Assembly: GCA_910589415.1 (NCBI GenBank) | Contig: OU342630.1 | Location: forward strand, 62,306,186 to 62,370,185 | Length of the DNA stretch: 64,000 nucleotides | DNA from: Malachius bipustulatus | Taxonomy: Eukaryota; Arthropoda; Insecta; Coleoptera; Melyridae | Direction: 5' to 3' | Part shown: positions 1 through 64,000 of the stretch, piece by piece | Position numbering within the stretch: position 1 is the first letter of the stretch | How the letters are laid out: each line of letters begins with the position of its first letter | Translations under genes and position numbers: made by a program | The notes under the pieces: model-generated | Databases searched by the model: none | Told to the model about the DNA's origin: nothing | Seen by the model: only the letters and a program-made list of their open reading frames with translations

Positions 1-412
1 GAAAAGCAAGCACTGCATGGGAAAATGTTTTTTTCAAAAGTGGTTTTGTTCGGTTACGGACATCGTTTAAACATAAAAACCTCCACGTCCCTTGCGGGGG
101 ATTGGGGGTAACTTTGAAATTTTAAATAACAACCGCTATTTTTTATTTCGAAAGCGTATTCAGCGACAAAAAATGCGTAAGACTTACCTGAAACATTTTT
201 TGCGCATGTTTTTCCACTGAATACGAATTTGCAATAAAAAAAAATTCAAAGTTGACCACCGCTCCCTCGTAAAGAATGAGAGGTGCATAGTGGTTTTTGT
301 TTTTAAACTATGTCCTCCATGGAACAAAACCACTTTTGTAAAACATATTTTCCCATAGAGTGTGCACTTTTCGAGCTATTTGGATATTTCCGGTTAAAAG
401 AATTACCCTGTA
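1..412. repeat. Fold-back MITE, cut by window edge
   Basis: Bases 18-53 are the inverse of 322-358 (the core CATGGGAAAATG is repeated inverted as CATATTTTCCCATAG), and the inverted match continues inward to about 170 and 205. The right end is CCCTGTA at 406-412 beside TA, the terminus shared by most fold-backs here. The matching left terminus should lie about 36 bases before position 1. No coding capacity. Seen directly; assignment to a TA-inserting DNA-transposon derivative is inference. Confidence 0.7.
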
Positions 413-1706
413 TATTATTATATTTTTAAATGAGAAAATCAAATAAAGGTGGTTTTCGCAAATGGAATTTAAATTGAGTAGTTTAATGAATTATGATGAA
501 CAAGTGAAAATTGCGATTTTAAAATTTCAATGGATTGTGTGTACAACGTTAATAAAGGGCGAAATATGGGAAAACGGCTTACATATCCCTATCTTAACTT
601 TTTATAAACTTCAAACTTTTATCTTAACTACATGTTCACACTCTTATGTAGTGTAAATTTCTATGCAGAGTAATGAAAATTATGTAAATAACACGGGTCC
701 CGCGTTATCATAATTTTAGTAAAATTAATAATATTTAAATCTTCCGCGCACGACGACCGACTCGATGCGATGGCAGACAGATACAGATAACCGTTCAGAC
801 GGACAAGTCGAGAAATTATTATTGTTAATTTTTGTTAATAATTTTTATTGACGAATTGTGTATTATTAGAAATAACTATTAATTTAAGGGAAGAATTGTG
901 AAATAAAGGCTTTAAATGTTGTTTCTTTAATTTACAGGTAACATTGTAACTACTTTATATTATTTATAACGAAAAATATTAATAAAAACTTTAATTTACA
1001 GAGAAACGCAATTGAGCCGTTATTCAAACAAACCCTACCTACATAAACTATTATAATTATATAAAAAAATTCGGGTCTAATTCGAAAAATATCGAGCGAA
1101 GAGAAAAAATTGTAATTCACAAATTTGTGAGAAATTGAATTTCCTACAAGTTTTGCTTCAACAATTTTTACCAGAAAAATTTATGATGGCCAAGAAAAGC
1201 AATTATTTTTGATAAAATTCAAAAAGGCGGACTAATCAGATCTGGTCGCCATTTTGAATTAAGACCACCATCAGTGCCTCCCCTAACGAGTAGAACAAGA
1301 AAGATCGACAACGGAATTTTTCTTATTTTATAGGTCGATTTTTTGCATAATGACTGGAGTATGTTTTAGTCTTATTATCAACTTTACTAGAAAGAAGTTT
1401 CTATTTTTAATCTCCTGATTGGTGGGAATTATATCTGCAACGCGTAAAATTTTTATTACCCAGGGAGTGACTCGTACTCATGTGGACAAGAACCATTTTC
1501 CATTAGGCCCTACGTATTTATTGATGTTTTACCTAAAGTACGTTCAAGGTGTTTAACTTACTTCCTTTCCTTGGAAGCCAGTCATTAATTCTGGGTAAGT
1601 AATTTTTTTTTATATTCACAGGTCCTAATCCTTTTGATCCAGTTTTCAGGACTACCTAACAATTTTCAAAGCTACCTTTAATTTTGAGAACTACCTATAA
1701 ATTCTG
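413..1706. other. Gene-free AT-rich sequence
   Basis: No gene recognised. The 64-codon reading frame at 462-656 has no family features and AT-driven composition. A short, more GC-rich stretch lies near 745-800. Nothing else supportable. Confidence 0.5.
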
Positions 1707-1915
1707 ATAGTAGCTAACATAACCTTTACCGGTGTAGGTGTATGTACCTTGTTCCTGTGATTTTTATTTTTCGGAATAATCTTCATATTATCATCTCCTA
1801 AGTTTCTTTTCTAGTACCTAACGTAACCTTTACCGGTGTTGGTACCTTGTTCCTGTGATTTTTATTTTTCGGAATAATCTTCATATTATCATCTCCTAAG
1901 TTTCTTTTCTTTCAA
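1707..1915. repeat. Tandem duplication, two copies of about 100 bp
   Basis: AACCTTTACCGGTGT occurs at 1721 and 1825, and the following run through TACCTTGTTCCTGTGA and CATCTCCTAAGTTTC is repeated almost exactly. The second copy lacks a few bases (TATG region), so the period drops from 104 to 98. Recent local duplication; no function implied. Confidence 0.9.
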
Positions 1916-4284
1916 CGCGAATAACAGACAAATCCAGTTTCTTGAAGATTTTCTTTCATTCCCAAAGTTACTTTTATCGGCTACTCCTGTTAGCGTCCTC
2001 GCCGACATCTTGTATTTTTCTTTTGATATTGTATTTACTTACACAGCTATGTGGAGACGTGCGATTTGTTCCTGCCGTGTCTCGTGGGTCCTCCGTTTTA
2101 CAACAAAAGAAATAGGTACTATCCCCCTGGGGTTGTTTTGAGTAAGCTACCTACGCAACAAATGACTCCCCTCTTTCATGAAGCTGTACTGTAAGTACAC
2201 TTTTTTTAATGTAAAAAAACGCGAGGCGGTGAGGTAGTATTTAAAAATGTTTAGAAATAAAGAATATTAATTTTTATAACCTTTTTTGAAACAAGTAAAT
2301 TTGTCCTCTAAAATATTGCATAATTAGGGGGTTAGTTAGGTTTAGTTAAAGTCATCGCACAGAACACCGTACATAAAAATGCGCTCGAAATATTTACATA
2401 CTTCATTTAACAAAGCTAATGTTGAATACTTGGGACTAATTGGAAATGCAGATGAGATGCTCTCATTTTCAAAAGGAAAACGTTTACATTTTCTCGTCTC
2501 AGTCGTCTCTCTTTTTAATTTATACTGTTTAGTGACTACGAACATGAAATCCTTGTAATTAGCAACCCTTGTTAATATTGATGTGTATATTTTAGCACAA
2601 AAACGCTTTTTTAACGATAGGTAAAACTCCTAGATTCTCTCAAAACTCTAATTATGAATATGTCTGGTACATAAAGTAACAAAAGAAAATATTTACTAAA
2701 CTCAAGCTTATGATGTTATGTTGAATCATCTCAATACAGAAATTTTGTCTCAAAAGTTAGAGAACTGTTATCTGCCAGAATGTACGAGTCGGTACATAAC
2801 AAAACAATGACCTGAAAATTATGGAAGTTTTATCTCGGAATCTTCTTACTTACTGAGCTTTAACTCCCGGGAGGGGCATAGAATAGCTTTTGTTGCTAGT
2901 TTGGCATACATAAATATCATTTTATTATTCATACCCGGGAAAATGAACTGCAACTACGCTGAAGCGGGAAAGCGAACCAGAGGCGGCGACTCGGAGAGAG
3001 AAAGACGATGTTTGTGACAACTCCACTCTGACGATGGAGCCAATTTATATTCAAAAAGCCAGACGCTACGGTCTTTTAATAAATCTTGCCGATGTTTATT
3101 TAATCTTCTGTGAAAATGTTAAGTAAACTGGGTACCTGATTAACGGCGCCGACATAATGAATGAACATAGAGTTAATTTAAGGAAGATAATTTTCTGGAG
3201 TTTATGCATACATGCCCGTAAATGTGTTCTTTATTAAATAGGTACATTACTTAATTAATTTTTTACACAACGTATAGGATTAAGGCAAGAAGTTGATTAA
3301 ATAACTAGAAAGGCTTATTTATTTTATAAGTATTAGGTAATTACAAAATCAGTTTTTTTTTTGTATTATCGGTTGTCTACTACTATGTAGTTTTTTGAAT
3401 CTACGGAATGGGTAACATTTCATTAGAATTTAAGTCAAAGTAGCTACTAGGTATGTGACTTGAATATTTACAGATTTGATTTATTTTTTGCACAAGGTTT
3501 TCCTAATGCTCTCAAACTGGAGACAACCTTATTGATTTTACTGTCAGTCAAATCACCATGTTTCTGGTCGGATGTAGGTACGTAGAAATAGCAATAGCAA
3601 TACAGGGTCTTACTTAAGGGTATGTATGTACTAAATTTAAGGGAGTATTTCTGGGCCAATTAAGTCCAGTGGCGTCCCGGGGGACACTCTCACCAGTATT
3701 ATTGCAAAGAAAACTGTACGCCACTGACTTTTTTGAAATTTTGGGTTCAAGACATGTTTTTAAAAATGATGTAAATTTTAATGATTTTATTTGATCAATT
3801 TTTATAGATGCGTTGAGGCGGCTTTTATTTTTTTTCTCGCAAAAAAGTAAGATAGGAAAACAATTTAAAAGTAAAAAAAATGTATTTTAGGAGCTTGATC
3901 TGAAGAATGTCAAAAATCTGAATTCAACCAAAAATCCAACTTTTCAACTTAAAATTAGCCTAGGAATACCCCCCCCCCCCCCCCTAATTTAGTACATACT
4001 CTTAAGTAACACCCGGTATTATGCTTGATTTCAAGTAAATAAAAAAGCTGTTTGGAGAAAATTGTAAAGATTTTTGCCAAAATCATTATTTTGAAAAATT
4101 GTGATGACAGGCGAGACCATAATGACCTATTAACGTGAAGTTTGAGGACATTTTATCAATCGTTATGTTCTTATATTAACTTTTTCTTTCGCTTCCAGGT
4201 CAAATAGTCTACTTTCTTACACTTCCTCTATAATTAAGGGTTATTGATTAAGGGATCAATTTTTTGACCAATGCGTCCTTTAGG
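1916..4284. other. Gene-free stretch with MITE debris and a poly-C run
   Basis: No credible gene. The short minus-strand frames near 2.3-2.5 kb and 3.5-3.7 kb resemble no family I know. The segment 3660-3990 contains phrases such as TACGCCACTGAC that recur in the fold-back elements, and a homopolymer run of about 17 C at 3970-3986, typical of repeat debris. Confidence 0.5.
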
Positions 4285-4745
4285 TACTGACGTATGGCTC
4301 GGAAACACTAACACAAGAAACTGTCAATAAAATAAGAATAACTCAACGAGCCATGTAGATGTCCATGTTGCAAATGACTTTGCATATAATCCATAATGAA
4401 GAGCTACGTAAAAGAACAAAAGTTACCGATGCAATTGCAAAAATCACACATCTAAAATGGAATTGGGCTGGTCATGTTGCAAGAATGTCGGATATTAGAT
4501 GGACGAAGAGAATACTAGAATGACGTCCCAGGGATGAAGGAAAATGGAGCGACCACCAACTTGATGATGGACACGATTTGCAGAGTATATCCTCAAACTG
4601 GATGCAAGATGCCCAAGACCGAGTCAAATGGTTTAGGTTACGAGAAGCGTAGTCTCGCTGCGACGTCCGAGGAATGTCGTTCATACCAAATAATAAAAGA
4701 ATAAATGAATTTCTATAACCCACCAGATCGACTCGCTGCGTCAGG
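4285..4745 (+). pseudogene. RTE-type LINE reverse transcriptase C-terminus, decayed
   Basis: Plus-strand translation gives the C-terminal block typical of RTE / endonuclease-reverse-transcriptase elements in arthropods: LTYGSET, ITQRAM, ELRKRTKVTDAIAKITHLKW, NWAGHVARM, then RPRDEGKW and DAQDRVKWFRLREA. The usual W-x-W-A-G-H-V-A-R motif and the D-R-x-x-W near the end are both present. In-frame stops follow the QRAM and RILE blocks and the terminal sequence is frameshifted, so it is dead. It ends in an A/T-rich tail (AATAATAAAAGAATAAATG) as RTE elements do. The catalytic part of the reverse transcriptase is missing: a 5'-truncated copy. Confidence 0.85.
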
Positions 4746-4867
4746 AATCTGTAACGATTCAGTATATCAGTTTCAGACGAATTGTTTATTCATTTACAAC
4801 AATACAAATATTTAATTCCCAGCTAAACAAAAAAAAGTGGTCAGAGAGTGAGATTCCTGGAGGCTCA

Positions 4868-5092
4868 ATGCACCATTTAGGGGGCTGAGCGCCCCTTGCA
4901 GACCTAGCAGTATCTCAAGCAGGGAGGGCTAGGAATCTAGTCGGCTCAGTACGCCAGACCAGTGAAAGGTTAAACTGCGAAATCCCTATACCATTCAGGA
5001 GGACTGGGCACCCCTATCAACTCACTACATTAGATAGATTTAGTCTAAGAATTTGGTCGGCTTAGTGCATCAGACCTTAGGAAGGGTTTGCT
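4868..5092. repeat. Imperfect tandem repeat, two diverged units
   Basis: CCATTTAGGGGGCTGAGC near 4872 and CCATTCAGGAGGACTGGGC near 4992 start two similar blocks; each later has a TCGGCTCAGT or TCGGCTTAGT motif followed by CAGACC (4940s and 5060s). Unit about 120 bp, clearly diverged. No coding role seen. Confidence 0.6.
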
Positions 5093-8000
5093 ACACACAG
5101 ATCAGTATACTGGTGTGTCGTGGGTTGATGTAGAAGATCTTTATCGCCGATGAGTGGTGATGCTTTCGACCAAATTGACATATAAATTTGACATTTTTGC
5201 AGAGAAAGAAAACTTTCCTGAAGTTAATTCTATAGGTACTAGGTATATCATCGTGTTTATATAAAGAAATTATTCCAGTTCCATTGTCACTTCTCCTCCT
5301 TTTGTTGCCCCTTAAAAACGAATCAATACGAGTCATATCTAAATTAAAACCTGATAGGATTCTCTAATAGAATTTAACTTTCCTGAAAGCCCAACTATAT
5401 TGTACATGCATTCGTGGGAGTTTCTCTCTATACATTAATGAAGAAGGGTCGAACTTCCTCCAGCGTAAATCTGTTAAAGCTATTATGCTCTACATAGTTG
5501 AAACTCTAAGCAACCAAGAGGTGTTTTGTAGGCTTTAATTAGCACTACAATAGCAGCCTAATTTATTATCTGAAGCCGTCATAACCAACTGCTTTGTTTT
5601 AGCTGCTTTTTAATCAGCATAAATTGTGTATTCTGGATATCAAATTCCCATTACGTGAACGAACACTATTAAATTTGAATCAATGAATCACCCCTTAAAT
5701 AACTATAACTACTTCAATAATTGAAGCAGTAATTTTTCACGTTTTCAAGATTGATAAATTATGATTCGAAAATTTCTCGTAACGTTTAATCAAGGATAGC
5801 ATTAATCAAGTCAAGTTGATAAATCGCTCCATAAAACAATTTAAAGAGCTAGCCACTATTCAATATAACGTTACTAACTAACGAACGTGTCCCCGTGCGA
5901 AATATTTCATCTATCTGGGAATAAAATCGCTGGAGATTTTACGAAAAGTCCATATCTTGAAAACCATTAGTTTTCATTGCGACTTTCGACCTTTTGGAAA
6001 TCGACTACTTGACTCCATGAGGAAGTTAATCTTGCTTACCGGAGGCAAAATGAAACGGCCGTTCCAGATCCTTTTCAGCGATCAAACTAATAGCCAGCCG
6101 TTCAGGCGAAAGAGAAGGAAATTTTTAAAACAGCCCGTTGGGTTTCGCAGCCATTTATGTAATCCACATTTGCCTAAAATATTGGATAGATATATTGCTT
6201 TCATGAAAAAGCACCGAGGCATGTAAGAATTTCTCCTTCGCATTCCAGCTCTTCCTCCACATATTTCCGGCATCTGTAGCATATAAAGAATCCTCTTGGA
6301 TCAGATATCAATTATTAGAAGTCAGATAAATGGAACTAACCCAGATCTTCTAGTGAAGTAGTAAGTAGAAAAAATCATTTAAAATTTTCCGTTTTACCTG
6401 ATTAAAAAGTGAAGAATGGCTGAATAAAATTTAAAAGTGGATTCTATAAGCTAATTCGGGACTGATTCTGGTTACTTATGCATGGATTTCTTTTATATTC
6501 AACAGAGAACTTATAATAAGGTAAATGATGGAAAAGTAGAACCGATAATTTATTATGGAACTTCGGCGTTCCCCACAAAGCGCTATACTATATTGAATTA
6601 GGTTGCATTTTAGAACGACCCGACTCGGCGGAACTGATGTAATTCGCCTTGATATAATTTGCCTTTCCTTTGTGATAGGTACCTTATCCCTATGCATTCG
6701 AACAGAGTTAAATTAAAATAAGAAATTTCATCAGTGGCTTTCTCCCCTTAGCGTACTGGATATTATAATACCTACTAATAATTTCCAATCAATCTGAGCC
6801 ATTTGAGTTGCAACTTCAGACTAATTTACCCAATTAAACCAATTGACGTCATTTTATGACGTCTGCCGTATTTTAAAAATACACTTCTTGTATTTTCAGG
6901 ATATAATTGTTTCACAAAGAGCGAAACGAATTGGCGTTCTAATTATAACTGAATTTGTGTACCCGTAACGATTGCGTACTGTTGAATTTAGGTCCCAATT
7001 GAGCTTCTCTCCTTTGGTAAGATCGGTTTATGCAATTTGCGCAAGCCAGAAAGCTTGAATTGAGTTGAATCTGGGAGGTCATGTAATTTGCATGTGGTTG
7101 AAGTCAGCTAGTGCTAATAATTCGTCTTTCTGGTGCATCGATCTAATATGGACTTAGTAACTTGCTCACACTCGCATACTAATCTCATCACGGTACCTAC
7201 TGGTGGGCAAATTTGAAATGACTGAAATGTAAATTGAATAACACAACGTGGTTAATTCGCATGATCGCATGCCCAATCGCACATGTCTATTTGCGCAACT
7301 TGCATGAGTAAACAAACGTTTATTACTTATATGTCCCAATATTCCATGTACGTAGAGCAACCACAAATTCCCGAGTTCAAAATACGCCGATTTAACCGAA
7401 ATTATTTATATCCAAAATGGCACCCTTTTCAAGATACAGCCCTTAAAAGCTCAACCAAATAGACATTTTCCAGAGTAAGTCAAAAGTGGATAAAATAAGA
7501 AACTTGAAAATTTCACCGCCTGTTATTATTGTCAAGATCAATAAACTCACATATAGTCCTGCAAACATTGACACATAGGCTGTTCGTCTTATCAATGTCA
7601 CGTATCACTAGATATTTTTTTATACGTACGCCACTGACTAATTCTCAATTTTTTTCAAGGAAAACTAAAATATTACTTAACTTTTTGCCCTCTTGTAAAG
7701 GTTTCGTATCTTGCATAGTTTTTCTGTAATTAATTTTTAATGATGGACTTACACCACGACAACGTATTTGTGAAAATTGCATTTTAATTAAAATAATTTT
7801 TTATCACAGAAAATTCTCATTTAATTTATTTTTTTACTTTTTTGGAAAGTTTGTAATATAGCCGACCGCTTTCAAGACTGGAAGAGGGGCCATTTTGGAT
7901 ATAAAATATTTCGGTAAGGTCGGCATATTTTGATCTCAGGAATCTGTGATTACTCCATTTCCATGGAATATTGGGACATCCATTGGGAATATTGAAAGTA

Positions 8001-8275
8001 TGAAAGTGGTGGAAAATTAAAGAGGTTAAAGAGGGGTTAGGGAATCAAGATGCCAAAAAGAGCAAACGATAACAGATAATCCATTAATAAAAATAACTTC
8101 AACACGTCATGTTAGATTTACTGCAAGAATGTACCGAAGATTATTTCACTAGACAACTTAAACTGCCATTATTGAACATAACAAATTCCCTGAGGGGTGT
8201 TGATAAGTCGAACAGCTTCAGAAATATCACGCAGGCACCGGGACGTCCAAGAAATAAGATATAATAAAATAAAAC
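5093..8275. other. Gene-free intronic stretch
   Basis: No gene recognised. An 89-codon frame at 5957-6226 (+) is basic near its end (RRKRRKF) but matches no family I know; treat as chance. Sequence near 7400-7450 (GGCACCCTTTTCAAGATACA) resembles the inner part of the fold-back at 12.8 kb, so fragments of that family are probably scattered here. Confidence 0.45.
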
Positions 8276-8479
8276 CATACTAAATGCAATTTATTAAAGA
8301 ATCTATAGCGCTGTATATACTTCGTTCACCTTGCACCATATTTGGATCTACAAGAATTCTAAGCAATAGTAAAGCAGTAGAAAATCTTGCACGCAGGAAT
8401 CTTCTGTTCATATGTGACCTTATGAGTATCAATGCAAAAGCTGTGGAGAATGTACCTATCGCTAATAAAAAGACAAAAG

Positions 8480-9805
8480 CGTTACGAAAATTGTGTCTAG
8501 ATTTCCCCATCAGGTCACTTTGAGGAAGTTGACCATTTTGACTATTAATATATCCATGTATGAGGAAGCCTCCGCGGGAGGTTTGTAGTCTGGTTCTCCC
8601 CAAAGTGGAACACTCGCTTAGGATGTGTTTTGTTGTTTCGTCATCCAGCGTCATCCAGGATTTAGCGCTGTTCGCTAAACCCATCCAGTGCAGATGATGG
8701 TTCAGCTTGCAGTGATTGTATAATAGGTCTTTTAAGGCTTTCAGTTTTTTCCTGTTAAGCTTCAATAGTTCTTTGATCCTTTTATCTTCGACGTGCTATG
8801 CATTAAAGGCCTTCGAACGGTCCAATCTTGGTAAGTTTTGCTAGTGCTAGAGCACTTCCCTCTCAGCTCAGTTGCATATTGTTACTTTGGCAATATTCAG
8901 TGATATGCTAAATGCTGGTTCTGGTCCGATAAATTCGGAATTGGCACCTATCCGGCCTAAGAGTCGGCAAGTTCGTTCTCTTCATATCAAGCATGACCCG
9001 GAAACCAGATCAGAGTTACTTGGTTGCTATTTGCTAGAGCATTCAAGGCTAGTTGACAGTTCCAGACAAACTTGGACTTGCAGTGAATCTTCCCACAGTT
9101 TTATGGCATAGATTTCGGCCTGGAAAGTTGTTGTAAAGGGCCCAGGCTCGAGAAAACTTTCTTCTTCGATCCAGTGCTACACAACCCAGCTCCAGTTTCT
9201 GACGTGGATGTTTTAGATCCATCGGTGAATCATCTGAAGTCTGCCGTTAGGAGTTCATTTCTGTTGTCCTCCCACACGTCTTTTCCCTTCACCTTATAAG
9301 CAGAGGTTCATTATGGTCTTAGACATTATGTCCGAGGGCATACCTAGTATAGTGTGACTTTCCATGTCATCAGTAACCTGGATTGCTCCAAGTTATAACC
9401 CTTGGGCAAGTTTCTTGCGATCTGCAGTATTCTTTATGTAGTCCATCTGGGCTCTCTCTCCAAATAAATATGGAGAGATAGGATTTCCAAGAACACCACA
9501 CCGCCGGCACTAGCACCACAGATCGCCAGACGAGTTTGTCTCTGTAGGCTAGAGAGCTTTGGTCATGACCTGCTAGCCTTTTGACAACTAAGCGATACTG
9601 AAAATTCGTAATCATAGGTCTGGCAACCGTTACGTAAAGCCAGTAGGTATATTTGTTTGGGCCCGATTCCCAATGTTTTACCACAGACCCTTTTACATGT
9701 CAATAAGGGGAGTTTGACTCTGAGTGGAAAATTGTGTCTAAATAAGTCCAAATAAATCGAATTTGAATAAATTCGTGCCAATTTTATGTTTCTTTTGCAT
9801 TTCAT
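8480..9805 (-). pseudogene. LINE ORF2 C-terminus with RNase H domain, decayed
   Basis: Read on the minus strand: the thumb region of a non-LTR reverse transcriptase comes first (9805-9560; KTLGIGPKQIY, then in the next frame YWLYVTVARPMIT), then a poorly conserved linker. An RNase H-like segment follows (about 9090-8870: LEL-type helix, IWFPGH, ELADS with the expected H and D residues). Last is the terminal zinc-knuckle-like tail (8765-8570: LYNHCKLNHHLHWMGLANS, ETTKHILSECSTLGRTRL). The domain order fits I/LOA-type LINEs that end in RNase H. Several frameshifts and stops separate the blocks. The longest surviving frame is 161 codons (8280-8765), but its last third leaves the family. Endonuclease and catalytic palm are absent. 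Confidence 0.8.
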
Positions 9806-9809
9806 TACA

Positions 9810-11600
9810 ATTGATGACTCAATTGATTATCGTTTAATACTTAGACGAAGCTTTAAACTGAGTGATGATTTCCTGTTTTGAAAACTGTCAAAATTGCATT
9901 TTTTGTTATTGATGACGTCATGGTCATCTTAGCTGAAACGACCTAATACAATTTTTTTTTTTTACTTTTGCAGCAGGTACTTTTGTCAGATTCATTTTAG
10001 CATTTATAAGCTTTATTTAATATAAACTCTTTAAAATATTCTTCTTTTATTATATTCTTTACATTTTCTATGGATCTCTTAAAATCACTGAAATAAAAGG
10101 TTCAAGCTTTAATAATAAAGGAATTTGTAAGAACTTTTTGTATTGAAGTAGACAATGATTAATTAACGTTTGATTAATTTCCGATGAACCTACTTAGTGT
10201 TAATTACTTCTAACATTGTATAGAAAATTTTCATATTAAGCTAAGAGGAGAATTACTAACACTACCGTTTTCCTGCGATATAAAAAGAGCACTTCTTTTA
10301 AAATCGTGACGATGGCAAACAAAAATAAAACCCTAAAATGTCAGATTAGTATTTGATTCCTTTTATTGCTTTTAAACGAAACAAGCCGATGGAAATGCCA
10401 TTTAAGTACGTTATGTTTCTACAGGCTGACTGAAAACACAATTAGGTCAATTTGTTCACCCAATATTTGTCATGTCTATCGAACAATAATGTTCCTCGTG
10501 ATTGAACTAATAATTTTGATTCGTTTTCCTACGAGCCTGTCTGTATTAATCACGAAAAACTTGATTGCATGTCTACTTTTTAACACTCAAGTAATTGGAT
10601 CGATGATGGGAGTTGTTACGAACTAAAAAAAAAAATTGTGCAAACAGCGTGTAAAGTATTCTTAAATACTGGCTTTAGCTCGCTTTTTTGAGCACAACTC
10701 AAAATAGAATTCGTCCAGAGGAGAATTTTAGTGAGGTTTAATTATTTTAGTCTGTCTCTTATACAACTTCGAACTTCCTATGACTGAAGTATATAACCTA
10801 TTATTACCTAGGTAGGCAGGCTCAATTATTAGCTTGACGCACCGAAGGGCACCTAGGTCAGACACCAGTAATTACTGTTTTTGTACTGCATCGTAATCTT
10901 TTTTTGAGGTAGTATTTTTCTTATCCTGCTAGACGATTCAATTTACTTTTTATGTCATCATGAGGGTGTTGCATGGATAGGTCGTTCTGTTCTCTTATTT
11001 AATAGAATTAGAGGAAACAAGTTACACAACTAATTAATCATTGATCTTCGTATGCGATGCGACAGTGACGTTCGTTATTTGGAAATGCGTCATTCCTTAT
11101 TAAGATGCCATATTTCATTCTGGGTAATTTATAAAATTCACCTCTCTTTCAAGTTCGTAAAAAGTTCCTATAATTAATCCCAATAAAAAAAATTGCAGAG
11201 AGAAAGTAAGATAATTGGTAAAAAATGTGATGAATTTAAATCAAAAGCTACCTTAGTAGCTTTTTCTTTGGATCAGTGGCGATTGAAAGCGGATCTTCTT
11301 TATAATTTCTTATCCAAATGCGAGAGATACGATCGGTAATTAAGGTTTCTTTTGAAGTTTCGCTTTTTCAGCAGGTAAATCTCCTGAGTTTTATTCCTAA
11401 AAAACATTGACTTGTTGCCATGCCGAGCTAAAATTAGTGCGTAACTGGAAATTTAACACCACCAGTTACATAATCGTATACCTTTACCACCTACATAAAA
11501 GTATACTTGTACTAAAGTCTTGTTAAAAGCCAAACTAACGTCATAATTCGATTATCTCCAGACAATATGGAAATCTAATAATATACGGGACTTCGCTTAT
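9810..11600. other. Gene-free stretch
   Basis: No gene recognised. A frame of 86 codons at 10366-10626 (+) is hydrophobic in the middle but shows no start context, splice signals or family motif that I can support. A T-rich tract lies at 9951-9965. Confidence 0.45.
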
Positions 11601-11607
11601 TATTTAA

Positions 11608-12302
11608 AAAAATGTATTTTTGGGAATATCTTATGACGTGAACTTTCAATTTTTCTACGGTTTCCACCATTGATTCGCCTGGTTTGCTATTAAATTTCAC
11701 CCACTTCACGCCCATGGAAACTTTGGATCGTCATAAACATATTTGAATTTCAGCAATAACCGCGGGATGATTTCCTTTGATCCGTGCGAGGTCCCTCTGA
11801 AAATTCATAAAATTAATCAGCAGATATCTATAGTTGTGTTGTAATATATAGTTATAGATGCTTATATACCATCTAGCGGTTGAAATGGTAACAAAATGAA
11901 AGATTCGTAATATGCAATCGACAGAAGAAGGAAAACTCTTTTCAATGAGACTAATCTGGTTAAATTCCGTCGAGGTTAACCGGAATAATCGACATTCGAA
12001 TAAACAAAGTTTTGACGTTCCCCCATTACTTTATTTATGGAACCATTAAATAAACTGCAAGATAAAAAATTAGAAATTATTGAAGCCATTACACTCATAA
12101 TATTTTGAAAAATGAAGAGAAAATTTCAATTATTTTTCATTCGATCATGATTGTTACGCCCTCTAGCGGTCATTTTGGAAGCTCCAAACCACTTTCCAAT
12201 AACTTTTCAGGGCCACTTTTCTTAAAAAAATTCCTGAGGCAGCACGACGCTTAGTTTCTGATATATTCCCGGTGACCATTCTAATAATGAATCACCCGGT
12301 AC
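11608..12302. repeat. Half of a fold-back element (family of 27117-29981)
   Basis: The right terminus ATCACCCGGTAC at 12291-12302, with CCGGTGACCATTCTAATAA just inside, matches the terminal repeat of the large element at 27117-29981. Internal blocks match too: GGAATATCTTATGACGTGAA, CACTTCACGCCCATGGA, CCCTCTAGCGGTCATTTT. Only the right arm is present, and the left boundary is set by loss of similarity. Because it lacks the ribozyme array, this copy also shows the empty insertion site (CTTTATTTATGG near 12030). Confidence 0.75.
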
Positions 12303-12845
12303 ATTTGATTTATATTTTATTCATTTATCGGAATTATACTTTTTAATCTTTGAAGACTTTAGAATTATTATAGCTCATACACTGCAGGGCAGAATTTACG
12401 ATATCGTGATATAAATTGCCTTTTTAAGAAACATTATAATCTGAACTGTGCTTTATATGTTATATGGCCCTTCTTAATAAACGGCCATCTTAATTACCTA
12501 CCTGTAGAACACATTTGTTCACCAGAAGGGCTGATCTGTTCGACGAAGATCGACAAACAATCGAGGTGACGCTTAGTTCGTGTTTCTGCTGATATCGGGG
12601 ATTTCTGTCAAATATTCTTGCTGCCTGGGCTATTAGCTGATGATCGAGGAATAGTGTCCTCAGGCAAAACCGTTCGAAGGAAACTTAGTGAAGTTGGTTT
12701 TGCTTCGAGGATATCAGCTAAAGGAGCCATGTTAAACTTAGATCATCAAAAAACACGATTTAGAGTATGGTAGATTAGATGGTGATGGTTGGTGACTGGT
12801 TCAAACCGATTTAAGTTTTTGAGCAAATGGACTAATACCAACTTA
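12303..12845. other. Gene-free spacer between two fold-back elements
   Basis: Between the partial fold-back ending at 12302 and the complete one starting at 12846. No gene or repeat recognised. CTGATGA at 12637 was checked for a hammerhead core and has none. Confidence 0.45.
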
Positions 12846-13615
12846 TACAGGGTGTATCTAAATAACACCGAAAAAATTTAGGGGATGATTCTTTGATAAA
12901 AAATAAACAAAAAATTTCCTATTAACGTGTGTCTGGATATGCACCCTTTTTGAGATACAGGGTGTCAAAAAAAGATTTTTTTTAGAGTTTTTTGAAGATG
13001 TCTCGGGAACAGTATAAGACACAGAATTCAGCTTTTGTACAGATCTTATCATTGATATTAGCAACTATTTTAATGCTATATAACTACCTTCTTTAAGTAT
13101 GCCAGTGCCGGAGATTTTTAGGGTTGGGGAGATTTTTTTCCCCTAATATCTACGACACTGGGCAAATTGATATTTTAAAAGCACACTTTTAACCGTCAAT
13201 GTTTTCTACACAAAAAGATACTCTTGGTTATAACTGCTAACGTGAGCCATTTTCGAGAAAAACTGGCATTTACGATGAAAAACTCGCTTTGAATGTTTCA
13301 AGACATGTGTCGAAAAATTAAGGGCAAAAAAACTTCGCTCATTTCTGAGATCTCCGCTATAATGACACATGAAAAAACTCAGTATTAAAAAAGTAGCTAT
13401 AAATAGCAATGATATGACATTTACAAAAGGTGAGCTTCATATCTCAAACGGTTCCCCAAATATCTTCAAAAAACTGGTAAAATAATCTTTTTTTGACACC
13501 CTGTATCTCAAAAAGGGTGCATTTCTAGACACACGTTTATACGAAATTTTTTGTTTATTTTTGACCAAAGAATCAACTCTTAAATTTTTTCGGTGTTATT
13601 TAGATACATCCTGTA
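12846..13615. mobile_element. Fold-back MITE, 770 bp
   Basis: Terminal inverted repeats start TACAGGGTGTATCTAAATAA at 12846 and end as their inverse at 13615 (TTATTTAGATACATCCTGTA). The arms extend about 170 bp and include an inverted pair of a GCACCCTTTTTGAGATACAG block. The middle, about 430 bp, is unpaired. It has TA at both edges. No transposase. A related fragment lies at 36236-36540. Confidence 0.85.
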
Positions 13616-16245
13616 TATCGATAAATTCTGGCTTCTCTGGAAATACCTGTTATTTTCTTTATAATGGATAAGTCTCGTATTGTGTGTAATGAAAATTGGA
13701 TCTATAAATGATCGAATTGTTGGGTTGTAAATTAAAATGCGGTAACATCGATAACTGCGGTGTTTATGATAGAAATTAATTATAGCAATGGCGAGTGCGA
13801 ACTTCTTGATGAGGGGCTAACTTTATGATTCTGTATTATGAAATGCGAACTTCGTCGTGCAAAAAGAGGAATTTTCAAAAAATGTTGTCCTTTTCTCGTC
13901 TCGCTAGTTAGCTTGGTGAAGTTGGCACCCCTTAGTGAGAATTTTTTATAAATTCAAACTGGATTCGTTTGTCCATCCGAAAAATTCGTTTGTCCCCCCC
14001 CCCTCTCTACTCCAAACAAAGGATTCAAACGGCATTCGTTTGTTCATGATTTGTCCAAAATGTTACGGCAAGATTAATAAAAAAATATTCATTTAGCACC
14101 CCCTCATGAATATTTTGATTTGTCATAATTTTCATATTTGAGACGATTTATATATCCACGATTCGTCCACGTTTGTATTGTCAACTCGAAATTTTAATTT
14201 GTCCCCCCATAATAGAAAATTACAAAGACTTTATAAAAAACATTATTCTTATAAACAACCTGAACTGAGAGTTACTTTCTGGCAACAAATACACATAAAA
14301 ATGTATACCTAACAGGCCCTTTCTGCATTTTATCCAATATAAGCACTGGAATCCGTATTAGGTGTCATAGCTATCTATGACTTACGACCGTCCATTTATT
14401 ATTCTCCTTTGTCGATTCAATTAAATGCTCTTTAAGGCGGGGACAAACGAAAATTTTGTTTGGACCAACACATAAACAATATACTAGACGGAAAGCTGGC
14501 GGCCGCGAGGTGCTATGATCGTACCTCCGCCTGGAATTTTATGAGGTGGTTGGCGGAACCCTCGGCGGAACCATCAAAAAGGCCATCCGCAAGGATTCAA
14601 CTCAGTTCAACTCAGAACCTCTGCAAAAGACACGTCAGACGGCTTAAAGTCGAAAAAAATTGTCCAAAAAATTTTCATACCTCCGGCTGAAAATTTACGT
14701 TAATATTACCTCTTTGAAGGTCCTAGATTAAATATGTAATTCTTCAGACGGCTAGGTTAGTGCTAAAGGGGTGTCAGATGCCCTCAAATACCTAAATTTT
14801 GGAAAAAAGAAATTTTGCCAGCTCCACGTTAAAACGTCAGACGGTGTTAAAACGTCAAGTGGCTAGGTGACAATTTTTTTTAATTCTCGTTAGGTGCTGA
14901 TATCAATAAACAAAATATTCGGGTGGACAACGTGAACAATATACGTGGACTTAAACGAGTGTTAAAAAAGCCTGTTTCACGTGAACTGCCGGAATTTTGG
15001 CCAAAAGGTGGCTAATAGACTTCATAGGAACCCCCGCATTAACCCTTGAAGTTTCAAAAGTTGATACCTATTCAACAACGTAGAAGATTCTAAGAATACA
15101 TAACGAACGACAATCGCGGCTAAACAAATAACGCATGCTGTGTAGTGTAATAATGACCATTATTCACGGGCGTCGATGAAACACAAATTTTCAAGACTTA
15201 CAATTAATTATGCGTTAATACATCAAGTAGATCTACGTTATAAAATATCATGAAACTTCGTTATTTGCCTTTATTTTGAAACGTTACTCTCAGAATTCGA
15301 AAAAATGCTGGAGAAATCCCAGCTCATAAGCTTATGACATCAAAGGAAAGATTACTTCTTTCTAGCCTTGTGTGCAGCAATCTCAAAGACGTATGTATTA
15401 GAAAATAAATTCTCTTGGCCTCTGCTCTGTTTTATTTTTAATAGCTTCCAACTGAGGTTATATGATCTCAGTTTTCCCCGAGAGGTTTATGTTGCTCCTT
15501 CTGCAGTGCTGATTGCAGAGCTCTTCTTATTCACTTTAATAATATACGTCTTATCGCGTTTCCAACTGAATAGCTATCCTCCTTGTGCTGTGCAGACATG
15601 AATAAGTTTCTCTAATAACTAGACGTGCAACCAGTTTAACCCGATGACAACTTTCATTAATTAATTCAAGTGAGACTGCAATAATAATTGTCGACAATAT
15701 CTGGTACATTTAGGGATATCAACATTTTACGTTACCAGCTGTTCTAGTTTCAGAAACTAAACGCTCTGCTTCTCATAATTCCCAAGTAATACCAAATCAG
15801 CCAACAAGCAAAACTCCAATTAACTAATGCCAAACATATCGTAAACATCATCATCGTTGACCCTACAGAGATAGTTTCAAACAGCTAAACTCAATTTAAT
15901 ATAGATGGAAGCCTCCCTCTTGAGATATCCCAAGTATTTTTTTCTAGGGCTTGTAGCTTTCACCGAACCAGACGTAGAAGTCAAAACAAGCCAAAAAATT
16001 CAAAATCATAGGCTCGATTTATATTTTGATTTAATTCCTGAATTCAATTTTGGATTAGCAATTGCGGATGACCGGAATAAAAATAATTCGGATTGATGAA
16101 AATCGAGACATTTTCACTTATGTTGGAATATACAACATAAAATATTGGCTAAATAGTTGGTAAAAGCGAAAGGCCATTAACTGCAAACAAGAAGAACATA
16201 AAATAAAAAATATCAAAGTCTACCCCAATTTAGGAAGATCTGCAA
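13616..16245. other. Gene-free stretch with recurring short motifs
   Basis: Between 13960 and 14220 the motif TTCGTTTGTCC or TTTGTCC recurs at least five times, next to C-runs. Between 14630 and 14860 CAGACGG recurs three times, usually as CGTCAGACGG or TTCAGACGGCTAGGT. This suggests a decayed transposon (roughly 13.9-15.0 kb) that I cannot name. The 76-codon frame at 14460-14690 and frames at 15368 and 15905 match nothing I know. Confidence 0.4.
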
Positions 16246-17274
16246 TACAGGCTGTTACTTAATGATAGGGCGTAATTTCAAGGACGCATTCTTGAACAAA
16301 ATTCAAGCAGAAAAGTTCATAATTCATATTATATAAACACGTGTCCTAGAGGATTTGGCTTTCAAGATACAGGGTGTGAAGGTTTCAAAAATATCGATTT
16401 TTTTTATAATATCTCAAAGATTTTTTCACAAAAATCTCCATACAAAAAAATTAAAAAAAGCAATAAAAAACGATTTTTGTTTTTTGTTTTTCACTCTCTC
16501 GCCCGTATTTACGTAAACAAATATACCCATCTCATTCTAATGCATATAAGCTGTATATCTCCATCACATTTATTTAATTATTTTAGAAATATTACAGAGC
16601 CATAATGCTTTGTGAATTCGGGCATCTATATCTTAAAAACCAGATTCTTTAGAACACATGGTTATTAACAGTGAGGACGTTTTTTTAATAGTTCCCCCGA
16701 TATTAAATTTTGCTCCGAATGAGATAGAACTTTGACACAGAAACCAAATGAAATTTCATGAATTTTAGTACTTTTTGACATAAAACTAATGCGTCAAATG
16801 TCAAAGATGACGTTGCAGTCTGTCAATTTGACTTTTTTAAATAGCATCTAAGTCATGTGAGACCTAATTTTAAAGGTATATTTAAAATTACGATAGAACA
16901 AAAATTCTGTTAGTTTTCAATTTTGAAAATTCTTTGTCGACGACGTTTATTATAGTCCCCCCAGCCGTTTTAGACTCTGAGTCAGCTGGTCAAATTTTAA
17001 AGCTAACCTAATTTTTGTGTAGATAATTGAAATACCTTTTAAATGAGGTTTAACACGACTTCCCCATACACCTCAAAATTTTGAAGTTGACAGCCACTCC
17101 AACGTCATCGTTGACATTTGACAAATTAGTTTTACGTCAAAAAGCAGTAAAATTCATGACATTGGGTTTAGTTTTTGTTTCATAGTTCTATCTCATTCGG
17201 ATCAAAATTTAAGGTCAGGGGGGACTACGGGGGACCCTTGGAATTACGCCCTTATCATTAAGTAAAGCCCTGTA
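16246..17274. mobile_element. TIR / fold-back element, 1029 bp
   Basis: Left end TACAGGCTGTTACTTAATGA (16246) is mirrored by TCATTAAGTAAAGCCCTGTA at 17274, and the following GGGCGTAATTTCAAGG block is mirrored by CCTTGGAATTACGCCC. A second, longer inverted pair (about 16690-16830 against 17085-17235) contains the inverted CGAATGAGATAGAACT block. The segment 16290-16680 has no mirror, and includes its own GATACAGGGTGTGAAGG, so it is probably a nested fragment. No coding sequence. Confidence 0.8.
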
Positions 17275-18257
17275 TAATAACAATCGATATTTTGATAGTT
17301 ATCTGCATTGCTGCAATCCTAGTTTATTGTTTGAATAAATCATTATAGCGGTAGGGGCAGATACTTAATAAAGTAAATTCTGCACAGGAAATAATTGATC
17401 CTGTTTAATATCAACTGCGTTAATTCTCCAATATCACATAATCCGTAGGATAAGCCCTAATAAATTTTCCGATAAAACAAACGGCTGCAATATCATAGAT
17501 TTGGGAAGTACGAGTACACGTATTTGTTTTTGCTAAATTGGACATTTTTCAATTAAAGCTGCTCCAGTAGATTATTGATTGCAGATTATGTGCTCGTATA
17601 ATATGTATGGCGTTTTGATTTCTTCCATTTAGAAAATTTACTTTACATGTTACTTGTTCCCATGGGAAACGACGTTTCTCCTTTCTAATAAAACTACCCC
17701 TGACAATTACCGTACAATACTATTATAAAGAATTCATGATGCAAAGAAATAAACTGTAAAACAGCTAAAATGACACTCAGCTATACTTAATAAGCCTTAC
17801 TTGCAAATGATACCTACACTCACACACACAGCAGCGATCAAGAGATAATTCCATTAGGCGACGCGGAGTCAATGCTAAGCCCTTGAGCCAATAACGCCCT
17901 TCGCGGGGAGCCCTTGAAATCGCGTAACGTGATCGAGCCTCCTATAGTCATAGAGGGTTCCCTCTAGGATGTGTTGCGGCGTTAACCTGACATGATTGCA
18001 TGACAATTCAGTGATTTAATATCTACGTTATATATAGGAATTATATGGAATTGTTATCGTGAAGTTAATGTCCCATCATCGAGAAGTGATAGATCAAATT
18101 GATTTGGGGGGCGTGACACCGTTAGGAGGGTTTGTGGGGCTGTAATGGATGTTGTGATTTACGTTGCATGTCGAATATGTCAACTAGTTGACGTTTATCG
18201 CTATGATACTATAAAATAAATACATGAATAATAATAATATAAAACATAATATAAACT
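17275..18257. other. Gene-free stretch
   Basis: No gene recognised. A short (CA) run at 17820-17830 and a modestly GC-rich patch at 17850-17960 with no open frame of note. Confidence 0.45.
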
Positions 18258-18625
18258 TTTTGTACCAGAAATGTTGAAATTGTGGAAAAATATGTCAAAA
18301 TCAAAATTTTTTCAGTGGCGTAAAAATTGGGGGGTACACAAGTTAGGGAACTATCTACCATACGTCCCTGGTTCAAGTTACACGCAGGTAATTATCGCTG
18401 TAATATTATACTAATTATTATGAATAAAAAGAAAACGACACAATAAATTAAAAAAAAAAAATATATTGAGCCGTTTGGGAGTTTTTATTATTTTTTGGAA
18501 AAATGAATACCTCCGTAACTTCGTTGATACCCCATGGAGACTTTTTGCCTTAAAATTAATTAAATATTTTATATAGATACCTATACAGTCAAAGTTTGTC
18601 CTTTTTATTATGGGACAGCCTGTAT
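18258..18625. repeat. Right arm of a fold-back element (family of 56427-57380)
   Basis: GTACCAGAAATGTTGAAATT, GGCGTAAAAATTGGGGGGTA, and the terminus GGGACAGCCTGTATA (ending 18625) match the right arm of the complete element at 56427-57380. The left arm is missing. Its terminal TA is shared with the adjoining fold-back that begins at 18624, so one element seems to have inserted at the edge of the other. Confidence 0.7.
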
Positions 18626-19537
18626 ACAGAGTGTCAGTTTTTTTGTAGCAAGACCGCACCAGTTTATCAGAAGAATTGTTTCAAGGAATAAAAGTTCCTA
18701 TAAAGATAATGTCCGGAAAGTATTAGAAAAGAAGATATAGAGGGCGTTGAAAATATTTTTTTTTAGTTTTCGGCATAACGTGGGCATTTTTCAATATTTT
18801 TATTTTATACCAAGAGGTTGTTAATTATAATTTAGATCACACAAAATGAAGAAAAACACGGGTGAAAAAATTCATCAGTGGCGTAGATACAGGGTACATG
18901 ACCCCTTCTTCGCTCAACAACTTCTACGCTCATGGGCTTACAAACCTTGCTTATCAGCCCTGGAGATTTCTTACACAAAAAAGTATATTTATTAATATTC
19001 TAAATTCCCCATAGTTTTTAAGTAAATCAAGTCTAAGCTTCATCATACCCCAAAAAGCTCATTTTTTCGATATTATTGTAATTTTTGCATATGACAATGT
19101 TTTTTGGAAAATCTATAATTTTGTATAGGTATAGACTCAATTTACTTGAAAATTATGGACAATTTCGAATATTCATAAGTACGAGAATACCTTTTTTTGG
19201 AAGAAACCTCCACGGAATCCAACAATGATAAAGTAAGGTCTTGTAAGTCCATGGTAAGAAGTTGTTGAGCGAAAAAGGGGTCATGTACCCTGTATCTACG
19301 CCACTGATGAATTTTTTCACCGTGTTTTTCTTCTTTTTGTCTGCTCTAAATTATAAAAAATAACCTCTTGGTATAAAATGAAAATATTGAGAAATGCCCA
19401 AGTTATGCGCCGAAAACTGATTTTTTTTAACTTTTCCAAGCTTTTTCGGACTTATGTTTATGGGAACTTTTATTCCTTAAAACAGGTCTTCTATAAACTG
19501 GTGAAGTCCTGCTACAAAAAACTGACTCACCCTGTAT
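18624..19537. mobile_element. Fold-back element, 914 bp
   Basis: Left terminus TACAGAGTGTCAGTTTTTTT is mirrored by GACTCACCCTGTA at 19537. The arms, over 400 bp each, include GGAATAAAAGTTCC against GGAACTTTTATTCC and a block around GGGTACATGACCCCTTCTTCG against its inverse at 19270-19300. No open reading frame. Confidence 0.85.
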
Positions 19538-21451
19538 AGTTTTCATCCATAATTATTATTATTAGGTAGGTAGGTAGATATAGGTACCTTGAACGAAGAT
19601 TAATTTGAAATTCCGTGGTCTACTTCACATTTTATATATTCTTGTCATGTTGTTCTCCTCTCAAAGAATCCAGATTAGATAACAGAATTAGCTTACGAGT
19701 GCTGTCTTCTCGGGAAACGGAAAACTAAGTCGTATCGCACCGCCTGTATTTCGTGCCGTAGGAAGTCTGTTGTGCATAACGACTGATTCAAGGCTAAAAC
19801 GGCAGGAAGGAAAGCGCAGATGTATTTCCCTTGACATTCCCTAGGACCTTAAATTAGACCCCTGGGAATATTCCAGTAACATATATCCTTCTTTTGTTTG
19901 AAAGCTCTTGAAACCCTGATCCAGAATCTCATGGGCGATGGAATATTCTTCTTCTTTCTTTTACGCTAAAATATAGGTCTCTTGCGCGGGGTCAACGATA
20001 CTTTTCGTTACCTAAAATTATTAATGAAAATATTCCTGAACATGATTTTCGGAGGCTACAATTTTTTTACTGCAAATGCAAAAGCGCTTTCGTTAAGTTG
20101 CGAGAGCTTTAAAGCTTTAAAGTCACAGGATGAAATCGATTTAATGGCTGATGGTGAATTATTTTCTTGATTGTTTGTTCATCTTGGATGGCTTTTGAAT
20201 CGCTAACCCACTTAGGCGGTTCATCAGTTAGCATAAAGTATTACACGAACGGATTTAATATTAGGAAAACACACAAGCAAAAAATGGTAGTTTATAGATT
20301 CAATTTAATTCAGAAACTGGCTTCACATCCGTTGTCTTTGTTTCGACAAAGCTAAGGGAATCCTGAACAATATTTGACTAGACGTAGGTACTAATATTTG
20401 AATTGGCGATAATTACCAGGTAAGCCAACATAGGGTTTTGTTGGCCGTTATAATTAATTGGCGGGAGACCCTTGCTGACGTCTTGCTTATTTATTAACCG
20501 CATATGAATCTCAAATTATCCAGCATTTCGCTTCTCTTCACAGATATAAGTGCCGTCAAAACGATATCTTATCCCTCTGACAACAACCCTGCACATATGA
20601 GAAATGGTTACCTGGATACTCGGGTTTTTGTGTTTTGTGTATCGTGGTGATATTCAAAACGCTTGCTTGTCTGCGTCCACTTACTCGATGGAATTTATTT
20701 TCCTGTTTTATGATGGATTTTTTAAATGATTGATAAGTGAAAATACATGGAGAAAATTGGTTGAAAAAATGCGACTTTCTCAATAGATATCATTTTCTTT
20801 TATAATCTAAATATAAATAATTGAATGATATAATATGATGGAAGAAATTAAATGAAGCACTTTGGTAACATTCACGCATGAACCTGAATTTAATTGCCGT
20901 CGATATAGTGGTTTTAAAACGTTAATCAACACACTATAGCATGGGAAACGAGAAAACACTAATTGCGTTAACAATATATGGACAGAGACAAAAACGTGAT
21001 GAATTAAATTGGATGATGCTCCTGTCAGCAATCTGACTACCCACCAATCTAATTTGAAATAAAATTTGTCCAGACAAATTTTATTTTCTAAGCAGCTCAG
21101 GAAATTAATTTTGAAATCTCCAACACAGAAATTCGCGAAGAAAAACGTCCCCAATTATGTATCTAAAACACAGTACAAATTTTCTGTTTTATTAAAAACC
21201 TTTTCTCTCCCTTGTCGGTCCTTTCTGTAATTCGCTAGGTACTTATATGGAAATAATTACAATAATTAAAACCTTAATTATACCATAACAAGGAAACTAC
21301 GTTATAACAATTGCTGAAAGTGACCTTATCCTTACACAAGCGTCCCCTTGTAGGTACAAGAATTTTTTATTGAATTTTTTATAAAAGAAAAAAAAAGAAA
21401 AATTCTTCAATTTCAAAACCCTATAAATCAGTAAAGAAGACCCTGTATACT
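19538..21451. other. Gene-free stretch
   Basis: A short (TAGG)n run sits at 19563-19577. Frames of 62 codons (19982-20355) and a 115-codon minus-strand frame at 20807-21154 are compositionally AT-driven with no recognisable domain. I do not call any of them a gene. Confidence 0.45.
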
Positions 21452-22890
21452 TACAGGATGTTTTTCAAAGAGATACTTTTTTGACTGTGTATAGGCAATA
21501 TCATAAGGCAAATAACTTTTTCAAATAACTTTTCTTGAAAAAGTGAAAAATAATCGAGATACACCCTTTGAAAGTTAAAAAAAATTCCAAGTTCAGCGTT
21601 GTGATAAATTCAACTAATCAAACTGATTTTAGTAAACAAAAAAAATTAATAAATAATGCCAACCCCGCAAATACTATATAAAGTAACAGCAACTGAGATT
21701 GGGACTTGAACTAGGTAATCAATACGTGACCGCCACTTAATCTACGACTTTTTAGTAAAAACAACTTTATTTTACGCTATTAACGTCGCGAAAACGTCAT
21801 TTTTACCTTTAATGATTCTCTACAGTTAGGTTTGATAACCACAAAGTATTTGGAACTCAAAAGTGACATAGAGGCTGCAAATTGTGGTAACGGCGACTAA
21901 CTAATATTACTTAAATACGTCTTTAAAGTTCCACTTACTTAAAAGTAGTTTTGATAGTTTCCGCGACATTCTGGAAACATCTAACTGGATATTCACGGTT
22001 GTGGGACTATTTAGTACAATATTTAGTGGTGGCAGTTATGTTTCTGCTACCTGTAGAAGTGAATGAATCCCAACATCGTTACCATGTAATAGCAGGAATC
22101 AATAACATTAACCATGAAGTAATTTCCACCATATAGTTCCGGTGCCAACTATCCATGAGTTATACTTTATAATATGTCGATGACCGAGGACCTTAAGAGA
22201 GATTAAAATGGAGTATGTCCACAAGTTCCCTAAAAAAACCATAACTTTTTTTTCTGACTACGAAATGGCAAAGTGACAATTCGTGCCACAGTCACAGAAG
22301 GTGACAGAGATTATTGTTAAATTCCTGCGACTTGTCAAGTACCGTCGGAGACTTGCAGATATCGAACTTTAGTTCCATACGGTAGTTTGTGGTTAAAATA
22401 ACTTTGAAGTTCCATATTTCCAGTTTTCCAGCCGTTGAGAAACATTTACTTAAAAGGTCCATATTTTCCTGAAAATTACTGCATAGTAATTGTTTGTAAC
22501 ATTTTTAAGGACGGAATTTTTAAGGACACGATCGAAGTTGTCATTATCGGCTATTAGAACACATCCGTCGTAATGGCAACGGATATGGAACGTAACGAGT
22601 TGCAGGCACGATCCAGGAACGTTATGGGCACCACGTAATTTTGGTAACCATTTTGGTGGTTGGCACGTAATAGCAACGTTTGAGTGCCCCTGAATAGTGG
22701 CAAGCCACTTAAAAGTTCCTTGGGTAGTCGCCGCTACGTTCCAGCGACCAATTGTGTTTTTGGGGATACATTACCTAGGAAAGAAATAAAACAAAAATAA
22801 CTGAAAATAAACGAAAACAACGAAAAAATACAAATTATTTGGATTGCAACCAAGTTAGAGAAATTTAACTTTTTCATTTAACTTACCTAT

Positions 22891-23055
22891 AGCCCCAGAT
22901 CAAAATTGTTGGCAGTAACTGATAGCATTAAAAAAGCAATTTCAAGGGAGCATCAAGCTGAAAAATTTTCTGGAAACATAAGTTTCCGCTTGCCGCTTCT
23001 CCGAAATGACATTTTTAGTAATGTCAGTTACTGCCAACAATTTTAATCTGGGACT
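22891..23055. mobile_element. Palindromic MITE, 165 bp
   Basis: AGCCCCAGATCAAAATTGTT at 22891 is mirrored by AACAATTTTAATCTGGGACT at 23055, followed inward on both sides by GGCAGTAACTGA / TCAGTTACTGCC. Shares the inner block CCGCTTGCCGCTTCTCCGAA with the MITE at 23314-23486 and with those in the Penelope element near 60.3 and 61.1 kb, so they form one sequence family with different ends. Confidence 0.85.
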
Positions 23056-23313
23056 TTACATTACTTCAGATATTGTCGTTTATTTCCATGCAGTGATTTT
23101 GGTTTTGTTTTCTTGGCATCTTTCCTTATGTATTGGAACTGTTTTTTTTTATGTGAAATCAAATTGGTTGGCTAAATTTTTCTCAGGGCTGGACTTTGTT
23201 TTTTTTTAACTTATAAAGGCCATATCTCAATTATTTTTTGACTTTTAAGAAAAGTTATTGAAAAACGGTGTGAATTCTGTAGAATTCTGAAGAAAAAAAA
23301 AAGAATTCTGTAC

Positions 23314-23486
23314 CTATAAATCGGTACGGAAATTGTGTACAGTAACTGACATTTCCAAAAAAGTTATTTCAGAGAAGCGGCAAGCAGGAACTTTCGTTGC
23401 AAGAAAAATTTTCCGCTTGCCGCTTCTCCGAAATTGCTTTTTTAGTACTGTCAGTTACTTTACACAATTTCCATACTAATGTATAG
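23314..23486. mobile_element. Palindromic MITE, 173 bp
   Basis: Ends CTATAAATCGGTACGGAAAT (23314) and ATTTCCATACTAATGTATAG (23486) are imperfect inverses. Inner palindrome: GTAACTGACATTTCC against its mirror near 23445, and AGAAGCGGCAAGC against GCTTGCCGCTTCT. Nearly the same unit is found at 61071-61242. No coding capacity. Confidence 0.88.
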
Positions 23487-23791
23487 TAATGGAAAGCATC
23501 ACCTTAAATACACCCTGTATAAATAATGATAAACATAATTACTTATAAGTATGTACTTACCTTTTTTATTATAATTTCATTTTGTTTAGGAATTTAGCCA
23601 AGTAAAAATGAAAGTTTTCCGATCGTAAAACCGATGTATACTTTAAAGATGACTTTTCCACGTAAATTAATTTTCCTGAACGAACATCTGGATACTAAAA
23701 AACTTGCGTAATGTTGCTTTTCATCACAAATTCAAAAATGTTAGTTTTGAGCGACCCTAAAATTACTCCTCCATAAAACATTCTATATTTA

Positions 23792-24985
23792 TACAGGGTG
23801 TCCCATAATATGTGGGCAATCTCCCGGATTTGGGTAAATTTCGTAGAAATAAATGAAAAATATCCATAAAATTAATTCCTCAGAGACACCCCTACAAAGA
23901 TATTAGCTGTTGAAGTTGAGGGTTGAAAATAAATTTTTGCAATCACTTTTTTATTTCTTGACCGATTTTGATAATTTTTGGTTTTATTTTGTATTATTTT
24001 GGACTGTTTAGAATAGTGTTTCATAATCTTTGATAGCACATACATTGACCTCGAGATGGCATAACCGCCTCATTCGCTTGAAAGAAAACAATAAAAATAA
24101 TAATTTTACAGTTTTTTAAGGTTAATTTTCTTTTTATTTGACATTTTTTACATAAAAAATGTATCTTTATTTATTTCGATAGAGCGAATCGTTATCGAGA
24201 TAAACGTCCTTCTAATAGGTGATGCGTCGCAGGAACTTTCTAAATTTCAAGTGAATTTTAACAAGATGGCTGATCTATGACAGTAAATTGAGCAGGAAAC
24301 AAAACAATAACTTAATTAAATACACGTCAGTGTCAAAGATTTCCTTTCATGCAGATTCAATTCTAACTGATTTTCAGCGTTTGTGTAACTCATTTTAAAA
24401 TCAGTTAGAATTGAATCTGCATGAAATTAAATCTTTGACACTATTTGACGTGTATGTAATTAAGTTTTTGTTTTGTTTCCTGCTCAATTTACTGTCAAAG
24501 GTCAGCCATCTTGTTAAAATTTACTTGAAATTTGGAAAGTTCCTGCGCCGCATCACCCATTAGAAGGACGTTTATCTCGATAACGGTTCGCTCTATCGAA
24601 ATAAATAAAGAGACATTTTTTATGTAAAAAATGTCAAATAATAAGAAAATATACCTTAAAAAACTGTAAAATTATTATTTTTATTGTTTTCTTTCAAGTG
24701 AATGAGGGGGTTATGCCATCCCGAGGTCTATGTATGTGCTATCAAAGATTATGAAACACTATTCTAAACAGTCCAAAATAATACAAAATAAAACCAAAAA
24801 TGATCAAAATCGGTCAAGAAATAAAAAAGTTATTGCAAAAAATTGATTTTCAACCCTCAACTTCAACAGCTAATATCTTTGTAGGGGTGTCTCTGAGGAA
24901 TTAATTTTATAGATATTTTTTAATTTATTTATACGAAATTTACTCAAATCCGGGAGATTGCCCACATATTATGGGACACCCTGTA
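23792..24985. mobile_element. Giant near-perfect palindrome, 1194 bp
   Basis: Starts TACAGGGTGTCCCATAATAT and ends with its exact inverse ATATTATGGGACACCCTGTA. The arms run 583 bp (23792-24374) and 589 bp (24397-24985) with few mismatches; the tip is AACTGATTTT / AAAATCAGTT around a 22-base loop at 24375-24396. TA lies at both ends. No reading frame survives on either strand. An RNA read through it would form a very long hairpin. Confidence 0.95.
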
Positions 24986-26169
24986 TAATTATTTATATTA
25001 AGAAGTTTTATAAGGGTATTTTCTCATGATGAGCTCTTGAGCAGAAACAAAATTTCACTTGCGTTCCACTTATTAGTGTTTCTGGAGCTTGTTTGCATAA
25101 AGGGGAAATATTTTCCTTTATAGCGCCATTTTGTCTTTGAAGTCCTTGGTGATGTCTACAAGACATTATGTTTTCCATATCTTTGGAACACAGAAATTGA
25201 AGCTCGTCGGTTACTGTATAATTTTCCGGCAATTTCAGGCCTATTGCGCTATTTTAGGTATAGGTATTGGAGGTATAAGTAGAAGTATAAAAGATGTTGA
25301 TTTTAGAATGTATCGTGATCTAAAGAGCTACGAAATTATTACCTTGTGTTTGCTTGGAATAAAATTGTAATTCAAAGTAAGAGAAGCTTATAATTTTTTT
25401 GCTCGTATAGAAAATATGGAATTAATAATTAGGTTAACAAAAAAAGACCTTGAATTAATGTACAGAAAAGCGTGTAATATATTTTACCTATTTAACTCAC
25501 AAATAATCTAAATTCATAATTTGGAATTAGTATGAAATTTCTTGAACAATTATAATCTCTGCATTTGTGAGTATTCGGTTTTATTCATAAAAAAAGTCAC
25601 ATAGGTATATTCATAATGGCATATTTGTTACAACTGGTAGAGTTATTTTTGAAAAAGAAAATACTCATGTGAATACCTAATTACATTCGTACGTAACATT
25701 CAGCAAAGTAGCTCAGGAATATTTACAAAGCAGCATTTCATAGCAAATTACGAAGTTTTAATAACTCATACGCAATTAATAAGCTAGAACGTCCAGCTTT
25801 ATTTATTTACCCTCACTTTGTTCTCGTCCTGCCTGTGCGTTTTAATTTATACTAAATTACGAACTGCTTTAAAATTCTTTTGAGTTTGCCCTAAAAATAT
25901 TGTGTGCCAGCAGTAAATGGAAATACAGGAGTAAAATTTACTCTTATTTCCTTGTTTACTTTTTAGCATGCTGCCATACCATAATATCGTATCAACCAGG
26001 ATTACATTAAATACGTTTTCCAGAAGCGGTGTAGTAAACAAACGAGCATCACGAGTTCCTGGATTTACGCTAACGTATTTATTATATTAACTTTATGATG
26101 AATACTTACTATTCCTGCTCGCAAATTATAAGGGATGAATTATAATTAAGTAAATATCCCATATTATTC
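24986..26169. other. Gene-free stretch
   Basis: A 79-codon frame at 25131-25370 (+) and small minus-strand frames have no recognisable motif. Nothing supportable. Confidence 0.45.
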
Positions 26170-27083
26170 TTATTCAAAAAAGGGGAGTATATTACAAACT
26201 TCTAAGGTAGACTATTTACTTGATTTTAAAACAAAGTCTTATTATTATTAACGAAGTTAAAGAGTATTCAATGTTACAACAAAAAATTACATTTTTTCGT
26301 ATAACTCCAAAACGACTTTTATAACTCCAAAAATAATTTTTTTATGAAATTTTTGTGTCGTTTTTATATTAATTAGTCTAATATTACAGCGATAATTGTG
26401 TGTAATTTGAAATAGGGGCTTACGATAGTTTTTACCGTACGCCCCTTTTTCAAGTACGGGTCCAACTTTTTTACCCCACGATTTTTACGTCACTGGATAA
26501 ATGTTGGGTTTGACATATTTTTACAAAAAAACTGGACATTTCTGGTACAAAAAAGGGATACGGTTTGGTAGGTAAATTCTCAACAGCTTTTGAGATATTC
26601 ACAATTGAATAGGAGAAAGTTCAGTAATATTTATACAATATAAAAATAAAACAAAAAAAAGATCTCATAGAATAAGCAGAAACCCCATGTCAAATCTGTA
26701 AACTGTTGAAACTTTACCTATCAAGCCTTATGCTTTTTTTGTGCCAAAAATGTCTCACTTTTGGTAAAAGATGTCAAAAAAAAAAATGTATCCAGTGGTG
26801 TAAAAATTGGGGGACGGTTAAAAGAAGTTGGACCCCTATCTACCGTACGTCTCTGATTCAAATTACACATACGTAATTATCGTTATTATATTACACTAAT
26901 AACATAATAACAGCACAAAATATTTAATAAAAATCTATTCAGCCGTCTCGGAGTTATTAAAAAAAAAATTTTGTACGTTGAACACCCTGCCTGTAACTTC
27001 GTCGGAAGACTTTTTGTCGTAAAATCAACTAAATATTCTACCTTAGAAGTTTGTCCCCTGTATTCTGGGACATCCTATTATAC
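26170..27083. mobile_element. Fold-back element (family of 56427-57380), worn left end
   Basis: Right end CTTAGAAGTTTGTCCCCTGT...GGGACATCCTATTATA (27045-27083) and left ACAAACTTCTAAGGTAGA (from 26191) are inverse. Inner blocks TAACGAAGTTA, TCTGGTACAAAAAAGGGATA and ATTACACTAATAACATAAT mirror or repeat those of the 56.4-kb copy. The left terminal 20 bases have decayed. Confidence 0.8.
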
Positions 27084-28499
27084 GTAGATACGGAGATACT
27101 TAGATGTATGATTATGTACCGGGTGAATCATTAAGAATGGTCACCGGAAATATCTCAGTAACTAAGCGTCTTGGAGCCTCGAGCAAAATTTTTTTCTAAA
27201 AAAAGTGGTCCTATAAATCGTTGGAAAATAGTTTTGAGCTTCTAAAATTACCGCTAGGGGGCGTAACACCCATGATCAAATAAAAAATTTGAATTTTGAA
27301 AATATCATGGGTGTAATGCCTAAAATAGCCTCGATTTTTTTATCTTGAAGTTTTTTTAATAACTTCACAAATAAAGCGGTGGTGGAACGTCAAAACTTTT
27401 TTATTATCAAATTTATGAAATGTCGATTATTTCGGTTAACCTCAACGGAATTTAACAAGATTAGTCTCATTACAAAGAGTTATTCTTCTTCTGTCGATTG
27501 CATTCTACGAATTTTCCATTTTTTTTTAACACCGCAACCGCTACAGGGCGTTATCTGACATTAGTTTTCAAAGTTTGAACCATTGATGAAATTCAAATAT
27601 TATGTTTATGGGGATTAAAAGTTCATGCCAATAATAGAGGGCGTGAAGTGAAACGTATATGCAAGAAGATGAAAAATCGGCTATTTTAATTTTTTTTAAT
27701 GTTTACCATTGATAACTTCGTTATTATTGAAGCTATGAAGTCGGTTCAATTAAACAAACATGCATGAAGAGTTTTTGTCGCTTAATTATTACAGCGTTGA
27801 AAACAGAAAAACAACTGAAAGCTCACGGCATGAGGTATTCCCAAAAATGCAATTTTTGGATATAAAAATAGGAATATCTTATAACGTGAACTTGTATTGT
27901 TTTCCTGTTTCACCACTGTAATAATTAAACGACAAAAATTCGTCATGTTTGTTTAATTGAACCGACTTCACAGCTTCAATAATAACGAAGTTACCAATTG
28001 TGAACAGAAAAAAATAGAAAATAGCAGATTTTTCAACACCCTTCATACCTATTCACTTCACGCCCATGGACACATTTGATTTCAATAAAGATTTGAATTT
28101 CAGCAATTTTAACCGGGGTATCATTTCCATTTGAACCAAGCGTGGTCCTCTGAAAAGTCATAAAATTGTTTTTTTTTTAGTTTTTGCTTAAGTGTCTACA
28201 GTTGGCCAAAAGTTATCCGGCTGCGGTGTTCAATGACATTTGAGGAAATGACCTTCCTTTCACTATGTAAAAATAAACATATCTTTTTTTTTAGAAAAAT
28301 CGCGATATTTGATTGTTATAAAACGCCCTCTAGCGGTTGCGGTGATCACAAAATAAAAATTCGTGTACATATAGTAAAAAAACACAATCGACAGAAGAAG
28401 ACTCTTTATAATGAGACTAATCATGTTAAATTCCATGGAGGTTAACTGGAATAACCGACATTTGAATTGACAAAGTTTTGACGTTTCCCCATGCGCCGC

Positions 28500-28510
28500 T
28501 TTATTTATAG
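28500..28510. repeat. 11-bp target-site duplication, left copy
   Basis: TTTATTTATAG at 28500-28510 recurs exactly at 29698-29708 on the other side of the ribozyme-bearing insertion. In the uninterrupted relative near 12030 the corresponding sequence occurs only once (CTTTATTTATGG). This marks the insert boundaries and a target-primed or staggered-cut insertion. Confidence 0.9.
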
Positions 28511-28581
28511 AATAATAATAATAATGGGCTTGGCTCTTCGAGCTCTCAGGCAGTCTACAAAACAGAGCCTTCCAAATAATC

Positions 28582-28647
28582 CTATCGAAATCACAGACGG
28601 ACCGTTTCGCTCTTATTATGAGCTCATCAGTGTGATATATCGAATAG
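28582..28647 (-). ncRNA. Type I hammerhead ribozyme, unit 1
   Basis: On the minus strand: CTGATGA, then stem II GCTC / GAGC with a 7-base loop, GAAA, stem III ACG / CGT with a 3-base loop, and the cleavage triplet GTC. Stem I is ATCACA / TGTGAT plus an outer TCGA / TCGA pairing across an internal loop. All invariant core positions are present. Predicted cleavage lies between 28596 and 28595 on the minus strand. Confidence 0.9.
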
Positions 28648-29014
28648 ATACATCTGGAGGATGTAATTGCAGACTGCCATCGGTCTCGAGACGTTATTAA
28701 AATCCTTCATCCGGTTCACAGTGACCCGGAGAAAATCGCTACATCTACCGATGGATGACGGAACTACCGACCTGACGGCAACTCGCGCCATTCAGAAAAA
28801 GTGGCCTCGTGCAGTTTTATATGCTATGAGGCATCGACTTTTCGTCTGGCTTTGCTGCGCAGCCAGCAGATGTCACCATCATTGCCCAATGAGAGTATAA
28901 GTACTTAGAAAAATATTAACCGAGCCGCTGTATGAAAATACAAAATAATAATAATAATGGGCTTGGCTCTTCGAGCTCTCAGGCAGTCTACAAAACAGAG
29001 CCTTCCAAATAATC

Positions 29015-29080
29015 CTATCGAAATCACAGACGGACCGTTTCGCTCTTATTATGAGCTCATCAGTGTGATATATCGAATAG
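29015..29080 (-). ncRNA. Type I hammerhead ribozyme, unit 2
   Basis: Identical to the unit 1 ribozyme, 433 bases further on. Predicted cleavage is between 29029 and 29028 on the minus strand. Cleavage at both sites in a read-through RNA would release an exact 433-nt monomer, the size a rolling-circle or circular-RNA product would have. Confidence 0.9.
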
Positions 29081-29518
29081 ATACATCTGGAGGATGTAAT
29101 TGCAGACTGCCATCGGTCTCGAGACGTTATTAAAATCCTTCATCCGGTTCACAGTGACCCGGAGAAAATCGCTACATCTACCGATGGATGACGGAACTAC
29201 CGACCTGACGGCAACTCGCGCCATTCAGAAAAAGTGGCCTCGTGCAGTTTTATATGCTATGAGGCATCGACTTTTCGTCTGGCTTTGCTGCGCAGCCAGC
29301 AGATGTCACCATCATTGCCCAATGAGAGTATAAGTACTTAGAAAAATATTAACCGAGCCGCTGTATGAAAATACAAAATAATAATAATAATGGGCTTGGC
29401 TCTTCGAGCTCTCATCGGTAGATGTAGCGATTTTCTCCGGGTCACTGTGAACCGGATGAAGGATTTTAATAACGTCTCGAGACCGATGGCAGTCTGCAAT
29501 TACATCCTCCAGATGTAT

Positions 29519-29584
29519 CTATTCGATATATCACACTGATGAGCTCATAATAAGAGCGAAACGGTCCGTCTGTGATTTCGATAG
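29519..29584 (+). ncRNA. Type I hammerhead ribozyme, inverted copy
   Basis: CTGATGA at 29536-29542, stem II at 29543-29546 / 29554-29557, GAAA at 29558-29561, stem III at 29561-29563 / 29567-29569, C17 at 29570. Stem I pairs 29571-29576 with 29530-29535, extended by TCGA 29578-29581 with 29523-29526. Cleavage is predicted after 29570 on the plus strand. Confidence 0.9.
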
Positions 29585-29697
29585 GATTATTTGGAAGGCT
29601 CTGTTTTGTAGACTGCCTGAGAGCTCGAAGAGCCAAGCCCATTATTATTATTATTTTGTATTTTCATACAGCGGCTCGGTTAATATTTTTCTAAGTA

Positions 29698-29708
29698 TTT
29701 ATTTATAG
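29698..29708. repeat. 11-bp target-site duplication, right copy
   Basis: Exact second copy of TTTATTTATAG; the host fold-back sequence resumes immediately (ACCTATTAAGAAAACTGCAA, like ACCATTAAATAAACTGCAAG near 12040). Confidence 0.9.
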
Positions 29709-30294
29709 ACCTATTAAGAAAACTGCAAGATAAAAGAAAGTTATTTAAGCATTACACCAATTAAAATATACTCGTAACCTAATTTTGAAAAATAATGAGA
29801 AAATTGAAATTTTTTATTTGGTCATGGCTGTTACGTCCCCTAGCGGTCATTTTAGAAGTTCAAAATCATTTTCCAACAATTTTTTAGGCCCATTTTTCTT
29901 GAAACCAATTTTTGCCTAGGCCGTACGGCGCTTACTTCTTGAGATATTCCCGGTTACCATTCTTAATGACTCGTCTGGTACATGATCAAAAATAAAATAT
30001 ATCGTCCTTCTGATGAAAATTTTTACATCCCGACATCTTTGTTATTAGCAATTTTGTATGTTTGGTAACTCATATGACTGCTCCAGTTTTTTCTTGCCAG
30101 TAATAATAATAATTGAAGTGACCTTATTAGTCTTGCATGAAATATCCTTTGAAGTTATGTTAGTGTATTTTTTAACAAAAAATACACTATTGAGGACGAC
30201 ATCACTTTCCAAAAATCACCCAAACTCATCAAATGTCCACCGATCATGACCCCCAGATTACGAAAAAGTGGTTTTCCAAAATTCACCTGCCCAC

Positions 30295-30295
30295 G

Positions 30296-30329
<34 letters not shown>

Positions 30330-30350
30330 ATTTATATATATATTTATTTA
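30295..30350. repeat. (TA)n microsatellite
   Basis: About 55 bases of almost pure TA dinucleotide with three TTT interruptions. Simple repeat; likely polymorphic. Confidence 0.95.
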
Positions 30351-30496
30351 TTTCTCCAAAATCACGATTTTTCGATTTTAAAAACGCTCCTGTAGCTTTA
30401 TCTTTCAAGATTAGTGAACGAAATTTTGGATTCTTGTAAAGCTTTGGAATGACTTTAGATTTTCGTTGAAAAAATTTCCAAAAGTCACGTTACTTC

Positions 30497-30720
30497 TACA
30501 GGGTGTCCTTTCAAAATTCCATACATCCGGACTTTGAGGCACGGTTTCTGGCCACAGTTTTCAATTTAGGGGGCTGAAATTTTTGTGAGAGTAAGATGTC
30601 CACAAGGAGTGGTCTGGTATTGCACTTGAGCAAAATCCGCCGAGCCGTTTCAAAATGGCGGCTATTTTAATTTTTTGGAAAATTGACTATTTTTGAATCC
30701 CTGTATGAGCAAGATGGCAA
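30497..30720. repeat. One end of a TACAGGGTGTCC-type MITE
   Basis: TACAGGGTGTCCTTTCAAAA at 30497 has the standard terminus, followed by typical phrases (CGAGCCGTTTCAAAATGGCG). I found no inverse partner downstream, so this is probably one arm of a deleted fold-back; the right limit is approximate. Confidence 0.5.
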
Positions 30721-32299
30721 AAAAACTTTGAAATAAAATTAACAGGATTTGAAGAAAATTATTGGAAATTTGAGTTAATTCAATAAAATTAGCATATTTT
30801 CCATTAATAAGCCAGTGTCGTGGGTAGGAAAAAGGGTGAAAATGTGTCAATTCTATAACCGTTTATGAGTCCATTTTTGAAGAAGTTGAACCGAAATTTT
30901 CCTTTTTTTTTTGCTTTAACATATAATTTGATGTCTTAGCTTCAATTCGCCTCGATTAATGTAGCACTTTAAACGAAAAACAAAAAAGTTTTTCGCTTGT
31001 GCAAAATTAGCTTACACTTATATAAAATTATTAAATCAATGAAAGGGTTCGCAATTTCTTTTTTATTTTTTTCCACATTCAATTATGAATGGTTCTGAAA
31101 ATTAGAAGAGCAAACGCAACAACAATTAAATCACCTACATGCAGGTGAAAAAAGTATTCAAATTGGTTTTTTAATAACAAAGATACGACCAGTTTAAAAA
31201 ATAAAATTTGTAGGTGTGTAATAGGTACCTGACGTACTACATATACCTATCTACGCGATCAACACTACAAACTCGAAACCCACTGTTGTTCAGTTCATTA
31301 CACCGATGTTTAGTAAACTGTTGGTGTGGGTTCGAAACCACGAGATGGTATAATTCTTTTTTTTTTGGTAGGTAGGTGGAGTTTTCCCAAAAAAAAATCA
31401 GATTATTTTTTCATTATATTCATTATAAAAAAAAAAATAGGAAGAAAATATTTATTATTGAATCGCATAAAAATACACTATTTCTGCGATTGATGCGCAA
31501 GAAGGTTTTTTTTATTTTTATTATAATACGTACAACTCTTGCAGACTACTTTAAGCGACATTTCGTTCAACAACATCTCATCATGTACCAAATAATGGAA
31601 TACCAGCGAACATACAAGCATTGCTCAAAATGATATCATATTTCTTGCTTATAAAAATAATAGAACTTATTGTGTAATAATGTTGGAGAACTTATGAGTC
31701 TGGTAGCCAGACATCGGGAGACTGTTCATTAAGTTTTTCTTGACTCATAAATCCAAGAATCCTGCGTCAGAGTTCGCTAGAATTACATCCATCTTGTCAG
31801 GGTGCCTTTCAAGGGCTTCAGGTGCGGATAGGGTGATTCCCCTCTCTTTCAATCTTGCGCATCGCAATATCAATAATGCAAAACGTCGGCTATAGCCTTC
31901 AATTATTAAATACCGTTCGTGGGTTGTAGAATTACTGGAACAACTTACTCAACTCCTCTCTAGAGTTGAAATTCGTGTTGAATGAGTCGACCGAACGTCG
32001 AGAATTGTTAGTAGATTTCTGATAGTTTTTCCCAAGTGTGAATGATTACTCTCAATTATTCAGGAAACACCACTTTCTCTAAATCTGAACCTAGGTTTTG
32101 TTCAGGAAGCCTTTAAGCTATAATTATGATCTAATCCTGATTATTGTTTTAAAACTGTAAACTGCACAGGGTCTTTTGGAAGGTTATAACTATCTGAAAT
32201 AAATTTTTCTCGACTACTTGCACTCAATTGCTTACCCCAAAAAATGAAATAGGAACGTCACTTGTGATACATAAATTAATTAAGGTGAAAACTGTAAAG

Positions 32300-32330
<31 letters not shown>

Positions 32331-33004
32331 GTTGAAACAACGCTCTTCAAATTTAAAATATTTGACAATATTTTCTTGAAAAAGATATTGACAATTTCAT
32401 TATTATTATTAGATAATGTTTGTTAAATATCATTAAATCTTAATTCTACACTCACTGATGTTTAAGGATACTACTTTACCTTAATGCATCACTTTAATAG
32501 AAGATTGAAGGGCTCGTCTCTTGATTGATCCAAGGAGAAGAAGACAAGGAAATTACATTTTGGCTTTCCTCAAGGTTACATAATTGCTATCTTGGATTGA
32601 ATTAGTGCGAGAGGACTTCGGGCCTCTCGAGCCATTCGAGTTGAATATGTTACTCTTCCAATGAAAGCTATATCGGCTCTTCAATTAGATTACCTTTAAT
32701 AGACTTTTCATAATAGCTCCTGATGTAATATTGATACCTAATCAATCCGGATTTGTTTCAACTACTTCCTTTCTGTTCGCTTTAGGATTAGAAGACTTAT
32801 TTGGCTATAAATTTATTTACTTTATGTTATCGATTACGGATTACCATTGGGGAAAAAGGAACTAGGATTTTTATTAAGTAGCCATTTGGTTCCCATTTTA
32901 TTTCTGGCTATAAAGGAGGTTATTAAATTCTACCCAGTTCCAGTACATATCTATGCCTAATGTCTTAATTGTAAGGTACTCGTACTGGCTATGTTAGTCT
33001 CTGT
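30721..33004. other. Gene-free stretch with simple repeats
   Basis: Holds an (AAAT)n microsatellite at 32303-32330 and an imperfect inverted pair near 31270-31345 (CTCGAAACCCAC / GTGGGTTCGAAACCAC). I considered a tRNA there and rejected it. The frame at 31376-31633 is K/F-rich and AT-driven. No gene. Confidence 0.5.
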
Positions 33005-33709
33005 CTCTACACCTTTTCCAGTTGTAATTGAGAAACGATTTTCAGAATTTCAGAATGCGTCAAATGTAATTGAGAATAGTCAAATGTAATTCAGAATGCG
33101 TCAAAATGTAATTGAGAAACCATCAAATGGAATTGAGAAAGCGTTAATTATAATTGAGAATATAGTCAAATTAAATTGAGAATGCGTCAAATGTAATTCA
33201 GAATGCGTAAATTGTAATTATTGAGAATAGGTCAAAAATTCAAATGAATTGAATAAGATCTTAACTTCAAAAAAATTTACATATTCAACTATAAAAAAAC
33301 TATGCATGCATAAAAATCCTAATTACATAGAAAACTAACAACTGTCCAACTATTGTCCAACTAGCATTGGATTGTCATCAAAAGCTCTCTTTTGTAAAAC
33401 GGAGGGAGGGGGGGGGGGTTGCGCTAAAAAAATGCTGTGACTTGTATGTGAAATTTACAAATTTTACATTATCTCAATTTCAATGGATCCATTCTGAATT
33501 CCATTTGATACTTTCCTAATTACATTTAACGCTTTCTCAATTCGATTTGATGGTTTCTCAATTACAATTAACGCATTCTCAATTACAATTGATGCATTCT
33601 GAATTACATTTGACCATTCTCAATTACAAATGACGCATTCTCAATTACATTTGACTATTCTCAATTACATTTAACCGTTTCTCAATTACACCTGGAAATG
33701 GTGTAGAAC
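33005..33709. mobile_element. FB-like element with arms built of 21-bp subrepeats
   Basis: Termini TCTACACCTTTTCCAGTTGT (33005) and its inverse ending GGAAATGGTGTAGA (33709). Each arm (about 33030-33250 and 33500-33690) is a head-to-tail array of some nine degenerate 21-22-bp units of the type TCAAATGTAATTGAGAATGC; the right arm is the inverse (CATTCTCAATTACATTTGAC). The middle holds a G-run (33403-33419) and no gene. Arms made of short tandem units are the hallmark of Drosophila Foldback and Galileo-type elements; homology to them is not shown. Confidence 0.85.
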
Positions 33710-35462
33710 ATAAATTTACAGGCGATTCCATTTTGCCGTTTTAAATTGTAAAAATATGTTAATTTTAAAGCCAAAATACCACACACGCGCTCACCCATTC
33801 TTATACATGTTACATGTTCACCCACGCATTCATAAATAAACAATAAATAAGTATTTACAAAATTTATTGTTGGGAAATTTAGCCATCAAGAGGCAGTATC
33901 TCAACTTCTTTTGTTAACTGCAGAATCCTCCATTGTAATAATAGGCCAAGTATGTCTTCTATTTTCAGCATTGTCTCTTTTGACAACATTTCAGATTTCA
34001 ATTGTCGCCTAAGAGGTTCTCTTAACTCTCTGATCGGTTTATATTAAATCCAGGATTGCTGCAACTTTGGTCTATTCACGCTTACTACTATTTGATAACT
34101 AACATGATGTGAAGACTTACACTAATAAGAAGTGTATGGTTTCGGTCAAGCAGCTTTCAAAAAATATTACATATTAAGATTATTGCTTTAAAAATAATTA
34201 TAAGTTTACCAGTAGGGGCAAACCAATATGATGGGAACTAAAGAGAGTTTCTTATTCACCAGCCTCGGTCACTCTCGAAACTCAACTTCAATTTGAAGCC
34301 AAATCCCTTAGAAGCTTCCTAAATCTTGCAGCAGCCCGCTTCAATTTTCTAGTCAGCTTTGCATCTTTTCCATTTAGAAGTGTATATTTATCCCTCTAAG
34401 TTATTCAGATGAAAATGAGATCTGCGAAAAGCGCCGATATCCAATGTCGTCGTAGCTGAATAATCTTCTGTCGCTTCTGGACGCTTCAGTTAGAGAGCGT
34501 CCCGGCAAGGACACTTATCGTGATGGGTTATCGCGGTAGGTTTCAACTTTGGCTTCAAACATCGTTTAAATGGTCGATTGGTGACACGTCCATTAGTGTT
34601 CGCCTTATTGCTGTCGTCGATTACGTCACTCTGTTTTCAGGAATCAAACGTTCCGGCGAGGATAGGATGAAAGCACCGGATCGGAAGTGCTGGAAAAATG
34701 CGTTTAGTGAGAATTTAATGACTCGGACGAGAACTGAAAAAGGTTAAAGTATTAGATAGAAGAGAAGAGAACCTTTAAATGTATATAAAAAAGTCTATTA
34801 ATGAAGGGAGAAGTCTTTTTCAAGGGTATATATTTTTTCAGCTGTGTTATCGAATTAGAGCGGCACAGCTTGTGTTGTAACTAGCCGAGACTCCTTTAAG
34901 TGATCATCATAGGGAACATGAGACACTAATAAAAGACCATTTTGGGTGGTTACTTTAGTGCTAGACTAGACTGCATAATGAACTCCCACTTCTAGTCTTT
35001 GATGTTTCCACCATCGACCGTCTTGATACGTGCATATGACAGAGTGAAAAACAGGCAATGATACGCCTCTTTGTATGCCACTCATGTAGCTGAAGTTTTT
35101 ATATAGAGTGATGAAAATTATCAGATTTTTGTTCCCTTTATAACAATTTCATCCACACAATAGGATACCACATGAAAAGTTAAGATACCGAGATGTAAGC
35201 CGTTTTCCGATATCTTGAGCCATTTTAGTTCTAAATAACTTTGAAATGGAAAAACGGCCATTTTCATTTGTTTATAACTCATAAATTACTCGTTACAAAT
35301 TTTAACTTTGAACACCATTCGTAACGAATTTTCTCAAACAATCATCAGAAAATATGATAATATTCAGGGCTGTACATTGCAGTGATGGAGGTGTGCCTTA
35401 TCGTATTCGCAACATTTTTTTATTTCCTCCACCAAATTTTTAATAAAATCGGTCAGCCCTTA
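33710..35462. other. Gene-free stretch
   Basis: A CpG-richer patch at 34430-34740 has a 75-codon plus-strand frame (34520-34747). It shows no splice context or family motif on either strand that I can recognise, so I leave it uncalled. Remaining sequence is ordinary AT-rich DNA. Confidence 0.4.
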
Positions 35463-36235
35463 TACAGTGTGTCCAATATAAGAATGAACAGCAAAGGGAC
35501 CTCGGAAACCGTGGGACATACAGGATCGGTTAATTGGGAGAAAAGTTGACGAACCAGAAGGTCAATGCAATGGCAGAAAAAGATTTCAAAAATTATTTTT
35601 GGTTTTCGAATTATTAAAAAAAAATTCAATTTTAGTTTTTTTATTTATTGGCGTTATTGCTGAAGATTGTGAAAAACTGTATAACCAAAATTTCATTTCA
35701 GTTATTGACCAGCTTTATTTTTGCGATGTCAGTTTTTTTTTAATTTATTTGCAGGGCCGGACTGAACTTCGATTTTTTAAATACGGCCCTGGATTTTTTA
35801 TTGTAAGACTTGAAACATATTTTGAATCTGAATTTAATGTTTATAGTGATTCAAACGTGTTTCGGACTATAGCTGTTGACATCATCAGTTTATTTACGAT
35901 GAGTTCAAGAAATTTAATAAAAGCACAGATGCGCATGAGGGTGAAATTAAACTGTTGATGTCAATAGCTATAGTCCGAAACACGTTTGAACCAATACGTG
36001 TGACATATCATTAATTCAGAATTAAAATATCTTTCAAATTTTGTAATAAAAAATCCAGGTCCGTATTTAAAAGATCGAAGTTGAGTCCGGCTCTGCAAAT
36101 ATCAATAATAAAGTCAATAAATAAGAAAAACTAAACTTGAAAATTTTGTTTTTTCTGCCATTGCATTGTGCTTCTGGTTGCCCAACCTTTTCCCCATTTA
36201 ACCTACCCTGTATCTCCCAAGGTTTCCGAGATTTA
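35463..36235. mobile_element. Fold-back element, about 770 bp
   Basis: Begins TACAGTGTGTCC. Inverse pairs: TCAATGCAATGGCAGAAAA (about 35561) with TTTTCTGCCATTGCATTG (about 36150); CCGGACTGAACTTCGAT with ATCGAAGTTGAGTCCGG; and at the tip TTCAAACGTGTTTCGGACTA (35849) with TAGTCCGAAACACGTTTGAA (35990). The loop is near 35893-35948. The 119-codon frame 35599-35958 runs through the arm and is not a gene. The right terminus has been replaced by a fragment of another family. Confidence 0.8.
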
Positions 36236-36540
36236 AAAGCCTATTTTAAACCGCCAATATTTTCTACACAAAAAAGGTATTCGTGGTAATAATAGATAAC
36301 GTGAACCATTTTCGAAAAAAAAACAGCCATTTACGATCAAAAACTCGCTTTGATTAACAAGGCAGCTAATGTCAATGATATGGCATGTTCCAAAGCTGAC
36401 TTATGTGTGTCTCAGACGGTGCCTGAGATATCTTCAAAAAAATGGAAAAAAAATCTTTTTTTTACACCCTGTATCTCAAAAATGCGCTTATTTTTGGACC
36501 CACGTTAATGGAAGCTTTTTTCCTTTTTATTCCAATTTTA
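36236..36540. repeat. Fragment related to the fold-back at 12846-13615
   Basis: ACCGCCAATATTTTCTACAC, AACGTGAACCATTTTCG and TTTACACCCTGTATCTCAAA occur in the same order as in the right half of the 12.8-kb element. Truncated at both ends; directly abuts the preceding fold-back. Confidence 0.65.
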
Positions 36541-36950
36541 ATTTCTCTTCGTGAAGAAATAGGTTGACTTTCTTGAAGATTTCCAATGGCTATATTCTCC
36601 AGTTTTGTTTTATTCTTTCGATTTTTCGAAAATACGGGGCCTACGAAAAAAAGTTCTATCCCTAAACTGATAGTCCCTATAAGCTTATTAAAATCTATTC
36701 TAAACGGTGGATTCTTCCATCAAAAGGTTTGCAGTGCGTTCTAACTTTGTTACCTTAAAAATACAAAGCCTCATATAGCACGTTTCTATTAACTCGCTTT
36801 CTGTCCTGTCTGTCTGTCTACAAAGCTTGCAATCGATTTTAAGCCGATTGCCGAGGAGCTAGAGACTTGAAACTTCAAATATAGCTCAGAACTGGATGAC
36901 AATGCAATACTAACTCACTTTCTTGCCTGTTTTTTGGTCCGGTCATAACA

Positions 36951-37939
36951 TACAGGGTTATAACTATTTAAAGGGCCACTACAGGGATATCCTAAACCAT
37001 TGAAGATACGAGGTCGGTTAAATTAGAGAAAAGTTGCGCTATTGTGTGGCCATCTCGAATCCATCAAAACATTCAATATACCTATCTGTGACCGTTCCTG
37101 AAATATCCTGAAAAAACTGAAAAATCGAGAAATCTTATTTTTGCCATATCTTTCTTACAATTGGAAATTAATAAATAATTTTTCGTAGGCTTACATAAGC
37201 TATTCATCTGACGTTTCAAAAATTTTCTAAGCCAACTAGATTCCCGAGTTTTCATAGTCAACTTTCGTTTTTCTTATGGCCGCCATATTATTTTTTTATG
37301 TCGTTTGATAAGAAAAAAATAATGGAAACCAAAAACTAACAAACTTCAGAAAAAAAATGGGAAAATTTTTCTTCTTCTTTTGTCAAAGAAAACCAGAAAT
37401 TTTTTCGCTGAAATAGGTCAATATGAAGTCATACTGCTTGCCTTATAGTTTGTTAGTTTCTCTATGATATTCGGCGCTAAAAAGTTGTATTTTTTTAGAA
37501 AAAAAAAGAAGATTTTTTTTTTGAAATTTATTTTTAGAAGTTTGTTAGTTTTTGGTTTCCATTATTTTTTTCTTATCAAACGACATAAAAAAATAATATG
37601 GCGGCCATAAGAAAAACGAAAGTTGACTATGAAAACTCGGGAATCTAGTTGGCTTAGAAAATTTTTGAAACGTCAGATGAATAGCTCATAACGGCTTATG
37701 TAAGCCTACAAAAAATTATTTATTAATTTCCAATAATAAAAAAGATATGACGAAAATAAGAAATTTCGATTTATCAGTTTTTTCAGGATATTTCAGGAAC
37801 GGTCACAGATATCTTGAATGTTTTGATGGATTCGAGATGGCCACAAAATAGCGCAACTTTTCTATAATTTAACCGACCTCGTATCTTCAATGGTTTAGGA
37901 TATCCCTGTAGTAGCCTTTTAAATAGTTCTAACCCTGTA
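36951..37939. mobile_element. Fold-back element, 989 bp, near-perfect arms
   Basis: Begins TACAGGGTTATAACTATTTA and ends with an imperfect inverse (TTAAATAGTTCTAACCCTGTA). The arms are about 390 bp each and very well matched, e.g. TATGGCCGCCATATTATTTT against its inverse at 37580-37605, and GGTTTCCATTATTTTTTTCT mirrored about 240 bases apart. A central loop of about 200 bp (37360-37540) is weakly paired. No coding sequence. Confidence 0.92.
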
Positions 37940-40900
37940 TACAAAACTGAAAGGCAGCAATTAATTACCAATTTAAATAATTTTGATTAAAATAGCACGT
38001 TTTTAACGTGGACTGATAAAAAGTATATAAAATAGTTGTTTTACTCTCTACACACCACACACCGACAAGTATTTTCATAGCTGTTAAAAATTATGTTATA
38101 CTTATACCACTTTATAGTCCGTGTTAAGAATGTGGTAGGATCATAGTGAAACGAAAATATGAAAGAAAATATCTTAGAAAAATAAATTAGTGTGGAATAT
38201 TATAATTCCATTAGCATTATCATCCTTATCCTTTCATAACGGTTAACGCTTCCTTTAACTGTTAGTTATTCACAGATGATGAATATTTGTTCAGGAATAA
38301 CGAACTAGGGTTCTTATCACATAAAACGCCCATTTCCAGGTAATGTGTGCAAGTACGAGACATAAACCTTGACTGACACTTCCGAGCTTATCATGTCCAG
38401 GACAGACTGTGAATATTATCCTTGAAGGATACACTCCATTACCGCCCTCCCAACTTTAATCAATTATTTGATAAAACACTGAGAACACGAGGTTGTGCGC
38501 AGTCGTTCCTTGGTAACAAAATAAGTATCTCGTATAGTTCTGTTGTAATAAGAGACCCATTCTTTTGAGTAATCAAATAACAAATGAAGTCACGGAAGGA
38601 AAAAAAATGAAAAGATTTTATATTTCTTGGGTAATATGGTTTTATGATTATCGAATGTAAAAAATAAATAAGCAGAAATGAACTTGGATCTGGATCTATA
38701 AAATTCACTTGTTATACGGGCGGGTATAAAAAGCAATACACATAAATTCTCCAACATAACGTGATAGAGATTTCACTTTTTTCCAACTGATCTCTAAAAG
38801 GGATTTTATTGCAACATTTACAGAGGCTGCTACTGCCATAAATTTTCTTTAGAAATACCACATTTATTATGTAATAGCTTGTCAGATGGAACCTTCCGGA
38901 TGTCATTTTCAATTATACTCAAAGTATGTATAATTATTATAAAGAGAATTTACAGGGAAGGAAGAAAGCGGGATGTTTCTTTCTGCTACGATACCTACCT
39001 TCCTTAATATTTCCTTCAACATCGAGCCTGTTAATAAATTACGATCTCTGTTCGACTCTGGGAAATCCCCAAAAACAACGGACATAATTCTTGTGCCTGG
39101 ATCTCTGGAGCTTACATTCACGAGAGAGCCTCTATAAACTGCGAGACCCAAGCGTTACGAGATCCAGTCGCACGATACCTAGAACGGTTTCTCCTGACTT
39201 TACGTTATTTACTAGGCGTGAAAAAGAATAGGTTATTGGGAATTATGACAACTGGCAATGTATTGGTGTTAATATAACTTTGGAAATTGCTTTTGATAAG
39301 TTTGATAAGTCTAATAAAACATGTTCGGTGAAGAAACTCCTCAACATCCATTTTGAAACACTTTTTACAGTTTCAAGAAAATAAATATTTACCTATTTTT
39401 TCCCGTCTTGATCTCAATATTACATTTTTACATATTTAGATAATATGTTATATTTTAATGTGTTAAATCATGCTACGGAGATAAGTTCAAAACTGCTCTT
39501 GCGAGTGCATCCATCCTTAGAATCTTGGTTATAATAGGAGCTCTAAAAGTTTGTTCCGCGAGCAACAGAAGATAGAACTCCGCGGAAGGGAATAGAACTT
39601 TAAAACAACAATCTGATGAAATTCTGTGCTTATTCAAACGCGAACACAAATAAAATCAGTCGCTTGAAGAGGCATCCTATTGTTCTAGTCGACAGGAATA
39701 AATCTGGAGAAGTTTTAATCCAGGATGGTTTTCAGATTAAGAATAACTAGTCCGACTCTCGTTTAATCATATAGCCCCATCGGGAGTGAATATTTAAATT
39801 GGGTGCTGATGATTAAGCCAAATTCTATTAAACTTCTCGATTATTCGAAAGGCGAACTGAACAAATGGACTGAATTAATTCTAATACAGAGTAATTTCTT
39901 TATTAAAGACAAACTTTGGGATCTCGGAAAGATTAGAGATACGAATTTGGCTAAAGTACCTACATTAAAATTGAACCATCTAATATTCCAATAACGACTT
40001 TTTTTCTGACGATTTCATTGAAACGTGTAAAAACGTGTAATAATGACTCCTTGGGTGATAGATACTTAGAGAATTGTTGAAATACTGATGAATCGGCTTT
40101 TAATTTTCTCGCAAAAAAAAAAACATTGTGGACGGATCCCAAATAGTGACATCATCAGGAATATTTGCTCTCTTCCCAAGAAATAAGTACAAGTATCACC
40201 AAGATCGAATACGATGCAATTTCACGTAGTCATTCTTCTTTCCTATAGTATGGATGGATAAAGTAAAAGATCGTATCTTTCGGAAACATATCATCAGATT
40301 GTACAATAATTGTAACAGAAAAATTTAGGCCAAAGTCGTTTTGCCACTACCAAAACTACCCATTTCAATCCACATTCCTCACACCAGTGGAATGATAAGT
40401 ACTCTTCGTGGCTTTTTTAACTGCTTTTTAAATTCCTATTAATTCAGACGCTCATTATTCACGTTTGTTCTGCGAAGCAAAACCTCATTAGGCTCATAAT
40501 TCACTCTCCAACATTATTTTTGAGTTCAGTTAGAGATGAGAGATAACTGTTCTTTTGAAACTGTTCCAGTTATGATATCAAGCAAACCGCAGCAACCAGC
40601 AACCATATTATTATCTAATTATTAAAACAATCATAATATTTTACTTCGGCTGTTTTAAAGCTTTGTTAACATCAATAATTATTCGGAAGGTAAAAAATAT
40701 CAACGGATACTGTTATTCAAACCTATTTTCCCAGTTTAAGCAGAACTTTGGAGTAAGTTTAATATATTCGAGCACTTGCCAAAGATTTCAAGATTATTAT
40801 TCTAGACCAAACCACCGTTTATAATAGACGTAATCATTCCCTGATATATTTCATCTAGAAAATATTCTTGTTAAACGTACGCCAAAAAGATCTTAAAAAT

Positions 40901-41079
40901 TAAACGGAGTGTATTCAAATTTGGTTAAATTTGTTCAAGTGTATATTCACAAACATTGCAGCCTAAAATAACTTAACTTATCAAGGGAACTTCTCTGCTG
41001 CGCTGGGAAGGTTTTATATGTATATTGTTACACAATTTTAGGCTAGGCGTAGGTATTCGAATTCTCAGAGGAAAGTTTT
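37940..41079. other. Gene-free intronic stretch
   Basis: Several short frames (38460-39151 minus, 39803-39994 plus, 39960-40142 minus) have AT-driven composition and no recognisable motif. No repeats of note. Likely unique intron upstream of the catulin exon. Confidence 0.45.
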
Positions 41080-41810
41080 GCTGTACTTTTTATTTTCTCA
41101 TCTTCTAGGTTTTTGGGTTGCTTTTGTATTTTTGGCACTTTTAGCCCAATTTTTTTCAGTTTTTAATCTAAAACTCAAAAAGGAAGCGATAAAATTTATT
41201 ACATTTCTCATAAAAAAATTTGTTTTTTTAGTCTAACCGTTCCGCCGGTAGAGCGCGCCAAAAACATTCCCATTGCGTGGGGTTTTGGATAGTTTTATTA
41301 TAGTTTTGATTTTCTCACTCTCCATGTTTTTCGGGTCGCCGAACATGAATTTGAAATTTGTTGGCTAAAATTTGGCCCGGAGCTTTTTTTTTGCATCTTT
41401 TGCCAAAATTTTTGCACTTTTTACAGTTTTTGGTCCAGATCCCAGAAAGGAAGTGTTTTTTCGAAGTCCATTCTATACAATATTAAAATAAGCTAAATTT
41501 TTTACATTTCTCATAGTTGACGTTTTTTTTTTTAAACTAACCATTTTCGACGGTAGAGCCCACCAAAAAAATATATTCCCATTGCGTGGGGTTTTGGAAA
41601 GTCTTGCTATAGTTTTAATTTTCTCATCCTCTATGTGTTTTGGGCCGTTGAATATGAAATTGAAGTTTGCAGGCAAACATTTGGCTCAGAAAAAAATCTC
41701 AGAAAATAAGCGTTTTTTCGACAAGCCCATTCTTTATAAATGAAAATAGAATTAAAACGTTTTCCTGGAAGACTAACTGTTCCTCTGCTAAAGCGCGCAA
41801 AAAATTCACA
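41080..41810. repeat. Diverged tandem repeat, about 310-bp unit, 2.5 copies
   Basis: CCCATTGCGTGGGGTTTTGG occurs at about 41268 and 41577. Each is preceded by a CGGTAGAGC-C-CCAAAAA block and followed by TTTTAATTTTCTC or TTTTGATTTTCTC, then GGGTCGCCGAACATGAA or GGGCCGTTGAATATGAA. A third, partial match flanks both sides (41090, 41790). An older local satellite-like array. Confidence 0.8.
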
Positions 41811-41918
41811 TATCTAGTGACATTCATCGTTTTCACGGAAAACGTAGTCAAATTTCCTCTGAACTCCCATTTTATTCCTAATTTGCCTAGCCCAAATTAC
41901 TAAGGTTGCGATTCTCAA

Positions 41919-41936
41919 AAAAAAAAAAAAAAAACT
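41919..41936. repeat. Poly-A run, 18 bases
   Basis: Uninterrupted A-run 130 bases before the catulin exon. A simple repeat, or the tail of a retroposed fragment; no element body is recognisable upstream. Confidence 0.8.
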
Positions 41937-42065
41937 TCACGATGTTGTAAATTTCTTGTTACGTCATTATGAGCTAATGCCATCAGGGCATTTGTTAATA
42001 AAATAATCAAAATCTAAACTAATGAATAAAAGTGCTCGTATTGATACTTGATTCGATTGTTGCAG

Positions 42066-42252
42066 ATATCCTCTTTGGTGGAACAGCATGGTTCCAGTCC
42101 GGGTACGATGCGGTCTTCGGCGGTGGCGCGAGTTGGGCAAGCCGTCAACCTGGCGATCGAGAGGTTCGTCACCGTGGGTGAGACCATCGCCGACGACTAC
42201 CAAGAGATCCGGCAAGGAATGTACGAGGCCTGCAAAGAAGCTAGGCAAGCAG
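42066..42252 (+). CDS. CTNNAL1: Alpha-catulin, one internal coding exon
   Basis: The exon encodes 62 full codons plus one base: phase 0 at the start, phase 1 at the end. It follows a 3' splice site TTCGATTGTTGCAG (ends 42065) and precedes CAG|GTTAGT (donor GT at 42253-42254). The translation begins ISSLVEQHG and contains ARVGQAVNLAIERFV, VGETIADDY, then EACKEARQAG. Family knowledge: human alpha-catulin has RVGQAVNLAVGRFVKVGEAIA and ACIEAKQAGE at the same places near its N-terminus, and its preceding residues end VSQ before ITTLI, matching this exon start. Alpha-catenin is clearly different here. Catulin is a vinculin/alpha-catenin-like cytoskeletal scaffold that binds Rho-GEF (Lbc) and dystrobrevin complexes. 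The exon is GC-richer than all surrounding DNA. Upstream and downstream exons are not recognisable in the window. The minus-strand frame across it is a shadow. Confidence 0.94.
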
Positions 42253-42776
42253 GTTAGTCATCATTTTTTTTGTTTGGACAGATTATAGTAACAGAGTTAG
42301 TAACAATAAAACACGATATTAAAATTTCGTTGAATTTCGACATAAATTATTGTTACTAAGTGATTATCTTAGTGTTCCACACCCATACCTATTCTCACCT
42401 AGTGGCCTTAGTGTGCAAACAATTTGACAAACGTTAATGAGACTTCATTAAGCTGACAAACACAACACGTAACAGCTTCGAATAAATCCTACTAATTAAA
42501 ACGTCAACCGTGTGCTCAGAAATGTCAGAAGAGCCCGTAACGTCAGCATGAGACATACCAAGGAATTAGTCTTCAGAGACGGCTTATGGCGCTTATGCAG
42601 TCCATTCTCGTGCTGGCTGGTCTTCACGAGCGATTGCAAATCACGCTTACAACACAATGACTACATTGACGTTGACGTATCTATGTAATGTCTACTGTGT
42701 CTGCATATTATGTCACTGTAAAATAAAGACTAATAATATGACACGGACTCCAACTTGGTAACTGATTTAGTAACTA
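42253..42776. other. Start of the intron after the catulin exon
   Basis: Begins GTTAGTCATC. No gene, repeat or splice signal recognised before the mariner element. Confidence 0.5.
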
Positions 42777-43979
42777 TACAAGGTGCGGCAGCATAATTTC
42801 ATTTTTTCAAAACGCAATAAGACCTATTTTATGAACCAGATTTTTAATTTTTTTACACATAATGTAAAAGCTTATCTAAAGTTCGTTTTACACACTTTTG
42901 AAAATCCTATATGGGTAGGTGACGTCACATATTACCCATAAACTGAATGAGCCAATTTCTGGCGTTTTTCATGTCCCTCACCCACATAGCAGTAGATATG
43001 TTGGTAATTTCTGCCCGAATTTTGGCCTTAAGATCTTGTAGCGTCCTTGAACGATTGACATAAACGCGGGATTTCAAAAAACCGCAAAAAAATGCTAGGG
43101 GCCAAATCGGGGGAGCGGGCTGGCTGGCCTCCTCCTGCATTCCGGGAACAGCCACCGATTCCCTTGGAGTGCGAGTCGTTACTGCTTGTTCACAACATGT
43201 TCACATACCGGTGTAATTGTCTGAATTCCCTGTCACTGTGACCTCATGTCTTCCAAAACCCCAAGGACCAGCAATCTCAGTATCTCAGCTTAGGAAATGG
43301 CACATAGGTGAATGTAAAGGCGTTTGGTGCAATTCTCGGCCTAGTAGTGCATGTTCTGCTTGTTGACGCATCTACTCATCATGTAAACACTGGGCTACAT
43401 CACTAGAAAAACCATTGGCTTCTCTGGAACGTTTTAAATAATCGTCTCACATGCGTTCCTCCGAGAATGGTTGTTACGTTTTGAAAGTACATGCAAAATC
43501 GCTAACTTGTGTGGACGGTAACCTCGTGAAGCATTCGTACAGAAATTCATTGTAAAGACCAAGGGCAGACGAATGTTAGCGCGCAGAAAACCGTGGGGAT
43601 CGCAAAATTGAAGTTCTCACTGCTTCAATGCTCTCAGGTGATCTGGTGGGCCGAGGTACTCCAATTCTCCATCTAGTCTAAACGTAGTTTTCTTCTCGTG
43701 GTTTGTCTGAAGGTAGTGGTGACCCATATCACAATTTTCTGGTCCAGGACAGGGACAACAGGGCTACATAAAAGCGATTCCGGAAGGCATGATCATAGAG
43801 CCTCCTTTAGTTGGCAAACGCACTCTGCTTACTGTTCAAACGTATGATGACATTGATCGGGAAGCAAACACAATTTTAAAACTACTCCTGTCCAAGAATA
43901 CCACGCCCAACACGCTACGATATCTACAGCCGGAATGGCGTGATTTTCAAAAAAGAAAGTTATGCTGCCACACTTTGCA
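42777..43979 (-). mobile_element. Mariner-like transposon, full length, dead
   Basis: Terminal repeats TACAAGGTGCGGCAGCATAA (left) and inverse TTATGCTGCCACACTTTGCA (right, to 43979) with the adjoining GAAA/TTTC blocks match over about 40 bases, and TA flanks both ends. The 1.2-kb length is normal for mariner. Copy orientation is minus. Both ends plus a recognisable transposase show a complete but mutated insertion, sitting in the catulin intron 525 bases after the exon. Confidence 0.88.
42925..43870 (-). pseudogene. Mariner/IS630-type transposase, frameshifted
   Basis: Read on the minus strand across three frames. An N-terminal piece near 43860 (HHTFEQ) comes first, then a helix-turn-helix-like region near 43620-43500 (EAVRTSILRSPRFSAR, RPHKLAILHVLSKRN). 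Next are CVNKQNMHY followed by the LHQTPLHSP block near 43370-43300 and VTVTGNSDNYTG near 43230-43200. The C-terminus near 43100-42930 has FFCGFLKSRVYVNRSRTLQD and LKAKIRAEITNIS. These are the expected blocks in the expected order for mariner-like transposases of insects. Stops and frameshifts lie between blocks. The first catalytic D block reads SDVAQCLHDE rather than the usual SDEAHFHLDG, so it is also damaged. Confidence 0.85.
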
Positions 43980-44085
43980 TAATCTTGTTGTTGCACCGTA
44001 GCAGGAAATCTCTTCAACGCGTTCTGAGATCACTTTAAAATCCAAGGAAATCTTTAATAGTGCCAAAAAAGGCCCCATTTTAGGA

Positions 44086-44290
44086 GCGGGCAGTAGCGCA
44101 GCGGCTTAGCTTGTAGACGACTGTTAAGCCGTTGATTGTTTTAGGAATTCAACCAGCTCTGATAAAGATCTCATCTCAACGTCTTCGTGAGCTCATCGTG
44201 GAATACTGTATCTGTCATAATCAGGCCGAACTCGATGAATCAAATCAAGGCTTAGCAGATAGGGAGAAATGTTGTTAACTAACAATTATT
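44086..44290 (+). mobile_element. tRNA-derived SINE (candidate)
   Basis: TAGCGCAGCGG at 44094-44104 is a perfect match to the RNA polymerase III A-box consensus. A degraded B-box-like GGAATTCAACC follows 40 bases later (44144-44154), the usual spacing. The phrase GGCTTAGC...ACGACTGTTAAGCCG is tRNA-like. The body continues to about 44290 with no coding sequence. I cannot see target duplications, so the right end is approximate. It does not fold as a functional tRNA. Confidence 0.6.
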
Positions 44291-45230
44291 ATCATTGTTC
44301 TCGATGTAGAAATTCTGAATTGCAGTTCGCCTGCTTCAACAAGATGCGATGTAATAGAGCCAAGCGTAAGGGTGCTTCGTTATTCAGACAGGCCAATTTA
44401 TACGCGTTTAATTATTACCCATCACCTTGACACCTCCAACGTTTGTTATTATTAATGTACACTGTGCACATGAACAATACTGACCTGGATATGGATTTAT
44501 TTGTAACTCAGAATAAGTGATTAATACCTGCGCGAATCCCCACGTTATTATTACAGAAATAACTGTTAATATATGGCAACAAGACTGATTAAGTCGGTTT
44601 TGGTAAAACCATAAAACCTGGAGAGCCCCGATGGACATCAAGAGTTAGAAGGAAAATCGAATCTAGGATGTCTTTGGGATTTTCAGTTTCACTCCCCTTG
44701 ACTAAGACACTAGAATAAGATAAGCTTTTCGTTAATGAGACCGTGGTGTTATTGTCTAAGATATAGGCTTCCTCTTCATTATGACTCCGAACACAATTCC
44801 TACTAATGTTTCCATTCTTAGTGTCCTGTTAAACGCTGTCGCTGAAATTTATTTGACGTTAAAAGCTTTCATTTGTTTTCTCTCCGAGGCAGTCGCCCGT
44901 AAATTTTTAAGCACTTGGCAAACCCTAATTAATTCTACCAAGACGAACTTTTATTGTGGAGGGAATTTTTGGTTATTTAGCCTGGCAGTATTGCCTGCAA
45001 TAGAAAACCTGTTCATAATGTCTACATTATCGGTAAGCAAAAGTTTGTTTAAAACTGTACTTGTATGCAATTTTTTTTGCTTTAATGGCATGATGAAGGT
45101 TCATTTTGGATTATAAATTGGATTACTGCCTCTCAAAGCTTATCTTGAAAGTGTAATTTCCGACTAATAATTAACAGGTAGACTACCGCGGTGACATGAA
45201 CTTGTTGCATGTTTTTTTACTAACTCTTTA
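44291..45230. other. Gene-free stretch
   Basis: A 111-codon plus-strand frame at 44781-45116 begins MTPNTIPTNVSILSVLLNAV and is hydrophobic, but shows no recognisable domain, splice context or codon signal. I regard it as more likely chance than a gene. Nothing else seen. Confidence 0.4.
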
Positions 45231-45470
45231 TACAGTGTGTCCACGGATGGGGTTATGAAGAGGAAAAAGTTTCTGAATTTCCATTAAAAAAAGTTATTCA
45301 ATAAAAAACTATACCTACTTCTCGTGAAACTTTAGAAATCACGCTTAAGTTTTCGCTTGGACGTACAGGGTATCATAATAAATAGTGGAACTTTTTAAAT
45401 ATTCTGCGTCTCAAGAAACCTCAGAAACCACCCTAAAATATGAGATGTACAGGATGTTATGACAAGTAGT
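45231..45470. repeat. MITE fragment with TACAGTGTGTCC end
   Basis: TACAGTGTGTCCACGG at 45231 is the typical terminus; CGTACAGGGTATCATAATAA (45363) and TGTACAGGATGTTATGAC (45449) are further partial termini in the same orientation, suggesting a tandem or nested pile of ends. No inverse arm found. Confidence 0.5.
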
Positions 45471-45920
45471 AAGAATTTTCCAAACATAAATAATAAATAT
45501 TAATTATTAAAAAGACGAAAGCTAAAAATAAAACAAAAAACAAGAATCTACATACAACCACTTATCATCTGCTTTTTTTTAAGAATTCAACGTAGGTTTT
45601 ACGAATATATTCTCAGGTTGAGTTACTTTATTTACGGCGTTGCTTATCCTTGTTTTCAGTGATTCTTTTAAGTTGACTCTGGAACTAGAAGTACGGCTGA
45701 TCTAGTATGGCAGCAAGGTGGATCCGCCCTGCGCTTGCGCATACTACAGGTTTAGTAAAACAATAGCTACGTGAGCATTTTGGTAAATAATGGATTAATA
45801 GGCTTTGTCCTGTCCATTGCCATGTCAGATCATTTGATCTCAAACCACTGGATTTTTTATTGGGCGTAACAATTCATTGTTACAGGGGTTATTTTGAAAC
45901 GAATTATTGGCAGATAGACA
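45471..45920. other. Gene-free stretch beyond the LTR primer site
   Basis: If the LTR at 45935-47019 belongs to an intact element, gag should begin here on the minus strand. I see no gag-like frame, so the internal part is deleted or this was never a full copy. Confidence 0.5.
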
Positions 45921-45932
45921 CGTTGGGTGCCA
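45921..45932 (-). promoter_or_regulatory. Primer-binding-site-like sequence
   Basis: On the minus strand TGGCACCCAACG lies two bases after the end of the LTR-like segment. It differs by one base from TGGCGCCCAACG, a primer site common in arthropod LTR retrotransposons, where a tRNA 3' end primes minus-strand synthesis. Confidence 0.5.
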
Positions 45933-45934
45933 CT

Positions 45935-47019
45935 TGAAACGAACTATTTTACCCTACGAGGGGAAAAATAGCCGCTGAGAGCATGAGACACGAAAAACAA
46001 GGGTCGTAGGTTGAGTCGCTAGTCTAAGAGGGTCAACAATAACAAGCAGGTCAGCAGAACAACAGGTACTCTTTATTAAAATATAAAATATATCACAGTG
46101 ATTAATATTACATTCTTGAGCACGGTTAACAGATAATAAAAAAAAACAAGAGCGTGCGGTGCTAGTCGAATGAATGGATCGGTTGCTAAGAGTTTACAAG
46201 GCACTTATCTTCGTATGGCTTGGCTCCAGGAACTTGCTTTGAAAGGGTGACTTGGTATCCAAGAAAATCTGCCTTGGTACGTGGAGTTCTTACTGGGTAT
46301 CCAAGAAAATCTGCCTTGGTACGTGGAGTTCTTCTCGGTACGAATTAGATGACCTCCAGGGAAAAAAAGTTGCCTCCAAGAAAAAGATTGCCTGCAGGGA
46401 AAAAAATGCCTCCAGGGAAAAGAATGTCTCCAGGGAAAAAGCTGTAATTTCATGGATATCAGAAACACTCTTGCATTAATGAACGGTCCGATCGAGTCTG
46501 CTTGTCAAGGGTACATAGAATTATGTCCCGTCCTCAAGATAGGTTGAGATAAAAAAAAATGTGACTGACAAATTTTACATGCGAAGCGAAACTTGATCGG
46601 ATTTAAAAGCTGTAATTAAAATTAGCATACGGTATTAAGAAAATATGATCTGCATAATTCTAGCACAATTAATAACATCATTTTACGACACTCACCAAGC
46701 AAAAAACGTGTTCGATGTTTATAATAATTTAAGTGAAGGTTCACAACGCCATTTCGCTAAAAATTCCCTGTGTTTGCGAAAATGTACCTTCCTCTAGCGA
46801 ATCCAGAAGTGAAAAGGAAAGTGAAAGGGCCGGTATGAAGATGAACGCACCTGATTCCAACTCGACAGTCGATGTTACGAAACTTGAGGCCTCCAATCGG
46901 CCGATGCACTAAAACCCACCATCACTCACTCACTGCGCGCGCCCGCCGTCGTCTCTGTGCTACCGGCATCTAGCCGGTACGTACGAAATGTACGTTACAA
47001 TTTGTTTAGCGACGTTTCA
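45935..47019 (-). repeat. LTR of a retrotransposon (candidate), 1085 bp
   Basis: On the minus strand the segment begins TGAAACG (47019) and ends CGTTTCA (45935), a 7-bp terminal inverted repeat with the TG...CA ends required of an LTR, and is followed by a primer-site-like sequence. Within it, near 46090, lies TATATTTTATATTTTAATAAAG, a TATA-like and polyadenylation-signal cluster placed as in an R region about 140 bases from the end (split here by description: TATATTTTATATT, then AATAAAG). The CpG-rich block GCGCGCGCAGTGAG-type at 46930-46960 lies in the U3 part. No second LTR is in the window. Structure is seen; retrotransposon identity is inferred. Confidence 0.55.
46251..46445. repeat. Two adjacent minisatellites inside the LTR
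   Basis: First, a 43-bp unit in two copies: GTATCCAAGAAAATCTGCCT at 46254 and 46297, continuing through TGGTACGTGGAGTTCTT. Second, a 16-19-bp unit of the type CCTCCAGGGAAAAA repeated about six times between 46350 and 46440. Open in frame by chance; no protein implied. Confidence 0.9.
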
Positions 47020-49762
47020 ATTTCCTTTACCAGTTATTGCAGTTTCCGTGGTATTACTTCATTTAATTTCAATCATTATAATAGGCAACCTTCCTTACAC
47101 TCTTCACACACATATTGTGTGCCAATTGTCACTAGTTCCGTCAATACCTTTGACGTTCGCAGATTTTCGGGAATTGTAAATTAATTTCTTTTTCTTCTTT
47201 AACTGGGTCCGTACACCTTAACCGTAGGTTTATGGAACTATTTTATTAATTTTTTTACATTATCAGTCAGTATTATAAAGGCTCATTAGGCTAACTAGGC
47301 AGATTTCTGTGCTCGTTTTCGAAGCAAATATCGACGTCAAATGACTCTTTCAACATTTTTGCAATTTTTTTCATGTCAAGGGAAGATAAAATTTAATAAA
47401 TTCACTTAGAATCGATATCTTCCTCAGAAATGGCCAGAGAAATCTGCCCGTTAAGTTAATGAGCCTTTATAATACCCGCTGTATATCTTCCATCTCCCCC
47501 CGTTTAATCCATTGGTAAGTGTGATTATTAATAATACCTTTTTGAATATTGAGCATGTTACTATAATATTGTTCTATTAAATTAAATAATTGTCGCATAA
47601 ATTATTTAACTCGGTCTTCTTCTTTCATTTTTTGGCTTCTACTCATGTATTCAGCCAGCTTCACTTTCTTGGTTGTCTACTTTGCGAGGAGATTGTTAAT
47701 AAGACAACACCACCAAGGATACACTCTTCTCATTCTGCAGGCATGTACAGAGCTTTACACAATCCCGAAATATGCCTTGGATAATCTCCCAGGATCTAAT
47801 ATCCCTTTAGAAGACAGTAGGTAGGTTCAATTTTTTCTTTCAGCCTCCGCAATTTCTCAATCTTCACCGTCAAAATCTCAATCAAAAATCTCTAAACTGT
47901 ACTATAATAACTGGTTTACTTAGTTTGAAGAGCTTTCCGTTCTTGCGAGAATCAGAATCGGAAATGAAATTATTATGTCAAATTGGACTTTAAAAAACTC
48001 GTGCAGAAACCGATTCGCGGCTGTTCTTTACTATGAACATTCAGTGATTGAGCCTTGATTTTATAGCCTTTCCCTGTGAGCTGATTTGCCTTTTTCTGGG
48101 AACTGATTAGTCGTTATTTGGAAATTGATTCACCGTTTTTGGAGTTCATCCATCATTTTCTACGCTACTAGGTACTTAGAATCTATAACTGAGCTCAATT
48201 GTTTAAAGTCGAGGCAATTTTGATAAGAACGTTGAAAGTTGTAAATAGTTTAAAAATTTTCTCGAAAATGGCAGAAAATGACGTCTTTGCATACCAGCAA
48301 GGTTAACTTGTAGCAAGAGGATCGCGGAAAAGCCCTTAGTTTAATACCTAAAGTAAATCCCTACGTATACTCAAACGATAAGAAAAAAAATTAAATATAT
48401 TTTTTTAATCAATTTTAAGAGGGCTTTCAACAGTTTTTTTTGTAACACTGTTCATGCAGATGTATGCTCTATTATTTCATCGCAAGCTGTTGCCAATATT
48501 TCAAACAGTTATCTTTCTAAAATGTTTTGTTTCAATGTAAATTTATTGAAATGGCTCTTGTGTGAATTCTCCAGTCTAGACTTTCTGGCTTTCCATATTA
48601 GTTCGCTAGGACATTGTAGGATAATAGTATCAACATAATTATACCCATGTTGTGCTTGCTTCCATACTAGCAACCCTGAATTATTCGCAGTCATATATAT
48701 AATTTTAAATTAGACAAGAAGTCGGTCAACTATTTATGTATCGCGGAATTTTAAAAACTTGTATTGATCCATTTCAGCCTGGTGCATAATCAGCTTTGAT
48801 CAAACTCTACGAATTATTTATTTATAGAAATAGATTTTATTTATTTATAAAATCGCTAAAATAGGAACTAATTGTGTACTTATTATCGGCACATTTTGCT
48901 TCTCTTGAAGACAACAATTATTGTTGCTTATGTAAACGTCTCAAACGTGACTGACCTCCTTCTATCTCTATCTGAGCTCTGAGCGATCGCATAATGTTAT
49001 AAACATCCCGTTTTACTCCCTTAGTAGTTTCGTGTCTCATCGTTAATTCGGACTTGCACAGATTTATGGAGAGGGTTCACGCAGTGATATTTTGGGCCGA
49101 ATGTCGATAGTGACAGTCAAATTATGAAGCAATTCTAGAGGAATTGAAGACTGATTTTATTTTTATAGAAGATTTGCATCGTTAGAAGGTAGCATAAAGT
49201 TTCATGATATACAAATAAATTTAATTAACTTTGATTATGACTGTGGATTTCAGATAAAACTAATTTTATCCGACGATTTCTGGAAATAACTATCGTGGCA
49301 ACTAGCAAAGGCAAAACGATTCATTTGTAAACGCAATCAGCAAACGTCAGAGCCTGTACATGAAGTGAGTCTGAATTATTAGGGAAGCATTGTTTGCGAA
49401 ATTTGCAAGTTTCCAAATAATAATCCCTGCAATAGTTGGTATTGAAGGTCTGGAGTCCAAGGATTGTTTAGCTTCATTCCTCGGCCCTTGGGATTCTACT
49501 AGTGAAAATGTCAAACCAAGCTTTTGAAAGGAGACATTTTTTTTTCAAAAAAACAAGCAATACTACCCTAAAATTTCGGATCATTACTTTGTAGAAGGTA
49601 CAGATCATTTTGAACATTTGTTGGATTATTCTATTGCAAAATTGCTGTAAGAAAATTAACATTTTTAACGAATTAGTACCTGTATCTAATCAGTGTTTTT
49701 CACAAGCTAAGTAAAACAAATTGCGAACTATTTAGGATCATCCTAAATAGTCGCATCCCTAA
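47020..49762. other. Gene-free intronic stretch
   Basis: GAGCCTTTATAATAC near 47458 echoes the inverse TATTATAAAGGCTCATTAGG near 47271, so a weak 200-bp inverted pair may exist (GGGCAGATTTCTCTGGCCAT and the region near 47305). Short frames at 47590 and 48509 are unremarkable. No gene. Confidence 0.45.
49760..49762. repeat. TAA target duplication, left
   Basis: TAA at 49760-49762 and at 51420-51422 flank the Harbinger-type element, the three-base TWA duplication characteristic of PIF/Harbinger insertion. Confidence 0.8.
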
Positions 49763-49993
49763 AGGCCGGTCCAGACGCAACGACTAATTGAACGACATGT
49801 CGAATCAGACAAAATGAATCAAGTGAAATGGAATGTGCGAACCGCAAAACGTACGTTTAGTCTAAACGGAATGAGATTGGAAGCTAAATCGAAAGACTGA
49901 AGATCGAGGCATCATTTTCCAAGAACTGATGCGACATGTCGTAGCATGTGGACGGGCGAAGCAGCTTACCGTTCAATTTTATGTTTATGTTTA

Positions 49994-50190
49994 TTATAAT
50001 TCAACTTCATATTGTCGTATTGTCTCAGATATAATCTTAATCAATGCTTGCTTGGACATTATAGTATTGTAAATTCCATCCTTGTAACTTCTTCCGGGTG
50101 CAAGGAATCTTAAGGTGGCGCTTAATCTCTCGTGAGGTGAAATCGCTTTTCTCATACAAGTATCTCGTTTTTGAATGCGTGGCGTTACCA
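49994..50190 (-). pseudogene. Harbinger transposase N-terminal fragment
   Basis: The minus-strand frame reads LLNLVTPRIQKRDTCMRKAI, then SPHERLSATLRFLAPGRSYK, and ends with KIISETIRQYEVEL and a stop at 49994. The SPxERLxxTLRFLAxGxSY motif is the diagnostic block of HARBI1-like nucleases. Across the LINE insertion the frame continues upstream (51260-51192) as RNYLRMDVETYMN joined at the duplicated target, a match to the usual N-terminal helix, so the LINE split this gene. A possible start MEEVILWSIYAVF lies at about 51275. All three catalytic residues lie beyond the deleted 3' part: not functional. Confidence 0.88.
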
Positions 50191-50203
50191 AATTTAACAA
50201 ATT
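50190..50203. repeat. 14-bp LINE target duplication, left copy
   Basis: AAATTTAACAAATT at 50190-50203 is repeated exactly at 51179-51192. A near copy, ATTTAACAAATT, follows immediately at 50204, so the exact left junction is ambiguous by about 12 bases. Confidence 0.85.
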
Positions 50204-51178
50204 ATTTAACAAATTACTCGTGGGCCATATGGACCAAGACACACCTAATTCAAAAAGGGAAGGGCATTCTGAGAAGAAAGACCTATCCAAAAAACTCTCA
50301 GGAGCCGCTCGTAGCAAACTGAGAAACGAGTAGAAGCTACAAAACCAGGGGGAAACTGGAGAACCTAGAAAGCTAGGGTTGAAGGTGAACCCCAGTGTAA
50401 CAAAACCCGGGACCAGCAAGGAACCGGAACAATGTAAAAGAAGGAGAACCTTCACTAAGGTTCTCAGGAGTGCAGCTTAGAGGGGACTTTCTCATGGCTT
50501 CCTGCGCTGACCAGGCCACAGAGGACTGGCTGGTGCGGGTGGTCAGTCAGAACCCTGGTCAGGAGCGAAACTCGGCACCAAGGACGTTCCGAAACCTATA
50601 AGAGCACCCAAGAGAGGAACCAGAAAAAAAATCCAAAAAAGATTGGGAATACAAAACCAGGTATTAAAAACCAGAAACGTGGATCCTAGTGGACAGAAAA
50701 CCTGACACAAAAGGCCAACAGCTAATTTTCCTCATGGGAGAAAATAGAGCAACTTCAATGCAGACCTTACCTAAACCTAACTGGGGTGCTGTTCAAGCGA
50801 CTAGGTGTAACTGAAGAAGCTGAGTAAGCATCAGCTGAGGGGCAATTGGACTTTTAACAGGACACTGCCCGCTAATGAAACAACCTTTGATTAATAGGAG
50901 AAAAAAATATCCCAGATTGTAGGAGATGCGGGGAAGGGGGTAAACCCCATACCACCTAATGTGTGAATGCCCAGCACTAGAGGGAACTATAGACTTCTAG
51001 TATTTGGGACCGAAATGGCAGAACCAAAAGAAATAGAACAAGCACCCATTGGACTCATACTGAAATACTTTCGGGAGATGGGCCGATGAGATAATTATCC
51101 AAAGAGGTACAATAAGCGCAAGCTTCAGTACAAGGTCTTTGAACCTACCCTAGAAGTATTAATAATAATAATAATAAT
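50204..51178 (+). mobile_element. LINE remnant, internally deleted, with (AAT)n tail
   Basis: Plus strand, ends in (AAT)n at 51160-51178 as I/LOA-type LINEs do. The 3' coding tail at 50855-50990 reads LLTGHCPLMKQPLIN, then in other frames CRRCGEGGKPHTT and CECPALEGT: the RNase H-adjacent terminal zinc knuckle C-x2-C...H...C-P-A-L of such LINEs. Upstream, 50470-50760 has a gag-like frame (ASCADQATEDWLVRVVSQNP, later LIFLMGENRATSM) that would belong to ORF1. ORF1 and the ORF2 end are therefore nearly adjacent and the body of ORF2 is missing. Many stops. Confidence 0.8.
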
Positions 51179-51422
51179 AAATTTAACAAATTCATGTAAG
51201 TTTCAACATCCATTCTCAAATAATTGCGCCTGCAATAAAAACAGCATAAATTGACCACAGGATTACTTCTTCCATGATAGCGATCGTCGCGAAACTGACA
51301 GTTGTACGAAATTTGTACGATAAGATGAAACTGTCTGGACGCACCATTTTAATACGTCTTGTCGAACGACTTATATGACCGTTTTATCGTGCGATTAGTC
51401 GGTGCGTCTGGACCGGCCTTAA

Positions 51423-53116
51423 TAGGATGCGAATATCTACCCAAAGTATTTACCATGTTGAAGCTATTTTCATGATTATGTAGGTATTCAAACCATTCGT
51501 AATTTAATGTTTCTAGAAATAGGTTTGCAAGCAAATATCAGTTAATGTAGACTACAAGTGTATATTGTTATACGCTCATTCTGATTCTTCAGGCGGTTAA
51601 ATATAATGCCCCGCCTTGTCCTAAGTAATCCTTATAAGCGAGGCCACTGAATGAGAATTCTCGTTGTTTCGTTACAGTTACTGTTCAACATATGCACCCT
51701 CTAAAGCCAACTAAAGCCAAAATAATTAAACCGGGCTTTGGTGCCATCGCTAATTGCCGTTAATTTAAAAAGGATTTTCCTCTGGGACTTTTACGGAAAT
51801 AAATCGAATCGGTTTTTTGGTCCAAAGGTGACACAAGGAGCTGGAAGGATTGTTTGACATTTATAAACGGAAGTGAATTAACTACTTACCTTCCGGATTC
51901 GGACGGAAATTATTTTCTAAGTCAGCCGTTGGTTTGCAGGTCCTAACCTCCTAATAATTGGACATCATGTTCTTGTTTGGTCCTAGATTTTAGGTATTTT
52001 ATTTTCATTTAAAATTTTTCTAATCCCTCAATCAGATTTGAACTCGACGAATCGACTTCTTTCGCAATTGCTGGACGATTTCGTTATTTCAAATATTTAG
52101 AGAGATAACAAAACAATTAAAAAAACTAAATACGTCCAGATGCGTACGGCTTAAAAAAATAAATACGTCCTGATTCGGCTGTTGTTTGATCCATTTACAA
52201 TTTTTTAATCAAACATGGTGACTGTCAAGGCAAATTTCTAATAAAATTTATTTTCATTTGAATAGATATCTTATCATTTTAATTTTAATTTGAAGAATGT
52301 AATAAGTGTAGATTAGATACCCTTTCTACTGTAGATACCGAGGTGTCTAGAGACCGGCACACGCTCCTCGTAATTTCTCAGTCTTACTCTTTCTTAAACA
52401 ATCCAAACAGAGACCGTTCAAGCGAATTACCTTGCTCCATCCACGTTATTTCCAACTTGACACAATCTAATAATGCCAGCATTCAGGGTCTCCTCTATCC
52501 CGACACTTAGTCCAATTTATATGCTCCACTTAATTATTCCTCTTGGCACCTTTGCCATTTGTATGTGCATGAAATTAATTCCCTAGTTCAAGCGCGTAAC
52601 TTTGCTACGTTATACATACGCAGTTGGATTACAATGAGTACACATACATACATACATAATATGAGGATGGTAATTTAATTTTGCATCCTTCTACGGCACG
52701 AGAGTTTGTTACCTACTCTTGTACACTTGAATTTAGAAGTTGTTTCTTGTGGTGGATGAAACTCTACCCAGGAGCACCAGATTGTGATTCGGACTCGGAT
52801 CATACGTTCTTTGTCTTTTTTAATGTTTTGCTTGTATGGTGACTTCACCCAGGAGATTCGAACAAGTATTTGAGTATTCTGAAAATAGTCTAATCTGTTT
52901 GACTTAATTAAATTTCACAACCTGACATCTAAACTACTTGAAATGGCTCAGCAAAAAATTCGATAAATTAGAAAGCGGTATATGTAGGGTACCTCGTTAA
53001 GAAAATTATTTATGTGAATTATTTTTTCTGTACTAGCAACCTGAATTCTTGCTACTACTGCCTTTCTTTCATGCTACTATGCATATTTTTAACAGATTTA
53101 CAATATCTGTTATACC
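51423..53116. other. Gene-free stretch
   Basis: Contains a duplicated phrase AAATACGTCC (52129 and 52165) and a (CATA) run at 52643-52660. No gene recognised. Confidence 0.45.
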
Positions 53117-54395
53117 TTAGACTATATTAATAAATATGGACCGCGCCTTCCCTATCTTAGCTTAAAGTCAGTTTTGGTTTGTTCATATTCTCTCTCGCAC
53201 TCATATGCTGCTTCTGGCGGGGTAAGGGGAACGAACGTTCCCCTTAAAAAACGTAAACAAACAAAACGCAACGGCAGTGGCGCGCTCGAGTTCAGTTATA
53301 GGCAATGTAATAATTACATAAATTATAATAATGATCATAATATTCATAATATTATTATTTTATTTGCAATTTTTGTTACAAAAAACATAAATTATGGGAA
53401 TACTAATATATATTAAATTAAGAAAATATATACTTATACCTACCTATACAAAATAAAAGGTACAAAAAGGTAATAACAATTTAGCAAATAAAAAATCGAT
53501 AGGAAAGTCGGAAAGCAATATACATCAGTAGGTACCTAAAATATTTTTTCAATTTCTTACATATTTAGTTGATTTTATTCTAAAAATAAATTAAACGAAC
53601 CTAATTGAAAATATGTCAGATACCTAATCACTAATTTTGAAATGCCCTGTATTACTAAAGTTTTGTTCTGATATTGCTGGGAGTGAATTCGTCTCAATTT
53701 TAGAAGAATTAATTGCCGATAAAAAATGAAAGATCATGGAAAAAGTTCACCACATTTTAAAAATTTGCAACTTAAAATTAGTAATAATCTGAAATTTTTT
53801 TAACGTTCGTGCAACCGGGTCAAAGTCTTCTATTTCATATTCTTTGATACAATAATTGTTTTCACAAATTAAAAGATAAAACACTTCGCCCAACACTACG
53901 CTACGCCCATGACCATGTATGCTTTGTTTTGATTGACGGCTTTGCGTTGCTTACGTAGGAAACTGATAGACTTACCTTCTTTCGAAGTTTTCTCAAAAAC
54001 AGAACACGTTTTCGCCACTTTTTTTTAACTTAATTGGAAAATTAATTAATAAAGCTTAAAACGAGTGAAAGCTAGAGCTGAAAATATAAATAACAAGGAA
54101 CTTACAACTGTTTGAAAAACACGAACTCTTATTATGGTATTTATGTAAACAAACGGTCTGACAGGATGTAAACATTCATGTTGCCAGATGTAGCAAAGTA
54201 AAACGGGTATAAGGGATCCATCGATGTTTATTGCCCACCAATAACACTGGAGAGGTTGCGCTCTTTCATTGTAAGTGCCAGTTTCATTATTGATCTGGCA
54301 TTCATTGTTTTGAACAGTCTTGTTTGGAGAGAGAGGGATGTCGGAACACTTTTTCAGTGTTTATGTCTTGGTCCATATTGATTAATATAGTCTAA
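53117..54395. mobile_element. TIR element, 1279 bp, non-coding
   Basis: TTAGACTATATTAATAAATA at 53117 is mirrored at 54395 with one mismatch over 26 bases. The interior holds a palindrome GGGAACGAACGTTCCC (53227-53242) and a nested MITE copy at 53605-53820. No transposase-like frame; the 80-codon frame at 53174 runs into Asn/Ile-rich AT sequence. Family not recognised. Confidence 0.75.
53605..53820. mobile_element. MITE, degraded copy of the one at 54399
   Basis: ATGCCCTGTATTA, TCTGATATTGCTG, AAAAATGAAAGATCA and the end GTTCGTGCAACCGGG match 54399-54631 in the same order. Ends are worn. Confidence 0.8.
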
Positions 54396-54398
54396 TGC

Positions 54399-54631
54399 CC
54401 GGTTGTTCAAACGTTAATTAAACATTTTCAGATAATTACTGATTTTAAAATGCCCTGTATTAACAAACTATTGGTCTGATATTGCTGAAAATAAATTCTG
54501 CTCCCTTTAAGAAGAGTTAATTAATGATTAAAAATGAAAGATCAATAAATATATTGGCCGTAGTTTCAAAATTTGCAATTTAAAATCAGTAATTATCTGA
54601 AAATTTTTAATTTACGTTTGAACAACCGGCC
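54399..54631. mobile_element. MITE with CCGGTTGTTCAAACG ends, 233 bp
   Basis: CCGGTTGTTCAAACGTTAAT at the left and its inverse ending ACGTTTGAACAACCGG at the right; inside, TTTCAGATAATTACTGATTT is mirrored by AAATCAGTAATTATCTGAAA. No target duplication could be fixed. Starts three bases after the neighbouring TIR element ends. Confidence 0.88.
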
Positions 54632-55026
54632 CTTTAAGTGTTATACCTACAGATAGTCACGTAAAGCAAAATCCGAAAAGTTTAGAGAGTTGGCTAATTT
54701 TGAAAAAAATCTGGGAGTTCTCCGATTACTCCAAACAGAGGTTGTTTAGATGTGATGAAAAAACCTTTGTGGTTTTTTACTGGTAAAGGTTTACTTTATC
54801 AACCGATTTTCAAAATCACTGAAACTGATAAAACTTAAATTCCGGGGAAAAAAGGCGCTGGACACTGGAATTGGCAAAAAACAATATTTCTTGTTGAGAG
54901 GGTTAAATCCCTTCGAGATTCGGTTTGGGAAATGACTTAACAGAACTGCAACTATCTGTCAATCTTGAGCAGGTTTTTTTTTTGAATTTGCTTTATTTAT
55001 AATCTACATAGATTTTATAGGGTAAT
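54632..55026. other. Gene-free spacer
   Basis: Nothing recognised in this interval. Confidence 0.5.
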
Positions 55027-55268
55027 GGTCTATTTACATCTAACGACACGGACACGAGCCGGGTATTCAACGTGGACGTGCATTTTTATTATTGAATGGA
55101 TTTTAAATGGCTGGCTGCATTTACATCTGACGGAGACGGGCCGACAAAGAAACGTCGCTGTCAGATGTAATGCAGCCAAAATGCTCATTAATCAATATCT
55201 ATTTATTAGTAAAAAAATACACGTTAAACACCCGGCCCGTGTCCGTGCCGTTAGATGTAAATAGACCA
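55027..55268. mobile_element. MITE with TGGTCTATTTACATC ends, 242 bp
   Basis: TGGTCTATTTACATCTAACG (55027) is mirrored by CGTTAGATGTAAATAGACCA (55268); the pairing continues as ACACGGACACGAGCCGGGTA against CCCGGCCCGTGTCCGTG. An inner pair GCTGCATTTACATCTGACG / GTCAGATGTAATGCAGC forms a second stem. No target duplication seen. Confidence 0.9.
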
Positions 55269-55274
55269 CAATAA

Positions 55275-56215
55275 GTAAATTTGATGTATGGTTTAGTAGT
55301 GAAGGGCGACATCCACTGATGTCTCTCCTGTTCGCTGTTTACTTTCCCATATTGTTCACTATTTAAGAAGATCTTGGGGCCAAGTTCAGGACCAAGTTTT
55401 GTTGAGTCGTCGAGTGGCAGGACCCCTGTTGTATAAGTCATCCATCAACTCATTTTCGTGGTTGGTGGTTCGGTCGTTGTGCCTGATTGATCTCATCTCA
55501 GGCACGTGTAATGGTGCGTTGACTATTGATCTTTGTACTTTAGACTGGAACCTTTGTATGAAGTTTAGTGATGTTGGTTTTGCACCTTCCTCAAACTGGA
55601 GTTCTTGGAATCATATAGATTTTAGCATGGTTTTGCAGAGCAGGATTTTATTTATATGGATACTTTTGACTTTCGACCAGGACCCATACACTTGCCTTCT
55701 GGAACTTCTGGTCGAGTTGCCTTCTTTTGGTTGCGATGTGCTTCTTCCAACATGTTAGTCTCTGGTCGAGGTCGAGGCCCAGGTACTTTACTTCTCTTGC
55801 AGTAGGAATGCGTACATTAGCCATGCTTATAGGCGGGCAAGTGGTTTGTCGCATGGTAAAGGTATTTTGTACCGATTTTGTTTGGTTTATCTTCGTGCGC
55901 CCTCGAGTGTACCAGTTATTGAGTATATTGGGGTGTTCTTGTAGGTTTGAAGAAGTTCTGACGGGATCTTCACTTACGGAGAGCACTGCTATATGGGCCG
56001 CGAAGGTGGAAATTGTTTCTTTTGTTTCCAGGATGTCAGCTGCATGAATTAGGAAGAGCCGCGGTCCCAGGATGCTACCCTGAGGGACATCAGAACTTAT
56101 GGGACCAAATCGGGACTTTCATTGTTGAAATTTACTGAAAAGTGTCTATTTGACTTGACAGGCAGGAATTGATAAGGAGGTAGGAGTTGTTGGGTAGTGT
56201 ATTTTTGATTTTGAA
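55275..56215 (-). pseudogene. Jockey-type LINE reverse transcriptase, 3' part
   Basis: Minus strand. VKSNRHFSVNFNNESPDLVP precedes, in the next frame, SSDVPQGSILGPRLF, the G-V-P-Q-G-S motif of jockey-clade reverse transcriptases. Next come TISTFAAHIAVLSVSEDPVR, LNNWYTRGRTKINQTKSV, VKYLGLDLDQRLTCWKKHIA and, after frameshifts, AKPTSLNFIQRFQSKVQRS. The F/Y-A-D-D catalytic motif reads FAAH, so both catalytic aspartates are lost. A single uninterrupted frame of 112 codons survives (55648-55986). Confidence 0.9.
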
Positions 56216-56426
56216 GAAATGAACCCCTCTGTGCCATAACTTTGTAAGGGCTTAGTAAAGTAAAGGAAGATTTTATTAAAGAAATCTGACTAAGTTAATT
56301 TAAACATTTATATTCATGATAGTAAACAGAGATACTGATATAACAACTTATGTATTTCAAAGTTACCTCGAATCTGATAAACATTAAATGACCATCATAG
56401 AATCACGATGAGATGTTATCTTGTTT
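56216..56426. other. Spacer between jockey remnant and fold-back
   Basis: Short AT-rich sequence; if the jockey copy was continuous before insertion of the fold-back, most of this is not part of it, since no RT blocks are readable here. Confidence 0.4.
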
Positions 56427-57380
56427 ATACCGACTGTCCCAGAATAAAGGGGACAAACTTCTAAGGTAGAATATTTACTTGATTTTAAGACAAAAAGTCC
56501 AAATCAACCTACCCTTTAAATTGAGTATTAACGAAGTTACAGGGTGTTCAATGTACCTAAAAAAACGACATTTTTTGAATAACTCCGAAACGGCTTAATT
56601 TTTTTTTATGAATTTTTTTGTGTTGTTATTCATTAATAATTAGTCTAATATAATAACGATAATTACGTGTGTGTGATTTGAACCAGGGACGTACGGTAGA
56701 TAGGAGTCCAACTTTTTTACCCCACAATTTTTAAGCTACTGGACAAATTTTGGTTTTGACATATTTTTCCAAAAAACTAGACATTTCTGGTACAAAAAAG
56801 AGCAAAAGGTTTGCTAAGTAATTCTCAACAGTTTTTGAGATATTCACAATTGAATAAATGAAAATTCGGTAATATTTACATATAAAAATTGAAAAAATAA
56901 ATAAAACAAAGGTTGAGCTCATTGCGCAAGGAAACGTTGCTAGGATTTTTTCGTGGACGGGGTATTTATAGAAGAAGAAGTCCCACCTCAAATCTGTAAA
57001 TTCTTCCAAAAAGTGGAAAAATATTGACATAGACCTATAATTTTTTGCCCTTCTCGAATGTCGAAATCGTATACATATCTCAAAAACTGTTCAAAATTAA
57101 CCTACCAAACCTTATGCGTTTTTTTGTACCAGAACCAGAAATGTCTCACTTTTGGAAAAATATGCCAAAACCAAAATTTCTCTAGTGACGTAAAAATTAG
57201 GGGGTAAAAAAGTTGGAGCCCTGTCTACCGTACGTCCCTGGCTCAAGTTATATACCAGGTAAATTATTGCTGTAATATTAGACTAATAATTATAGAAAAA
57301 CGACACAAAAAATTTAATAAAAAAATATTCAGCCGTCTCTCCTTAGAAGTTTGTCCCCTTTATTCAGGGACATCCTGTAT
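56427..57380. mobile_element. Fold-back element, complete, 954 bp
   Basis: TATACCGACTGTCCCAGAAT with AAAGGGGACAAACTTCTAAGG inside mirrors CCTTAGAAGTTTGTCCCCTTT and GGGACATCCTGTATA at 57380. The arms also pair at GTACGGTAGATAGGAGTCCA against its inverse near 57220 and at TTCTGGTACAAAAAAG. The best-preserved copy of a family also found at 26170-27083 and 18258-18625. The 99-codon minus-strand frame 56731-57030 is a product of the arm. Confidence 0.88.
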
Positions 57381-57652
57381 AAACTGTCCTTTACGAAGAC
57401 CTCGACATCCGATATAATAGAGTGTTAGATAAGATTATAGATGTTAGAGTCATAGGAGTATTAATCAGTGTTATGTAAGTCATGTAAATGTTATATTTGA
57501 TATTTGATATTTCTGGCCACCTTGAAGGACCAAAGTTTACCACATGACAATCCTGCCATCCCGTATTAGTTTATCAGGTTACCACTATGGGCCAGATAAC
57601 CAGTTTATTACAGGGCGATCCTGCCTTCGAAACGGATCTGCCATCAGTTTAT

Positions 57653-57788
57653 TAAACCTTATCGAACGCCTGCGAAATGTCTAGAAGGACGGCATTATAG
57701 AATTTCTTCTCCTTGAGGCTTTTGGATATTTCGTTTACTAGCCGGTGGGACTGTTGGATTGTTGAGTGGCGCTCATGGAAGCCCAGTT
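57653..57788 (-). pseudogene. Jockey-type reverse transcriptase, motif A fragment
   Basis: Minus-strand LGFHERHSTIQQSHRLVNEI, then KKFYNAVLLDISQAFDKV. The H-S-T...Q block and L-D-I-x-x-A-F-D-K-V are reverse transcriptase motifs 1-2a and A; the motif A aspartate is intact. This is the upstream part expected before the remnant at 55275-56215, so one LINE copy probably spans both, split by the fold-back insertion and deletions. The sequence between (57530-57650) holds a short repeated CAGTTTATTA word instead of RT. Confidence 0.85.
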
Positions 57789-57911
57789 AAATCAGATTTT
57801 TTTTTTTTTTTAGTTTTTAAAGTTAAAAAAACAAATTCTATTTCCATTGCATTCTATCTCGAGATTTCAGAATCAAAAGCTACACAAGGTTTTGGAAATT
57901 TTTGAAAACAA

Positions 57912-58076
57912 ATGACGTTTTTTCTTCACGACAAAACCCTAAATAGTAATTAGATTGAGACACCGATGTGGTGATATGTTAGACTGATGAGCTGGAAAAA
58001 ACCATGCAGTGAAACATCGATATGTCTCTGTCTTCACCATACCATTTAGGGTTGTGTCGTTCAAAAAAACGTAATG
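57912..58076. mobile_element. Palindromic element with a hammerhead at its tip
   Basis: GACGTTTTTTCTTCACGACA and AAACCCTAAATAGT (57914-57948) mirror ACCATTTAGGGTT and GTGTCGTTCAAAAAAACGTAA (58041-58073) at about 80 percent identity. The arms enclose, with no spare sequence, the hammerhead motif at 57970-58038, so the arms extend its stem I. No coding capacity. It directly follows, at some 120 bases, the jockey remnant. Confidence 0.75.
57970..58038 (+). ncRNA. Type I hammerhead ribozyme (second family)
   Basis: CTGATGA at 57984-57990. Stem II GCTG 57991-57994 pairs with CAGT 58007-58010 (one G-U pair) around a 12-base loop. GAAA is at 58011-58014. Stem III ACAT 58014-58017 pairs with ATGT 58022-58025 around CGAT. 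The cleavage triplet GTC ends at 58026. Stem I pairs TCTG 58027-58030 with TAGA 57980-57983 (one G-U) and, beyond an internal loop, CACC 58035-58038 with GGTG 57970-57973. All invariant core bases are present. No sequence similarity to the 433-bp units outside the core. Confidence 0.82.
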
Positions 58077-60067
58077 GCTATTCAATAAACGGATTGCTGT
58101 AATTGATATAATTTTTTATTGTATCAATTTATTTCTTATAAAACAAAAATGACATAATGTGAAATCTTCTATTTTTTTATTTTGATAAAAAATGTGATTT
58201 TCTAAAAAATAGCTTTATTAGAAAATGCGTATTTTTTAAATCCTAAAACATAGGTATGTAATCTTATTTTTTCTTCAATAGTACCCCCTCCCTGTTTAAC
58301 AAGAATCTATTCTTCTCTTTTCTCCAAATAAAACATTACCCATTCTAGATTAGTATACCTCTCGATCATGCGATACAGAGTTTTTTTACGAGAAACACCT
58401 TTTTTATTTAGGAGAAACAATGATGACGTCACAGCTTAACAGAATTCTTGATATCTAGATATGAATAATGAAATTATAGTCATCAAATTCTCTTTCATGT
58501 TTTATTAAGTAGAGCAGACCAAATTATTATAACTTTTAAATACCGGAAAACGTTTGCATTATTAATCAATAACATTCATAATACATTCCCTAGATATCGG
58601 TATTTGGGGTCATAATACCTGCACGAAAATGAGAATCTGAAAAATTGATGAGGTTCGGGTACTTATATTGATTTTCAAATTATTTCTTTTCTTGTCTAAC
58701 AAGCTAAAGTTATCCACAAAAGGTTGAAGAACCTGTTAGAGTTAATGAACCCTGAGGTGCAATAATAAATAATTAGGTAGTGCATAATTTAATATTGCTA
58801 TGGAATGATGTATGTACACCTATACATACTCTGTAACGTATTATACGTAAAAAACGCAGTATTTCTGACCCAGCAAGAATTTCTGTAATGAAGTTTATAT
58901 ACCGTGGGTATATCACGAATCAAATCAGTTGAGTAAATACACATGATGTTAATTTACACAGGTCGATTGTAATTTCACTCATGTCGGAAATTAATGAAAT
59001 GGAGTTTTGGGCAGAAGTAGATATCTGTTGGGGTTCATTACAAACATGACATGCATGCTCATCGATCGAATACTGGAGTCGATAATTTGGATATGTTTAA
59101 TGAAATTTTAGGAATCACGATAGGAGAAGTCCATTAAATTTGCTATAATTACAGTGTGTTCTGCTTTGAAGCACTATTATAGCCTAGAGACTCTCTCATC
59201 CCAGGAACGAGTCGCTATAGCCATCTTCGTCCTCCACACCTAACTTGACGAGAGTTCAGTCACTATCTCACAGAATTTTGCTCATCACGGAAAATTATTA
59301 ACCGGAGAGTGAACATCGAATTTTTTTATATTTTTTTATTTTCGATTCTGATCTCTTCATACTAGACAGATCTTTCTACCGTTCACATGCGCAACCAAAT
59401 TTGAAATTTAAATGAAGTCAGAAAAACAAAGCCTTATAAACCGAAATTTATTCATGAGATACTATAGTACTAGTGCGATATATCTCAATAACGGTTCATC
59501 ATATAAATATTAACTCGATAAGATCTGAAAGCAGTGGGGTAGAATTATTTCCTGTACGTGATCAGGATAACGCCTGGGAGATGTTCGGGATTAGAAAGTA
59601 ATAAGGTGGTCGGCTTTATTGGAAACCGATCTCGCTTCCCTCATTCAAAATTCCCTAGACACCTTGGCTTTTATGCCTTGTTTGCACGAAACTAGTAACT
59701 CTGAGCATCTATAATGAAGATTATAGATTAATTTTGAATATCTGATTTGTATTGTCAGGGATTTAGACCGTTTAAACTACTTCTTGTAGATAATAATATG
59801 GAGTATCACGAGAATCCCTAAAACGTGTCAAATTTTGATGATTATAGGCTTTTGTATCTTTCTAAGTAACTCTTGGTACTAAAATTTCACAGCGTATAAG
59901 TTATTTATTTATAGTAGAGTCCGCAAAGCCTCACATTGTGATTTTCATTTGCACTAAAAGATTAAAAGCTGAAGGCAATTTTAAATGAAAGTTAAATGAA
60001 GTTTAACCGTAAAAGCTGACAAAATCCCGAAGGCGTCATAGGTAGTCCTGTACGAAGGGGCTGTAGG
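58077..60067. other. Gene-free stretch
   Basis: No gene recognised. T-rich and A-rich segments and one TGACGTCA word at 58424. Nothing supportable. Confidence 0.45.
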
Positions 60068-60082
60068 GGGTAAAATGTAAAA
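60068..60082. repeat. 15-bp target duplication of the Penelope element, left
   Basis: GGGTAAAATGTAAAA at 60068-60082 recurs exactly at 61415-61429, defining the insertion as 60083-61414. Confidence 0.9.
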
Positions 60083-60194
60083 TTTATGTTTTCAACCCTT
60101 ATATACTTCGTAGAATCTCTGCATACTTATTGATTATGAATAAAACACTAATGTTTTATAAAATTCTACAGTATATTGATGGATACTTAGCGAA

Positions 60195-60239
60195 ACGTTA
60201 CACGTGTTTCGCTACTTTTCATGTAGCATCTTCAGACGT
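60195..60239 (-). ncRNA. Hammerhead-like motif, Penelope left arm
   Basis: Minus strand: ACGT, CTGAAGA, then T, stem II GCTAC / GTAGC, GAAA, a two-base-pair stem III (AC / GT around ACGT), cleavage triplet GTA, and ACGT closing stem I. A very short stem III is what has been reported for Penelope-element ribozymes. One extra base after CTGAAGA departs from the standard core. Confidence 0.6.
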
Positions 60240-60438
60240 AAATAAAATTATTGATACAGTAACATAGCAACAGTATTACCTAAGTGATCACAAAACAAAT
60301 AACTATACATTAGTATGGAAATTGTGCACAGCAACTGACAGTTCCAAAAAATCAATTTCGAAGAAGCGGCAAGCGGAAAATTTTTCTTGCAACGAAAGTT
60401 TCTGTTTGCCGCTTCTCCGAAATTACCGAAAAACATGA

Positions 60439-61011
60439 ATAGACGACTTATTACACAAAAAACAACACAAATTAGCCATAAACCTCATTTATCCTCAACA
60501 AAACCATGAAATCAGAAAATATTCATCACTAACATACTTTGGAAACGTTTCAACCCAAATATCAAGGATAATTTCTAACACCACTACATTTAATATTTCA
60601 TTCAAATCTTTTATGAGTAATGGTTCTATATTGCTGAATGCAAAGGAAAAGTTATCTAAATTACAGAAATCTGAAATTTATCGATTAAACTGTTCTCATT
60701 GTAATTCAGTTTATATAGGACAGACTTGTAGAAATCTAGAAATTAGATACAACGAACACCTAAACTCTTACAGACTTAAACATCCAGAAAGATCAAATTT
60801 TGCAAAACACTTAATAGAAAACAATCACACTCTAACAGCAAACAACAAAATTGAATTACTTCATCATTGTGATCATTATTTTAAATTAAATTTTCTTGAA
60901 TCTCTAGAGATCCACAGACATTTACATAATCAACAATACACAGTAATAAATGAACAGCTAGACACATATCGTTCTCCACTACTTGATTTTCTTCTTGATA
61001 TCAACAACTAA
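60439..61011 (+). pseudogene. Penelope ORF C-terminus with GIY-YIG endonuclease
   Basis: Open for 190 codons to the stop at 61009-61011; the first ATG in frame is at 60613, but the protein similarity begins at the truncation, so ATG is not the true start. Upstream LTYFGNVSTQISRIIS is the conserved connector after the reverse transcriptase. The endonuclease starts IYRLNCSHCNSVYIGQTCRN (Y...C-x2-C...YIG), followed by LEIRYNEHLNSYR, HPERSNFAKHLIENNH (the conserved H-x-x-x-N/H region) and HCDHYFKLNFLESLEIHRH with the catalytic-family E. The module cuts DNA for target priming. The reverse transcriptase itself is absent, so the fragment cannot move alone, though the surviving frame has no stop. Confidence 0.9.
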
Positions 61012-61070
61012 GAAGATTCTGAAGAAATTGCATTATGATCTAGTTAGTTCTCTTAAAAATTCATTTAAAT

Positions 61071-61242
61071 CTATACATCGGTACGAAAATTGTGTGCAGT
61101 GGCTGACATTTCCAAAAAGGTAATTTCGGAGAAGCGGCAAACAGAAACTTTCGTTGCAAGAAAAATTTTCCGCTTGCCGCTTCTTCGAAATTGATTTTTT
61201 GGAACTGTCAGTTGCTGTGCACAATTTCCATACTAATGTATA
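61071..61242. mobile_element. Palindromic MITE inside the Penelope right arm, 172 bp
   Basis: CTATACATCGGTACGAAAAT and inverse ATTTCCATACTAATGTATAG; inner GAAGCGGCAAACAGAAACTT and CTTGCCGCTTCTTCGAAATT. Same family as 23314-23486. A half copy occupies 60303-60426 in the left arm. Confidence 0.88.
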
Positions 61243-61306
61243 GTTATTTGTTTTGTGATCACTTAGGTAATACTGTTGCTATGTTACTGTATCAATAATT
61301 TTATTT

Positions 61307-61351
61307 ACGTCTGAAGATGCTACATGAAAAGTAGCGAAACACGTGTAACGT
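61307..61351 (+). ncRNA. Hammerhead-like motif, Penelope right arm
   Basis: ACGT 61307-61310, CTGAAGA 61311-61317, stem II GCTAC 61319-61323 with GTAGC 61331-61335, GAAA 61336-61339, stem III AC / GT, H17 = A at 61347, then ACGT 61348-61351 pairing back to 61307-61310. Predicted cleavage after 61347. The single unpaired T at 61318 is the one deviation. Confidence 0.62.
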
Positions 61352-61414
61352 TTCTATCATCCATCAATATACAGTAGAATTTTATAAAACATTAGTGTTT
61401 TATTCATGATCAAT

Positions 61415-61429
61415 GGGTAAAATGTAAAA
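61415..61429. repeat. 15-bp target duplication of the Penelope element, right
   Basis: Exact second copy of GGGTAAAATGTAAAA. Confidence 0.9.
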
Positions 61430-62835
61430 ACTACCCCAAAAATGATTTTAACATTTTAAGCTATAAGAAAAACTCAACATTACGGCATATGTACGACCTG
61501 CGTCAGGTTAATAGAACAATTTTTTTTTATTATTGAAAATTTCTTAAGGCACGCGTAGTTGAATGGGAGACCATACGCTAAAGAGTGCGCTGATTTTGTG
61601 TGAAAAGTGAAAAGTAATTGTAGCGTGCGAACATATTTTTTTTTTGTGAAAATCATGTAGATCTGAGTGTCCCGATCAAAAATCATATTTCACTTTTTTG
61701 GTAGGTTAATTTGTTAATTTTTTATGGATTTTTCCGCAAGACGGTGCGAGGGCGATTAATGACAAGTTTCGCTTTCGTTGGATCAGATTGCACCGCGCTG
61801 TCATTACATGGTAATTACAAATGTAATACCCTACAGAGGTAAACGAGGTTACCCGTGCGTAGGTCTGGCTACATGCAATTAAACTCCTTAAATAGATATC
61901 TTAATTCTATAAAAACTAAAACTAAAAACTTAAAACTAACTATTACCATTACCTAATTATAGATAAATATGGAAGTTCCTACCCTCAATCCTGACCATTT
62001 TTACATCAAATTTTATGTGCCCAGTATCCATTTTTTATTTTCCTTTTTCTAGTGTTTTTGCATCTTATTTCCTTATATTCTCTTAGTCCAGTCATTACGT
62101 CGGAAATAACGGGTCAGAAATGCAAATGAACCGAGAAAGCCAAATTTTGGATATTACGTGGGGGTGGCCTAGAAAAGCTTAACTTCAAATTGTCGACCAA
62201 ATTTACCTTGTATGTGCATTTTCCGCCATCTTGAAAAAAGGGTTAAATTCAGTTTTTTCATCATAACTCGGTTCTCCGTTGAGATACGAAAATTTTTATA
62301 CAATACTTTTTTGTTGCTTTTCTTACAATCTGCAATTAAGGTCCTTTACATTTTTTACGTATCGTTCATCGTTATCGAGATATCGATCAAAAAAACCATA
62401 AATTTGGGTAGTGAATTTTGTTTTTTGCTATTTTCTTTTTTCTCCTGAAATATATCGAAAAAAATGTTTAATATCAAACTTGTAGAGCGTATTCAGGCCT
62501 ACAATTTCGTTTTTTTGTTTGTTATTTTCGACAAAAATTACGACCTCTAGCGCGCTGCGAAGTTGTCCGGAGCGCGCCCGACGCTGCAATGTGCGTCTCG
62601 CCATACAATTGTACTAGATCTAGTACTTTTTTACTAAATCTAGTAATCTAGTACGTACTGATGAGAATCTAGTACTTTCTTGAAATTCGCCATTCTTATC
62701 TAATAAACCTGTAAGGTGCATGTGCATTCAGTACTTTAGGTTAATTAATATTAATAAATAATAATAACCTAACAGTTCTAACAAAACAACAAGATTTTAA
62801 TTTTTCTTCCATGAATTTCTTTCATTTTTTTCCGA
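61430..62835. other. Gene-free stretch before the nuclease pseudogene
   Basis: Contains a CpG-rich patch at 62545-62600 (GCGCGCTGCGAAGTTGTCCG) followed by repeated CTAGTACTTT / ATCTAGTA words at 62615-62680. These could be the leader or terminal part of the element carrying the pseudogene. No gene recognised. Confidence 0.4.
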
Positions 62836-63995
62836 CTGACATGAGACTCGCAGGAACTAAAACTTCGGAAAGGGTTAGACGTTCTAGGAAGAACCAATCA
62901 CCAGAGTTCACGTTCGATGAAACTACTGCTCCGAAAGTTAGCCGCAGGAGAAGTTTCTTGCAAGGGACCAAAATAAAAACAACTTAATACAAATGCTTCG
63001 CCGTTATTTTACAAAAACCGGAATAAAAGTAGAGCAGGCTTTTGAGGGCGCTGATACTCTCATTGTAACCCCAGCAATTAAAGAAGCATCGATTTATGAC
63101 TCTGTGGAAATCGTCGGCGAAGATATCGATCTTTTGGTTTTAATTACCGGACTTGCATAGGACAAAAAAAATATATTTTTTCGCAAACCACCGGCAAAAC
63201 TGTACTCTCCGAATAGTTTCAAGCATGATAAGTCTGTTCTTGAGAACATTCTTTTCATTCGTGCTTTCAGCGGTTGCGACACCACATCGTCTTTTTATAA
63301 TATGTATTGTAAAGTCGAAATTCATCAACACCCTCGAGAAAAACCCGAACTTACGGTCATCGGTAGAATTATTTAAGCAAGAAAAAGTCGATTCGAAGAT
63401 GCTAGTTTGCGCTGGAAAGCTATTCCTTATCGCTCTGTATGGCGGTGATAAAGAGAAGACATCGATTAATATTTTGCGGTTCCACCGCTTTTTGCAAAAT
63501 CAATGACGACGATCAAAATCAATAATCTTTCACTACTCCCACCAACGGAAAGCGCAGTCTGCCAACACGTTTTCCGGACATATCTACAAGTACAAACGTG
63601 GCTCGGATTTTTCAAAGATCCTCAGGAATGGGGTTGACGACAGACAAATTACGGGCTTGAACCAATTAGCACCACAGCCGAACCCGCTCCACCCGAACTT
63701 TTAAAACACATTTCATGCAAATGTGGGGCTGCTTTATTGTGCATGGGTGCAGGAAAGCAGGGATTAGTTGCTACGTTATTTGCCTGCACTGTAGTGGACA
63801 AATATAACTTCGCCAGAGTCGACATTTTATTCAACGACGATCACGATGATGATGATGATTTGATGTTTCAACCGTCACAGCATCACTTCCTGCGATTTAA
63901 GAGTCTTCACGACTCGAAGAGTCTGCCGAGGAGGAACTTCTACAGCCAGGACCATCAAAACGACAAAAAATGTTTGAAAAAAATGACCACCTTTA
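62836..63995 (+). pseudogene. FEN/XPG-like nuclease-domain protein, decayed
   Basis: The plus strand, read in shifting frames, gives blocks in order. First is an N-terminal RVRRSRKNQSPEFTFDET, then KFLARDQNKNNLIQMLRRYF and EGADTLIV (acidic XPG-I-like). VEIVGEDIDLLVLITGLA follows (D-I-D-L-L, the PIN/XPG metal-site type). ENILFIRAFSGCDTTSSFYN carries the G-C-D-T-T-S motif, reminiscent of the G-C-D helix-hairpin-helix of FEN1. Further on are CAGKLFLIALYGGDKEKTSI, LLPPTESAVCQHVFRTYLQV, DPQEWG, then PPELLKHISCKCGAALLC, a Cys-rich tail, and an acidic D-D-D-D stretch. Stops at 63159 and near 63370 and several frameshifts make it dead. The family is abundant in arthropod and cnidarian genomes and probably of transposon origin; which element carries it I cannot prove. 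It may run past the window end. Confidence 0.8.
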
Positions 63996-64000
63996 ATTAT

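Follow-up and report, generated by a model that had tools for sequence, protein, structure and literature searches.

The insert at positions 28511 to 29697 of the window, by which we mean the whole 64-kb stretch of DNA that was analysed, belongs to a multicopy family of metazoan non-LTR retrozymes, a kind of element that is already known but whose insertion anatomy here is apparently undescribed for retrozymes. Its tandem units run in two head-to-head arms between target-site duplications, the outer ends of the arms mostly lie at two preferred sites, called A and B below, and in these respects the retrozyme and Penelope-like element (PLE) inserts of this genome look the same. Judging from these features, we consider it quite probable that the non-coding retrozyme was inserted by the machinery of a GIY-YIG PLE, from both cut strands on an RNA circle. 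It seems that a small parasitic RNA, which carries a self-cutting ribozyme, made a copy of itself in an animal genome.

The first arm of the insert consists of two 433-bp units in tandem (28511 to 28943 and 28944 to 29376), which differ at 0 of 433 positions, and of about 38 bp from the start of a third unit (29377 to 29414), all with the ribozyme sense on the minus strand; TRF gave a tandem period of 433, and the GC content of the unit is 44.3%. The second arm (29413 to 29697) is inverted, with the ribozyme sense on the plus strand, and from 29413 it is complementary to 28897 to 29186 with 1 mismatch in 290. Unit coordinates (m) were counted from the predicted cleavage site as m1, in the ribozyme-sense direction. 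By this count, the left edge of the insert at 28511 lies at start site A (m85), the minus arm ends at m48, and the plus arm runs from m276 round to about m127-132, where the right edge lies at start site B. The arms meet at 29413 to 29414 in a non-palindromic 2-nt overlap, m48 against m276. The direct units being minus-sense and the inverted copy plus-sense, both sense 3' ends face outward. The insert is flanked by the 11-bp duplication TTTATTTATAG (28500 to 28510 and 29698 to 29708), which becomes 12 bp when the next A, common to the element, is included. The original prediction had read this stretch as one insertion with two tandem units, an inverted partial copy and an 11-bp duplication, and all of this was borne out; the inverted copy, which it had left unexplained, is the most informative part.

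The longest listed open reading frame overlapping the insert has 77 codons' worth of protein (77 aa), so the insert is non-coding and, as had been proposed, would depend on enzymes supplied in trans. It is not itself a PLE, because it has no long ORF for a reverse transcriptase and a GIY-YIG domain. No LTR structure was visible in the insert, and ARAGORN found no tRNA in the 64-kb window. A SINE with a tRNA head, which the original prediction had offered as the other option, was rejected, as there was no tRNA head in the window, no Rfam family at its gathering score and no poly-A, and the ends are the A and B sites. Elsewhere in the window, we observed nested inverted repeats at 56423 to 57384 (arms of 44, 78 and 106 nt, 82 to 91% complementary) that resemble a fold-back or terminal-inverted-repeat element, and two tandem arrays about 250 bp apart (33045 to 33219 and 33472 to 33690) whose 21-bp units look mutually reverse-complementary.

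Type I hammerhead ribozymes (HHRs) are present in unit 1 (28590 to 28636, minus strand), in unit 2 (29023 to 29069, minus) and in the inverted arm (29530 to 29576, plus), with predicted cleavage between 28596 and 28595, between 29029 and 29028, and between 29570 and 29571, respectively. All three pair in stem I (AUCACA/UGUGAU, 6 bp), stem II (GCUC/GAGC, 4 bp) and stem III (ACG/CGU, 3 bp, with a 3-nt loop). An HHR stretch of 41 nt occurs three times with 0 mismatches (28592-28632 and 29025-29065, minus; 29534-29574, plus), which happened in 0 of 100 shuffles, and the Rfam model Hammerhead_1 (RF00163) matched each HHR with 31.7 bits and an E value of 1.4e-5 in a search of a 1.4-kb stretch. The Rfam match and the shuffles ruled out a chance hammerhead. 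Since 31.7 bits is below the gathering score of 34, the window-wide gathering search was empty, no Rfam family reaching its gathering score in the 64 kb; in a permissive window-wide search, HH9, a related model, ranked best at the same sites (28.5 bits, E = 0.0055, cut-off 52). The claim of three complete hammerheads, with core and stems I to III intact, stood. In the Infernal check suggested along with it, Hammerhead_1 did match, and its score under the cut-off partly amounts to the poor covariance score that had been named as a sign against the ribozyme. We infer that the RNA would cleave itself in vivo.

The insert was compared with the genome (544 Mb, 52 contigs), and this revealed at least 214 match rows, several per copy and on both strands, which were grouped into at least 39 places, so that a single-locus oddity is excluded. 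The 433-family sample comprised the window insert and 38 further loci, being all distinct places grouped from the matches listed, with 40 of 215 candidates scored; at L016 one of two adjacent copies was measured. Near-identical copies were found at unrelated loci, each with its own target duplication, and the unit length differed between loci (429, 430 or 433). The 48-nt HHR segment was the least divergent of all 433 circular segments of the unit (1.15% versus 5.9%, 38 loci), a hint that spread depends on the ribozyme, and the HHR core strings were retained in 91 of 93 near-full-length HHR matches, counting only matches that cover nearly all of the 78-nt query and using a loose core-string test. 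These data agree with the earlier proposal of a recently moved retrozyme family.

The genome holds at least two further retrozyme families, with units of 320 and 461 bp. In a genome search with the Rfam model, 74 of 73,468 first-look candidates were scored, all 74 of them above the cut-off and 52 at 58.7 bits, and 29 fetched places among the scored matches belong to the 320 family. The 320 sample took in the first 20 of the places whose HHRs score 58.7 bits, together with 9 of the 11 that follow (C1:41442274 and C1:57025916 were left out), and is biased toward intact HHRs; its HHR divergence was 0.3% versus 3.1%, a value equally low in 24 of 320 segments and obtained from a sample itself found via the HHR. 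At L034:2581-3499, a retrozyme variant spaced at about 313 bp was seen that resembles the 320-bp unit to 79%. The 461 family was found by a core-and-stem scan of fetched flanks and is represented by two head-to-head inserts, L067:655-4928 and L068:489-914, with 12- and 13-bp duplications. Beyond the HHR, the three units have little in common, except that those of 433 and 461 bp also agree over a short segment that follows it. The sequences of stems I and II are not the same among the three retrozymes and the PLE, but the stems pair in 4 of 4; a MAFFT alignment of five hammerheads was too poor for pair counting, and the stems of these four were checked by script.

In total, 70 retrozyme inserts were measured (39 of the 433 family, 20 plus 9 of the 320 family and 2 of the 461 family), and both this sample and that of the PLEs are partial and partly selected. 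Two-armed inserts numbered 43 of 70 and one-armed inserts 27 of 70. In all 43 two-armed inserts a minus arm was followed by a plus arm, that is, head-to-head with the sense 3' ends outward (36 of 36 among the first 59 inserts, 5 among the nine 320-family inserts added later and the 2 of the 461 family). The inverted copy in the window is thus a recurring pattern and no accident.

The outer ends of the inserts were concentrated at A and B. For the 433 family, 28 of 64 outer ends fell in A (m76-98), 29 in B (m117-137) and 7 elsewhere, and for the 320 family the corresponding numbers were 17, 13 and 1 of 31 (A, m74-86; B, m219-236). The two ranges together make up about 10% of each unit and hold 57 of 64 and 30 of 31 outer ends, respectively, while inner ends were scattered, with 7 of 64 and 3 of 31 inside these ranges. 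Of the 27 one-armed inserts, 26 likewise ended at one of these two sites. The two ends of a two-armed insert were mostly paired by a rule: 33 of the 43 were A/B, 2 were B/B, none was A/A, and 8 had an end elsewhere. If ends were independent and even, the probability of at least 33 discordant pairs in 35 would be 1.8e-8. Both inserts of the 461 family were A/B, as were 3 of the 5 two-armed inserts among the nine further ones of the 320 family. The B/B inserts are L097 and L019, the latter a doubtful case inside TA repeats whose right end, m119, only just falls within B and which was nonetheless scored B/B. Among the inserts with an end elsewhere, no duplication was found for L012, L016, L028, L033, L042 and L057, and one was present for L034 and L090. 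The right end of L060 was set manually to m229, and the B end of L064 rests on a 78% match.

A and B were about 45 nt apart in the 433 family, 39-45 nt apart in the 461 family and 43-46 nt apart in the PLE; the 320 family departs from this, with about 149 nt. The distance from the HHR to A was 77-98 nt (433), 77-83 nt (320) and 70-82 nt (PLE), but 182-188 nt in the 461 family. Circle folds were predicted for the 433 and 320 units: of 36 positions near A or B, 26 were unpaired more often than not, the unit means being 36% and 46% unpaired. When the PLE start sites were compared with those of the three retrozymes, no convincing common motif emerged: 1 of 24 pairs was below 5% (PLE A versus 461 B), as expected by chance.

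An exact duplication of at least 12 bp flanked 33 of 59 inserts (8 of them in TA repeats) versus 9 of 346 mispaired flanks. Outside TA repeats, a duplication of at least 9 bp, with one mismatch allowed from 10 bp, was found for 32 of 59 inserts, with a mode of 12-13 bp; retrozyme duplications were mostly 12-14 bp. The AT content was 85% in the duplications versus 65% in the flanks. Eight inserts of the 433 family lie in (TA)n microsatellites (L010, L011, L014, L017, L019, L023, L036 and L040), and their duplications are therefore hard to measure; this location is in line with a preference for AT-rich targets.

The window also contains a two-armed Penelope-like insert (60083 to 61414), flanked by 15-bp duplications (60068 to 60082 and 61415 to 61429), in which the end of a GIY-YIG ORF lies between inverted arms, the left one extending 46 nt beyond the point where the right one ends. 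The endonuclease end of this ORF (132 aa, 60613 to 61011, plus strand) matched PF01541 with 22.6 bits (cut-off 22.6). A minimal HHR is present in the left arm (60195 to 60239, minus), which is 100% complementary to the right arm here, and in the right arm (61307 to 61351, plus), where stems I, II and III pair. A genome search with the terminal repeat of this PLE yielded 2556 first-look candidates, of which 40 were scored, and 20 PLE regions were fetched; 19 of these and the window copy were two-armed, and the one-armed L085 was left uncounted. These regions and a larger copy, L089, were chosen mostly for adjacent minus and plus matches, so that two-armedness and arm order were preselected, while the A/B rule was not. 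In 20 of 20 two-armed copies, one end lay 70-82 nt and the other 114-116 nt past the HHR cleavage site (the B end of L081, behind a gap, was read by hand). L089 was also A/B, with ends at 76 and 120, bringing the count to 21 of 21 two-armed PLEs. Its RVT_1 and GIY-YIG matches fall in an ORF that seems to be fragmented, and a PDB search with one of the fragments gave no match. The PLE duplications were 12 bp in 12 of 20 copies, 11-18 bp in five more and 7 bp in L081, and none was found for L077 and L082. Since retrozyme insertion scars match those of PLEs in the same genome, they point to a PLE enzyme as the mover.

PLEs have been proposed as retrozyme mobilisers on the basis of shared HHRs, tandem copies and co-occurrence (PMC7229834, PMC7761336); the retrozyme repeats are described as having no motif that helps deduce the partner (PMC7761336), and the view of retrozymes as possible reduced PLEs is already in print (PMC11722881). 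Frangieh et al. reported that the Anolis PLE protein PAc cuts and extends both strands, has a preference for ATT or AT-rich DNA and initiates reverse transcription within the RNA at two sites, the interval between which is the 30-40-bp 'tail' (PMC11167929). From the cut at +26 and the main start at +111 to +118 given there, we calculated an HHR-to-start distance of 85-92 nt.

The steps that we infer from the units, hammerheads, ends, arm order and duplications would be as follows. A genomic array would be transcribed, the hammerhead would cut the RNA into 433-nt units, and a host ligase would close these into circles. A PLE protein would then make a cut in each strand of AT-rich DNA, with about 12 bp between the two cuts, and the free 3' ends would serve as primers for reverse transcription of the retrozyme RNA, with A as the start for one and B for the other, the closed template letting each cDNA go round several times. 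Finally, the two cDNAs would be joined where they stop, leaving head-to-head tandem arms between duplications of about 12 bp. Against PLE-type insertion stand the 27 of 70 inserts with one arm, the two B/B inserts, the eight with an end elsewhere, the uneven A-B spacing and HHR-to-A distance and the want of convincing sequence similarity between PLE and retrozyme start sites; the Hammerhead_1 score under the gathering cut-off also counts against the overall reading.

On a cleaved linear monomer, a cDNA begun at A (m85) would have no more than 85 nt of template, whereas many arms run on through the cleavage site, up to about 10.7 units in L013. Variable columns in long arrays were few: 1 in 10 units of L013, 2 in 6 of L011 and 0 in 4 of L047 and, over the units of both arms, 1 in 8 of L067, 2 in 6 of L010 and 2 in 5 of L014, the unit length being constant inside each of these. 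The arms that cross the cleavage site and the near-identity of their units fit a monomeric circle in most cases. An unlikely alternative, though one with evidence in its favour, is that the same PLE-type two-strand insertion would proceed from an uncleaved or partly cleaved linear multimer, with no circle. HHR mutants insert as well as the wild type in the PAc system in vitro, where cleavage is not needed (PMC11167929), and the ribozyme may therefore be unneeded for insertion itself. The one-armed 320-family insert L093 (L093:361-758), whose arm spans about 1.25 units, has its inner end precisely at the cleavage site (m1), with a 13-bp duplication two bases further out, as would be expected from an HHR-cut linear multimer, so that linear templates may also be used; moreover, unit lengths were unequal inside two arrays (431 and 444 in L018, 317 and 316 in L049). 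Multimers transcribed from older arrays should, however, carry differences between their units, and almost all units of the long arms are identical.

Whether circular or linear, the RNA may have served both arms of an insert. The arm-arm identity was at least 97.5% in 23 of 28 comparisons (17 of 20 in the 433 family and 6 of 8 in the 320 family), with lower values for L033 (89.9%), L062 (91.2%), L043 (95.1%), L034 (96.6%) and L051 (97.4%). Between loci, the median identities of the 433 family were mostly 93-95%, two divergent loci having 88%, and those of the 320 family were 94-98%; often another locus matches an arm as well as its partner arm does. The arm-arm identities suggest that both arms may have been copied from one RNA molecule.

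Head-to-head order, duplications and joined cDNAs would also be produced by LINE-type twin priming, in which the enzyme of a LINE primes once at the 3' end of the RNA and once more internally, with a 5' inversion as the result. In LINE inversions, the second priming occurs at varied internal places. Both outer ends lay at fixed sites in 35 of the 43 two-armed retrozyme inserts, no poly-A end was seen among the insert contexts inspected, and the same signature is carried by PLEs of the same genome, which were the only comparison elements; twin priming by a LINE enzyme is accordingly improbable.

We regard as more improbable still that a single cDNA or antisense strand serves as its own template after folding back, a hairpin self-priming that has been proposed for the palindromes of rotifer Penelopes (PMC3846280). 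Such priming accounts for head-to-head inverted repeats, and the arms are mostly near-identical. It would, however, join the arms at the same coordinate, and the A/B inserts compared mostly differ there, as in the window (m48 versus m276); the arms met at the same coordinate in L032 (77/77) and L060 (4/4) and differed by less than 25 nt in L009, L014, L031, L061 and L062. The differing junction coordinates therefore argue against fold-back and for two independently primed cDNAs, and fold-back leaves the two different fixed outer ends unexplained. Finally, ordinary satellite DNA, with arrays arising via unequal crossing-over and the ribozyme as a passenger, would account for the homogeneity of the tandem units but is scarcely credible given that the arrays are short, are spread over many unrelated loci, in many cases have an 11-14-bp duplication of their own, show preferred ends and keep the HHR core in 91 of 93 matches.

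Like the metazoan non-LTR retrozymes of Cervera and de la Pena (2020; PMC7229834), the elements studied here are non-coding tandem units of a few hundred base pairs with a type I HHR, a GC content under 45-50%, duplications longer than 4 bp and co-residence with HHR-bearing PLEs. The 433-bp unit is slightly larger than the 170-400-nt circles stated for metazoan retrozymes, and the available text of that paper presents these as tandem repeats, with inverted two-armed inserts and fixed A/B ends undescribed there (PMC7229834). Plant LTR retrozymes (PMC4918200; described in PMC7229834 and PMC7761336) are similar in having an HHR, in being non-autonomous and in spreading via circular RNA, but differ in their type III HHR, LTRs, tRNA primer site, 4-bp duplications and a probable use of Gypsy machinery. 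Another insect tandem repeat with a hammerhead, pDo500 of cave crickets, is described as satellite DNA (PMC2837043).

Closer parallels to the insertion anatomy come from PLEs. According to Arkhipova et al., a typical Penelope insert has direct pLTRs and one head-to-head inverted pLTR, with an optional tail at one inverted end, and self-priming on an antisense template was suggested (PMC3846280). The Penelopes of Adineta vaga resemble the present inserts in their head-to-head inverted terminal repeats, short duplications and optional one-end 'tail' (PMC3846280), and Anolis PAc does so in cutting and extending both strands and in having two start sites of reverse transcription with an HHR near them (PMC11167929). 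The retrozymes differ from GIY-YIG PLEs in having no ORF and in that the whole retrozyme unit repeats. A rule of one A and one B end per insert is stated neither in PMC3846280 nor in PMC11167929, as far as the available text of these papers goes, and the latter reports no start-site difference between the two strands. No description of two-armed retrozyme inserts was found in the parts of the retrozyme and Penelope literature that were searched, preprints and most subscription papers being excluded.

The mechanistic signature shared by the retrozyme inserts and the PLEs of the same genome makes the question of the retrozyme mobiliser testable, and it also provides a straightforward explanation for why Penelope elements are built with inverted repeats. 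A further proposal, which we put forward tentatively and with slightly more doubt than belief, is that a two-headed complex docks A and B of one RNA, one per cut strand, in all full GIY-YIG Penelope and retrozyme insertions. If so, A/B ends, head-to-head arms and the one-arm 'tail' would be one phenomenon, the direct-plus-inverted repeats of PLEs would be explained, and retrozymes would be RNA circles that keep the docking module and the hammerhead.
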